Shown here: positions 1 through 64,000 of the stretch, in pieces | How the letters are laid out: the number at the start of each line of letters is the position of its first letter | How positions within the stretch are numbered: position 1 is the first letter of the stretch | Assembly: GCA_963678705.1 (NCBI GenBank) | Contig: OY783220.1 | Location: 1,509,001-1,573,000, forward strand | Length of the DNA: 64,000 bases | Source of the DNA: Panorpa germanica | Taxonomy: Eukaryota > Arthropoda > Insecta > Mecoptera > Panorpidae | Direction of reading: 5' to 3' | Notes under the pieces: generated by a model | The model's input: the letters and a program-made list of their open reading frames with translations, nothing else | Database searches by the model: none | What the model was told of the DNA's origin: nothing | Program-made: the position numbers and the translations under genes

Positions 1-715
1 AAGTTATTTATAAATTATATTCTAGAGATGGAGCCAGTAATGTTTGAGGCACGTTATTTTATTAAATAACTTATCTATACGTGGAAGAACTGTTTCTTAA
101 TATTGAAAGTCATAATTTAAATGATGGTCCATGGAATTGTGAGTATACTTGGAGCTTGTGTTTCTATTCAAACAAAGGGTTTCAACGTTTGCTTTTGAAT
201 GGAAAATGAAGCATTTTCTGTTAAATTAAAAATAAAGAAATGTTCGTCAGATATTAAAACGTGTAATAATTGAAAATATTTCTTGCTTATTTTAATTAGC
301 ATTAATATCATATTATTATTTAATATTTATTTTAAATTAATATTTTCTGCTTTGTTATTTTTAGGAACTCAGAAGGTTGTTAGTCTATAGAGCCTATTCC
401 ATAATTAGTTACATTATTTATTTTTATTCTTTTAATTTAACGCGACTAGAATATTTTTTGTAAACCCAACCTTGTGTTATCACATTGTGATGCGAATGAG
501 AATGTAACGCAAAACCCTGAAGGGTCTCAACCGAGCAATCTCAGTAAAAAAAATATTTTCCCGAATTCTTAATAAAATTTTTGGGAACTCTGCCCATCTA
601 AAAATAATAGAGATTTAGTAATTAGAAACTCCACAACAAAAACTATTCCAACTAGCGATTGCCAAAAAAGTTCAAAGATATTTATTCCTCAAATGATATT
701 ACAATAATTGATATT
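1..715. other. AT-rich DNA, no gene seen
   Basis: Strongly AT-rich with frequent stops in all frames. I see no coding segment, RNA gene or repeat that recurs in the window before the dispersed repeat that begins near 716. Confidence 0.6.
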
Positions 716-848
716 AATTACAATGTTATATCTTATTTTATTTTAACATATGGTGCCTGGCCTAAGCCTTAATCCGTATCTTATCCGTCAATGTTGTGAT
801 TTGATGTCTTATACTACATTGTCTTGTATGTTTGTGTAGGGAAACATG
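716..848 (+). repeat. Dispersed repeat A, copy 1
   Basis: About 130 bp that match, in opposite orientation, the segment at 30,797-30,920. Shared landmarks are 'ggtgcctgg' followed by 'gagcct/aagcct', and 'gtttgtgtagggaaac' at the far end. There is no coding sequence. Family identity is unknown; it could be a piece of a retroelement UTR or a MITE. Confidence 0.55.
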
Positions 849-3800
849 GTTAAAAAACCCTACTTTGCTATGGTGGAATTTTACATATGGAGAAACATGT
901 TTTGCAGAATGCTCCTACAGTGTTGTGTCTTTCGGTATTGTGTATTTGATCTTAACGGATAGGCTGTCGTGTGTGTATTGTCCAAGATGCTGTATTAATG
1001 GGTTATCGTGATTTTTTATGGTGTTGTAAAAAGTTTCTGTTTGCTACTTTATGATTGTTTTAATGTATATCAAGTCAGTCTCTTCATGTAGTCATGTTGT
1101 TCTGTAGTCATAAGATAAATCGTGTGCTAGTTTTAAACATTTGTTTTGAATTATTTTGTAAAATAAAAATGTTTGGATGCAGTGTTATCAAGTCTTCGAC
1201 GTACATCACACCGATTGTTAAAACTAATTATCAATTTATTCATCATCCTATTTTTCATATTCCACTATATTTTAATATAGTTTTAACTATTTCCTAAACG
1301 TCTCTTTTTTATTAATGTTTAATTTAGGTAATAACGATTATGATGATTAAGAGTAGAAAGAAATGTTTTATGTTTACATATTCATTACTCTATTAATTTT
1401 TACAATGGGTTATCCCCAATGTGGTTTACTGGACCACATTGGGACCCAATTGCGCCAGGACATATATTAAGAGCAATTCCAGTGAAATTTCTTGTCGGGA
1501 AGTTACATTTGGACTTTGCTACTACCATCAAGATCTGCACCGATGGCGGCTCCAGGCAGTCTCACGACCAGACCCATCTGTAATAGTTTAAACTATATCA
1601 TAGTAAATGCTTCCATATCTGAATTGCAACGTCGTAGTAGTTATCACTAAAGTACCCTCTATGTACACAAACTATAAACAATCAAGCATAATATCAAAAT
1701 GAATAACAACAGTTTAGGACATATCCATTTAGTCTGTTCCGAATTAGACTGAAATATAAACACTGAAAGTTAGCTTAAAACAAATTAGTGTTATTTCAAT
1801 GAAATCTTACAAATATATTTATCCAAAACTCAAAGCCCGCTCAAAACGTCCGTGTAAAACGTATTATGCAAGTAATACGGTTTAAACCGCATCATAACTA
1901 ACCCTTTACAAACAGAAATCCGTAAACAAGTTCGAGTAACTCAATATTTCTACACTCACACTTTAATTAATTTGTAACCAAACCATTGCATTTGTATTTG
2001 ACGGTAAAACGAAGCAGTAATATATGTTCGATGTAACTGCCCCTTCCCCTTCCCCTCCCGAACCCGTCCACGTCCCACCATCCACACCAATAGCACTTGA
2101 GGCCAGTGGGGTCGCATCGTATATTTTGTTAAGCTTTATTAGTGACTTATTCACACAACTTCTTTGTGTTAACATTACATAATTATATTAAATATTTTTG
2201 AAATAGTTCCACAAAAAAAGAAAGATGGTTGTATACATTTAGAATATTAAATATAAAAGGGGTAAGAACCCTTGTAAAGTACAGGGTTAAAAATTTCATT
2301 AATTTGATTACAAACCGTGATAAAATAGTAAAATTTAATTTATTAAAAATAGAATTACGTAGGCATGACAAACATGGTGATGATACAAAATTCGAGCGAG
2401 TTAGGGAAACCTAAAAGTCATTACAGAAATATTCCAATTATTGTTTATTATTAATTAAATTAAGAATACATAGAGTGTTGTCTAATACCTAACTCTTGTA
2501 ACATGAATATCTCGTAATTTAATTTTGTATTGGTTACGTTCATATATGAAACAAACAAAATAAATGAAAATGCTTGACAAATAACGAATAGTGGATTATA
2601 GAAGTTATAAGTTAATTCTAATATTGTATACACAATTTTTTGGCTGTGACATATCACTCAAAGTTCATAACAAATTTAGGTTAATTTTGATTACTCTTTT
2701 TGTTATGAATATTGTTTCAATTTCGAATTTTTATATTTATCACAAAGTCACGGAATAAATATATTACGTTTCCCAGTAAACATTTTGGAGTAAATTCTAC
2801 TTAATTTCTATTACATATCATGAGTTTTTTGTCTGGAATGTGTTCGTTTTCTATTCAGTCGTTCATAGGAAAGGCCCTTTTTATATTTAGCTACAGAGAT
2901 CGCAACGACGGTTCACTGCTGAATTAAAAGCGGAGTCGGTTTATGATTTATGACCGGAGTTATAAACTTGACACTAGCAGGGGTATAAAACTTAATGGAA
3001 TTCTACTTTTTAGAGTCTGCAAAATATAAATATTTAAATGAAGAAATAAATAGATGTAATCTTTAGTACGGATCGTGATTTTTTTAATGAATATTATTCA
3101 TCTTCAACAATACTCGTTATATTAGTTTTTTACATTGTTTTGGTGATTCAAAAATCCACGATCGGCAGGTCTGCGTTAGGTTTAAAACCTCTGTCTTACC
3201 ATCGCTAAATACTATCTTCGTTTATATACATTATATTCGGGGATTGAGGGAGATCTGTCTATTACCATTAAAGAAATATTTGTTGAAAAAGGATAGCATA
3301 TACTTTAAGCATACTGTACTAAACAAAATACTATACAAGTATACAAGTGTAACGGTGAAAAATATATTTTACTTGTCTAACCGCATCTCGTTTCTCTCTC
3401 ACTTTGGAATAAATGAGATGAAAGTGAACTTAAAAAAAATATATCCATGTGGGAAAGAAACAGAAATACTTAATGAATGATGTTGGAAAAAGAAAGAATA
3501 TTATTATGAAAAAATTCACAAAATCTGTGACAGGTAGAGAACTTCTAAAGCGTTAGAATAGAATTGTACGAGTGATTCGAACTTCACCAAATTGTTTACT
3601 GGGTTCCGAGTTCAAATCTCAATCATCCATTTTAGAGTATCACGGTAAATAATAATATTTGCATATCGATATTAGCCTTAGTAATTAAAATGGATATATC
3701 TATCAGATAATATAGATTTCTACATAATATTTATGTACCATGTATGTACTAAGTTAATTATACTAAGCTGTATGCGGGATCGCTTTTAAGTATATGCTTC

Positions 3801-3925
3801 ATAGGTTATGGCTTATGCACTTGCACCGTCACAAAAGAGTCCACAGAACCAACAGAGTAATTAAACTAACTAAAAAAAGAACAGAAAAATCTTAATGAAA
3901 TTCTCTACTAGATATAATTGAATTC
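849..3925. other. AT-rich DNA with minor structures, no gene
   Basis: No supported gene. Visible items are a perfect 9-bp hairpin at 1,416-1,442 (ccaatgtgg / ccacattgg, 9-nt loop), a segment at 1,480-1,545 shared with 49,905-49,970, and a C-rich patch at 2,035-2,095. Near 3,605-3,625 'gagttcaaatctc' resembles a tRNA T-arm, but no full tRNA fold surrounds it. The open frames of 60-80 codons here have no recognisable domain. Confidence 0.5.
1480..1545 (+). repeat. Short shared segment, copy 1
   Basis: The core 'tgcaccgatggcg' followed by 'ctcca-gcagt' recurs at 49,905-49,970 with matching flanks. In both copies one frame reads K-(I/M)-C-T-D-G-x-S-(R/K)-Q, which faintly resembles the TDGS start of an RNase H domain. 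It may be a repeat or an old coding fragment; the function is not known. Confidence 0.4.
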
Positions 3926-3929
3926 AGCT

Positions 3930-4012
3930 TCCCAGGTAGAAATTGTAAAGCCATGTAACACTTTAGTTAGCTAACAAGTGTAAGTCTTGCTTTGCAAGAC
4001 AATTTCTATATA
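3930..4012 (+). repeat. Mini palindromic repeat (family G)
   Basis: About 80 bp with short inverted ends: 'ggtagaaattgt' at the left and 'acaatttcta' at the right. Relatives sit at 4,040-4,095, 10,075-10,145, 13,240-13,402 (two), 25,523-25,600 and 52,040-52,105. This copy carries 'ttagttagctaacaagtgt' in the middle. It is non-coding and probably a very small MITE. Confidence 0.5.
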
Positions 4013-4039
4013 AGAAATAAAAAAATAACTTTGAAATTA

Positions 4040-4095
4040 ACGAGACAACCTAGCTAGTACGTAACTTTGTAATGCAAGACAATTTCTACTTGAGT
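4040..4095 (+). repeat. Mini palindromic repeat (family G), partial
   Basis: It contains 'cctagctagtac' and then 'gcaagacaatttctacttg', the same right end as the copy just upstream. The left end is degraded. The two lie in tandem about 30 bp apart. Confidence 0.4.
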
Positions 4096-4112
4096 TGGAG
4101 CTAATAATAACC

Positions 4113-4343
4113 GTTATTGAATGCATGTAACGCCAGACTACTGTGTCTTCGGGTTCAATCCCGGACCAGCACTATATTTTCTGGGTTTGGTTATAGTCAA
4201 ATTTAATTAATAATGTATCTAATATACCAACATAATCATACATTTATTAGGCAGCTCAACACCATACATACTGCTAAAATAGTATGAGGTCTTCGGTAAT
4301 TAACATCGGAAAAAGACCATGTTGAATAAATTTAAAAAAAATA
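4113..4343 (+). mobile_element. tRNA-derived SINE, copy 1
   Basis: The head lacks its A box. A B-box-like 'gggttcaatcccggacc' is followed by 'tatattttctgggtttggtt' and a body ending in 'gaggtcttcggt', then 'catcgg...gaccatgttgaataaattt' and an A-rich tail. Four relatives in the window (11.9, 23.8, 24.2 and 43.5 kb) share this order. SINEs of this type are transcribed by RNA polymerase III from internal promoters and moved by a LINE. This copy is 5' truncated. Confidence 0.7.
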
Positions 4344-5805
4344 TTGACTTTTAAAATGACGAAACTCAATTGCTTACAATTTAGTTTTCTACTTTAGACA
4401 ATTGGTTTATATTATAAAATTAACTTTTATCGATGAATAGTATAAAAAAATCATCAATTTTATACGTAGCTCCGATACAACGAAATGTTATTCGAGAAGA
4501 GAAACAAAACAGACAAAAAATGATTAATTTAACTTTTATTGTAAAAGAACAAAGAATGAAAAAAGCAATAAATAAATAAATACCAAGTTAATATTAACCC
4601 CATTATATTGAACCTACCATTACCATTACCATAGTCTGGGAGGAAAGCAAATAAACAGAAATCTACAATCATTTTCTAAATATAAATAAATTTTCTCATA
4701 ATAATTGTAACTAAAAGAACATTATAACGTAACTCCAGAAAATAAAACAAAGCAGAAAATACATAAAAACATAAAAACCCAATATTCATTTCAAGTAATA
4801 AATGATTTTATTTGGTTGTTTGCTAATAAAACACACAATTAAAGACCCTGAATTGTATTTTGTTGAAATTATTTCCCCTTTGAGATTGCGTTACGCCCCC
4901 TTACAACAGCATTGCAAAGCTCCCGGCACTGCGCCCGTTTGAGTTTGGACCATCCCCATGGTAAAGCTCTCTGTGAAATTCACCAACAACTCTACCCTGA
5001 GCCCCCCACTCACCCAACAAGTATCCTACGCACACACTCATACCGACACCGAAGTCTGTACGAGTCGATTCAAATAACTTTGAGTAAACGATTTTACTTT
5101 GGGTTACCCGTTACTTCAGACTAGGGATGGCTACATTACGTCACAAAAATCTGACGTTTGAATTAAATATGTCCGGAATGAAAGCTGAAGAATGTTCGTG
5201 AGGGAACAGGGAAGAGTGGGGAACCAGAATGAGGGACAAAAAAAAGGTATAAAACTTGATTTTTCTTTTCGTTATTTATATTTATAAAATCTGGGTTTAT
5301 TAAAATTTATATTATATAAAAAATAGAATTATTTCTGTTTTAAATTATAATTACGAATCTCTCTATTGCGCCGCCTACTTCCGTGTGAATTTGTTAGGGG
5401 AAGGATGTTGAACATCGGGGTTATTGGAAATGAGCGTTACGCAATATTATACTGTATTGGTATTAGTACGAAAGCATGCTATTCTCAAGAACGTCTATCT
5501 ACTAGCATGTGTTTCGGTTTTTTTGGTAGAATGAACACTACTATCGGAAGGGTAATTTTAGTTTTCCTGAAAGGTATTGTGACTAGATGCAATTAATGTC
5601 GCTATGGATCTAAAAACAAATTCAGTCAGGCAGTTGTGCATATATATAATTGAATTCGCGTGAGAGCTAAAGAAAGGCATCCATATAGAGTCACTGTCCT
5701 TATAAATTTGTAGGTAATGGTCTATGGTAATCACTTTATTTAGTTCAACAGAGCACGTCACCTAACGTACAACTATACGACATTTAGCATCTACTATAAA
5801 CGAAT
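4344..5805. other. No gene seen; a GC-richer patch at 4,880-5,060
   Basis: AT-rich apart from 4,880-5,060, which is C-rich. It has a 70-codon open frame without any domain. Nothing here recurs elsewhere that I could find. Confidence 0.5.
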
Positions 5806-6172
5806 GCCGGTACCAAACGATGCTACGAACAGCTTCCAACGATGTACGCTTGATGGTTGAACGCATCGTGTGGTCGATGCTGAAACTAAGTGTGTTAGAA
5901 CGTTGGAAGAAGTTCGGGCTGATCTAGGTCTTTTGATCCGCGTCTAATGGATTTTTCTACCCCCACCACACACTTGATGGGAGGTTTTATACTTGAAAGT
6001 TTATTTATTTACTTGAAAGTTTTTGTTAAACAGTGTCAGTGTCAATAATATCAACAAATTAATAAAATAAATAAATCATTCGGATCAAACATTCGTTCCA
6101 CCGTGTAGTAGGAAACTTGCCATGCCAATCTTCCAATATTTGACTCACACGTTGGAGGCAACATTTGAACAC
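5806..6172 (+). repeat. Dispersed repeat B, copy 1 (MITE-like)
   Basis: It begins 'taccaaacgatgctac' and continues through 'ttccaacg...cgcttgat', 'acgttggaagaagttcg' and 'ccccaccacacacttgat'. A duplicated 'tacttgaaagttt' follows, and it ends 'cttccaatatttgactcac'. Copies lie at 20,640-20,989 (-), 29,673-29,825 (-, partial) and 53,247-53,715 (+). There is no coding capacity. Inner inverted words (cttccaacg / cgttggaag, gatgc / gcatc) suggest a non-autonomous DNA element able to fold. Superfamily not assigned. Confidence 0.65.
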
Positions 6173-6676
6173 TAGAGCACAGGTATAAGAAATAGTATAT
6201 ATTTGATTATAAAATGGCATTTAAAACTGGTATAAAAAATGTATAATAATAATTTCACTGATATAATGTAAGAAGAAATTTGAAATAACAAGTATTTGAT
6301 GTTAAACATCATAACATTATTAATAAATCCACATTCCCTTTTCGAAAAACATCAATCTGTATAAATTAGCATAACAGTCAGGCGTTCATAACGAAGCTGT
6401 ACTGATAAATTTATTATTTAAGGCTGAAAAGTACGGGCACAAAAATAAAATAAAATCAGAGACATTGTTTGTCTTTAAAGACAGCCGTAGCCAGAAAGAC
6501 TTCAGCTACAAAATATAAAACTAAATCTAATTATAAAAGAAAAATAAAGCAAAGAAACAATATTTAAATTATGTATTCATAATTCATATTCTATTATTTA
6601 TTTAATTATAAGTTTGACTTGTCGGCAAGGTAAATATACTGCACTATTTATCTTCGCTGAAGAATAAGAAGGACCT

Positions 6677-6900
6677 TTAAGGTAGTTTCAACGTGAAACC
6701 ACTAAATTATTTAAAAAAATTGTTTAAAGGCTAAGAATAAAGTTTAATAATTAATCAAAAGTTTCAGAATTTTGGACTGCTTAAATTTCGAGATAGTTAG
6801 TAACAAAGTTAGCAATTTTTAACCGCTAACTATAACTACTTTCCAACTACTTTCTATTATACATAAAAAATCTCTGGATAGAATTTTGTAAAAATTTGGG
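6677..6900 (+). repeat. Dispersed repeat E, copy 1
   Basis: Starts 'ttaaggtagtttcaacgtga', contains 'gtttcagaattttggact' and ends near 'aaaaaatctctggatagaat'. A second copy in the same orientation lies at 20,392-20,634. It is non-coding, about 225-245 bp, and its family is unknown. Confidence 0.6.
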
Positions 6901-7109
6901 AGAGTAAAAAAAATTGTTATTTAATTAAATTTAAAAAAAAGGACTTCACCGTTTTGTATTCGAGATATAAAAATTTAAAATATCATATATTTTTTAAGTA
7001 CAACACGTTTTTTTCATGGTCAATGGTGATTCGGCAACGCTGCGCGCAAAATTATCTCGAGTAGTGCATTTTTAATTTATATCGCAGAGATTTTGACTTA
7101 TTATTGAAA

Positions 7110-7129
7110 GAGAGAGAGAGAGAGAGAGA
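7110..7129. repeat. (GA)n microsatellite
   Basis: About ten uninterrupted GA dinucleotides. Confidence 0.9.
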
Positions 7130-8298
7130 ATACGAGAAATATTAAACAAATGCTTGTACCAAACACCGATTGCAGTTAGAATACCTTTATTTTACCTAAT
7201 TTTATCTAAAACGAAATGTTTTGCTGTTCCTGAAGTCCACTTAAATGTGTGTTTGATAATTAAAATGCCGTTGAATTAAAAGTCCATCAGGAAGAGTAAA
7301 TAAAGAGAAGAACCGTGTAGTAGAGTAGGTATTGATCTGTCAATGAGAGATTTTTCAGTATTTTAATCTATTTCCTTTCCATTATGTGTCACTGGTTGTA
7401 AAGGTTGATTAAGGATGAAAATGAAAACCATTTCAATTGATTTATTTTCACTTGATTTCCCATGAAATTTTCAATTGTTTCAAAACAATTAGCGATATTT
7501 ATATATGGCTTATATATTTATTTATAGTCCGTACATAACTCTAAAAGATTAATTTCACTTTTTCTCTTTCAAATATTACGTTTTATCAAAATAGGAAATA
7601 TATGAAGTCAAAGTTACGGACATTCTAGTTAATGTCAATTGAAACTAAAATTATATTAAATAGAACTTTCAATGTAATTCTTTCAAAATCATACTTGATT
7701 TGAAATCATAATTCGTGAAAAAAAAGTGAACAATAAGATTTGACGTGTTCGTTAAAATTTTGCTGAATAAAAAGTACGACCTTTAGAAAATAACGAATTT
7801 ATAAAGCTAAGCGAAAGCGAAGCGTTTGATATGATACAAAATATTTAATTTTTATCAGACAAACTACATCTATAACGATTTTTATGGACACACACACTGA
7901 CACACACTCTGTCTGAGAGAGAGAGGGAGAAAAAAGAAATTAAAAAAATGCATGTTCACGTGATTGAGGAGATTAAACGACAGTGAGTCACGCACAACTG
8001 AACAGAATTGTAAAAGAAAAATTTATAGTACATGAACTAAATTAACATCAAGAAACAATTAACAGTTTTGTATTCACATGTGAAATAAAATATATTACTT
8101 AGTTAGACAAACACATACATACAATGATAAAGAAAGAATTGATACTGGGTTATACACCTACATATATGCGAACTGCAATGATGATATTTATTACATGTCA
8201 CTGCCATTAATCACTGGTTTTTCTACGATTTTAGATATATAAATTTAGTTAATATATTTATTATTCAAAAACTTGGGTTGTGCTCGAGTACCTAACTG

Positions 8299-9327
8299 CG
8301 GCGCTATTCCTGAGTTCAATCGTAAACTCTTCTTCTTTCCGTAAAAATCACTCGATTTACTCAAAAGTGCTATTCCTGAAAATTTTACGAAAATTTACGA
8401 CCAGAGAAATCGAGCAAAAAAGTGAACATTTGCACGTCGACTATTTAGCTTGCGAATGTACGATCGAACAGTAAATTTTAGTGATTTTTATTAGTTATCA
8501 CTGTTTCAGGCAAGAGTATTTAGTAAAATTTGTGTTGGTTGTTCTATTTTTCTGATGTCAATTTTTTTATTTTTCGAAATGTCAATAAAATAAATATTTG
8601 TTGAAATTAACCTAATATTTTTCTATTACTTTTTATTGAGCTTTATATTAATTTAATAAATATGACATCTCTAAGAAGTATGGCTTTAAATAATTTACCT
8701 ATGCTTAAAGAAACGGAGTTAAATTATATGGAAAATGAAATACAGTTAAGAAAATACAACCATTAGCATCAGATACTAGACGTAGCCAAAACACTTAATT
8801 AATAGATCTTATTTATAATAGAATATACTGTTTATTTATTAATAAAATTAGAAATTGTATATTGTGTTTATTTTGTATTTTTAATCTATCGTAATTTAAC
8901 AAATATAATCTATTCTAATATTCTATTAATGCATATAATTTTTAAAATTCAATTGTTAAATGATTAAAAGTTCTATAAAATTAATAAATAGGAGAATATA
9001 TAAATTATTATGCAAACTCTGTATTCAATATTAAATTTGTACTATACTAAGATAAATGCTTCTTTTAAAATCCAGAAAAACGGTAGAAATAATAGTTTAA
9101 CCAGATAATGATATACAACTTACAAAAAATATTTAAATTAATTTAAATTTCCCGCATTTTGCTGGTCTACAAAACGTTCTACACAATATATTCAATCGAA
9201 TGAAGAATGTTAGTTTCGATTGTATTCAGGAATAGTGTTTACAATTGTGATCGAATCTTACTTCACTCGTTTCGATCGAATCTGTTCGATTGCGAACATT
9301 GCTCGCAAAATTCAGGAATAGGGCCCC
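8299..9327 (+). mobile_element. Non-autonomous DNA transposon, PIF/Harbinger-like ends
   Basis: The left end 'ggcgctattcctgag' is mirrored at the right by 'ttcaggaatagggccc'. The same word recurs inside each end as a sub-terminal repeat ('gctattcctgaaaa' at ~8,370; 'attcaggaatag' at ~9,226). Ends reading GGGCCCTATTCCTGAA resemble PIF/Harbinger-type insect elements (from memory). The ~1.03-kb body has no transposase. It has a 34-codon frame at 8,662-8,766. No clear 3-bp target duplication was found. Confidence 0.55.
8662..8766 (+). pseudogene. Possible remnant frame inside the 8.3-9.3 kb element
   Basis: A 34-codon frame starts MTSLRSMALNNL and ends in ELNYMENEIQLRKY before a stop. The tail is rich in Leu, Glu and Lys like a short coiled coil. 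Such tails end the Myb/SANT-like accessory protein of many PIF/Harbinger elements, so this could be its last piece in a deletion derivative. The evidence is weak: a frame this short can arise by chance in AT-rich DNA, and nothing upstream is recognisable. Confidence 0.2.
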
Positions 9328-9877
9328 TGAAATAAACTACCAGATCTATGTCAAATTAACGAAAATAAAATAACTTCAGTTGAACATGACCTTGATGTAG
9401 AAATCGAATCAGATTCTGAATTGTGATGGCAATAACATTGAATGTAAATGTTTTCCAAGTACCTTAAATATAAATCCAGCTTATTAGTGAGATATCTCTG
9501 AGAAAACAAAATTGAGTATATAGTTATGTGTAAAATTCTACCCTCTATCTGATTCAATACTCAGATAATTTGTCGAATGTCGCTGAAATAATTGTAACAC
9601 GAATATTGTTTTCGTAGTTATTTAAAAACTCAATATTTGCAAATGTCTAATAAACTGAACGATCGATATCCGTAGTACCTTTTATTTACTGTATAATAAT
9701 TTGTTGTTGCACTTTACCGCTATAACGAGTTACAACTACTATCAGCATCTTTTTTTATAGTACTGCGACTTTTACAGCTTTGTTATATCTCAAATTAATT
9801 TTAATGTAATAGTTGTGTAGTTGGTATAATTGGTTATTATTGATTTGTTTATCAATCATTATCAATAAATTTTTACA
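9328..9877. other. AT-rich DNA, no gene seen
   Basis: No coding segment or recurring repeat was recognised. Confidence 0.5.
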
Positions 9878-9975
9878 TCTCCGGGAATAAAACCCAGACT
9901 CCAACCATGATTGCCCGGGGTAGTGAGAGTCTACAACCTAACTACCTCGGGCACCCAGAGGGCTACTATCAGTAT
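9878..9975 (-). mobile_element. tRNA-like SINE head (second type)
   Basis: On the - strand the segment reads 'gcccgaggtagttaggttgt', then 'gactctcactacc', then a B-box-like 'gggttttattcccgg'. It is GC-richer than its surroundings. The spacing fits a degenerate tRNA with A and B boxes, but the acceptor stem does not pair, so I call a SINE head or tRNA pseudogene and not a tRNA gene. Confidence 0.45.
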
Positions 9976-11875
9976 CGTAAAGAGATTGTTAAGTCATACT
10001 CCTGAGTGTGGTACTTTTTAATTTTGGTTGTCAGATTGGCATTAACATCATTAATTATTATGTACTGCCTCAGGTATAAAATTGTCTTGTAGTGCCAGTT
10101 TCACACTTGCTAGATTGCTAATGCCAATAGTCATTTTATAGTTCTCGTAAAGAAATTGGGAGGTTGCCCATTACGACCATAGAGCGCATAATGCAACATT
10201 ATGCTCAGCATTGAATGTGCTTAACTTCCAACCATAACAAAGAATCGAACAGTTGACCACTTTAAAAAGTTCTGCACTCGCACGATGTGCGAAATTTATA
10301 CCAAGTAATTAGAATAAAATGTAGAAATTTTTAATATTGTTGACAATTACTATTAGTATTAAAATATTTCATAAAATGGTATCCAATACCATATATATGA
10401 AATGATTTAATATCTTTAATAATAATCCTTATTTTATTTAAATCATAAAAATATTGTTTTTAAATAAAATTGTGTTAAAAATACAAACAATTTTTGAGGA
10501 TAAAAATAAACAAGTATTGATAAAGTAATAGATTTAAAAACTGATTTATGTTCCAATTAGACATCCACACAATGCGACACAGTGCGACACTAAGTCGAAT
10601 TGTGCTCAGTAATTAGAAAACACCTATTGTCTTTCAGTACAGTTTTACATTTGCTTACGTTATATTTTCTACCTTGGTCGTATATATCTCTCGAATTAGT
10701 ATGATGTAACTATTTATTGAAAATTACTATTACATTACTACGTTTACTAATTTTTACTTAATTATTACAAATACAGCTCCAGAAGATCATGCCATTTGGC
10801 TATAACCCAAGCATTAGGACAAATTAAAGTTCCCAATATAGTCGTAAACGTCTTATAAAGGAGCTATTTTATATTCGAACTGAAATGGCCAATAAAAGTA
10901 AATGTACACTAAGTAGTCTAAACAACATTATCAATTAAGAATCCTTGCGTGCGAGCCAAAACGATGGCACCAAGGAAACCCAAAAAGAAATAACACTTAC
11001 GCAGAAGACATCTTTATGATATATATTCTTTTTCTGTAAATCGAAAACCCCTTACAACACGATCCCCTCGTGTTTTAAAGTGCGTTATTCAAATATAAAA
11101 GGTGAAAAATAAAAGTGTGTGTAACACAACATAGCACGACCTCCAGTCCCACCCCAAGCCCTAGGTTGCTGCCATTTCTACAAAACCAATATTCAAAGTG
11201 TATTTTAAAATACTCTCTCCGGTGAAATGTCAAATGATGGATGTGTGTGTGGGCCGTGGGGACACATATGTCACACCAGTAGTAAATTATATATAAAGTA
11301 AGTGCTAATCGAGTTTACGCCTCTGTGAAAGTATTTTACACAAAAACGAAACAAGAGCGGAGAATATATTACTACTCATATAATGTTTATGTTCCAGCTG
11401 AAATAATAATTTCATTTTTCAATGCGTCCTGACGGATATGTCTCTGCACAAAGCATGTGCAAGTGTTTTGATTGTATTATATGCTACTAGCTTCTTCATT
11501 GTTCTGTTCTTAAGAAACAGTCATCTATTTCGTGGCTTAACAGATATACCATATGTCTTCAAAAAGCAATAAGAACGTACTATTTTTTCATTGTAAATTT
11601 TTTTCCATACCGATATGTGTGTCTTGAAATTTATAATTTATCGATTCGAAAAATAAATTCGAATGTAAAACTACTGTCATTTGATTATTGCACTAGAGGG
11701 TGTGAAGTATAGTCGTGAAGTTTCATAGAAATAAAGATCACAAGTATGTTATCAAAAACTAAGAGAACGGATACTGTCGTATATAACACTTAATCAAATG
11801 ACGTAGAAATAATATAAAAGATTAGATAAATAATATAACAAATTAAATTAAAATTAAATGCAAATTATTATACAG
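9976..11875. other. No gene; weak family G relative near 10,075-10,145
   Basis: 10,075-10,145 carries 'attgtcttgtagtgcc' and 'gtttcacacttgctag', words shared with the palindromic repeats at 13.3 kb. Short GC-richer patches occur at 11,130-11,180 and 11,240-11,270. No gene was recognised. Confidence 0.45.
10075..10145 (-). repeat. Mini palindromic repeat (family G), diverged
   Basis: It shares 'tttcacacttgcta' with the copy at 13,318-13,402 and a degenerate 'ggtataaaattgtcttg' end. This is a diverged member and the boundaries are rough. Confidence 0.35.
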
Positions 11876-12076
11876 CGTGACGTCACAGTGGGCGAGAGCA
11901 TTATTGATGTTTGACAGTAGATAACTGTGTCTACTGCTTCGATCTCCGGACCAGAGCTATATTTTCTTGGTAAATTAAATTTATTATGGAGTAACATATG
12001 TTAATAAGATAATACGGTGCAGTGACTGACCGTTTATGTATAGACCTTTAGAAGTAATATTATTGGAACCATGTTA
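11876..12076 (+). mobile_element. tRNA-derived SINE, copy 2
   Basis: It retains the tRNA-like head: 'cacagtgggcgagagcatt' (A-box region), then 'gataactgtgtctactgctt' and a B-box-like 'cgatctccggacc'. The body 'tatattttcttgg' and a decayed 3' part follow. The head resembles a normal tRNA D-arm and anticodon layout, which supports a tRNA origin. Confidence 0.65.
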
Positions 12077-12847
12077 TTTGATTATAACCACCATAATTTT
12101 ACCGTTCCGTACGTAAATCATAGTTATTACTTTCTTTATGCAATAATCGTAAAATCATAAGCGACTGAATTCCTGAAAGTCGTTCTACCAATTAACCCAT
12201 GCACTGCCCTCATCTAGTTCAAATTTTTTTTGGCGTACCTTATAAAGTATAACTACAGATCTACTTTGCACTACGAGATATTTTATCATATTTAAAAAGT
12301 TAAACTAAACATATTTAATAGTCAAATACTAGACTCGTACTATGTTCAAGCTGAAGCCCTGTTCCAGGTCGCGTCGGTGTTTGGATTATTCGTCCTTATT
12401 CAACCATGCAGTATAAACACACATCTAATTTGAGACAATACTCTTCGTATGTGTTCGTTCGGTTAATCGTGCTAAAACACACTTGTTCCACCTGCTAGAA
12501 ACAGAGACACATATTTGAACACTTTAACAATGTTTGGTCAGTGGTTATTAAGCTCTATTTACATCTCTGAATCGTTTTCACGATGAAACTTTTAGAGCTT
12601 CTTGGATTTCATACACCTTGGAAAACTTTGTTTTATACTCGTACCGTGTAATCCTCTTTATGTTACGGATTGGTGGATTCGTTACAGATTGCTTTGTGTT
12701 TCTAGTTGTAAGTTTAGATTTAGTATTTATTTTGTTTCATTATTTGAATACAACACTTAAATCACAACATAAATAGACAATACTTATACAAGGTGTCCCA
12801 AAAGAAAGTTTCGATTTGATACGAAACGAACCATGTTAATCGTCATG
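12077..12847. other. No gene; transposon-like word at 12,786-12,805
   Basis: 'tacaaggtgtcccaaaag' at ~12,787 resembles the end word of common insect mariner-type elements. Its reverse complement occurs at ~49,044. No partner end was found here. The rest is AT-rich and unremarkable. Confidence 0.4.
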
Positions 12848-13097
12848 CATAGAGATATAAGAATAGAGTGCGCGAAGAATACCGCGTGTAAGGGAAAGGG
12901 ATAATTGCAAAGAGAAAGATAGCTGCCGAGTGTCCCATCTTTCTATTTCTAGCCGAACCGCTGCTGCTGGCTTGGCTGTTTGGCGGTGGTTGGCAGTGCT
13001 CGGTTAGAAAGAGACACAGAGGACACGTCAACTATCTCTCTCTTTGCATTTATTGTAGTATTCAGCCAATTGCGCACTCTCTTCTTATACCTCTATG
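12848..13097. mobile_element. Fold-back (long inverted repeat) element
   Basis: Almost the whole 250 bp is an imperfect palindrome. The outer arms 'catagagatataagaatag' and 'ttcttatacctctatg' pair. So do 'gcaaagagaaagatag' with 'ctatctctctctttgc', and 'ctagccgaaccgctg' with 'cagtgctcggttag'. The GC content is higher than in the flanks. TA dinucleotides at the edges suggest a TA target, but this is not proved. The 62-codon open frame inside (minus strand) is a by-product of the repeat. Confidence 0.7.
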
Positions 13098-13239
13098 GTT
13101 ATATGACTTTTTGTTGAAAACCTAACTAATCGATCAATTGTATTAAATTTCAATTACCCTAGTTACTATCTAAAATCAGTTTTTTTTTCTTTTTCATATC
13201 TCACGCTAAATTGCATCCATTCAAACTACCCTTCCCGTC

Positions 13240-13402
13240 TATTTGAAACTGCCTTTCTTGTAGCTCTCACCAGCTTACCACAAGCTAATTACAAGGTTCC
13301 TTTCTTACTTGTCATAAAGAAAATGTCTTACAATGTAGGTTTCACACTTGCTAACTTTGTACTAGCTAATTTCAAGGTTCGTTTTCTACCAGGAATTAAG
13401 GA
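13240..13402 (-). repeat. Two tandem mini palindromic repeats (family G)
   Basis: On the - strand, 'tggtagaaaacgaaccttga', 'attagctagtac' and 'tgtgaaacctacattg' form one unit. A second unit with 'aaggaaccttgtaattagct' follows. Together they are the best preserved pair of the family. Next to them on the - strand lies 'ttcgcataaactgtt', a word also found beside the 25.5-kb copy. Confidence 0.55.
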
Positions 13403-13479
13403 ACAGTTTATGCGAATTAACCTACTAGCATACGAGTATGAAGTAACTAATTTTTTGTTATATTTATTAATATAAAGCT

Positions 13480-13700
13480 AATTAAGAAAAAGATACAAAA
13501 GCATAAAGTGGAAAAAAAACAAACAAAACTTTTTCAAAACGAATAAAACTAATAAAATTAAAATTAACAAAATAATTAGAAATTAGTATATTCAATTAAC
13601 CAAGCAACTATAACAAATAATATTAATGTTTAATATAAAAAGTTGTAAATTGTGTAACGTATAATTAGAATTTGATAAATGAAATACAGTGTTTTTACAA
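13480..13700 (+). repeat. Left part of an AT-rich dispersed repeat (relative at 27.1-27.4 kb)
   Basis: 'acaaaagcataaa' and the following A-rich stretch resemble 27,163-27,245. The shared word 'tttcggctccc' appears later in both (14,188 and 27,377). Repeat F appears to sit between the two halves here. The similarity is AT-biased, so confidence is low. Confidence 0.35.
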
Positions 13701-13706
13701 TGTGAA

Positions 13707-14012
13707 ATTATATTTCTTTAATTGGTAGAAAGCTCGTCTGTTGGTAAAGCAGTGACCATGTACTCATGGACTCCATAGATGACGCTGTAAGGAAAGACGT
13801 CCAACACAGTTGATATTTGTTAAATTATTATAAAATTAGATAAAAAGGAATTGATAATTTAAATAATAAACTTTAAATGTCGTTTCTTTTTTTTTAAGTA
13901 AAAGAGTATGATTTAAGTTAAACAGTGTAATTATTATAATGTGTATGCAAATTACTAAAATAAAAGTCTTTCTTTCAGAGCAACACATAAGTTGGATTAA
14001 AAATGTACAATT
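13707..14012 (+). repeat. Dispersed repeat F, copy 1
   Basis: Begins 'attatatttctttaattggt' and contains 'catggactccatagatgacg' and 'gataaaaaggaattgataat'. It ends 'aaaaatgtacaatt'. Copies at 37,442-37,757 and 44,904-45,187 are in the same orientation. About 300 bp and non-coding. It carries tracts that resemble splice acceptors ('ctttctttcag') and a conserved 'aaataaaag' stretch. Family not recognised. Confidence 0.7.
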
Positions 14013-14371
14013 CCTAATAAAATTAGAGATATTGTGTTATATATGTTTCATTAGAATAATAATGTCAACAAATACTAACAACCTATAAACAACGACCTGC
14101 AACGAATGAACTAGCACAACGCTTTTAAAATTAAAACTCAAAGAAATGAATAGACTAAATTAATCTATTAAAATATAACTTGGTTAATATTTTCGGCTCC
14201 CTAAAAATATAACTTGAGTACTATTTTTGTTTTACAAGCGCTTTAATAATATACAAGCATTATACTTTGCTAAAACGGCTGAGCTCTTTTCCTCTATTAC
14301 GTTCCTTCTATTTACAAGTCGCTTACTAAGTTTTACCATTCGTAACGTCATCAATTCCTAATAAAATTAGA
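14009..14371. repeat. 325-bp segment flanked by 19-bp direct repeats
   Basis: 'aattcctaataaaattaga' occurs exactly at 14,009-14,027 and at 14,353-14,371. The left one abuts the end of repeat F. This could be the target duplication of a 325-bp insertion or a small duplication. The inside shows no poly(A) tail or inverted ends. It carries 'tttcggctccc', a word shared with 27,377. Confidence 0.5.
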
Positions 14372-16831
14372 CTATTTCTATTCCAGTAATATATCATCAA
14401 CATCATTAATATTCAGACCCTCCCCTCGCTTCGTCTCGTTTGGAATAAGATTGACTCTATTTTTTCTATATTGAATTAATATACATCTACACATACATTT
14501 TGCAATAACAAAAAATATAATTTATTTCATTCATTTTACACAGTTTTAAATAGTTCTTTTATACTTTTTTGACACTAGTAAGAATCGTCTATCATATTTT
14601 AATTATGAAACCACAATATAATGTAAATGATCATTAATCATACACATAATAAATAATTATTAAAATGGATAACAATGGTTAAAGTCCCAAAGAAGGGAAC
14701 TCCCACTTCTGAGTTGCAGTTCTATAGTTTATCGTTAGATGGCGATGGCGATGGCGTTGTATGAGAGTACCACTGATAGGAATAATACAATTTCCACGCT
14801 GTCAAAATATATTCATAATTTATTTACTATTTAGTATTGCACGAATGTTCCCAAACTAATACATGCAAACAAAAGCTAGATTTACTCTAGCATGGTTCAG
14901 GATTTGTAGTTAATAGTGTGGTAAAATATAAATTTATCGAACAATGTTTGAATTTATATTAATTTGAAAGTTTATTACTCTGAGATATATATGTAATACC
15001 ACTATCACACTTAAGGGTGCTATTAAGATTTAAAAAATATTGCTTATATTGCGTATTTAATAAAGGAATAGAATACTTTCCAGTTACGTAATCCAAAAGA
15101 CAGAAAGCTGAAAACATATATTACTCCAGTAATTTCCAACTAAAAAGGGATAAATCTCGGAATGAAAGGTAATAAGCTAAAAAATTGTATAAATCGTTGC
15201 CTTGATATTTTATAAGTTCTCTGTAATATCTCATAGAGTACGCAAGTCATATTTTTAACAGGTCAAATGTCGCACAAATCGGTATTTTGAAAATATCTTG
15301 TTTCTTACGCTCTAAATGACATTTAGAGTTCTTAGTAAATTTGTAGAGCATAAAATTATCCACGCATTTTACGCATTTTTTAGTATGCTCAACCGTTCTT
15401 GAGATATAGCGCAGAAAGTGGATGCCCGCATCTGTGTATACGATAATGCTAACACGGGATTTATTAGTATAGGCAGTGCAATCTAATAGTGCACTTTCTG
15501 ATAGAAATGTGAAATTTGGTACAGTGAAAGAAATTAACTAATAGATAACTATTAGATGTGGAGTCACTGAAACTTACCTCCTTTCCCTATTTTATGAAGG
15601 ATTCAAAATAGCAGGTCTCATGATCGTTATCGGAAGAACAACTTATCATATTTTAATTATTTTCACAGTCAATGAAAGTTGATTTAATTACAACATTTTT
15701 TCAAAAAACTAATTATTTATAAATTGCGAACAATTTTTTTTTTCTCGCGTTGCCAAAAGCATTAGTTGCGTACGCGAGATTCTACTTTTACCAGAGATCC
15801 AAAAAATAACGTAAAAATAATCAGTAATTAAAAAATAACGATTAAAATCTCCATTATCAATAACCTAATTAAAATAAAATATGATACAAATCGTTATTTT
15901 TATTTCGTTAGTTATTTACATTACGTAAAGACAATAAAAAACAAGCAATTAAATAAAAATAAGAACAGATTTCTAAAATGATGATGAAGTAATTTGATTT
16001 ACAATTAAGAGTGAATCTACTTACTCAATGCAATACAATACAACAATTCCTATGTTTAAAATACCTGTATAAAAACAGAGTATCTCAAGTCTATTCGACT
16101 AAATTATGAACGATACAGTGGAGAGGTTAAACACAGTTATTAAAATACTGTCTGAACTCTGAACTCGAAATGCAGCTGATAGAAATTAGAGACTTGCTGC
16201 TAGTACAGGGAACAATTATATCTTGTCTGCAGCTCTACAATAAATTATACTACACAATATACATACCAGTACCCTTATTACTACCACTATGCTCGTAAAA
16301 TCAATACTTAAAATATATAACATAACGTTATAGTCTAAACAAAGCAGGCAGGTTGACCACGACTCGCAGTCGCAAAGCAAGCATCGTCTAATTAACTAAT
16401 TATCTTGGACATAATTGTGTTGGATAATTAATATAAAGTATTTTTGGGTTTCTATAAGGTTTTAATGTTTACCTTGTATTGTGTTTATACAAACAAAAAA
16501 ATGTTTCATTATTTTAATAGCTTGGAAAATGTTTTATGAAATAAAACAATGTTTAGTTTATAAAGACTGGTATCAAATTACGAAAAGAGACGTCAGAAAA
16601 TTTGTTTTAATATGCTGCTAATGTAAAGTGATTGGAGATGAGTAGATGAATTTTTATAGCTTTCAAATAGCTTCTGTAGATGACATAGTGTTTAATGTAT
16701 CAGTCGTTCGTATATTTTCATTCATAAGTTTATGTTTTTTAGACATGGGTGTATTAGATTTGTTGATTCTTTATTGTCCAAACCAATATGACATTCATAG
16801 AATTATATGACATACATACAGATTTTTATTA
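14372..16831. other. AT-rich DNA, no gene seen
   Basis: Visible items are a short (GATGGC)-type run at 14,738-14,757 and a moderately complex, unclassified stretch at 15,240-15,480 that does not recur in this window. No coding segment was recognised. Confidence 0.5.
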
Positions 16832-17175
16832 TATGGGTATCTCATAAATATCCAACTATTTCAAGTGCAAACATGACGGTATGATACCGTGAAAGTGGGG
16901 TAGGGAGCGCGGCATTACGTAGCGTGGTTCGAGAATTGTTAGTTGCTATCATACCGTATACGTGCCGTATACGGTAGAGCATTGCGCTTTTTGTGTGCAC
17001 ATGTTTTTTGAGAACAAACGGTCGCTCATTGACGTATCGTCAATATCGATTGCGGAATATTAAAGAGATAACAAATTTGTTTCTTTGCGAAATTGTTCAT
17101 ACCATTAAACAATTTTTAAACAACTGTTTTCTTTTTTTTACCTTGAAATAGTTGGGTCTTTATGAGACACCCTAT
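16832..17175. mobile_element. MITE with ~35-bp terminal inverted repeats
   Basis: The left end 'gggtatctcataaatatcc' continues into 'aactatttcaag'. Its counterpart on the right is 'ggtctttatgagacaccc' preceded by 'ttgaaatagtt'. TA dinucleotides lie at both edges, which fits a TA target of the mariner/Tc1 type (inference). The ~340-bp interior holds GC-rich hairpin words ('ccgtatacgtgccgtatacgg') split by one base but no transposase. Confidence 0.75.
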
Positions 17176-17539
17176 ATTTAATTTTTTCACTCCCTGTTAT
17201 TAAATGCACAATCCTTGGTAGGCTATAGAATCATTATGGTACATAGAAACCTATTTCTGACTTTCTCTCAGTATAAATGTGACGGAAACCTCTTTTTCTT
17301 TTGTCCAAATTCCATATTATTTTTTTTTGTAAAAGAAGTCCGTCACATTATTGTAATTATGAAGCTGAGGGTTGAAAAAATTAAATCAGTAAAATATTTT
17401 CTCTCTTCTGTTATTCTTATTGAATTTATTACTTTTTTCTATACATAAAAAAAACTGTCTGCGTGAACACGTAATATCGACAAGGTATGCCGATGTTTAT
17501 GTTTATAATACCTCTTTCAGGACATAGAAAATATATGTC
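17176..17539. other. AT-rich DNA, no gene seen
   Basis: A 77-codon open frame is rich in Phe, Ile and Leu from T-rich DNA and has no domain. Confidence 0.45.
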
Positions 17540-17620
17540 GCATGTTGGTGCCATACTTGTTTGGACGACGCATAAGATATCGGGTTCGAACCCGACCTAA
17601 GACGTCGAAACAGGATATAA
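17540..17620 (+). repeat. tRNA T-arm-like segment, possible SINE head
   Basis: 'atcgggttcgaacccgac' makes a perfect T-arm hairpin with a B-box match. The upstream part does not fold as D and anticodon arms, and no acceptor stem pairs with the downstream bases. It may be the 3' half of a tRNA-derived element. Confidence 0.35.
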
Positions 17621-17699
17621 AATTGGAAACCCTATCTGAGAAAGCGTGTCAGTGTGAAAACTATATATGTTTTACGTACAAAAAACCAATATTTGGCAC

Positions 17700-18204
17700 T
17701 AAAAGATGATTATTATTGAAGTTATAAATCAATAATGGAACTTGGTACATATATTAAAGATGTGAGAACAACGTTCTTTTTTTCTATTTTGATTTCTTTT
17801 TATTTTCGGATATGTTCAAGTATTTTTTTTGTAATGCGGATAATACCACAGTGGATATGAAAGTTTTTAAAGTAATATAAAAAGTTCTTATAAAAGTTAT
17901 CCGGCTGGTAAAGGCTTGCTTTGCTCGTTGTTCCAGACTGGTTGATGACAAGATGATATTTGATAAAATAGCTTTAACTTTGTGTAAGACGGTTGATGTA
18001 TTACTATTATCAAATATTGATGAATGGCCTCGTAAATGGAACATTACAGCGGAACACGACCATGAATTAATGATATCACAAAATGCGATATAGGAAAAAT
18101 TGAATATACGCTAACGTTCACTTGATAGATACAAATATTATATTGCTTCCGCCATTATTTCAAGATAGTGGCATATATCACCAAAATTAAAGTTGATAAA
18201 TGAA
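17700..18204. other. AT-rich DNA, no gene seen
   Basis: An 86-codon frame on the - strand shows no domain and no splice-supported extension. I treat it as chance. Confidence 0.45.
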
Positions 18205-18260
18205 GTACAATGATACCTCGGGTTACGAACGCCTCCAGTAACAAACAAATTTGCCAAAAA
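18205..18260 (+). mobile_element. pogo/Tigger-like transposon end fragment
   Basis: 'gatacctcgggttacgaacg' followed by 'taacaaacaaattt' has the form of pogo/Tigger-type termini (a CCTCG..TACGA word, compare 27,415). No matching right end is nearby, so this is a fragment. Confidence 0.45.
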
Positions 18261-18365
18261 AAAATGTACTCGAGTTGCATACAAAGCTTTCATTCGTGCC
18301 TTATGTTTTACCTCACTCGTATCCATTCTCCATTCCATTCCATAGTTCCATTCTCATTCGGTTCG

Positions 18366-18421
18366 GGCAGATTGGAGGCTAAGGTTTGCAACCAGTCGCC
18401 CCGTGTGCGGAGGTCCTAAGC
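18366..18421 (-). repeat. Partial copy of the 65-bp inverted-end repeat at 41.0 kb
   Basis: Its reverse complement, with 'aaccttagcc' and 'aatctgc', matches 40,997-41,059 over about 50 bp. It has one cleaner end ('ggaggtcctaag'). Confidence 0.5.
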
Positions 18422-18678
18422 ATACCTTTGAATCAAACAGTAGATTCAAAAGAGATTCATTAGCGTCAGTGGTGACTTTACTATATTTTTGTAGGTTTGG
18501 TGCAGTGGCAAAAATTTTGTTTAAGGGATCACTATAAACAATCAATCCCTTTTCTTTCAGTCATAATTGCCTTCACCAAAAATCAATTCTATCCAATCAC
18601 AATTTCTTCTCGACAAAATCAATTGTATCTAGTTACAATTACTCTGCTGAAATGAATTCTACTCAATCACAAGTGCGC

Positions 18679-18745
18679 CATTGTATTTTTATTTTTATTT
18701 ATTTTTTTTATTTATTTATTTATTTGTCTTGACTACGTCATTGTA
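18679..18745 (-). mobile_element. Ultra-short LINE 3'-tail insertion (about 53 bp)
   Basis: A T-rich tract followed by 'atttgtcttgactacgt' is the reverse complement of an I-like LINE 3' tail (gtcaagacaaataaata...). It is bracketed by 'cattgta' at 18,679-18,685 and 18,739-18,745, a likely target duplication. Only the last bases of a LINE were copied before integration. Confidence 0.5.
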
Positions 18746-20391
18746 ATACTGTTCAGCATGGACGTATTGTTATAAAAATATGAAACACATAATGTTATAT
18801 CAGTGGAAACGTCCCTTTATACAGTTCATACTATAAATATACACACGCCAGACATAATAAAAAAATGCATTAATTTTTTGCAATAAAAAACAAATGTGTA
18901 TACATTTAATACACGTGTAAATACAGAACACCAACATAAGAGAAAGGATTAATAAAATAAAATTAAAAAAATATAATTGGCTTTGTTAATATCCTGTAAT
19001 GTAAAAGTGCTGACGTCACAGGTTGTAATTATAATTAATCTTTTGTTTTCAGAAGCAATTTTAATTTATAAAATTATTTCTATCTGTACACTTTTTAAAA
19101 ATATATTGTTGTGAAAAAGATTTGTATAAAGGTTTTTGTTTCCTTTGTTCATTGAATGAGCTGTAATTAACTACGGTTTAATTCATGACAACGGTAATGT
19201 ACAGTGTAAATAGGCTTTACTAATGACTGACTTGACTATAATAAAATCGCCACGTAAATATATTATAAAACGAGAAAAATATTTTATAGAAATGAATATT
19301 TAATTAGAATTTATGTCAAAAGTTTATTAAATTTATTTTTGCATTATATGTTCATTTAATAAATTATTATTTTACTTAATTTACTAATTAAAAAGTACTC
19401 AAGATATTCGAAAAGGGGCTGCTATAGAAACTATCGCGGAAAAATGACAGACCTACTTTTAAGAAGCTGTAACTTTTAATGAGAATTAATAGAATATTTA
19501 AAAAAAATTGGGACATGAGAAATCAGACATACATACATATTTCGAATTTGGAATGGAACATAAACGATCTTGGATAACATTTAATATTTTTTAAGTAATA
19601 TCCCAGAAAAAAATTGAATATATGTACTTACTATATTCAAGGTATATACATTCATGTATATTGCATATTTTATTGTGTTTGTTGTGATGTAAAACCTATA
19701 CTGTATGTCATCAATATGTAAATATTGAAACGAATACTCGTAATTTGATTAGATATTTGTAATTATCGTAATTTGATTAGATTAATTTTCTAATATGTGT
19801 GGATACTGCTTTATACTTGCACGAGTAAGCGTTAGTGGAGTAATTTTTAGCATATTTGCTGAATAAAGGTACATTTATGTGCTAATTACATCATTGATAA
19901 AATACATGATTAAAGTACAACTTAAACTGAAATGTGAATATAATATTTTGTATTAGCTGGCACCTTTATATAGTACATCAGACAAACATTAAATGCCTAA
20001 AGCAACCTCCATATTATGGGATTACTTACTGATAAATGACTCCTAATGGAAATATAAAGCAGGCGTAGTTAGTTAGTTGTTCTACTCCCGAAAATATCAA
20101 TCAAAACCTCGTTAAAGCGATCTATATGAAAATTACTGGCATTCATAAATAGTAACGTAATGTTTGAACGTAATCCGTTTAGTACTGAAAGCCAATCAAA
20201 TGGATTTAACATTAAATGAAAATAGATTTACATAAATAATGTATGAATATGTCAAATATATTTTAGTACTAAGTACATGTATTAACCACATGTTCCCAGT
20301 TGTTGTCAAACTATGAACGCAGTATGAATACAAACATTATAATATTTCCAAATACAATATGGATTTACACAACTTTATTATTTTCCTTGTT
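18746..20391. other. AT-rich DNA, no gene seen
   Basis: Very AT-rich. It has a small local duplication near 19,740-19,785 ('gtaatttgattaga' twice). No coding segment was recognised. Confidence 0.5.
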
Positions 20392-20634
20392 TTAAGGTGG
20401 TGTGAAACCACTTTTCAATAGATTTTTTAAATTTTTGTTTAAAAGCAAAATATAACATTTAGTAATAAATTCAGAAGTTTCAGAATTTTGGACTATTTAG
20501 AATTTAGAATTAATAACAAAGTTTGCAATTTCCAGGCTCACCTTCGAAATTCGAAGCTTATAAAACTTTCTATCCGCTTAAATATTTTCTACTATACACA
20601 AAAAATCTCTAGATAGAATTTTGAAAAAATTGAG
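20392..20634 (+). repeat. Dispersed repeat E, copy 2
   Basis: It matches 6,677-6,900: 'ttaaggtggtgtgaaaccac', 'gtttcagaattttggact' and 'aaaaaatctctagatagaat'. It abuts repeat B on its right. Confidence 0.6.
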
Positions 20635-20639
20635 TTGAT

Positions 20640-20989
20640 AAATGTTTGCCTACAACGAAGATTGACATGGCAAGTTTCCTACTACGAACTTTGATCCGAA
20701 TGATTTATTTATTTTATTAATTTGTTGATATTATTTACACTGTTCAACAAAAACTTTCAAGTAAATAAAGAAACTTTCAAGTATAAAACCTTTCTTTGTT
20801 AGACGATTCGTGCAGTGCATGATATGTGGATCAAGTATGTGGTGGGGGTAGAAAAATCTCTTTTGACGAGGGTATAAAGACCAACAACAGCCCAAACTTT
20901 TTCTAACATAAACGTTGGACACACCTAGTTCCAGCATCGACCACATGATGCGTCCAACGTTGGAAAGGGTTAGCATCGTTTGGTACCGA
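20640..20989 (-). repeat. Dispersed repeat B, copy 2
   Basis: Reverse orientation of the 5.8-kb copy. It shows the 'tttcaagtaaataaagaaac' motif, 'gtggtgggggtagaaaaat', 'cgttggac' words and 'agcatcgtttggtacc' at the end. The 81-codon open frame here is a by-product of the repeat. Confidence 0.65.
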
Positions 20990-23814
20990 CATTACTTCAG
21001 TTTTTGGTTGCAGAATCATATTTATGGTTCAATCACTGCCACATTTATGGAATAGTTTGACTAAAAAAGTTTAAGAACCACAAGCCGACAAATAAACACT
21101 AACTTAAATATGTACGATTAACAAGCAGTGGAATGGTACATATCAAAACGTAACTGTACTACTAGCATTCGAGTACGAGTGAGGCTGAATAAACTAATAA
21201 CTTTACAATATTAAACTTACCTATAACATATTTTAATAACCAAATGTATGCAAACCATATGTAAGTATGTAAACATCGCACACAAGTACATGCAACCTCC
21301 CCTACTAGCACCCACGCTCCCCTATCCCAAATACCCCACATTTTCCCAAATAGCACCGCCTGGTAGGGACATTCTAAAGAACAATGCACATACCTTGAAG
21401 GATTGTGACGTAGGATTTACCACAATATCTTAGAAATGTTGTCATCATGAGAATAGTTTGAATATTAGACATCACCTGTCCGTATATGCCAGTATAGTCT
21501 GTCTGTGATTGAACCTTTTGAGGAGGTGAAGATGTGCAGGAGGAAGTAAAGAGGGAGTGAGATAACCTCCTTACATATAAAACCTCTTTGATATCCGTTC
21601 TTCGGAACATAAGTCAAACTCGAAATAAAAAATGGTTCACTGAAAAGATTATGACGTTTTCGAAATAACTTATTGTTAACAACAAACTACTTAAATAATG
21701 GCAATCATACAAATTGTATCTGATCCAAAGCTGAAGCATTTAATTAAAGTTTACTTAATGAAAAAAGATATTTGTTACGTAAAAACTATTACTTAGTGTC
21801 GTAGAGATCGACGGTGAAAACAAAATCTGTATAAATCTACTATACGATGGTGAATTTTATATCCGCTTTACTCCTTTGTGTATTGTTAACGAATGTGCAC
21901 CCTGTGTACATTCACTTGAATGTAAAATAATTGTGAAAATAGCGGTCATTTAGTGCTCGAAAATTTAAGATATTTTGAGGATTGTTTTTTTATAATAAAA
22001 ATAATGAAAATTTAGAAATATTGCTAAATATGTTAAAAATGGCACTGAAGTAGATCCTATCAAAAAATAGGTCCTGGACGGTGTTGCCGATTTTGGCTCT
22101 TCTATTTATCTGATAAATAAAAAAGTATGAGTACAGTTAAAAAGACAAAATTGACAAAAAAGTGCGCTTTTGAAATTGAAATTCTAAAACATGATTTCTT
22201 TCTACCACTTATGTAATGAAAAAAATACGAAATTATTGAAATAAAAAAATGATTCTAGTTCCAACGATAGTTATTGATGTTGTGAATAACATATTAAAAT
22301 TTCAGACGATTCGTGTTTTCAAATTGTTTCACATTAGCACAGGGTAAACATTAAAGTAGAAACCTCCACTTAAGAGAAAGTGTGTTTATGCGAAACAACT
22401 TCAATACACCCTACTGAAAAAGTAGAAAGTCGTAAGAAGTCTCATATCTCTCAAGAAGAATCAAAAAACTTAAATTTAATTTTAAGAAGATCTTTTTGAA
22501 TATTTAAGACTAAGCGAATATCTATATTTTGTGTTTGGCGGGAATATATAGTATTTATTACAACACTACTCATACATCATAAGATCTATCAACGATAACG
22601 ACCTTAATGATATGAACGAACTGGACTCTTATAGCTGATTATTACTTTATTAGTTTAACAGTTTAAATTTACATAGAATAAACTTAAACCAATTCACATG
22701 ATGGGTTTACTCTGGTTAACATGACTAGCCTTAATATAAAATCTAATCTACGAAAGACAGACAGACTATAATTATGAATCTCTCGATCATATAAATTCAT
22801 CCATAAATTTCCCCCGATATTTGGGTACAAGCAGAAGGAGCATTTCATGCCACGGTGTTCTACATAAGTAACAATGGTGAAATGCATGCAGCGCGGTGGC
22901 AGGCAGTTGCTGGTCGCCGTGAACTGCGGATCGCGTAGAATATACCTTTATGTGGTTGACGTAGACTCCTAAAGTCGTAGAGGTATGACTAGATGCCGCA
23001 GGCGGGTGGTGGCGGGGTTAAGGATCGTTGGAGAAGACGGACTGTAAAATGGAGGGAGGGTGAGATGAGAAGGACGGAGTGGGTTAAATGTCAAACATAT
23101 TTCTACAGAAGACTGGAAGCCATATATTATAAAATGTTATACTCTATATCTATGGTTCCATATAGAGAGTATAAAATATTGTCACATAGTTAAAATGACA
23201 CTGAAAGAATGATAGCTGAAGCAAGGAATATTTTTCTAGTCAAATTTCATATTACTATGCATAGAACGAAAAATATTATTATATAATTTATAATCAACTA
23301 AATTATCATATAATATGAAAGATAATATTATCGTTTTTGATGTTATACTGTCCGTATATTATATCACTTTAAAGTTACAACTTAATAGCTTTGTTTGTGT
23401 TAAAGTTACCCCATTTTTCCATTTATAACTAAACTAAAATTTGAAGAATTGTAAAGCTAGGTATGTTTCTAACCTAATTTTCGATAAGTATCTGAGTTTG
23501 ATGAAATGGCATAGCTAGATAAAGTTCCAGTCAAGAAATCAATTCTTTTTCACTCAGATTACAGATAAATGCCTCTATGATTCACCCATGCAAAAAACTG
23601 TCATAAAATTCCACATCCGTTTCACCAGAATATCATAAAAAGAAACAAGATATATCTGTCTCTGTTACACCTTAATTTCACCTCAGTTTATTTGCAACTT
23701 CATTCAATATTGATATTGTGGTGAAACCAAATGAAACATATCACTGAAATTTCCCTTGAACGAGTGCAATCTAATTGAATTGTTTCACGACAAAAAAATC
23801 TCATATTAAATCGA
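20990..23814. other. No gene; small GC-richer patches and one hairpin
   Basis: A C-rich patch lies at 21,290-21,365 and a G-rich patch at 22,900-23,090. A hairpin at 23,135-23,175 pairs 'ttatactctatat' with 'atatagagagtataa'. The open frames over the patches (60-80 codons) have biased composition and no domain. Confidence 0.45.
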
Positions 23815-23890
23815 CACTAGACTTAGACTTCTGTATTTCAGGTTCGACCCCAGGACCAGAAGTATATTATCTGAACTTAGTTGTTATCAA
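23815..23890 (+). mobile_element. tRNA-derived SINE, copy 3 (fragment)
   Basis: Only the middle survives: 'cttctgtatttcaggttcga', then 'ccccaggaccagaagtatat' and 'gaacttagttgttatcaaat'. It is truncated at both ends and lies about 270 bp before copy 4. Confidence 0.55.
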
Positions 23891-24099
23891 ATAAAAAAGA
23901 TATACTTGTATTTAAACTACCAAATCTAAGGACAGAAAATAAAAGGAAAATGAATTAAAGCACGACAACTGAAACTACAATTACCGAGTCAGATAATGAT
24001 GATGTTAGCTCGGATTAACAGGAAATTGAAAAAAGAAACATCAGACAATGACATAACAAAGAAAAATACGAAAAAGAAAGATATTGATAAAAGATTGAA

Positions 24100-24147
24100 G
24101 TACTAATAACTCGAAAGTTGATGCACTCAAATAAATATTTAAAGAAA
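24100..24147 (+). mobile_element. 3' terminal piece of LINE family X
   Basis: 'actcgaaagttgatgcactc' followed by 'aaataaatattt' matches the 3' end of the LINE fragment at 32,390-32,434 over about 45 bp, ending at the same A-rich point. The segment just upstream looks A-rich and shows no matching coding part. Confidence 0.5.
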
Positions 24148-24156
24148 GACTACACA

Positions 24157-24690
24157 GTGGGTGAGAACATCAATGCTTGACGTTAGACTGCTGTGTCTTC
24201 AGGTTCGATTACCAGGACAGAGTTATATTTTTTGAATTTGGTTGTTACGAAATTAAATTGATTATGCACAGGAATAGTTAATGCACCGAATCTACCTTAA
24301 TGCAGATCTGAAGATTAACACAGTCGGAGAAGAAATCAAAACCATAGCAGCAAAGCTCGAGTTGAGACTTCATAACCACGAAAACATCGCCGTGACGAAA
24401 ATGTTACTTGATAGTAATGATATTCGAAGACTTCGCAGGACTAAACCATCGAACCCAATAACCTAATCATGTAGAATTGTTCATTGGGGCAATTTCTACC
24501 ACACCGTGTAATTATTGAAATGTAAACCGCTAGATAAGTATATCTATACTTAGTTGTAGTGTTATAGAAAAAAAATTAACCAGCGGTGGAATATATATAA
24601 TAATACCAACATAGTAAGAAGTCCTCGGTGATAGAACTTAACGTCGGAAATATACGACGTTAAATAATTTAAATAAAAAAAAACTCGTAT
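24157..24690 (+). mobile_element. tRNA-derived SINE, copy 4, split by a LINE insertion
   Basis: The head (24,157-24,274) has 'cacagtgggtgagaacatc', 'gactgctgtgtcttcaggtt' and 'tatattttttgaatttggtt'. The body resumes at about 24,578 with 'ccagcggtgg', 'agaagtcctcggtg' and 'gacgttaaataatttaaat' plus an A tail. The ~300 bp between are a Jockey-like LINE 3' end, so the SINE is the older of the two. Confidence 0.7.
24275..24577 (+). mobile_element. Jockey-like LINE, 5'-truncated 3' end
   Basis: A frame open from about 24,281 to the stop at 24,466 ends in VTKMLLDSNDIRRLRRTKP. From memory, Jockey-clade ORF2 proteins end in a very similar Leu-Leu-Asp ... Arg-Arg-Leu-(Lys/Arg)-Arg-x-(Lys/His)-Pro stretch just after a helix like KLELRLHNHENI. 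About 100 bp of 3' UTR and a short A run (24,567-24,575) follow. 'gttaa' words on both sides may be the target duplication. It is dead: all enzyme domains are absent. Its place inside a SINE dates it as the younger insertion. Confidence 0.6.
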
Positions 24691-26244
24691 TAACAAAACA
24701 AGAAGATTGTTTCCATATTCACTCTCCAATATAAGCCTTTCAGGCTGTTGGGTGTGTGACGGGGAGAGAGAGGGAGGTTGACGGTTTGATGGAGCGGAAT
24801 ATTGCCGGCTGTATAATAAATATTGTAAATTATTTAGTGTTTAACTAACATGAAGTTAAAGCAAACACACTTTCACGATATTTAATATTTTTTGAAGGGT
24901 ATTTTGTAGGTTATGTAAAGAAATTTCGGTCTATTTGTTTGATGTAAATAATTGTAATTAGAATTGAATAAGTAAGTAGTGAGCAATGAACAGCACGAAA
25001 ATAATGGAGTATGTATTTATATAAGCATTACATTAGATCAAATATTTTTGTTGGAGGTAAATATAATATTGGTAATATAACAAAATGTTTCGGTGTACGA
25101 GTATATATTCAAATGTGGTACGAGTATTGTTACTATGCAAATATTTGTTGTGTGGAAAATTCTTATCAAAGTGAAATTAACCAACATAATATTTCATTCG
25201 GAATTGATATTAATAGACCGGGCGCTAAGAGACATTCGAACCCAAAAGTAAAAAACTAATCTGATTTGCATTAATTCATTTATTACTTTTTTCTGAAAAC
25301 ACAAAACTAGTTAAATGAATACATGCAACTGTTGAATACATGTTGGAGTTGTATCTATGTGAACGACACATATTAGTTCAAAACTAGTTCAAATTTGTTA
25401 GAAATAAATTAGGTGAATAAAGAGAGTATCGATTTGTGTATTCAAGTTTGGCTGAGTAAGAAGTATGACCTTAAAATGTAATACATTAATATATTGTTAT
25501 AAATAAAATAAAAAATATAATCCAGGTAGATATGTAACCCGTGGAATTAGTTTGTAGCAAGCTTGTACTGCAAGATAATTTTCTACATGGGTAGGTAAGA
25601 ACTATTGTTTTATTCTTTCTTCTAGAAGAAAGGCGATCTTTATTCGCATAAACTGTTTACGTAAAGTGAGCTCATACCACTGTCTAATTTTTGTATAATA
25701 TAAAGCAGATTCACTCACTATATGTCTTTGTAACATCTTCAAGTTAATTGCACCCGAAGTGGTTTCTAATTAACATTCTCGATACATCGCTTTACACATC
25801 GATGTTTCAGCTCTAGTCAACACAGTTCCACGGAATATTTTAATGGTGTATGTAACATTTTTATTTATATTGATTTAGTATACAAAAATACAGTTTATTT
25901 ACCTTCAATGAAATACGCATGTTACACACAAAACACTAAAAATAAACATCAATGTCATAAAAAATGTATGTGAAGGGTTGGAATGTTAGCTACCTTTAAG
26001 AACTCTATATGACTGCTGATAACAATCGGAAAGTAAAAGCAAGTACTTGTAATGGAAATAATAAAAGACCTTGACTACAAACAGTAAAAATATAAAAAAA
26101 GAAGTAGAAATAATTTCAATTTAACAGGTTTCACAGTTTGAAGGAATATGTAGTAATGATTTAAATTGTTGGTTTAATTGACAACTAGAGCCGTGAAAAT
26201 TTGGGTGCTCGTTAGATAGAGAAAAATGAGTGATAAAAGATTTG
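24691..26244. other. AT-rich DNA with one family G repeat, no gene
   Basis: Apart from the palindromic repeat at 25,523-25,600, I see only AT-rich sequence and an 82-codon frame without a domain. Confidence 0.45.
25523..25600 (+). repeat. Mini palindromic repeat (family G)
   Basis: 'ccaggtagatatgtaacccg', then 'tggaattagtttgtagcaag', then 'gtactgcaagataattttct' with 'acatggg'. The core is close to a perfect palindrome. Downstream at ~25,637 the word 'ttcgcataaactgttt' also accompanies the 13.3-kb copies. Confidence 0.55.
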
Positions 26245-26570
26245 GCGATGAAAAAAGACACGCGCGGAAGCTCACCTGTATAAAATTAATATTAAATTGG
26301 ATGATAGATGCCAATGTGCGAATTTGGAACTTTAGATCATATTACATTTGAATGCATAAATTATAATATAGAAAAATCAAAATTCAATAGTGAATTATAT
26401 TAGATGTGATTAAAACTTTCCCGGTTTATACTAAATTTTTGTTAAGTGATTCAAAATTAATTAGTGAATTATTTAAATATTTATAAACGTTATGTTAAAT
26501 ATATATAAAAAATATTTGATGGTGGCTATGATGAATAAAAGCCAAGGCCAAATAAATAAAAGAAAAAAAA
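26245..26570 (+). mobile_element. I-like LINE, 5'-truncated 3' end
   Basis: Clearly related to 60,655-60,958 of the complete LINE: 'aaattaatattaaat', 'gatcatattac', 'gaatgcataaattata', 'gtgattcaaaattaattagt', then the 'gatggtggctatgatgaata' tail. The codons include remains of the C-terminal Cys/His motif but with frame breaks. An A-rich tail ends at about 26,570. 'aaaagatttgg' before and 'aaaaaatctgg' after may be a decayed target duplication. Confidence 0.75.
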
Positions 26571-27412
26571 TCTGGTTCAACATATTTAAACTTAATTTGC
26601 TTAACCTTATTTACTGAATAATATTGATATGCCTACCTTAAAAACTACTGTGTATAATTATGGACGGAATTGGAAATGGCACTCACCTAAAAAAGAAAAA
26701 AAAAACATTAGTACATTGCAAATATAAGGACATGTGCAAGTTAACATACGATTACGTAATACATTATATCTTTGTTATACTTACTAAATATATAGGAAAT
26801 GAAATCATTATTTACATCTACTATGAATGATGAATTGAAATATTAAATAATTATAATATTATGTTGACTCAAATAACAAATAACTTGCAACGCATTTCAT
26901 CATAAACAAAATAGGACCATTAAAAATAACTATAAATCAGAACCTTAAGTGTTACTCAGAAATATAAACATTTCCTCGCGACTATTGTGACCTATTTAAA
27001 AAATGATTAACTAAACAAAAAGTCAGCATAAATACATTTGTTTGAGACCATTCCAGTCAATCTCTAGAATAACACCACAATAGATGTATGTGTTATTTTG
27101 ATTCAGTAATAGTCAATTTTTATCGCATACTATTGACATTGCCAATTAGATTTAAGAAACAAAAGTCGAAAAAGACACAAAAGCATAAATTGCAAAAGAA
27201 AGAAATCAAAACTAAATAAAACATATAATAATCAAAACTAACAACAAGTGTAACTTAGCTTTAGAATTTTAGTAAATAAAATATAAATAAATTAACGTAA
27301 ATAATTGTTTTATTTACATCAACTACGACGTATGAACTAATAAGTAAATTACTACCAAATATAAATAAGTTAAATACTTTCGGCTCCCAGAAAGTATACA
27401 TTAACTTGCAAA
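26571..27412. other. AT-rich DNA, no gene; repeat relative at 27,160-27,400
   Basis: The segment 27,160-27,400 resembles the AT-rich repeat at 13.48-14.21 kb ('acaaaagcataaattg', 'tttcggctcccag'). Nothing else was recognised. Confidence 0.4.
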
Positions 27413-27665
27413 TACACCCATGCCTCGCTATACGATCGCTCCTTATACGTCATTTCGCTATAACGGCCTTTAATAATTATGGCACCTTCTCGATTTACGG
27501 ATAAAAATATTTTGTTATACGTCCAAAAACATGCTGTACTATTATGCACTGACAAACTGATAAAATCCGTATAACTATCAAAATATTTGATTCGTTATAC
27601 GGCTTTTCTCTTTACAGCCACCTTTTCCAGAACGTATCTAGGTCGTAAAGCGAGGTACAGGTGTA
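27413..27665. mobile_element. pogo/Tigger-like MITE with TA target
   Basis: The left end is TA-'cacccatgcctcgctatacg' and the right end 'cgtaaagcgaggtacaggtg'-TA, an inverted pair of about 22 bp with few mismatches. TA at each edge is the target duplication expected of the Tc1/mariner/pogo group. The ~250-bp inside holds repeated 'ttatacg' words and no transposase. Confidence 0.75.
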
Positions 27666-28503
27666 TTCCTATCGAAGTAAAAGAGTTAGTTGTTAAAAAG
27701 AGAAATTAAAAACATTTTTTTAAACTTCAGAATACAAAATTCTTTTTGAATGAATCATGTTTTCTAAGTAAGCCGCTAATGAATCATGAAATCGATTCTG
27801 ACATTCAAATAACATGAATCTTTGAAGACAACTTCCGTTCTCGAGCGTTTTGTTTCGAATAGAATGGTAATTTGATAATAATGGAAACATTATTGGATCT
27901 AATTGAATTTAAATTATTTGTAAGCAAATTGATTATTTGTCTGTGGTTCTATTTGTGGTGTAAAATACTTGTACACGACCGACAACGTGGTTTTCATTTA
28001 GGTTAGTGGGGTCCATTTGCCCATAGCCTCATGGGGTCATCTGCCATATTGCAATTACGTTATATGGCTACAGCCAGAAGTTGAAATGAACTGTCTGATC
28101 TATCCAACCAACGGCTGCTGTTATATTCTATTATGTATGACCAACAGTATTAAAAAAGATAGTAGCGCAATAAAATAAAATTGGATTACTGATATTGAAA
28201 CAAAACAGATGTGTTGCTGGGTTCATGCGCTACTTCAAAATCAACTAAAAATTAATAGTCGACAATATATACCTACCTACGTCGAATGTATGGAGGTGAG
28301 AGAGTGCTCTCCGTATGAAACAATAACCAGATTAAATATGTACTCCACGGTATCAAGCAAAACGAGACATTAGATACAAATATTTATTTCTAATCAAATG
28401 TACAGAAGGTCATGTTCTCTATATCATGATTGACTTAGTTAAATAATAATGGCTCGTGATTGAAGTTAATTTCTAAGATATTTAAGTTGGACCAAGAAAC
28501 AAA
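27666..28503. other. AT-rich DNA, no gene seen
   Basis: No repeat or coding segment was recognised. A GC-richer phrase at 28,000-28,050 is isolated. Confidence 0.45.
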
Positions 28504-28773
28504 AAACACTGTTTTCACTGTGTCTCACAGTTTTGTTGTGAAAAAACACACTGAACAGATTGGTTTTGTTTTCAGGGTTTTCTGTGTGTACATAATAAAC
28601 AACAACTGACAAGCGCAAATGTTCACAAAAAACAAAACTGCGTGTTCAAACGAAGCATACTAAAAATGATTCTTTGATCTTACCAACTCCAGATAGAAAT
28701 GTGTTTTGTTTACTAAAACAGCAACAAAAGACATAAATGTTTTAAGAACTGTCTCTTTGATGTAAACATTGAT
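28504..28773 (-). mobile_element. MITE-like element H, copy 1
   Basis: The ends 'cactgttttcactgtgtctc' and, inverted on the right, 'gagacagttc' with 'aatgttt' pair imperfectly. The interior matches 51,011-51,323 in the opposite orientation ('cttttgttgctgttttagta', 'ttttttgtgaacatttgcg', 'acacacagaaaa'). It is non-coding; the 65-codon frame to its right is unrelated. Confidence 0.6.
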
Positions 28774-29672
28774 GTTTCTGTTCAGAACAACAAGTTTTTA
28801 TTCGCGGTTTATGGAACTGTCTCTCTTGTGCGACCTTCTTACAAAACTCACCTTCTTAAAAAAAATCAATACATTTTTGGTTTTTAGTTCTAGATGATAG
28901 CTTTTGCTAAATGCAAAAATATTAACAAAATAATTGAAATTTATAAAACGAAAATGCGGCTCTGTGTGAGGCAAGCGCCTTACAGGTAAATACACGCAGA
29001 CATTCTAACATTAAGCTTTCGTTTTATACAAATAGCTATTAAGTTTATATATTTTATACACTTTTCATGTATTAGAACATCGTTATTACGTGTTTGCTTT
29101 TTAATCCAGGTGGCACAACTACAAACACAATTTTATGGCAATATATTTATTAGTACGAGTACAAGTACGAGTATATTGAAGCATTTACTTTACCGTATAC
29201 AAAATGGTTCAGACATTCAGAATAAACGAAACGTCGATTAACTTTATTTTCTTCGTTATTAAAAAAATAAACTTCGATAAATCTGTTGAAATGGTTTTAA
29301 AGAAAAACCTTGTCGTCTGTGTTTTATATAGGATTTATTCGTGATTATGTTATAAAGTGTATAATTTTATTTAAATTACAAAATGATAAAATTCTATAAA
29401 AAAGTAAAACGACATCATCTTACGATAAGAAGCTTAGATTAAGGTTAGACAAAAAGGCAGACGGATTGACAAACGTAATTATATTTAAAAATTGAAAAAG
29501 AAAATTAAACGTAAAATTTTTTAAAGAACAATTAAAAGAAACCCGGTCAATAATTAGTGATGTGTAAGTAATTTTGTGGTAGAATTAAAACGATTGAATT
29601 GATGTTTACGCACAAAGAGCGCATATTGTTAACTGACGTGTAATAATGTTAGATAATCCAACTATCCTTTAT
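28774..29672. other. AT-rich DNA, no gene seen
   Basis: It contains a short 'tacgagtac' duplication at 29,154-29,172. No gene. Confidence 0.45.
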
Positions 29673-29825
29673 TAAATAAAAAAACTTTCAAGTATAAAAG
29701 CTTCATTTATTGGACGTTTCTTGCAGCAGTGCATGACATGTGGATCAAGTGTGTGGTGGGGGTGGAAAAATCCTTGGACATTTCACATACTTAGTTCCAG
29801 CATCAAGCGTCCAATGTTGGAAGAT
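29673..29825 (-). repeat. Dispersed repeat B, copy 3 (internally shortened)
   Basis: It shows 'aactttcaagtataaaagct', 'cagtgcatgacatgtggatc', 'gtggtgggggtggaaaaat' and 'gcgtccaatgttggaag'. The part after the Cys-rich middle is deleted and both ends are lost. Confidence 0.6.
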
Positions 29826-30193
29826 AACAAAAATAGCAAATATTTAGCGAAACTTCGTTCCTAGTGAAATTGGTGGATTGTTTTTGGTACAGTTACTACC
29901 AATAGCACAAGAATACCTTAAAAACTTCGGATACTTAATAAAACTTCTCCCTTTTCCATGAAGTGGAATTAATATTTATTTTAAATTCTAATTTGATAAA
30001 AATTGTTACTGAAGTCAGTGATTTTTAGAATAAAGATTATTAATTTGATGATAACCTTTCGAAAGTCATAATCGCGTTAAAATATACTCGTTAAAAAGAT
30101 TCAAATGTCAAGATTACATGAAGACGATAGGGTTAAAAATTGTAGTAATCTACAAAATTTAGGCATGAACATTTTAAATAAACAAAAACTCAT
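29826..30193. other. AT-rich DNA, no gene seen
   Basis: Nothing recognised. Confidence 0.45.
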
Positions 30194-30413
30194 ATATAGT
30201 CCAAATCACGATAGTTCGTCGGCGACTTATACTTAAAAGAGGTTATAAGAGCGATATTAATCTATAATACGATAATGAATTCTATCTTATTCGTTTCTAA
30301 ATACATTACAGAAAAATAAGTGAGTCAATGCTTTTTAGTTATACCAGCAGTTTATACCCCACAACTTGTTTTAAGTATGAGCTGCCGCCGAACTCTCGTA
30401 ATTTGAACTATAT
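30194..30413. mobile_element. MITE with ~44-bp inverted ends (family J)
   Basis: The left arm 'atatagtccaaatcacgata' plus 'gttcgtcggcgacttatact' pairs with the right arm 'agtatgagctgccgccgaac' plus 'tctcgtaatttgaactatat'. Related end words occur alone at 48,850-48,870 ('ggagttcggcgaagactcat') and at 61,620-61,650 ('ccgccgaactccagtaattt'). It is 220 bp and non-coding. Confidence 0.65.
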
Positions 30414-30796
30414 CATCTTATATGATTATATATAATCATTATAAACAAGTTTTCATTTTGAAGTTTTTGGCATGACTCAATAAGATAGTAGAATGACATA
30501 TAGATGTAATAAAAATCCATATAATTTTTAGATAGAGCCAACATTCAAATGATATGTGTCAAAATTTCATGACATTCCGAACATTACTTAACGAGTTACA
30601 GGGGTTTTATTGAAGCAACTTTTGTAATTTTCTAAACAATGGAAAAAGCTGAATTTTGTGTGTTGATAAAGCATTGCTGTTAAATGGAAAAAATACCGAC
30701 TTTAAATGGCACTTGTCATTGCTTGAATGTTAAAAAGCAAAATCGTTATCTTATGAACTTATTGAGTGACGTGTTATAAGTTTGTGTAGTGATCGG
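30414..30796. other. AT-rich DNA, no gene seen
   Basis: Nothing recognised. Confidence 0.45.
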
Positions 30797-30978
30797 AGTT
30801 TCCCTACACAAATATGCAAGAGAAAATATAATACAAGCCATCAACTTAGAACACCGTCATTGTCAATTTAGGCTCAGACCAGGCACCTTACATTAGAATA
30901 AGACATATTGTAATTAAAATTAATTATGGTAATAACTTTTCATTAATAAATATGTTTGAACTTGAACTTGAACTTGAT
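30797..30978 (-). repeat. Dispersed repeat A, copy 2, with an adjoining (TTGAAC)n run
   Basis: 30,797-30,920 is the reverse complement of 716-848. At 30,956-30,978 it meets a short (CTTGAA)n run, a kind of simple tail seen on some insect LINEs. Whether the run belongs to the repeat is unclear. Confidence 0.5.
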
Positions 30979-31919
30979 TTGCCGGGATTGATAATCACCT
31001 GACGTGGTTAATCAACGCATTGTGACGTCAGATTCGTATAACCAATCTATTGACATTTTTATTAATTGATTATTAAAAAACTATAAGTATTTTAATGAAA
31101 GAAATTATTTTCCAAATGATAATAATTTTCCACTTAAAATAACTTTTAAGAATTTTGGATTGCATGCACGTTGTCCATTTCTAAAAATCATCAAAAATCC
31201 TAATTATGTGTAATAATTAACTTTGTTTGACAAACATACGATGTAAACTGTTCCAAGAAGCCAGACAGAGCAATATTTTTACATGTCTGATGCACCAAAC
31301 GTTAAGAGTTAGGATGATAGTATCGTTTAAGTGAATATTTAATGCTGTCTGTCTAAGAACTAGCCATAAGGGAATAAGAAGAAAAGTGCTGCACGGAAAA
31401 CAACGCTGTTAAAGCAATCCCCTGCGTACAATTCACCAACCTGGGAATTACAAACCAAGCGAGGGGGGGTTGTTGCGGTGCAGGAAGATGACATCATTTC
31501 CATTACATTAAACTCAAGGCCGAAACGACGTGCCTGGCGCCGGTGTTCATGGACTTTGAATAGTGTCGCGGTGTTGCTAGTACTGGTAGTCGTAGCCCTC
31601 ATATTTTAACAGCATTTTCATTTCATGTACTTTTCATAGAGACTAACAAATTATTTTGTTATACAAAGGCTGTAATGTCGCTTTAATAAGCAGTTTTAAA
31701 AGTTTAACACTTTCTATTTATCTTCTACGCCTGTTGAGAGTTTTGCATTTTATTGTCTTTTTATTTAAAACATGTTTTCGCCTCTATTTAATAGTATTTC
31801 CAATTATTATGTACATGATAGATTATAAATATAACTTAACCGAGAGTAAAAATTAATATAAATCACTCCCTCATCAGCATTGCGCTAAATGAACTAATTG
31901 ATAATTATACAAAGAAGCA
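30979..31919. other. No clear gene; GC-richer open frame on the - strand at 31,360-31,602
   Basis: The 80-codon frame starts MRATTTSTSNTATLFKVHEH and runs through 'TTPPRLVCNSQVGELYAGDC'. It lies in a patch clearly GC-richer than its flanks. There is no signal peptide or known domain. It may be an old repeat, a decayed exon or chance. Confidence 0.35.
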
Positions 31920-32434
31920 ATTCATTCCGAGCACATTTCAGAAGAAACAACTATAACATGTTCAAACTTAAAAAACAAATTTAAAAATGTAATAAATTAA
32001 TAATGGCAGGAAGAATTGAACGAAGAAACTGATAATAAATTAAAAGAAGTGAAGCCATCAATTTGTAGACATGAGTTATCAGTCGGACTAAATATAAGGC
32101 TGGAAGTATAATACGTAGACTCATGATAGGTCATACAAATCTCACTCATACTTACTTATTCAAAAGAAAACCACAACCAATCTATGTACAATGTTATTTT
32201 CTACTAAGGGTACAGCATATTATTCTTTGATGCTACATGTACTCATCGCACAGAGAAAACTGTAATATGCCAGAAGACTATAATCATATATTTGAAAACA
32301 GAGAAAGTCTAAAAAACTATATTAACTTTATCAATGAATCTAATTTCATTTATCTATTTTAAATATGATTATAAATATATTGTTTAAGTGCTAATAACTA
32401 TCGAAAGTTGATGCACTCAAATAAATATTAAAAA
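31920..32434 (+). mobile_element. LINE family X, degenerate ORF2 C-terminal part and 3' end
   Basis: Conceptual translation, with stops and frame breaks, gives WQEELNEETDNKLKEVKPSI, then RRLMIGHTNLTHTYLF, then NCNMPEDYNHIFEN. These match the end of RNase H-bearing insect LINE ORF2 proteins, where an 'RLRIGHT.LTH.YL' block is followed by a Cys/His motif with 'E-D-x-x-H-I'. About 70 bp of 3' UTR end in 'actcaaataaatattaaaa'. The family differs from the complete LINE at 55.5 kb. Another piece lies at 37,755-37,990 on the other strand. It is 5' truncated and dead. Confidence 0.65.
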
Positions 32435-33787
32435 CTTGTGAAATAAGCAAGACTTCAAATTGTGTAACCTAAGTCAGGCCAGAAGGAATGTCGAAGTTCC
32501 TCCGTTCATATACCTACGATACCTTAAAGAAAGGAGATCTAGCAATGAAAATGAAAAGGAAGAGGATGGATGGCAGATGTAAGGAGAAAGTGTAGAGAGA
32601 AGGAAGATAAACGAGAAAAGTTTTTAATAGAATGAAATGAATTGAATTAAATTGTTAAAATTGATTAACTTAAAAAAGGTAATGAGAAATATTTATAAAC
32701 AGATTGTAAGGCCAAAAAGGCATATACAATAAAATAATATATGCAATTCATACATAACAACCTAACTCGATAGGTATTGAATGCAAAGGGCCAAAGACAC
32801 AAAACTGTGAAGGCTTTAATAAATATATATACTGGAACTAATAGTACATCTCTCTATAAAAGCAAATCAGTAGTTACTTAAGTTCTGTGAAAGTGACTGT
32901 ACACTCTCATCGAATATACATTTTATATTAGTATGCATTTAGTCTCCTTTCGTACTTTTATTACATTTATATAATAATATATATTCCTAACTATATAAAA
33001 TATATAAACTCCATGGCATAGTCCATATAATTAAATTCAAACATCGTAAAAAAACCAACAAGGGTTAAAATAAAGAAGGGTGACGGGATGACTGGATGAC
33101 GGGTCACCAAACACACACACACATGAATAGGAACGTACATATGTACAACCACACATACAACATGATATAATGTAATATAAAAAGTGTCTGCGGAATGTAC
33201 AGCACCCTCAATTCACCACCCAGTACCTCCCACTACTACCATTTGCACAACCCCTTTATCACTTTTACCCCTACTCATCCTCCCACTTCTCTCGCCACTG
33301 GCGACACCAAAAAACACCAGAACATGAAACCGAAATTGCAAGAACGTTTTTTATGATGGTAACAAATATCATGTGGACGACACCTACTCGTAGTCGGCCT
33401 ATTGGACATTTGAACAACTCGTAGAAAATAGTCGAAGAAGTCCTTGTCGTCGGGAAAACAACTTTGTCACATTAGGCCATGTGTTACTAAGAGATGTAAC
33501 ACTCGTACTGTGTTCACAAACACTTAAAATTACAGATAAAATGAAAAAAAGTTTTAACATTTTGTTTACACAGTTTCTGTTATAGGAATATTCAAACAAA
33601 TTGACTGCCGGTATAATTTTTACTAATTGAAAAAATGTAATTAAATTAGGATTGTGCCGATTTTTCAATATTCAGTTAACGGTGAAAAATTTTGGTTGAT
33701 TTTTTGTAGATCAGCAGTTCTAGTTGAACATACTCGTAACTGTAGCTTAATCAAGCAAAATACTTAAGACTACTTCTTTCGTTAGCT
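32435..33787. other. No gene seen
   Basis: AT-rich with a (CA)n run at 33,111-33,123 and a C-rich patch at 33,200-33,300. A minus-strand frame at 33,399-33,668 contains a hydrophobic run (MLKLFFILSVILSV) that resembles a signal peptide. It has no other support. Confidence 0.4.
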
Positions 33788-33871
33788 AACTGCGATCGGT
33801 TTTTTTTTAAATTTATTTATTTAGCCTTGACATTTATTTGTCATTGCCACCGTCAAATAACTGTGGTCGGT
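33788..33871 (-). mobile_element. Ultra-short LINE 3'-tail insertion (58 bp) with 13-bp target duplication
   Basis: Target duplication 'aactgcgatcggt' (33,788-33,800) / 'aactgtggtcggt' (33,859-33,871), two differences. Between them, the - strand reads 'ggtggcaatgac', a loop, 'gtcaaggctaaataaata' and an A run. This is the same 3' hairpin and tail as the LINEs at 46.3 and 60.9 kb. Target-primed reverse transcription evidently stopped after about 40 non-A bases. Confidence 0.75.
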
Positions 33872-36800
33872 CTTCGAAATTGTAATTGAAAAACCAATTC
33901 TTTATGTTATACTTCAGTTATCCTATTCCTTAACTATTGACAAATCGGACTTAAGGAGGCAAGAATTTAAAGATATTCTTGATTTTTTCAATGATTTGAT
34001 ATTTTGCAATGGGCATTATCGGGCAATGTTAAATACCATAAACATTATAAAACCTAATTTATTTCTAACATATATTTATTCTGAACACATCGGATGACTA
34101 CATAATCTTCTATCAAGTAATATTATTGCACTGTACAAAATAATAGTTAGATGATGAACTACTAAATCTTCTCTGCCAACAAAAATACTGCAAATTAAAT
34201 AAAAAATAGATTTTAAAACAATGTTTGACACAATAAAACACTTTTCATAACCCTCGTAAATTTACAATTTAATTTCCAACATTCTCTGACACAACCCTTT
34301 GCTGCTACTCAGTCAACGACCTTGTAACCACCCTGTATAGCACAGTGTACAGTAACCCGTCTAAAAAGCATGCGACATACAAACATATCCTCATGTATGC
34401 ACGCATAAAGTTGTCAATCATTTTATATTGAAAATGACAACATGATGTATCTTTATAGCGTTCTCTGTTTTTTAAAGATATAAACTTCTTCTTCCTTTAA
34501 ATTTATAATGTATTACTTTAGTAAATTCGCATTTTTATATTCACATACAGAATGTGAGACAAAGTCTAAGGCAATTTTACTCATGCGAACATTATACACA
34601 AACAGGAAATGTTCAATATGGTAATACAGAAGGAAAACTTAATAGAAGGAAATCCATGTTGAATTTTGTCAAAATGGTATTATAATTTATTAAATATTTA
34701 GTTAATAATGATTTTGAACAAATTTACTCGCATACGGTAATGTAATTTGGCAAATTTTGAATTAAATTGCAGTCAACAAAATTAGGTTGCTTAATACATT
34801 AAAAGTGTGTTTAGGTTTTAAAATAAGATGTGTTTACCTAACAAGAATATTTCCCGGGAATTCCTGACAGCAGTTCTCCGCACCTTATAAAGTATATGAA
34901 TGTAAGAATAAACTACAAAGTTATATAAGTAACAAAGAAATCGTCTGTAATGGAATAGCATCCACTGCGTAAAATACAGCCGCGATAAAAATATGGACCA
35001 TCAGACAAAAGCTATTAAAATATTGACGATCTGGAAAAGTCCATTCGATTCTGTGATGTTTCCCGCGCATAACTTTTATTATAAGTATATAAATATAAAA
35101 CCATAGTAAAAATAAATCACTATCTAAAATCAATATTCTAAATGGTTCTTGAAAATACTGACACAATATTAGTTCAGTGCATTTTGCAATAAATTTATTT
35201 AAGCAGGTTTCACGTAATATTATAAATATTTTGTTATAGAATTTTTTAAAACATGTAATGGGAGTTTTTAAATTTAGTGGTTGATTATTGTAACAAAATG
35301 TCTGTTTCCTTAAATATATATGGTTTTATGAATTTACTCATTACTTATTTACTACATAAAGTAATGGTAAGGTTTTGTGCAAAAACATATCATTTACATA
35401 ATAATGTATCACTTTTATATGAAATACGACCATGCTAATAATTAAGAGTAATCTCAATCGATTTCTAACGTACGCAATTTTATTTTATTTTTTAATCAGA
35501 TAAATTACATTAATTGTAAACCTCTACTACAGTTTCTAATTATTAGTAACATGGCTGGATAACTAATTTTCCAACTGACAACTGTATCAATATATAATTA
35601 TTGTATAATTCTATATAATTTGAGCCTCACAGAACCTCTTACATAATTATATAACAGATGGAGTTGTCAATTTTCATAATTAAGTATAATTGTAGCGTCA
35701 ATAATTAACAATAATAAACATGGCAAGTTCTTATAAGTTTTTAAAACAGAATTATTTCTGAATAGTTAGTTGGCTGTAGATAACTTTTTCTTTATTGAAG
35801 TTGGTTTGATTCAACCAACTTTAAAAACCATCCGGATTCCATTCATAAAGAATATTAATAAGTTTTCCACTTAAACCTCCAAATGAAAGTTCTCTACTAA
35901 ATAAATATGCAAAAAAACGTTTTAAATATAATAACTAATAATAATAATATATAAATATAACGTTTTTATAATATTCCTGGTAGGCCACCGGTCACTGAGG
36001 GCGCTCTTTACTCGCAAGCTAGATGCACGGTTCGGTGAACGATTTACTACAATAATAATTATATTTAGTTCTATTTCATATATACAATCTAAATTTGTCA
36101 CGCTTCCTATTTTAATTCTCCTCCACAGTCAGTTATCCGCACCTGAAAGCTGATAGCTACTTACATCTCAACTTCAAATTTAAGCCAGAGTTCGCTCTAT
36201 GACACTACTTATGAATTTCTAACAAAAATCGTAACATGTAATAATATATCATTGCTGTTTAAATAACTTGTAAATTTTTGTTTAATGAATAAAAAATGCC
36301 GCCATCTTAGTAGCTTTTGACATAAGATTTCATCGTTAAATAATTAATAAAATGGTCGCCAAGGTATCGACCTAATATGTATAATAAAATAAATTATTTA
36401 TAACAATAACAACTTAAACCATAACAAACTCCAATTTATGTCAAAAGTATTTGAACCATCAAGAGATAAATCAAAATATATTTATAATACATAACAAGTA
36501 TAAAATATCTTTGTGTTAAAACAGTTCAGTATTCTAAAGTTCAGCTAACGGAGGTCACAACTAAGGAAAAATAAATTTATCACATGAATACTGTAGGGAA
36601 CCATAGAATAGATCAACGAGTGAAAAAGTAGACGCGACTAAGATCAATGACGAGAAGACCATCCACAGTAGCAAGGTGTAGCCGATTCGTTACCCCTTCC
36701 CCTTCCTCGCACTCGCATACCTGTCCGTGTCCATGTCCATGACTCCATCAGCATCACCATCTCTATCTTCTATCGTCTAAAACTCATAAAATGTGCCACT

Positions 36801-37441
36801 AAAATGTGTTATATTTATGTTAGTTTATAGACTGTTCGTTTAATATTTGTATACGAGTACCATATAGTCGTCTGTCACAGAGCCCAGCCACATCCCTTTA
36901 CTCGTAGTATGTAAGACTTTAACGGTCGTTACATTATATAACGCCTCGTGGACTCGTAGTAGTCTATTTCGTCGCGTATAAAAATAAAGAGAAGACGTGA
37001 GTGAAAATTTCAATTAAAAGACTAACGTAATGAATTTGTGGTAACAGTGTATTAAGTCTTATTATATTTATAGCCTGTTGCAAAGCCGCGAGAGAAATAT
37101 GCTTCTGTAACTGACAAATAGCAGAGGAAACGAACCAAGTATATCAATAGCACATAGATTGGTGGGAAGTGAATTGCATAGAATAAAAATTAACTCTATG
37201 TGTACATAAAATACATTTTTTTTTATTATTTATATGATGAAATAAGTTTCATTGATAAAGTCAGTAAAGCTTTTTTTAGACTTTCTTTGCTTACCAATAT
37301 CTGCTTACAGTCTTCAGGAATATTACAGTTTGTGCGATAAGTACTTGAAGCATTGAAAAATAATTGTGCATTACTGTTAGAGGGCTATTATATTGTTTAC
37401 AGGTTGTTTGTAGTTTTCTTTTGAATAAATATGTGTAAAGA
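33872..37441. other. No gene seen; CpG-richer patch at 36,600-36,990
   Basis: Mostly featureless AT-rich DNA. The patch 36,640-36,990 is richer in GC and CpG and ends with a TATA-like 'cgtataaaaata' at 36,975-36,986. An 81-codon hydrophobic minus frame at 34,921-35,166 has no domain. Confidence 0.4.
36977..36986 (+). promoter_or_regulatory. TATA-like box after a CpG-richer patch
   Basis: 'tataaaaata' follows about 350 bp of unusually GC-rich sequence. No initiator consensus or coding exon is evident downstream, so this is only a candidate. Confidence 0.15.
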
Positions 37442-37757
37442 AATTATATTTCTTTAGTTGGTAACACTGACCAGAGTATACAACTGCATTCTGATTAGAT
37501 GAGCTGTATAAATTAGTTATAGCTGATATTTGGAGCTCACAGAACTCACTGTGCATAATGTGAAGTTATTATAAATTTAGATAAAAAGGAATTGACAATT
37601 TAAATAATAAACTTTAAATATCGTTTCTTTTATTTCAGGTAAGATAGTAAGATTTAAGTTAAACGGTGTAATTATTATAATGTGTATGCAAATTACTAAA
37701 ATAAAAGTCTTTGATTTCAGAGCAACACATAAGTTTGATTAAAAATTTACAATTGCT
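37442..37757 (+). repeat. Dispersed repeat F, copy 2
   Basis: Begins 'attatatttctttagttggt' and keeps 'gctgatatttggagctcaca', 'aaaaaggaattgacaattta' and 'acacataagtttgattaaaa'. It ends 'aaaatttacaatt'. The middle of the 5' half is replaced relative to copies 1 and 3. Confidence 0.7.
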
Positions 37758-37990
37758 AAAATGTCTTATATATGTATTATTTCTATTTAGTGTGACCGGT
37801 AACTTGATGGCTTCACTTCCCTTAACATATTAGCAGTTTCTTCGTTACATTCTTCTCGTTATAAACAATTTATTACATTTTAATAGATGCTTCTTCTGGA
37901 ATGCCCCCCGAATTATATGCTTCCTTTGCGTAACTTCTTGTTCATTTAGTGCAAATCAGAAACTTTCTTTATTATTAATAAAATAGCAGA
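37755..37990 (-). mobile_element. LINE family X, RNase H C-terminal fragment
   Basis: On the - strand one frame reads AKEAYNSGGIPEEASIK before a stop. This recalls the 'A-D-x-L-A-K-E-A' end of LINE RNase H domains. The downstream DNA, with 'aaaatgtaataaatt' and 'gaagtgaagccatcaa', matches 31,990-32,062 of the other fragment. It abuts repeat F on its right in this orientation. It is dead and short. Confidence 0.6.
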
Positions 37991-40900
37991 TGAACCGAAA
38001 ATCTTTACAAATTGTATTTACCTGTAGAGGTAATCTGCTCACGTAAACCTGTCGTGTAAACCGTAAGGTGTATCTTTTACTAGAACCATTAATTGATCAT
38101 GCTTGTGCATTAACTTGTTAAAACTCACTGTCAGAGTATAGGTAAAGGTCACGTTACATTTCACCTTCAAACGAGTCCTTAAAGGTAATACAAAAGGTTC
38201 TGTCACTCTAATTTATTTACAGTTGTCAAATATTTATTTAATGTAATTTTCAATGTCTGCAGCCATTCGGCTACATTTTTTTAAATGCCATTATTGAATG
38301 TAGTTTCCTCGCTATTCAATATACGTATGTTAACATCAGAACTTTTATGCAGTATTTGTTATTCTTAGCGTAGTAGTGGCATCTAAAGATCATTATTAGC
38401 GCCCCCTTTTTAATCACTTGTAATTTCTTTAAAAGATTGTAAACTTAAAACATATAATAAAGGTTATAAGAAAGAAGCAACTGTCTGTGATGTATCGACA
38501 CCGTTACATCGATGTATGGGGCATATTTATATGTTTCAGGTAAATGCTATCGACGTATAAAGAGAGAGTATTCATTTCACTTTAATAACCTACATTTTAT
38601 TTATGCATTTACAACATTTCGTTTTATTCTCTCTTGATACAACATTGTTGGGTACAGGATGGGTATTACAATGGCGTATTTTGTGCATTCTGAATATCCA
38701 TCTCAATGGGAGCCCACTGACGTACACACAAACATACACACATACATTCTGATTGATTTAAGCAATAAAACATTCCGTTAAATGTCAAATATAGTTGATA
38801 TTTTTTATGTTTTTGTAACATTTATTACAAAATTTGAATAGTAACATTTCCCCTATTAAATTTTCAAAAATTTACAGATGGAATGTAAAACAAAGCGTAC
38901 AAGGAAAATATAAACACGGAGATTATGTTATTAGACTAATGTCAACTGTCAAATAAAATTCATGTAGATTCAGTATTCATATGCCTGACATTACAGTACA
39001 GTACTGCCAGATGTATGAAATACATGTTAATATGTAAACCATTATTGCATTTGCAGGCAAATAAAAATATCTAATAATGAAAAATGAACTGTCAAATCAA
39101 AACCAAAAATATGGAGAGCTTATCCAGTTTGACGTATACCGGATATGCATATACGTACGTACGTATTACATTATAAATCAAATACAACAAAACCAGCAAA
39201 CGTAATATCGGTTATTCTATTAAAGTAACACTTTGGGCATTGAAATATTGCATATCAACTGGTTACAGTTTTGACTACTGCGTTAAGGTGGAAGACTTTA
39301 TGAAGACTTTTTCAATTTTATAAACAAACATAAATTACATCAACCACATTCAACCTTAGAAACAAATTACTGATGTTTTAATTTAGGTTTCAATTAATTT
39401 TAATGAACGAAAGGTAGGTATGAATGGGAGGTATCAGCACTAAAACTAAAACGCGACTAAAGGCTGGCACAACATATGAGTAAACATAACGATACCGCTG
39501 GCATACGACATATTCTCTGCATAAATTCTCTTCTCCTACGTTTCATTTATTAAATCGCGTTGATAGGATTCCGTGCAGATCTGTGAACACTTACCATTTT
39601 ATAGATTAATTCCAGTGCAGTGAAACCTTATCAAAGTAGTAAGATATTTCTGAACAAAACATAATGACGTTGTATTATGGTAAATAAAATCTTCTGATAA
39701 AAGAATTTACCTTTGCAATATTTATTTTACTCGTAGTTGTAGCTAGAGTCAAAAATTTGCAGTATATTCTTTACATCATAAACTTATTGCAAATTACTAG
39801 TAATTTACAATAATTACATTTAAATTACAGATTAGGAATGTAATAAAAAATGAATCTAGCAAATTATATACGCGTATAGTTTAATGTGTTTTTTGTTGTT
39901 AAATTATAGATTTCTTGAACTAAATAAAAATGAATCATATATTCATCCATTTGAGTTATTTATAAATAAATAAACATTCTCGTCCCGGCCTGTCAGAATT
40001 CATTTTTACAACGAAACTAAACTGGACTATAAAAAATAAACATCCGAATTGGAATGAATACTCCTCTATACCACACAGTCACGGTGTTTTGTGGACGTGT
40101 ACATAAAAATATTCCTAGATAACATGAATAATATATACGGCATTTTATATGTGATAAAATTATAGTCCTACAATAGAATATTTATAAATATAGGATGAAA
40201 AATGTATGAAAATATAGGTTAGCCGAACATTTCTCTGTGTCGGAAATTATTTTGTTGATATAGGTGTACTGTACATACGTCTACACTGCTGTTTTCAATA
40301 CAAACAAATAAATGTACTATTTTTGTGATTTATTAAATTAATATTTGATGTTTTTACTATTTGGCGTTTGTAGACTAACTGAATATTCTGAGACATCAGA
40401 AAACAATTCATCAAATTAGGCGTTTTCACACGCTATACTATATTTATTTACTTGTAGCAACATATTCGATTGTAGAATATATCGATCGTCCAGTTAGTTC
40501 ATTAGGCAGAGTTGAATGTACAGTTATATTTATATGTAAAATTGAACGCTCTATCTGATTCAATACTCACCTAACTCATAATGCAACGCAATAAATTTAG
40601 AATGCAGATAAATTTAGCCGGATTATGCTGAGACAACGAAGGAGCAAAGGCTCCTAATTATTTTTCGAATAAAAGGAACAATTTTTTTCCGTCAAATTAT
40701 TCAAAAATGTGGAGGTCCCGAAGTAGTAGCGCCCCGCCTGCTCTCCCTCAAATCCGGGCCTGGCTGTAAGGCTTTTCACACTAGAACTGGGAATTTGCGA
40801 CATCGTCTATTAACACATTTTATTATGAAAGCAAACTACTACTTTTATGTTTATCAATACATCTCCGTTTTGCAAGAAATATGATATATCTATATGTTTT

Positions 40901-40996
40901 GCCTTCTTTTCGTCTCTTGCAAATCTACTGTTCAAGACCTCACAACGCAACGCAGATTCTTATGTCTTCAGACACGCGAGATCAAATGTGTATAGT
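37991..40996. other. No gene seen
   Basis: AT-rich. Words like 'cagtgcagtgaaacctta' (~39,614) resemble transposon ends but have no partner. A GC-richer phrase is at 40,710-40,765. The 70-codon frame at 40,847-41,059 overlaps the next repeat and is not supported. Confidence 0.4.
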
Positions 40997-41059
40997 AAGG
41001 CCCTCTGCATACGATGCGATTTGTTACAAACCTTAGCCCCGAATCTGCGGAGGGCCTAA
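40997..41059. repeat. 65-bp element with 13-bp inverted ends
   Basis: 'aaggccctctgca' at the left pairs with 'tgcggagggccta' at the right. The centre 'acaaaccttagccccgaatc' is shared with 18,366-18,421 in the opposite orientation. It looks like a tiny MITE or a MITE remnant. Confidence 0.5.
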
Positions 41060-43452
41060 GTCTCGCCTCGTGTTAGCCTTTTTCCCGTGGTCTCGAATGC
41101 CTCGCATCGACTCACAGAGCGCAGTGTGTACTGTAGCTTTCGCCTCGCGTTGGCTTGCCCGATTCATCATTCAAAGGAACGAGAGGTGAGACTAATAGCC
41201 ATGTGTCACTGAACATGAACTGCCGGCATTAAATGTTAAGGTGCCGTCCATTGCGGGTGGTGAATCAGAGCGCACCACTAAATGGACGCTAAATATACGC
41301 AGAATATTACCAGAAATAACATAGAACTAGATTACAAAATAAAACAGCTAATTAATTAGCTTTATACAGCACAGAGTATTATCAATGCATAATAAGTGCA
41401 AAGTGCATAAACAATGCAAATAAATGTTAAGATTTTATGACTGTAAATTATAAATAGGAAAGACCGTATTTTCCTTCATCAACTTCTAAATATCTATTTC
41501 TTTATTTAAAAAAATAAAAAGCAAAGTACACAATTTTTCATTAAGATTCACTAAACACGCAGTTTCCTATTGCCACCATTTATCTGATGGAACTCTAACT
41601 ACTAGTATGCATTTATTTTTCGTTGAATGTAATACAATTGTGAATTTCTATAAAATAATAACTTTCAAGAGCAATGAAACGATGAATTATGTATTGTTTT
41701 AAAATATATGCATTTACATTTATTATAATAGGTATAGTATAGTAGGTTCCAGGACCGTAACAATACGTTTCTTGCATTTAACATTTGCAGAATTTCATTC
41801 CAATATGGAGACGACAGAGCCCTCTGTCTGCTTCAGTCCTTAGACTACGAGGTTCAGCTCACGACACCGAGGTCACCATAATAGGTCACACTCGTTAAGA
41901 CTTATCAGACACAATAGGGTTTATTTCAGGCTCAATAAACTTGATTTACAGATGTTTAACAATATGCTCCACGGCTATACCCTTATTGAACTATAGAAAT
42001 TATAGGTGCGCTAATATTCTGTATGTACAGCTAATATACCTGCATTGGCTGCTTTGCACCTTACAAAACCTCTTATATTTTATCTCTTTCTAACATATTC
42101 ATAATAAAAAAGTTGTTTTCTCTTTTACTCAAACAATAAAAAAATCCTTTTGTTTATTTTTTCATTATTACTGGCTTACAGTTCATTGGAATTCTTATAA
42201 AGTATTGGTTTATTTAACATTTACATCGCATACTAAAACGTGAAATAAATGACGGACTTTATTTTTTTAAGTCCAGGTGTATGCTGTAATAACGAAGCTT
42301 TTATTTGAATACTGATATATTTTTTTCTTTTTTAGGTTATGTGTTTGCCTGAGTAAATAAAGTTGTGTCAGCATTGAAATAGATTTTGTTCGGAGTCTGA
42401 GTCTTTGCTTTTTAAATATTTTATAGCTATTTGTTTCTTTACTGAATCACAGCACCAAAAGGTGCTGCACTTTATCGAAGAGGTATTTAATTTACTAAAG
42501 TAATTGACAATTTCATTAACGACAGATTTAATCAACGTGATCTTTGTATAAAATGAAACATACATTATACATAATTATTTATTTTTGCAAAGTGATGCCA
42601 ATTTGTTGCAAAAGAATGTTAAATTCTATTTGATAAGATATTTTGATTAGTCTGCAGGGTGTGAAAGTACACTGTGGAAAAAATATACAGTAAAAATACT
42701 GTGATACATAGTGCAAGGGTGTCATAATGGTTTTACCCATCACAAAAATTCCTATAAATTCAAATAGAAATTACTATAGTCCCAGTAATTATTAATATGT
42801 ATACAGAAATTTTGGTCATAAAAACATTATAGCATCCATTATATCATGATCACATGGTAATTTTTATTGTCTGTTCCTCACAGTATACTTCACTGTTCAC
42901 CTCACCTTGATTCGAATTCTGATTTCAAGTTATTTTAGAGGCAAACTGGGTTTCATTCCAATTGTATTTGCTTTCATTGACAATTTGGTTTTTCTTTTCC
43001 TGATCAATCTATCCCAAATTGCTGATGTCGAAAGAGAGCAACATGAAACATTCAAAATATATAAGGCTGATTTTCTACGAGGAAATGAATTGTAAGCAAA
43101 GACACAAAATCAATAATTCTAAAAAAAAACATTAAGCATTTTTTGCCTCGCTTTTCCTTGATTGAAAAAAAGGTAATGTTTTCGTGTACCATAATGAAAG
43201 ACAGGTTCAAATACTCGTATTTTTCTTGTAATGCAAATAATATAAAAAAAAAACATATGTGAGATCGTTTATTCTTGTTATTTTTTTAAATATATTTTTT
43301 TAAGTTACAATATGTCCAGTCCGACATCTAAAATCAAATTATTAATTATTATTAACCGAAAAAAAACGAAAAAAAAACTGCGTTCTCGTTTTCAGGTACG
43401 TTCATGTTATTATTTCTGTATATAAAGTTATTTGGAAAGTAGTTATTAGACA
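41060..43452. other. No gene seen
   Basis: 41,060-41,290 is GC-richer than average but has no domain-bearing frame. The remainder is AT-rich. A 62-codon frame at 42,907-43,095 has a hydrophobic centre and nothing else to support it. Confidence 0.4.
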
Positions 43453-43696
43453 ACACAGTGGTCGAAAGCATTGATGCTTGATGCTGACTTCTGTATCTTC
43501 GGGTCTGATTCTCGGATCACAGTTATATTTTCTGTATTTGTTTGTTATCAACTTAAACTGAATATGGCGCAATCATAATCTTATCAAATAGCGGTGTGGT
43601 CCACATTTATGAAGCTACAACACGTCAACATAGTAGGACGTCATCGGTGGTACGACTGAGGATCTAAATAGGCCGATGTTAAATAAAAAAAAGTAA
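43453..43696 (+). mobile_element. tRNA-derived SINE, copy 5 (most complete)
   Basis: The order is 'cacagtggtcgaaagcattg' (A-box region), 'ctgtatcttcgggtctgatt' and 'ctcggatcac' (B-box region), then 'tatattttctgtatttgttt'. The body 'gcggtgtggtcc', 'cgtcatcggtggtacgactg' and 'ggccgatgttaaataaa' and an A tail follow. All five copies in the window are in + orientation. This copy shows the full ~245-bp arrangement and serves as a guide for the others. Confidence 0.75.
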
Positions 43697-44903
43697 CATT
43701 TAAAGAGCATTTACGTATAACTTAGTTGAAATGTATCTGTTACGTAAATACTACAGCTTTTTGAATGTATTCTACTGAGAGAATAGCGAATGAGATTCAA
43801 AATCCAAAAGGTTATTTATATGTTCACACAGTGACACAGGCGCTAATATTTAGGGATTTAAAAGAAAGGTTTTTAATAAATCTTTTGTGTCATGCGTTGG
43901 CCGTATTTGGGCGAATATAACCGAACATAAAGTGAATCTGAATAGTATATATACTAAAATCGTAACGTTTTTCAAAACCTCGCTATTGTTTCTATGATGT
44001 GTTTTCAATTCAAATAAAATTAGCAGCACACGATTTTGAAATCTGTGACGTGGAATGCTATTTCCTAATTTGTATAACTACCCTTCGTCAATTTGAAAGG
44101 TGGAGCAGACGGGAAATTAAAACGCAGATATATAAATATATACATGTGTGTGTTTGAGTTTAAAATAAGATGTCTAAATAGACATCAAACAGATGTTGCT
44201 TAAGGATTCTAATGCGGTAAAAATTTATTAGAATTATAACATAAAAAAATTATAAATTGTATTCAAATACAGTAAAACCCCTGTGGTGAACAGCATTAAC
44301 CTTTTTCTTGTGTTAAGTACCTGAAACCACCGCTAAAGAGGCACGGTATAGATAGCTCTTTTTAAAATGATAAACAGCTTAATTTTCTATGACAGATACG
44401 AGAAAAATACCCTAACACACAAAGGCAGGGGGTGTTAAATTAAACACAGCAGTTGTCTTTTATGTAAAATATGCAGCTACGCATTTATGCAACGTTGCAT
44501 CTATTACAGCCACCCTCTTCTCTATTCGAACAAGAATATTTCATATTGCATAAAATTAGTTAGAAAATAGAATATTTATTCAGTTTTTGTTGTAATTTGA
44601 ATTTAAAAACAATTCTGATATTATAAAAAGATTAGTATATTATGAAGAAAAATGTTTTACAAAATTACTCACAATAATAGTCTACTTAATTTTACGTATT
44701 TTTTGTGTAATTTTGTTTAATATATGTTAAAAGTTCATATATGTCATAAGTGTCATATATGTTTAATATATATTCAGATGAGCTAACGGTATATATTATA
44801 GTTATAGCTACTTTCATTGTAGGTTGTGTAGTGCAACGAGTCACTGTCTAGTCCGAGTCCAACAAAGTAAGTTGATACAAAGTTCGTCCGTCGATGGTTC
44901 ATA
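43697..44903. other. No gene seen
   Basis: AT-rich. 'tacagtaaaacccctgtggt' at ~44,270 resembles a DNA-transposon end without a partner. Confidence 0.4.
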
Positions 44904-45187
44904 TAGTCATGGACTCCATGGATAACGTTGTAAGGAATAATGCAACACAGTTGATATTTGGGGGATGACAGAACTCACTGTGCATAATGTTAAGTTATTA
45001 TAAAATTAGATAAAAAGGAATTGACAATTTAAATAATAAACTTTTAATGTCGTTTCTAATATTTTAGGTAAATTAGTATGATTTAAGTTAAACAGTGTAA
45101 CTATTATAACGTGTATGTAAATTACTAAAATAAAAGGCTTTGATTTCAGAATCAACACATAAGTTTGATTAAAAATTTACAATTCAA
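44904..45187 (+). repeat. Dispersed repeat F, copy 3
   Basis: It keeps 'catggactccatggataacg', 'acagttgatatttggggg', 'aaaaaggaattgacaattta' and 'cacataagtttgattaaaaa', ending 'tttacaatt'. Confidence 0.7.
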
Positions 45188-45324
45188 TTTTCAAATAAAG
45201 CGAAAAATGTTCTTTAAAATTTGTTACGGAAAATCTTTTACATAAATAAATAAATAAATGTTTATGTAAAATATGCTAAGAGCTTACATAATTATGTTTA
45301 GTGAGACATAACATTTATATAAAC

Positions 45325-45690
45325 ACTAGCTGTCCCGGCCACGCGTTGCTGTGACTAACGTTTTTGTCATATTACATTACATAGCGCCATCTATTGAATA
45401 TTTACTCAATCTAGTCAACAGATTTCGATTTACTCAACAGAATATTTACTCAATCTAGTCAACAGATGTCGCCATCATCGTCGCCCGATGTCATATGTCA
45501 TATACAGATAATTAATAGACAAATAATTAGCAATAAGATAAATAAATTGAGATGTAAGCTATCCTATCTTTCAAGTTGGGTCAAACTGCACACGGTGTAC
45601 AAATTTCATTAAAATCGGTTAAGTAGTTTAGGAGTCCATAGCGGACAACACAGTGACACCTAAAACAAATAAAGTACCTACTATATAGAA
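45325..45690 (+). repeat. Lepidopteran-type dispersed repeat (RTE/SINE-like)
   Basis: Begins 'ctagctgtcccggccacgcg' and ends with 'cggttaagtagtttaggag' and 'tccatagcggacaacacagt'. From memory this closing phrase belongs to a repeat very abundant in butterflies and moths. The first third contains a local 28-bp direct duplication ('actcaatctagtcaacagat' at ~45,404 and ~45,449). Family assignment is from memory. Confidence 0.6.
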
Positions 45691-45749
45691 AACAACTACA
45701 AAATGAAACTGTGTTTAAAAAGTAATATTACGATGATAATTATATCGCA

Positions 45750-46306
45750 TAAACAAATTAGCGCTGCATTCAACCGTGCAGTAGGGAGCCGACCGCGCGA
45801 GTGACCCGCGCGGCATGGTATCTCGTTGAGCTACACCCCTCTCCCGGCTTGCCCGCAAGCACCGCCTTTCTCCCGCCGCGCCGGCCAGCGCAGAGAGCGA
45901 GTTGGTTTTGTTTGGGAGTTATTTATCATTGTAATCTTTAAAGTTTTTTGTTGAAATACCATAAAAACGGTTTTTGTGAGTTAATCTTAAAAGATAGACA
46001 TATACTATCGCGGACTGTTTTTTAGATCATTAAAAGAGCTATTATTCTTTAATACATATTTTTTGTGTATCTTGAACCGTTTTCACGGCGCACGCAACGG
46101 AAGGCTTCAAAGATGAAATAATTTCTCCCGTTTTTTACACATTTACCACTATATCTTTGCTCCTATTGGTCGTAGCGTGATGTTATATAGCCGATAGCCT
46201 TCCTCGATAACTGGACTATCCAACACAAAAAGAATTATTCAATTCGAACCAGTAGTTTCGGAGATTAGCGCGTTCAAACAAACAAACTCTGTCGCTTTAT
46301 AATATT
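45750..46306 (+). repeat. Second lepidopteran-type repeat, interrupted near its 3' end
   Basis: It has a GC-rich block at 45,780-45,905 and then 'actatcgcggactgtttttt'. Its last part runs from 'atttctcccg' (46,121) through 'ccttcctcgataactggact' and 'ttagcgcgttcaaacaaac' to 'ctttataatatt' (46,306). The element at 46,308-48,083 follows. The repeat's 3' part is then seen again at 48,093-48,278. Confidence 0.65.
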
Positions 46307-46307
46307 T

Positions 46308-48083
46308 TTTTTTTATATTTATTCACTTATTTGCCTTGACTTTCTTTCGTCATAGCCACCAACAATCTTTTTTAAATACATCTTTTATAATTTATAATTT
46401 AATTTTACAAATTTATAAATATTTTAATATTTCACTAATTAATTTCCGTCCGTTCCACTGTATAATATCAATTTCTAGAAACCTTATTTACGAATAGACG
46501 CTATTTAATAATTATAATTTTATATGTTACTCTAATATGTATGCTCTTATATTATATTATTTTTATAATTTCGCTATTTTTTTCTTCCTCTTTCTATATT
46601 TTCAAATATAGAAAATTTATTTGAATCCGTCATGAATTTATTTCTTTCTTCATTTTTATTTTCACTAAAATTTTGTGATACTAATAATTTAGAGTTGGAT
46701 TGAATTTTTGGTACTTTTATGGACCTCTGAGAATTATTTTCTGTTTGTTCCTCGTCATTATCTTGTTCATTTTTTCTGTAATTGTTCCTTGTATTATAAG
46801 TTCTAGGTGTAGAATTTGTAATATAATTAATGAAACTTTGTTCTTTCTCATTCTGTTTAGTTTCAATTTTATTATCATTTATATTATTTTGTTTTTTAAT
46901 ATTTTCCTTTTTACAGTTTCTATCTAAATATGTTCTTTTTCTAATGGGTGCTGGCTTATATGATGGTATACTATTTTCACGACTTGTTAAATTTTGAGGA
47001 AAGTCCTTTTCATAATTAGATAATATATCAAATCTATTTTTTGTAGTTACAGCATACGAATTTTTGTCTTTCCAAATTTGAGGTATTTCAATAGCGGCTT
47101 CTTGATAACTAAGATTTCTGTTTCCCATTAAAATTTTTATTTCTTGTTGCCTTTTTATTTCTTTGCAATTTTTATCAGTCGCATCATGTTCTTCATCACA
47201 ATTTACACATTTTATAATTTCATTTTTACATAAATTTAGCGTATGTTCATTTGAACCACATTTGCTACATCTACTCTTTCCTTTACATTGATTGGCCGTA
47301 TGGTTATATCTTAAACATTTATAACATTGTCTCGTATTTTTAATAAATGGTTCACAGGGTAATTTAGCATTCCAAATATAAATATATTGAGGTAAATTTT
47401 GGCCTTCAAAGAAAATGATAATATTTCTAGAGTCCTCATATTTAATTTCATCTTCAACTTTCACTCTCCTTTTTAATCTCCTTATGGAGTGGATTTTATA
47501 AGGGTCACTATAAATGTTTTCTTTTAATTCTTCCTCCGAAAATTCAATATCTACATTTTTGATAATTCCAATTCTTGTAATCCAAAACATTGGTATAAAC
47601 ATATCAACTCCTGATGTTTTCTTGTTATTTAATTTCACTAACATATTAGCTGATTTAGGATTTTTACATACCGCCATTATTCTATTTTTCCCTATTTTCT
47701 TTATTTCTGTAATATCTTTTCCATATTCTGAATTATATAGAATTTTTGCTGTTTTTAATGTACTGATCCCATATTTTTCATTTAGAATATCTTCTTTCTG
47801 AATCATAATTTTATAAGAAGATAAAGTTAAATTATCTTCATTGTATAAATTTATATTGGGGTCAACTCCAACTTTCCCCTCAGAATTCAAATTCATTTTT
47901 TAAATTCAGAAAATTTGAATATTAAAATAATAATATTTTAGATAATGCAATTTTACTTTAAATTTAAATTTACTTTTTAATTAATTTATATATATGTATA
48001 TTTAATAATATTAGTTCAATTAAATTATTTTAAGGAAACAAACAAAACACGTCTATCACGTATCGAATGACTACTCGATTGTG
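46308..48083 (-). mobile_element. ORF1-only I-like LINE derivative (1.78 kb)
   Basis: Read on the - strand, it starts with the same 5' end as the complete LINE ('cacaatcgagtagtcattcg') and has the same 5' UTR and an intact ORF1. The sequence then jumps from 'cagtggaacggac' (matching 57,200) to 'aaattaattagtgaa' (matching ~60,828). This loses about 3.6 kb, nearly all of ORF2. It keeps the 3' UTR, the hairpin and an A-rich tail. 'ctttataatattt' flanks both sides (46,295-46,307; 48,084-48,096) as target duplication. A 31-bp loss near the ORF2 start is also seen. It needs an enzyme from elsewhere to move. Confidence 0.85.
46574..47896 (-). CDS. LINE ORF1 (Gag-like nucleic-acid-binding protein), intact, 440 aa
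   Basis: This is the only gene of the ORF1-only element. LINE ORF1 proteins coat the element RNA into a particle and act as nucleic-acid chaperones, in the cytoplasm and at the target. Residues about 25-185 form the folded N-terminal part. Three zinc knuckles follow from residue 191: CYKCLRYNHTANQC and CSKCGSNEHTLNLC (both C-x2-C-x4-H-x4-C), then CVNCDEEHDATDKNC (C-x2-C-x3-H-x6-C). The last ~150 residues are Asn/Lys-rich and look disordered. By eye about 92% of residues agree with the ORF1 at 55.7 kb. The start (MNLNSEGKVGVD) is shared by both. An unbroken frame without ORF2 suggests either youth or selection. Confidence is high for the family and low for present activity. Confidence 0.9.
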   Translation of the reverse strand: MNLNSEGKVGVDPNINLYNEDNLTLSSYKIMIQKEDILNEKYGISTLKTAKILYNSEYGKDITEIKKIGKNRIMAVCKNPKSANMLVKLNNKKTSGVDMFIPMFWITRIGIIKNVDIEFSEEELKENIYSDPYKIHSIRRLKRRVKVEDEIKYEDSRNIIIFFEGQNLPQYIYIWNAKLPCEPFIKNTRQCYKCLRYNHTANQCKGKSRCSKCGSNEHTLNLCKNEIIKCVNCDEEHDATDKNCKEIKRQQEIKILMGNRNLSYQEAAIEIPQIWKDKNSYAVTTKNRFDILSNYEKDFPQNLTSRENSIPSYKPAPIRKRTYLDRNCKKENIKKQNNINDNKIETKQNEKEQSFINYITNSTPRTYNTRNNYRKNEQDNDEEQTENNSQRSIKVPKIQSNSKLLVSQNFSENKNEERNKFMTDSNKFSIFENIERGRKK

Positions 48084-48092
48084 CTTTATAAT

Positions 48093-48290
48093 ATTTCTCC
48101 CGTTTTTTACACATTTACCACTATATCTTTGCTCCTATTGGTCGTAGCTTGATGTTATATAGCCTATAGCCTTCCTCGATAACTGGACTATCCAACACAA
48201 AAAGAATTATTCAATTCGAACCAGTAGTTTCGGAGATTAGCGCGTTCAAACAAACAAACTCTGTCGCTTTATAATATTAGTATAGATACG
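48093..48290 (+). repeat. Second copy of the repeat 3' end, right of the ORF1-only element
   Basis: 48,093-48,278 repeats 46,121-46,306 (186 bp) with two substitutions and then continues into 'agtatagat', the natural end of this repeat. Between the element's 5' end (48,083) and this copy lies 'ctttataat', identical to the unit's own end. That fits a pre-existing tandem array of a 183-bp unit into whose junction the LINE inserted. Confidence 0.75.
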
Positions 48291-48387
48291 TACTGAAAAT
48301 TAATTGTTGGTTTTGTAAATATCATACGTAAACACAATATAAAATTTCTTTTTTTTTTTGTTCAATTTTGTAATAACAGGGTCAGGT

Positions 48388-48397
48388 TATAAATAGC
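48388..48397 (+). promoter_or_regulatory. TATA-like box upstream of a short acidic frame
   Basis: 'ttataaatag' lies about 30 bp before an ATG at 48,419. No clear initiator at the right distance was found, so this is a weak candidate. Confidence 0.2.
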
Positions 48398-48418
48398 AGG
48401 CGCGTTTCAATTGAGTGC

Positions 48419-48511
48419 ATGAGTGGTGGTCATCGACGCGACATAGACGTGGAGGATGAGGAGGAGCTGGATGGAGAAAGGCGTTTGTATATGTTTCAAT
48501 CAAATCTTTGA
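48419..48511 (+). CDS. Possible short acidic exon or peptide (30 aa)
   Basis: A 30-codon frame starts MSGGHRRDIDVEDEEELDGE and then reads RRLYMFQSNL before a stop. Its codons are GC-rich (many CG and GA codons) in surroundings of very high AT, which is unusual for a chance frame here. A TATA-like box lies just upstream. It could be the first coding exon of a gene continuing beyond a splice donor, but no strong GTRAGT donor is visible. It could also be a patch of old repeat. I do not recognise the sequence. Confidence 0.2.
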   Translation: MSGGHRRDIDVEDEEELDGERRLYMFQSNL

Positions 48512-49904
48512 ATACAGACAATCAAACACAATGATATAAAAAATAAATAATTGTATAAAAATGTGAAAACAACATACGAATTGAACAATTTTTCAATCAA
48601 TCATTTATTTAGTAATAACGAACAATAAAAATCAGTGAAGAATTGCCTGATTTGCCACCAATAATAAAAGCGAGTTTAAACTTTACAGAATTCAATAGAT
48701 TTTTAGGGGTGATATTTATCTATCACTTTTATATAAGTTTGTAGACTAACATTGTAACTGAATTATGGCAATTAGGGCCTTAATCTAGACGATCAATGAT
48801 GACACTTATGATAGGTATACATACAGTATTTTTATACTTCTAATTACAGGAGTTCGGCGAAGACTCATGCTCAAAAGAGTCATACGAGCCGTATAAATCT
48901 TATTCGTTCCTATATACATTATACAAAATTAGTGAGGCAGTACTATTTTATAGAATCTTTAATATAACTTAGATTTTTTTAAACATTTTTCTGATAGCTG
49001 TTATGACTTGACCTTTGATTCACTTCCGGTTTGACGTAGATTTCTGGGACACCTTGTATATAACGATCAGATATACAAATATTCTTATTATTAGACTGTG
49101 TTTACCTTATATTTGTAATAGTAGCGGAGGTAACACATATTTTGAAAATGATTTTATTTTTTACCTTTTCTTGAGTTTCGAATTTTAATTTATGTAATAT
49201 TATTTTCCTTTCTTTGACAAGTAAGAAGTAAGTATTGCACCACATCTAACAAAAAAGAAAAGAATACTATCTAAATAGACATAGGTCAAAAATTGGATAG
49301 TAATTTTGATTAATATTTGATTATCTTTTAAAAGTTTTGTAAGAAACTAATAGTATATTTATTGCGTAATAGGCATGACAATATGACAAACAAAAGCTAT
49401 AGAAAATAAAAATGTTTAAATATTCATATCGACATAACAGAAAACTAAAAACCGATTCTACAAAGAAATTGATAAAGTTCGTAGTATTGTGAAGAGTAAG
49501 TGACAAGGTACAAGTGAGGTATGGCAGCTCTAGCCGCTACGTCAGGTGATTGTCTACAAGAAAAAGTTTTAATCAAACAGTTGATATGGGTTCAAATGTT
49601 ACCATATTAGAACAATAAACACATTTACTTGTAGCTTTGAGCTATGAATAACATGAATACGAACATACACATTACCTACCCAGGCCCCTACACCCCTCCC
49701 TTCATACACAACCCATACCAACACTCCAACATTTGATTAACAAATATATTTAAATAATATATTTTCCAATTGAACAAATGCAAAACAAATGTAAATAAAA
49801 TAAACGCTACATTAATATGTTTTAGAATTATTTAACTGTTGTTTTACTTTAGAAATGCTTGAATACACTTTTTCTGGTATACTACATGAAATACAATTTG
49901 CACG

Positions 49905-49970
49905 TGGTATGTTCTACTAGCACCAAGATGTGCACCGATGGCGACTCCAAGCAGTTCAGGACCCGACACT
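49905..49970 (+). repeat. Short shared segment, copy 2
   Basis: It matches 1,480-1,545: 'caccaagatgtgcaccgatg' followed by 'gcgactccaagcagttcagg'. The surrounding frame (49,859-50,050) reads KMCTDGDSKQF in the shared part. Origin unknown. Confidence 0.4.
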
Positions 49971-51010
49971 TGTGCACTTCGAACCTGATATTAAAACCCG
50001 TTGAACGAAAGGTGTATGTGATCATTGTAAAGAAATTAGCGCTCAAATAAATTGAACTAAATTTTTCTGTCAATAAGAGGCCCTATTATTTTTTTTGAAG
50101 CTGCTGTGAGTTAATCTTAACTAATTGTTCTTGTAATATTCTAGACTTAGTAATAGTAAATAGTATAAAATAACGAAGAGACACGGTGTGTTTTTGATTC
50201 ATTTTCTTAAAAATGAGTATATTGTGTATACCTCTTAGGGCAATGCAGCTGTTTTACGAATACCCTATTAAGGGGCCACAATCTCGTTTAACGGTTCTGC
50301 GTTTCTGTTTCGCAGTCTTTTAGAAATACACAGTCTATATATGTATAATCAATATTTACTTTGAAGACAATTTCCACTGTCAATATTTCTTCCTGTCAAA
50401 CTTTAAGGCTCTTTATTGTGCTTGGGAACACGCGCATTTCATCCACGCTATGTCTCGTGAACACGGTTATGGCCTATGGGGTTATTATATGGGTTTAGGG
50501 TTAAGTGGTGGGAGAAGGGAGATGAGATGGGAGTGGGAGTGAGAGTGAGGGTGGAGGTTAAGATAGCACGTTGTCCACGGTTCCATTTAACACAGTCACA
50601 ATCACAAAACAGTTTAACTGTTTACAACAATAAGTGGCGGTGTTATTACTACTCGTATTATTGTTCTATAAAGTTTTGTAAGTTTCAAGATCTAATACGA
50701 GAACTGCGAGAACGAAGTTTATTGTTTATTTCCGTTTATGTGATAAACAGTTTGCTAAGTATATCGCCGCTACCTTGTACAGATACGACTATATTCATAA
50801 CTTTAGACTCTATAATTTATGAAATAGAGGTTCAAATCTGTACATATTAAGATATTTTGAGAATATCCGTAAGTACAGTTCCTCTAATATTAATCGTGTT
50901 GATAAAACATGAAAACTCCAAGGCCACTAATCCGAGACTGACAGTGAAAATATTGGAAATATTTACTTTTTATGCCGGTTTCACACCAGAAAGACAAAAC
51001 AATAAAATAC

Positions 51011-51323
51011 AGCACTGTTTACACTAAAGACACAGTCCTTAAAACATTTTTGTCTTTTGTTGCTGTTTTAGTAGACAAAACACATTCCCATCAGGAGTCG
51101 TAGTTTTGTTTTTTGTGAACATTTGCGATTGTCAATTGTTATTTATCATTTGGCTAGCAACTAGTTCCAAGAGCAGTTGTAAATAAGTGCAGAATGCAGT
51201 GGATAAAAGATAAGACCAGCACTTTAATAGAAATGTATCGCCAACACAATCATTTATGAGATACTAAATTTTTATGGGACACACAGAAAAACACTAGAAA
51301 CAAAACCAGTCTGTTCAATGTGA
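51011..51323 (+). mobile_element. MITE-like element H, copy 2
   Basis: The left end is 'cactgtttacactaaagaca' and the body 'cttttgttgctgttttagta' and 'gttttttgtgaacatttgcg'. The right part is 'acacacagaaaaacac' and 'aaccagtctgttcaatgtga'. Compared with the 28.5-kb copy it has roughly 110 extra bases in the middle and lacks the outermost right end. Confidence 0.6.
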
Positions 51324-53246
51324 ATTAGATCTCTCTTATTTTCGACCTAGTTATTTTATAAAAGTCTTTAAATGTGCAGAATTAGTTTTTATTCAAATTT
51401 TTATTTATTAAAGTAAATATAAAAAAAGAACTCGCTGGTAAAAAAACAATCGTGTAGAAGTTGTAAATATAAATAGAGGTAATGAATTTTCTTATTTTCA
51501 ATATCAGTATTTTCATTTTTCATATAAAATATGAAACAAAAATGTTAAACGAAAGTACTCTGAAGTATAAAACCTTTAAACTTAGTATACCATATAGAAA
51601 TATGAGTAAATGAAATACGGCCTCGTCCCTTTGTAAAGACGAATACGAAAATAAAATTGTCCGTAAAACAAATGTAACTGTACTGGTAGATATCAAACCA
51701 CCTCCCTCCTCCTCCCCTCCTTCCACTTAGTACACCGTACAAGTTTGTTGTGTATAAATAATGATTTTGTTTTTATACGTAAATCTATGCGCATAATCAA
51801 TTCAACGTTTGTGACGGCTTATTTTCACATATTTCAATAACTTTTTTCAAATTTGTGTAGTTTATGTTTCCCGCCAACGGAAAAAACAAACATGGGAAGA
51901 GGAATTCTTTTTTAAAATTCGCATATGATAAATTATTATTTTCTTTTTAATGCAGTGTGTGTGCATAATTTGATCTCGATAGCGCAACAGTTTTAATAAA
52001 AGTGATAAACAAACTCTTTGACCCAGTTAGAAAAATGTATTGCAGTTCCAGGTACTAGCTTGCTACAAGCTAATTCCAAGGTTCATTTTTTACTTGATGA
52101 GCGAAGTTAATAATAATTTATTAAGGTAAATAAAAGCCAATTAATAAATAACTGATATAAATTTAATTGCTGAATGTATGGCTTAACAGAAATGTAAAAT
52201 AAAGATTATAAACAATTTACATTTTCTTATATTTTAATGAAAAAGAAGTTAATGTAATCAGTATTAAATTAAAGCTCCAAGCAAATGAATTCAAATAAAC
52301 CCCAATTCATTCAAAACATTTTGAAACGTGATACTTGGTACATAAAGCAAGCAATACTTAAAACATTAACATTGACTCAATAATTTTCCTTATTTTTAAT
52401 TGGAACAAAAAGTATCTTTCATTTATCTCTTTATGTTTCAGCAATATTCTTCAATAATTCTTTTCAATATTTTTAGTATCTATACAAAAAAACGATTATG
52501 AACTTTACAAACACAAAAGTATGCAAATCATTAAAAATTCTAAAGATAGATTCTATTGTGTTGTGATATATATAGAAATATTTTCATCTGGAATTGACTA
52601 CCTCCTACCTTCTACCTTCTACCTTGTATCATACTTACAAAGTATATGAAATATTAAGTATTATAAATACGTTCTAATAACACAAAGTTATATCAAGAAA
52701 CTTGTTCTTTTATTTAAAGTTTATTCTCGCAAAAAAAAAAAACAACTTATTGAAAATGCTTTGATCAAAAGTTAATTCCACTTTGTAACAAATATTGATG
52801 TTTACTAAGTGTAATAAGTAAAAAGATCTGCTCGCTAATAACTGATAAATCCCTTAGACATAATGAGAAATCGTCTTGTTAGCAACATATGGTTCTCTCG
52901 TAACAGTAAAAGTAAGCGTCTACAGGTTCGCACTGCTCGCATCAAAACACGCAGAACACGCTCGCTCGAACAAAATATAGAAGGAAGGCATAGGCACATT
53001 TGTTTGACTAAACCATATATATACCATTAAAAACCCTGTGAATTTAAAATAGATAGTAAAAAGAAGATGTATACAAGAACAGGGAAGGAAGAAGGTGGGT
53101 GGCAGAAGAAAGAAGAAGAAGAAAGAAAGACAAGGGTAAAGTATTGAAAGAGAAGACAAGATGAGATTACAATAGTTAAAGTTTAATTTAAGAATGACTT
53201 CAAATATAGAAAAATGAAAACTTGGTAAATATAACGACGTAATATA
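51324..53246. other. No gene; one family G repeat
   Basis: AT-rich with a purine-rich run at 53,090-53,150 and a family G copy at 52,040-52,105. The minus-strand 179-codon frame at 52,920-53,459 is built from the purine run and repeat B and has no domain. Confidence 0.45.
52040..52105 (-). repeat. Mini palindromic repeat (family G)
   Basis: 'ccaggtactagcttgctaca' and 'agctaattccaaggttcatt' form the core. 'tagcttg/caagcta' around 'cta' is a perfect palindrome. On the - strand it reads like the 13.3-kb units. Confidence 0.55.
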
Positions 53247-53715
53247 ATGCCTGTACAAAACGATGCTACAAACACCTTCCAACGTTGGACGCTTGATAGT
53301 TGGACGCTTGATAGTTGGCCGCATCGTATGGTCGATGCTGTAACTAAGCGTGTCCAATGTCATGTGTCCAACGTTCACGTTGGAAGAAGTTCGAGCTGTT
53401 GTCGGTATTTGACCCGCGTCAAAAGGGATTTTTCTACCCCCTCCACACACTTGATCCACATGTCATGCAATGCTGCACGAATCTTCCAACAAAAGAAGGT
53501 TTTATACTTGAAAGTTTCTTTATTTACTTGAAAGATTTTAACAAAATCGGTTAGTGTCAATAATATCAACAAATTAATAAAACAAATAAATAATTCGTAT
53601 CAAACATTCGTGTATTCCACAGTGTAGTAGGAAAATTGCCATGTCAATCTTCCAATATTTGACTCACACGTTGAAGACAAATATTTGAATCAAACGTTCA
53701 CCGCATCGTCTGGAG
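53247..53715 (+). repeat. Dispersed repeat B, copy 4 (longest)
   Basis: It starts 'gtacaaaacgatgctac'. Here the word 'gttggacgcttgata' is present in tandem (53,283 and 53,298) and a 'gtccaacgttcacgttgga' near-palindrome follows. It continues with 'tctaccccctccacacactt', 'tacttgaaagtttctttatt' and 'aatatttgactcacacgttg'. It is the best guide to the full family length (about 470 bp). Open frames over it are by-products. Confidence 0.65.
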
Positions 53716-54339
53716 CCGGATTAAAGAAAAACTCTAAAGCACAGCAGTACATATTCAATAAACGTGATGACAAAATCATTGAATCACAAACTAATGTTCT
53801 ATATTGGTTTTAAGAATCCAAAAAAAATTACAGTCGTTCTTCGGGCTACAAACTTGATTCATTCTTTGACTACATCACCTTTGACCACTCGTTCGTAACA
53901 GTTTTTCCCATTGAAATTTATGTAAATCCAAATAAAGCGTAGTTGGCACCGTACAAAAGTAGAGCCTCCTCGCATATTAGGGCCTTGCTCACACTACTGT
54001 AGCAAACTGCTTTTCATTAATCCAAATTAACATTCATTTGCTTCGATTCTCATACATACTCACTCCTTTAACCACATTAACCGCCCTTAATGCATCTTTT
54101 TTCTTTAATGTGATATTGTTTGGCGAGATCATAAGTACGGACACCATTATAGTAATAGTTCACTTATGCTTTTTATATATAAATATTTTATACGCAACGA
54201 TAAACAATGTTCAGAAAACGCACCTTGGAGTACAACTAATGTAGCAATGCTGAAACATCGCAGCGGCGGTAACGTCATGTTTCAAAAATGCTGAAATATT
54301 GCGACGGCGCCAAAGCCATGTTTGTGAGTTTGTATCTCG

Positions 54340-54420
54340 TATTGTATGTCACTCGAATCAAAATTTATTCGAACATTGTGTTCGTAACTCGAATTGTTCG
54401 TAACTAGAAGCGCCACTGTA
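54340..54420 (+). mobile_element. pogo/Tigger-like right-end fragment
   Basis: 'gttcgtaactcgaattgttc' and 'gtaactagaagcgccactgt' resemble the inverted right terminus of pogo/Tigger-type insect MITEs. No left end was identified. Confidence 0.45.
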
Positions 54421-55516
54421 CTTTTAATAGCTATAAGTATATTATTATTTCCCAATGTTGTATTGCCAACGCACAAATTATTTATAAAACATCCCTTAAA
54501 GTGTTACTATTTCACAATCTCAAACCTTTTCATTAGAACATCTATTCTGTCTTATTAGTCGGAGACAATACTTTCCCGACTATAATGTTCTTGAAGTTCC
54601 CAAAATAAAAGTAACAAGTTGTTAGCCCAATTACTGGGTGTAATGTGTGAAAGGTGAACGATTGTTCGTCATTGGTTGAGTGCTAGCTGTACGAGTAAGG
54701 ACTGCTCACTGACTGCGAGCTTTATGGGGGGCTGATGAATTATTTATACCGGAGGTAAGACTCTCCTCTTAGCGTATGATAAATGGTAGAATAATATAGA
54801 AATCATAGGAACAATAGGGGAACCTCCTTTTGTTTTAACGAATTAGGGTTAAATATTTATTTTACTTCATCCAAAATTGAACAATGTGTATACTGATTTT
54901 TAAATAGCAAATATAATTATTTATTACGTAATGACGAAAAAAATTAATGAAAATACATAAACTAAGATCTAAATTATCATTAAAATCAAGCAGATAAATA
55001 GTACAATATAAATACACCAACTTCTAGCTCTATTACTGATAAATAGAACTATAAATATTTAATTAAGGCACTAAATTGCCATATATTAAAGGTTAATATA
55101 GATAAAATATGAGTTTCATTAAATCGATCATTGCCGTATCGTTTACCGTACAAAAACCGGGCATAAAACAAGTTCTAACCACATAACATTTGATATTCCC
55201 TGTATATTCATAAATGCTATATAATGAGAAAATAATATCCTGATATACATGAATAAACATGACAGTACATACTTTGTACATGCAGCAATTTATAAATACG
55301 CATATACATACGACATACAGTGTCATACATCACAACAGCATGTACATAGTATATGCAATACACATGAATGTATATACTTTGAATATAATTTGAATATCCA
55401 AGTGTTTTCTGGGTAGTATGTGATATGATGCAGCATGTATGTAAACTAGACGTTTACAATTAAATATAAGCTACATTTTATATTAAATACACAATACAGT
55501 GGAAATTTGATATAAT

Positions 55517-55530
55517 AAATATTTTAAATA
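55517..55530 (+). repeat. Target-site duplication of the complete LINE
   Basis: 'aaatattttaaata' directly before the LINE 5' end recurs at 60,970-60,983 directly after its poly(A) run. The first base of the right copy may belong to the tail. Confidence 0.85.
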
Positions 55531-55723
55531 CACAATCGAGTAGTCATTCGATACGTGATAGACGTGTTTTGTCTTTTTCCTAAAAATAATTTAATTGAAT
55601 TAATATTTTTAAATACATATATATATATATAAATTATTTAAAAAGTAAATTTAAAGTAAAAGTAAAATTGTATTATTTAAATTATTATCATTTTAATATT
55701 CAAATTTTTTCTGAATTCTTAAA

Positions 55724-57043
55724 ATGAATTTGAACTCTGAGGGGAAAGTGGGAGTTGACCCCAATATAAATTTATATAATGAAGATAATTTATCATTATC
55801 TTCTTATAAAATTATGATTCAAAAAGAAGATATAACGAACGAAAAATTTGGGATCAGTACACTAAAAACTGCAAAAATGTTATATCATTCAGAATTTGGA
55901 AAGGATATTTCAGAAATAAAAAAAATAGGGAAAAATAGAATAATGGCTGAATGCAAAAATGCAAAATCAGCTAATATGTTAGTGAAATTGAATAATAAGA
56001 TAACATCAGGAGTTGATATGTTTATACCAATGTTTTGGACTACAAGAATTGGAATTGTAAAAAATGTAGATATTGAATTTTCGGAGGAAGAATTAAAAGA
56101 AAATATATATAGTTACCCTTATAAAATTCACTCCATAAGGAGATTAAAAAGAAGAATGAAATTTGAAGATGAAATTAAGTATGAGGACTCTAGAAATATA
56201 ATCATTTTCTTTGAAGGGCAAAATTTACCCCAATATATTTATATTTGGAATGCTAAATTACCCTGTGAACCATTTATTAAAAATACGAAACAATGTTATA
56301 AATGTTTAAGATATAACCATACGGCCAATCAATGTAAAGGAAAGAGTAGATGTAGCAAATGTGGTTCAAATGAACATACGCTAAATTTATGTAAAAATGA
56401 AATTATAAAATGTGTAAATTGTGATGAAGAACATGATGCGACTGATAAAAATTGCAAAGAAAGAAAAAGGCAACAAGAAATAAAAATTTTAATGGGAAAC
56501 AGAAATCTTAGTTATCAAGAAGCCGCTATTGAAATACCTCAAATTTGGAAAGACAAAAATTCGTATGCGGTAACTACAAAAAATAGATTTGATATATTAT
56601 CTAATTATGACAAGGACTTTCCTCAAAATTTAACAAGTTGTGAAAATAGTATACCATCATATAAGCCAGCACCCATTAGGAAAAGAACATATTTAGATAG
56701 AAACTGTAAAACGAAAAATATGAAAAAACAAAATAATATGAATGATAATAAAATTGAAAATAAACAGAATGAGAAAGAACAAAGCTTCATTAATTATATT
56801 ACAAATTCTACACCTAGAACTTATAATACAAGGAACAATTACAGAAAAAATGAACAAGATAATGAAGAAGAACAAACAGAAAACAATTCTCAGAGGTCCA
56901 TAAAAGTACCAAAAATTCAACACAACACTGAATTATTGGTAAACCAAAATTTTAATGAAAATAAAAATGATGACAGGAATAAATTCATGACGGATTCAAA
57001 TAAATTTTCTATATTTGAAGATATAGAAAGAAGAAAAACATAG
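55724..57043 (+). CDS. LINE ORF1 (Gag-like nucleic-acid-binding protein), 439 aa
   Basis: Its protein binds and packages the element RNA. The N-terminal part (to about residue 185) is conserved with the copy at 46.6-47.9 kb. Zinc knuckles begin at Cys191: CYKCLRYNHTANQC, CSKCGSNEHTLNLC, then CVNCDEEHDATDKNC. The knuckles and the segment just before them are nearly unchanged between the copies. The differences cluster in residues 20-150 and in the Asn/Lys/Gln-rich C-terminal third. The start MNLNSEGKVGVD is the first ATG after the 5' UTR and is shared by both copies. ORF2's first part is in the same frame but separated by five stops over 87 bp, so no read-through fusion is likely. High confidence in the assignment. 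Confidence 0.92.
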   Translation: MNLNSEGKVGVDPNINLYNEDNLSLSSYKIMIQKEDITNEKFGISTLKTAKMLYHSEFGKDISEIKKIGKNRIMAECKNAKSANMLVKLNNKITSGVDMFIPMFWTTRIGIVKNVDIEFSEEELKENIYSYPYKIHSIRRLKRRMKFEDEIKYEDSRNIIIFFEGQNLPQYIYIWNAKLPCEPFIKNTKQCYKCLRYNHTANQCKGKSRCSKCGSNEHTLNLCKNEIIKCVNCDEEHDATDKNCKERKRQQEIKILMGNRNLSYQEAAIEIPQIWKDKNSYAVTTKNRFDILSNYDKDFPQNLTSCENSIPSYKPAPIRKRTYLDRNCKTKNMKKQNNMNDNKIENKQNEKEQSFINYITNSTPRTYNTRNNYRKNEQDNEEEQTENNSQRSIKVPKIQHNTELLVNQNFNENKNDDRNKFMTDSNKFSIFEDIERRKT

Positions 57044-57130
57044 CGAAATTATAAATATAAAATAATACAGCAGCATACATATTAGAGGATCAGATAAAAA
57101 TATAATTTCTAAGTAGCGTTTATTTGTTAA

Positions 57131-57838
57131 AAAGTTATTGTAGAAATTGATATCTTCCACAACAAAATTAAAGAAGTAAATATTATACAGTGGAACGGAC
57201 AGAGCATTAGACACAAAAAAGACGATCTACAAAATTTATTAAAAACGCAAAATATTCATATAGCTTTGATTTCAGAAACATTTTTGGGAGAAAATATAAA
57301 TTTTAATATAAGAGGATATAATTTAGAAAGGGATGATAGAATACAAATTGGAAGAACAAATCCTCATGGGGGTACAGCCATTATTATACATAAAAGTATA
57401 AGATATAAAAGATTACATATTACTAAACCAGTAAACAATATGGAACTTACTGCAATTAGTACAAAATTAAATAATATTGAAATATGTATTACATCAATAT
57501 ACGTTCCTCCAGGACACAAAATTGACAGTTTAAAATGGAAACAAATGTACAGACAAATTAAATTACCAGTGATACTAACGGGAGATTTTAACTCACTTCA
57601 TCCATCATGGAATATAAACAACTTAATAAATTACGAAGGACAAGAATTGAATAAATTTATTGATGAAGAACTTCTTCATATAGCTAACAATGATTGTCCT
57701 ACAAGAGTACACCATCCTTATAGAAGAGATAGTATCTTGGATTTAACCCTTATTAATCCTAGAATAATGCACATGTTAATAGACTGGAAGGTATATATAG
57801 CATGGGGAGTGATCATTATCCCATACTTTTTAATTTAA
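57131..57838 (+). pseudogene. LINE ORF2, apurinic-like endonuclease part (frame-broken)
   Basis: The open frame begins after a stop at 57,128. The endonuclease starts with IIQWNGQSIRHKKDDLQNLL. Next come ALISETFL (catalytic Glu at 57,275), GGTAIIIH, ITSIYVPPG, LTGDFNSLHPSW (Asp at 57,584) and LDLTLINP. This enzyme nicks the target DNA to prime reverse transcription. The last signature, SDHYP, lies in another frame (57,808). The switch coincides with a (TA)4 run at 57,792-57,799, where one extra TA explains the shift. No in-frame ATG precedes 57,440, well inside the domain. Either the start codon was lost or initiation is unconventional. The copy is therefore probably unable to make a full ORF2. 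Confidence 0.85.
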
Positions 57839-60800
57839 CAAATTCAAATAATGTTGACATAGGTAGAACAAGGAATTATATCACTAGAAGAAATTTCAAA
57901 AAAGCTGACTGGAATGAGTATCAAAATATTATATCCAATAAACTTGATAATGGTTCAAATTTATATATCAGCTATGAGCATTTAATTAATACCATAAATG
58001 AGTCAGCGGAGGAAAGTATTCCATGCACTAAAATTTATAATAAGGACCCAAAACATGAAAAACCCCTATGGTGGGACAGCAATTGTAATAAAATGGTTGC
58101 TAAAAGGAGATTAGCTTTAACTAAATTTAATAGAAATTCTAATATGGAAAATTATCTAAATTTTAAAAAGGAACAAGCAAACACACAAAAGTATTTTAGA
58201 ATAAGAAGGAAGGAGGAATACAAGAAATTTTGTGAAAATATTAAGCCAAAAACTCCAGCTAAATTAATTTGGGGAGTAGTGCATAAATTATCAAGACCGA
58301 ATATAAATCAGAACACCAGAAGTATGAATAATGATTGGATTGAAGAGTTTGCTAGAAATTATTGTGGTAACTACAATATCATTTCAAGGCCGTATATTCA
58401 AAATTTTAAAGTAGTAGAATTTTTAGATAAATCAATAGAGTTAGAAGAATTAAATTACAGTTTAAATCATAACAAGAAAACAAGTACTGGTATTGACAGA
58501 ATCTCATATGAAATGATCCAAAACTTACCTAAAAGCGCCAAAATTGCCCTAATTAACAATTTTAATAATATATTTAATACCAGAATAATTCCTAGTGATT
58601 GGAAAAATCATATTATTGTCCCTATTTTAAAATCTGGAAAGAATCCTGAAGTAGCATCATCATATCGACCAATTACTTTAATATCATGCGTAGCCAAAAC
58701 AATGGAAAATATTTTGAAAAACAGATTAGAATGGTATTTAGAACACAACAATAAATTACCAGATTCGCAATTTGGATTTAGAAAAAATCGAAGTGTGCAT
58801 GACAGCTTAAATATATTCAATCTGGACATTCAAAAAACGTACAGCTCTAATAAATACATGCTAGCTGTGTTCTTAGATATTAAGGGAGCTTATGATGCAG
58901 TTACATATCCTAACCTACAACTGAAATTAAGAGAAATTGGAATAACCAGCAAAATTACAAATTGGTTAGTGTCATATTTTGAATTGAGATCCATTTATGT
59001 AAGAAATGAAGAAAATTTAATAGGACCATTTACCTGCAATAAAGGCCTACCTCAAGGATCTATTCTTAGTCCACTTTTATACACAATATATTCTAAAGAC
59101 ATTTCTAAATTAAAAGACGATCACACATTTATTTTACAATTTGCAGATGATATTGTTTTATATAGTATTGGCCCATCCATAGAATGTTTAAGGAAGAGAA
59201 TTAACAAGAAATTATGCAAATTAAGAGATATATTAGACAAAATTGAATTAGAAATCTCAGTAGAAAAATCTCAAGCTGTCATTTTTACTAGACACAAAAT
59301 TATATCAAGTCCGAGGATAATATATAATAACAAAAATATTATTATATCAAATAGAGCAAAATTCTTAGGTATTTGGTTTGATTGTAAATCTACTTGGAGC
59401 TTCGAAATTGATAAAATTATACTTAAATGCAACAGAGGAATAAATGTTTTAAGAAGTCTAGCAGGAAGTAAATGGGGAGCTCATCCTATTTCTTTACTAC
59501 AAATTTATCAAGCAATTATAAGTTCACATTTAGACTATTCAAGTATATTAATTAGTACAGCTTCCAAATCAAGATTATTAAAATTGGATAGAATACAATA
59601 CAGAAGCTTAAGAATCGCTTTAGGTTGCATGACTTCAACTCCAACTCATATACTTCAAGCTGAATCTAATATAGCTCCATTACAATTTAGAAACCAACTG
59701 CTTAGTGATAAATTTTATGTTAAATGTGAAACATTATCGAAATTCCAAATTATTGATAAAATTAAATTATTAACTACATATATTCAAAACTCTTCTTACT
59801 GGATCAAAAAGAATAAACCTATTTTAATAAATAGTTACATGAAATTAAAGGATCTAAATATACAAAGAAATTCGAAATCGCCTATATACTCTATTCCTTT
59901 TGAATCATTAATTAAACCTATGGATATATATATTAACACAAAATTATTGTCAAAATCTTTTAATAATGCGATAAATAATGAAAATTTTTTAAATATAATG
60001 CATCAATTTAATATAAATTTTACAAAAATAATATATACAGATGCATCCATTGATTTAGAAAGAAATGGAGCAGGATTTGCTATATATGAACAGATAAATT
60101 TAAGATATTATAAATATAAATTAAATAACAAAGTTTGCTCTTACACTGGAGAAAAATTAGCATTATTAAAAGCATTGGAAATTAATGAAAATATCAACAA
60201 TAATAAAATTATAATAATAACGGATTCTTTAAGTGTTTTAAAAAATTTAAATTCAAATGATAACAAATCAAATAATAATATTTTAACATGCAAAATTAAG
60301 AAGATGTATTTCAATATAATAAATAGGAATAATACCATAAAATTTATGTGGATACCAGGACACTGTGGAATAAGAGGAAACGAAATTGCGGATAAATTGG
60401 CAAAGGAATCAATAAATTTGGAAATTGAGATGAGAGTGAAATTACCTTCATATGAAATTTTTAATATAATCAAAAAATTTTACTTCAATTTAAGAAACAC
60501 AGATTTCATTAACAAAAGTCAGTTAAAAGGAAGAGATTATTATATGTTGCATCCAAATTTAAGTAAGAAGAGATGGTTTAGAAATGAGTCCCGCAAAATT
60601 ATATCAACTATAATCAGAATCAAAAGTAATCATTGCAAAACTCCAGCTCATCTGTACAAAATTAATATTAAATCCGACGATAGATGTCAATGTGGTGAAG
60701 AAGGAACTTTGGATCATATTATATTTGAATGCATAAATTATAGTTTAGAAAGATCAAAATTGAATAGTGGTATATTAGATGTGATTAAAACTTTTCCTGT

Positions 60801-60882
60801 TAATACTAAATTTTTGTTAAGTGATTCAAAATTAATTAGTGAATTATTGAAATATTTAGAAATGTGTAAAATTGAATTATAA
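57802..60882 (+). CDS. LINE ORF2, reverse transcriptase and RNase H part, 1026 codons open
   Basis: It opens with MGSDHYPI, the last endonuclease block, so the ATG at 57,802 is just the frame entry and not the true start. RT blocks in order are IIVPILKSGK, SYRPITLISC, QFGFRKNRS, AVFLDIKGAYD, GLPQGSILSPLL and QFADDIVLY, with catalytic Asp449-Asp450. RNase H follows: YTDAS (Asp747), GEKLALLKA (Glu784), ITDSLS (Asp808) and PGHCGIRGNEIADKLAKES (His854, Asp864). A C-terminal CQCGEEGTLDHIIFEC motif begins at Cys962. All key residues are present and there are no stops over 3 kb, so this part has been inactive only briefly, if at all. The protein copies element RNA into DNA at the nicked target and removes the RNA strand. 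Confidence 0.92.
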   Translation: MGSDHYPILFNLTNSNNVDIGRTRNYITRRNFKKADWNEYQNIISNKLDNGSNLYISYEHLINTINESAEESIPCTKIYNKDPKHEKPLWWDSNCNKMVAKRRLALTKFNRNSNMENYLNFKKEQANTQKYFRIRRKEEYKKFCENIKPKTPAKLIWGVVHKLSRPNINQNTRSMNNDWIEEFARNYCGNYNIISRPYIQNFKVVEFLDKSIELEELNYSLNHNKKTSTGIDRISYEMIQNLPKSAKIALINNFNNIFNTRIIPSDWKNHIIVPILKSGKNPEVASSYRPITLISCVAKTMENILKNRLEWYLEHNNKLPDSQFGFRKNRSVHDSLNIFNLDIQKTYSSNKYMLAVFLDIKGAYDAVTYPNLQLKLREIGITSKITNWLVSYFELRSIYVRNEENLIGPFTCNKGLPQGSILSPLLYTIYSKDISKLKDDHTFILQFADDIVLYSIGPSIECLRKRINKKLCKLRDILDKIELEISVEKSQAVIFTRHKIISSPRIIYNNKNIIISNRAKFLGIWFDCKSTWSFEIDKIILKCNRGINVLRSLAGSKWGAHPISLLQIYQAIISSHLDYSSILISTASKSRLLKLDRIQYRSLRIALGCMTSTPTHILQAESNIAPLQFRNQLLSDKFYVKCETLSKFQIIDKIKLLTTYIQNSSYWIKKNKPILINSYMKLKDLNIQRNSKSPIYSIPFESLIKPMDIYINTKLLSKSFNNAINNENFLNIMHQFNINFTKIIYTDASIDLERNGAGFAIYEQINLRYYKYKLNNKVCSYTGEKLALLKALEINENINNNKIIIITDSLSVLKNLNSNDNKSNNNILTCKIKKMYFNIINRNNTIKFMWIPGHCGIRGNEIADKLAKESINLEIEMRVKLPSYEIFNIIKKFYFNLRNTDFINKSQLKGRDYYMLHPNLSKKRWFRNESRKIISTIIRIKSNHCKTPAHLYKINIKSDDRCQCGEEGTLDHIIFECINYSLERSKLNSGILDVIKTFPVNTKFLLSDSKLISELLKYLEMCKIEL

Positions 60883-60920
60883 ATTATAAAAGATGTTAAA
60901 AAATTATTTGATGGTGGCTA

Positions 60921-60936
60921 TGACTAAAGAAAGTCA
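60921..60936 (+). other. LINE 3' hairpin
   Basis: 'tgact' and 'agtca' pair around a six-base loop, just before 'aggcaaag' and the A tail. The same TGAC/GTCA stem with different loops is present in the - strand LINE (46,337-46,352) and in the short tail at 33.8 kb, so it is likely the site where the reverse transcriptase recognises the RNA. Confidence 0.6.
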
Positions 60937-60983
60937 AGGCAAAGAAGAAAATAAATAAAAAAAAAAAAAAAATATTTTAAATA

Positions 60984-63745
60984 AATATCATACTTCACTA
61001 AAATTGCAAAACCAATAATTGTGATTTAATTACAGAATAATTGATAGCATCAAGTGCTGCCTGCAATGTTGAATATTTTCTGTTCTTATTGCATTTCTTA
61101 AATGTAATTCAAGCGGAGTCATTTTTCTTACTTAGTTCCGTTGCAGAATAATTACGAGTATACGTAAGTACAGGTTTAAGGTGATTATAAAAGATAGAAA
61201 ACCAGATGGCTTCCTATGAATTATAATTAAAATTTAATTATTTAAGATTAAAATTTCAAATAAAATTTATTACTTTAATACACAATCCTAATCCATTGGA
61301 ATATAATTTATTGGTTATCAGACGGTTTTTAGCAATTTGAATAAATGGTACAATAAATGTACCTTTTTAATATTTATATAAAAAATGTATATTTAAATAC
61401 ATCAACCTCTAAATTGGTTATTGCCATTATAAAATGTGTGTTAATACCTGTATTTCATCATTCCTTCACCTTTGTAATGCAATATGCAACCATTCAATGG
61501 AACATTATAAGGAGTTCACATTTGTTACAATGCGTGGACAAATCAGAGGCAAATTTGGGAAGAAAATTGATTTGTTTTGGGTTTTCTCGCGTGGGAGCTA
61601 TTTTAAAATATTTTTTTATGACCGCCGAACTCCAGTAATTTCAACTATATTTAATTATCCGTTAAACATGCGAGTCTTCAATATACGAGATGACCAGTAA
61701 AAACACATCCATTAAAACAATAATAAAACTAAAGCAGTGTGAATGTGTGAGTAAATGAAATATATAACATACAGTGCATATATGTAAGAGTATGTGTTAA
61801 AAACATCCTACAAATATTATCAACACTAATCTATGTTGAAAGGAACAATGTAAACCAAGTCATTAACCTAAAAAAGAATAAAAAAGAATAAAAAATAATA
61901 ATAATTTAAAAATAATTTAATGTAACCCACCGTATGAGCTAACAACCCCAGTTGCACTAAAAGAGGACAATGAAAAACGGAACATTATAAAATGTAGCCT
62001 GGATACAGTAGGATGCAGTGCAATGCAGGATGCTGGTCAGTGGTGTCTAAGATAAAAATGAGTAACCACTAACCCAAAATTTTGCTGTTCCTTTCCATTC
62101 AGAAAATGCAGAAAATCTAAATCATTTGTTTTTCTTTTAATACAGAAAGTTCTCGTTTGTGAATTGATTCATTTAAAATTTTTGGGTGAATTAATTGAGT
62201 TAATATTATGTAAACATATATACTATCTTGACATTTGACCATCCGATCGCTTAGTTAAACAAAATATAACGTAATTTATTTGAAGGAAACACTAATCGCT
62301 TTAATCATTATAATATTAATACACAATTATCATAAATATTGAATTATTAAGAAACGGTGTTTCGACATTTGTTTAAGGGACATTGGTACCAAACCCATTC
62401 AAACAATTAATGATATATATTAGACCGAATACATAATGTCTTTGCCACTTCTGCTATAGGTGAATATCAGGAAAACAAACAAAGCGATGCGATGCACTGT
62501 GAAGTAATAACGTAAAAATATAACCTAATGTAACTCCAAGTCCCGTTATCCCGTGTAGGAGCTGAGTGTTTTGGACTTGTGTTCTTGTTCCACGTCCACA
62601 CAGCCATATTTACTCGTATCTCTACTCTTGGAAACTTTTGTACAGTAGCAGTATAACACCAAGCGTCTGAAAGTCTCGTGAATCGCGACGTGAGATCAAG
62701 ACTCTTGTAAAGCCCTAACATGGCTATTATTACATATATGTAAGACAATAGTTGTTTGTAACAAAACTTAGTTTAAACAATGTTATATATATGTTTATAT
62801 ACACCATACTACAAGATGATCGCAAACAACAAAAGTGAAAATTTTATACAAAAATTTGTTGTCCAGTTTATAGAACAAGTAAATGCTTATAAAGTTAAGA
62901 AGACTAATCTTGTTTGTATAAACAAGAAACAAATTCTTCGGTTAAAATATTGGGAACTGATCTAAAGGTGTGGCTTATAAAATTCTCTAAATTAACAAAA
63001 AAAATTCTATGCTAACAAAATGATCGCCAGGATTTGGAAAATAATGAAAATAACATTTCACCTTTGCTACATTTAAGTTGACAATCTCTTAGCGCAGAAT
63101 AGATTGTCCTTTTCAATTTTGGACGTCCTGGAAACATTTCAACGTTTATCTTTTAACTAATTAAATATCAATGTAAACTCCATACACTAATTCGTTGCTA
63201 GCAGACTGCTCAATTAGTCAGTTCCCAATACTAGGAATATTATAAAATAATTAATCTATCACACGAAAAATATGTAGCAGAGAATATTGAAATTACCCTC
63301 TGTATTGGCTTTAAAGTTGGCAAAAAAAAAAGATAAAAATAATTTTAATAAAATCATCTGTTAGTTTTTTAATTAGTCGTATAAAATAAATATATAGAGA
63401 GAGCTAGTTACAAAAATATTAAATTAAAAATGTTTGCTAAAAGTAAAATAAAATCGTTGCAAAAATATTTTATATAAAAACTGAAATTTGTATTTGTTCC
63501 TTTTCCAGTGATTTTTTGTAATAGATAATAAAGTAAGTTTTCTTTTTCATAATTCAGTGTGTAAATTAAAATGTGAAGACATGAAGACAAGTGATGTCTC
63601 CTATAGCAGACAGTGATCATTCAAATTTCTTGAATGTGTTAGAAAATTGTAATGCCTCTGAATTAATAAAGAAGATTCACAAGTAAAGTTATATACCTAC
63701 TCATGTCTTTAAACTGATGCAGTAATTACATAAAAATATATATTT
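60984..63745. other. No gene; family J end word at 61,620
   Basis: AT-rich. 61,620-61,650 carries 'ccgccgaactccagtaattt' and 'caactatat', one end of the family J MITE (compare 30,385-30,413). Open frames of 60-93 codons have no domain. A GC-richer patch lies at 62,530-62,700. Confidence 0.45.
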
Positions 63746-63934
63746 GGAGTCATCCATTACATACGTCACTCGCAAATGAGTTAAAGAGAGGAGTCAGTAG
63801 ATTCGTGACGTCACATCTAATCAAAAATTCATCTTAAAAAAAGACTAAAAAAATTATTATTTTCAAATGAGCGACGTCACACTAGGGGAGAGTCTCAAGA
63901 CGCAACAATAGGGACGTAATTTACGGATGACACC
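63746..63934. mobile_element. MITE with inverted 'GTCATCC..ACGTCAC' ends
   Basis: The left end 'gtcatccattacatacgtca' pairs with the right end 'gggacgtaatttacggatga' (inverted). The interior has 'gacgtcacatc' and 'gagcgacgtcacactagggg'. From memory, ends reading GTCATCCATAAATTACGTCA are found on a widespread insect MITE. It is about 190 bp and non-coding. Confidence 0.7.
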
Positions 63935-64000
63935 TTATAAATAAAATAAGAGTAATAATATTAATTAGTTTCTTTACCAGTAGATGAAAGACAGCCATTC
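63935..64000. other. Window end, nothing recognised
   Basis: AT-rich sequence. Confidence 0.5.

Follow-up and report, generated by a model that had tools for sequence, protein, structure and literature searches.

The genome of Panorpa germanica contains a lineage of LINE derivatives that have kept ORF1, which encodes the Gag protein, and have lost all but a stub of ORF2; its members have inserted on their own, and some have also been carried by a Helitron. We consider it very likely that this is a Gag-only lineage of an RNase-H-bearing LINE, which makes its own Gag, borrows ORF2 from other elements and was later spread by the Helitron as well. The starting point was a window of 64,000 nucleotides (contig OY783220.1 of assembly GCA_963678705.1, positions 1,509,001 to 1,573,000), in which a first-pass annotation had pointed out one such element. 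As far as the open-access literature we examined goes, two features are new, namely that the Gag-only lineage is dispersed and stems from an RNase-H-bearing LINE, and that a Helitron has secondarily amplified it.

The window copy lies on the minus strand (46308..48083) and consists of a 5' UTR, ORF1, an intergenic stretch, the deletion junction, a 3' UTR and an A tail. As the first-pass annotation had stated, both ends of the LINE are kept, ORF2 is removed and ORF1 is open (46574..47896, minus strand; 440 amino acids). Alignment to a full-length copy in the same window gave 92.7% identity over 55517-57153 and 88% over 60829-60968 of that copy, with ~3.63 kb (~57200-60828) absent from the shorter element. 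The ORF1 proteins of the two copies are 92% identical, which agrees with the difference of about 8% reported before. CCHC knuckles were read by eye at about residues 191-223, followed by a third, irregular knuckle, and searches of PDB and Pfam returned only weak matches for the zinc knuckles. ORF1 was also modelled with AlphaFold, based on two sequences, but a mean pLDDT of 31.9 made the model unusable, and no relatives of ORF1 were found in viral contigs.

At the junction, CAGTGGAACGGACGGAAATTAATTAG (46435..46460, minus strand), the start of ORF2 is fused to its end; the full-type states at the two break points are seen at 57188 and about 60829 in the full copy of the window. A second deletion, of 30 bases, lies just upstream of the ORF2 start. 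Both deletions preserve the ORF2 frame and leave an in-frame stub of 24 codons without an ATG (46413..46487, minus strand), which reads IRFLEIDIIQWNGRKLISEILKYL up to its stop and links the initial residues of the endonuclease with the final ones of ORF2; we assign no function to it. We rejected an origin of the deletion from a spliced RNA because, as judged by eye, the removed stretch does not start with GT and end with AG. The element is bordered by a target duplication, AAATATTATAAAGC (3' copy 46294..46307, 5' copy 48096-48083, minus strand), which proved real, with 14 bases by our count and 13 by the earlier one.

The full-length copy of the window (55517..60968, plus strand; ORF1 at 55724-57043) belongs to the same LINE family. 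It resembles the ORF1-only element in its 5' end, ORF1, 3' end, A-rich tail and size of target duplication, but it keeps ORF2, and its type of ORF1 differs by 5.4% on average and forms a separate clade. Its ORF2 (57266-60882) is split by a frame break into two overlapping ORFs, in which Pfam identified endonuclease, reverse transcriptase (RT) and C-terminal RNase H domains. This is the domain content of the I-type, RNase-H-bearing LINEs, the broad group to which we take the parent family to belong.

Among related copies, 13 carry an open ORF2 frame of 1251 amino acids without a stop, and 12 of these also have an open ORF1 of 439 amino acids, the other (L045) being cut within ORF1. To judge from their reading frames, these 13 copies could supply the enzyme to ORF1-only elements. 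Target duplications of 10-14 bp were present in 14 of 14 full copies measured, namely those among 20 with a 5' end that our script could recognise, and the tails of full copies are A-rich, similar to those of ORF1-only copies. The full-type ORF2 start, searched as a 35-base pattern with up to two mismatches, which misses more diverged copies, matched at the same place in 31 cases. Full-type 3' ends numbered 906 within three mismatches, a single one of them, at C1:24665684, having one mismatch, and we infer that they come mostly from 5'-truncated and older copies. At the 5' break of the deletion, one full-type copy (L140, C6:16022040) shows the same base state as the deleted elements, and this break may have occurred in a relative of that kind. 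A sister LINE family at C20:1339133 and similar places has an ORF2 protein ~46% identical, with several uninterrupted ORF2 matches. Elsewhere in the window, two overlapping pieces at 26454-26555 match the LINE 3' end with 82-84% identity and are probably the remnant of an older truncated copy.

Searching the genome (464 Mb) for the 26-base deletion junction with up to two mismatches gave 190 matches, and the reversed control gave none. This confirms that the ORF1-only LINE of the window belongs to a multicopy lineage, and a private deletion at one locus, which would have undone the first-pass reading, is rejected by these 190 copies with their different flanks and separate duplications. Both flanks were examined in 37 copies from 41 places of closest matches. 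We also examined every one of the first 54 exact junction places as listed, four of which had come via the closest-match set. Helitron sequence flanked 19 of the 54 (two inverted pairs included), and the remaining 35 had other flanks. Copies without Helitron flanks are called independent below.

The window copy is of the first kind. It lies inside a non-autonomous Helitron of 2961 bp (45326..48286, minus strand; TC...CTAG) that starts with TCTATACTAATATTATAAAG at 48286 and ends with GGGACAGCTAG at 45326, with a host A at 48287 and a host T at 45325. Identical ends are present in the window copy (L001) and in L004, L005 and L008, the host flanks differ in all four, and comparing the four outwards showed similarity from TCTATACTAATATTATAAAG, after a host A, to GGGACAGCTAG, before a host T. 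All four copies thus have the 5' TC and the 3' CTRR that characterise Helitrons and, as is also typical, sit between A and T with no target duplication. A possible hairpin near the 3' end is weak (-6.3 kcal/mol with RNA parameters). The same LINE duplication with the same immediate flanks (~20 bases on each side) occurs in 25 of the 37 closest copies, one more (L002) has the Helitron flank on its 5' side only, and 11 have flanks of their own. The combination of one LINE duplication, one pair of Helitron ends and different host flanks points to rolling-circle spread of the composite. On this sequence evidence, the window copy is a Helitron passenger and did not arrive by retrotransposition as a LINE, the route that the first-pass annotation had implied.

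The LINE is placed between two tandem copies of the first ~190 bp of the Helitron. The first unit, at the 5' end of the Helitron, measures 203 bp up to the LINE (48084..48286, minus strand), and the second, together with the remainder to CTAG, measures 982 bp (45326..46307, minus strand). We rejected a long (~190 bp) target duplication as the source of the repeated flank: some carriers have two or three tandem units but lack the LINE, and the first unit ends in bases that are missing from the single-unit state. The empty duplicated carrier junction had 54 matches (control 0); of four such loci, L114 and L117 have two units and the overlapping L115 and L116 have three. Since duplicated carriers without the LINE exist, the tandem duplication would have come first, followed by insertion of the LINE with its 14-base duplication and then by rolling-circle spread.

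The 5' junction between Helitron and LINE was found 100 times (control 0), 71 times in the form of the window and 29 times in a one-base variant; the pattern spans the LINE 5' end only and does not imply a whole element in each case. In the one variant copy whose 3' side was examined (L139), the ORF1 stop is soon followed by a complete second Helitron 5' end, in place of the LINE junction and 3' end. Among 100 listed ORF1 ends of the ORF1-only type (of 217), 61 are followed by the exact deletion junction, 21 have the variant Helitron junction at the right distance upstream, 7 lie downstream of the window-type Helitron junction without the exact deletion junction and 11 have neither.

We compared two classes of changes in ORF1, private ones seen in one copy only, which are mostly post-insertion, and shared ones seen in at least two independent copies, which were inherited from source elements. 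With nothing excluded, 42 independent copies, 20 of them classed as independent from the 3' flank only, gave 14 nonsynonymous to 14 synonymous shared changes (14N:14S) against 72N:24S private ones (Fisher p=0.019), and stops made up none of the 28 shared variants against 7 of the 96 private ones. Variants present in three or more copies stood at 9N:8S (p=0.08). Three subsets, with a region split and exclusions chosen after the data had been seen, gave p<0.001: without minor alleles equal to those of the full-length element (4:10 shared against 69:19 private, p=0.0004), without four copies that contain tracts of full-length-type alleles (5:11 against 60:17, p=0.0005) and in codons 1-330 (5:13 against 47:18, p=0.0009). 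No constraint was seen in codons 331-437, the C-terminal quarter (9N:1S shared against 25:6 private), where inherited variants are nearly all amino-acid changes, suggesting that this region is relaxed or changing. A first run with 25 copies had shown a stronger contrast (3N:8S against 49:11) than the 42 copies. Dropped before the counts were L010, L035, L122 and L131 (little or no ORF1), L119 (no ORF1), L018 (an inverted duplicate of L017) and L034 (the same place as L005), and the counts are disturbed by full-length alleles in some ORF1-only copies, due to gene conversion or to ancestral states.

As a control, 38 Helitron-borne copies showed no contrast (5:2 shared against 73:21 private), with only seven shared variants, and the shared variants of independent and Helitron-borne copies did not differ significantly (14:14 against 5:2, p=0.41). 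In 21 full-length copies the ratios were 6:4 shared and 18:6 private (p=0.43). On the stem of the ORF1-only lineage we counted 18N:13S, an omega of ~0.37 (p=0.007 against the neutral fraction, with a neutral N:S ratio of ~3.8:1 without stops taken from the first run); the stem was polarised by two older copies (L099 and L100), which left 14 of 71 differences unpolarised, and it may partly predate the deletion. The lower share of amino-acid changes among shared than among private variants makes it probable that Gag was still needed once ORF2 was lost. We also observed that ORF1-only and full-length copies agree in their majority states over 222 bases in codons 208-281 (window ~47275-47054), zinc knuckles included, which contrasts with a base difference of >5% over the whole ORF1; as synonymous sites are included, the cause may be gene conversion or a constraint acting on the RNA.

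Much of this bears on the alternative that the element is moved wholly in trans, like a long SINE, with its relatives giving both the ORF1 and the ORF2 protein and with its own ORF1 a remnant that is open as the copies are young. We judge this unlikely, as the excess of synonymous changes among shared relative to private variants in independent copies, the lack of stops among shared variants and the low omega of the stem all speak against a remnant, even though the C-terminal quarter shows no constraint and the 92% identity between the ORF1 proteins of the two lineages makes sharing plausible. The open frame itself is no argument against it: ORF1 is open in 24 of 29 Helitron-borne and in 22 of 27 independent copies, although Helitron movement should not need ORF1, and this equality means that young age explains the open frames, in keeping with movement in trans. 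We therefore rejected openness as a sign of selection. The first-pass annotation had read the open ORF1 as the mark of a lineage under selection; the inherited changes favour such selection, whereas the openness of this ORF1 is no evidence for it.

Transposition of the ORF1-only element as a LINE is seen in the independent copies. Among 24 with both ends read, 20 have a target duplication of their own of at least 9 bases and 18 one of at least 11 bases, against 16 and 1, respectively, of 552 swapped flank pairs. The exceptions are L123 with none, L127 and L130 with only 6 bases and L003, whose duplication was 13 bases in the first comparison and only 7 under the stricter rule used for these counts; that of L131, with 10 bases, is of low complexity. 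Several independent copies are 5'-truncated, as expected from reverse transcription. A tree was built from 91 ORF1 sequences (33 independent ORF1-only copies, 36 Helitron-borne copies, the window copy a second time, 18 full-length copies and 3 others). In this tree, a single clade (support 99) unites the 70 ORF1-only sequences, and the full-length copies group in a second one (support 100). Inner nodes are mostly weak; all Helitron-borne copies fall within one inner, weakly supported group, and 15 ORF1-only copies, all of them independent, branch outside it in four branches. Independent ORF1-only copies differ in ORF1 from full-length copies by 5.4% on average and among themselves by 0.8%, and Helitron-borne copies differ among themselves by 0.45%. 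L011 and L028, which share the junction and are truncated at the 5' end, have 24 and 22 differences from the main group over the part they retain and look like an older branch of the lineage.

These data leave little of the view that nearly all copies come from Helitrons or segmental duplication and that the LINE derivative jumped a few times at most. Both Helitron flanks in 25 of 37 top matches, Helitron flanks at 19 of the first 54 junction places and the 100 Helitron-LINE 5' junctions would suit it, but it does not account for the 35 places with other flanks, for the target duplications in 20 of 24 independent copies or their truncations, or for the 15 independent copies outside the (weakly supported) group with all Helitron-borne ones. 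It is true for the window copy and refuted for the lineage as a whole, for which we regard it as highly improbable. A full-length parent with an ORF1 of the ORF1-only type was not found, since all 31 full-type ORF2 starts lie more than 8.9 kb from the 100 listed of 217 ORF1 ends. That the deletion arose repeatedly in different full-length copies, as HAL1 is described to have arisen several times in mammals (PMC5753468), is scarcely credible in the face of a single junction, a single clade and no full-type ORF2 start near those ORF1 ends.

We therefore return to a Gag-only lineage with a borrowed ORF2. The loss of ~3.63 kb of ORF2 from a full-length ancestor was a single event, as one shared junction and one clade show. 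The shortened element, in which ORF1 and both ends survive, would make its own ORF1 protein, and its reverse transcription and insertion would be carried out by the ORF2 enzyme of full-length relatives that have the same 3' end and tail. We infer this use of ORF2 in trans because the two kinds of element have a 3' end in common, their target duplications are alike and copies with an open ORF2 exist. The substitution patterns suggest that ORF1 remained under purifying selection after the loss and that the element's own Gag was most likely required on its own RNA. The cycle would thus run from the element's transcript to its own Gag, to borrowed ORF2 and to target-primed insertion. Later, one young copy would have landed in a non-autonomous Helitron whose 5' region was already duplicated, and the composite would have spread by rolling-circle transposition, with the window copy as one passenger.

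L1 lacks RNase H, as do the jockey-type relatives of HeT-A. The lineage described here is not HAL1 (half-L1) proper, which descends from mammalian L1, as its parent is a LINE with a CCHC-type ORF1 and with RT and a C-terminal RNase H in ORF2. We know of no report of Helitron-LINE junctions for HAL1. HAL1, described as a non-autonomous LINE derivative that encodes only ORF1p and has several origins in mammals (PMC5753468), is likewise a LINE derivative with ORF1 only, and the present copies share with it an intact ORF1, a deleted ORF2, both LINE ends and multicopy spread by target-primed insertion, with their own duplications and an A tail. HeT-A of Drosophila is described as a Gag-only non-LTR element that obtains its enzyme from other elements, whose Gag conservation suggests negative selection and which is confined to telomeres in head-to-tail arrays (PMC5537684). 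It shares with the window lineage the Gag-only state and, as we propose, an enzyme from elsewhere, but its arrays are telomeric, whereas the copies found here are dispersed within many contigs and have target duplications. The idea that the window element is an insect counterpart of HAL1 was borne out as regards a Gag-only lineage, with 190 junction copies; a Gag-only LINE is, however, already known as a kind, with HeT-A as the insect example (PMC5537684). Beyond HeT-A and HAL1, we recognised no other Gag-only or ORF1-only insect LINE in titles and abstracts of the open-access literature.

The carrier, too, has known counterparts. The non-autonomous Helitrons Hel-2 and Hel1 of insects are described with 5' TC, 3' CTAG or CTRR, A/T flanks and internal tandem repeats or captured DNA, and ends of this kind are reported from moths and other insects (PMC4344730, PMC6544945). 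The window carrier has the same ends, flanks and tandem repeats, but what it carries is a whole LINE derivative whose gag is open and which had inserted by its own mechanism before the Helitron spread.

It has long been asked whether the Gag of a LINE works mainly on the RNA of its own element, and a lineage without ORF2 that seemingly keeps its Gag under selection is a natural experiment on this point. The same Gag carried by a Helitron, where it should not matter, is an internal neutral control, and the 190 junction copies, 100 Helitron-LINE 5' junctions, 54 empty-carrier matches and 13 open-ORF2 copies offer the material for a decisive count. A Helitron that amplifies an intact retrotransposon gene is also a route by which a defective LINE may persist or travel.

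A more speculative extension, to which we give a low probability, is that the two unrelated transport systems feed each other. If so, Helitron-borne copies would act as scattered source genes for retrotransposition, their RNAs being processed by full-length ORF2, and the second Helitron form, with a Gag gene and without the LINE 3' end, could provide Gag protein or a decoy in trans. The Helitron-borne elements showed three further peculiarities. The contig that contains the window (C17, 14.1 Mb) holds 18 of the 71 window-type Helitron-LINE junctions by hand count, against ~2.2 expected by size, an excess that may be due to local spread, to a sex chromosome or to effects of the assembly. At C1:16281870/16283866, C2:21341682/21343942 and C16:328860/332404, in Helitron context, two ORF1-only copies lie inverted to each other at a distance of a few kb. 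At another locus (L138, C14:16073560-16074600), two like Helitron 5' ends lie ~280 bp apart, and the second begins in the LINE 5' UTR carried by the first.
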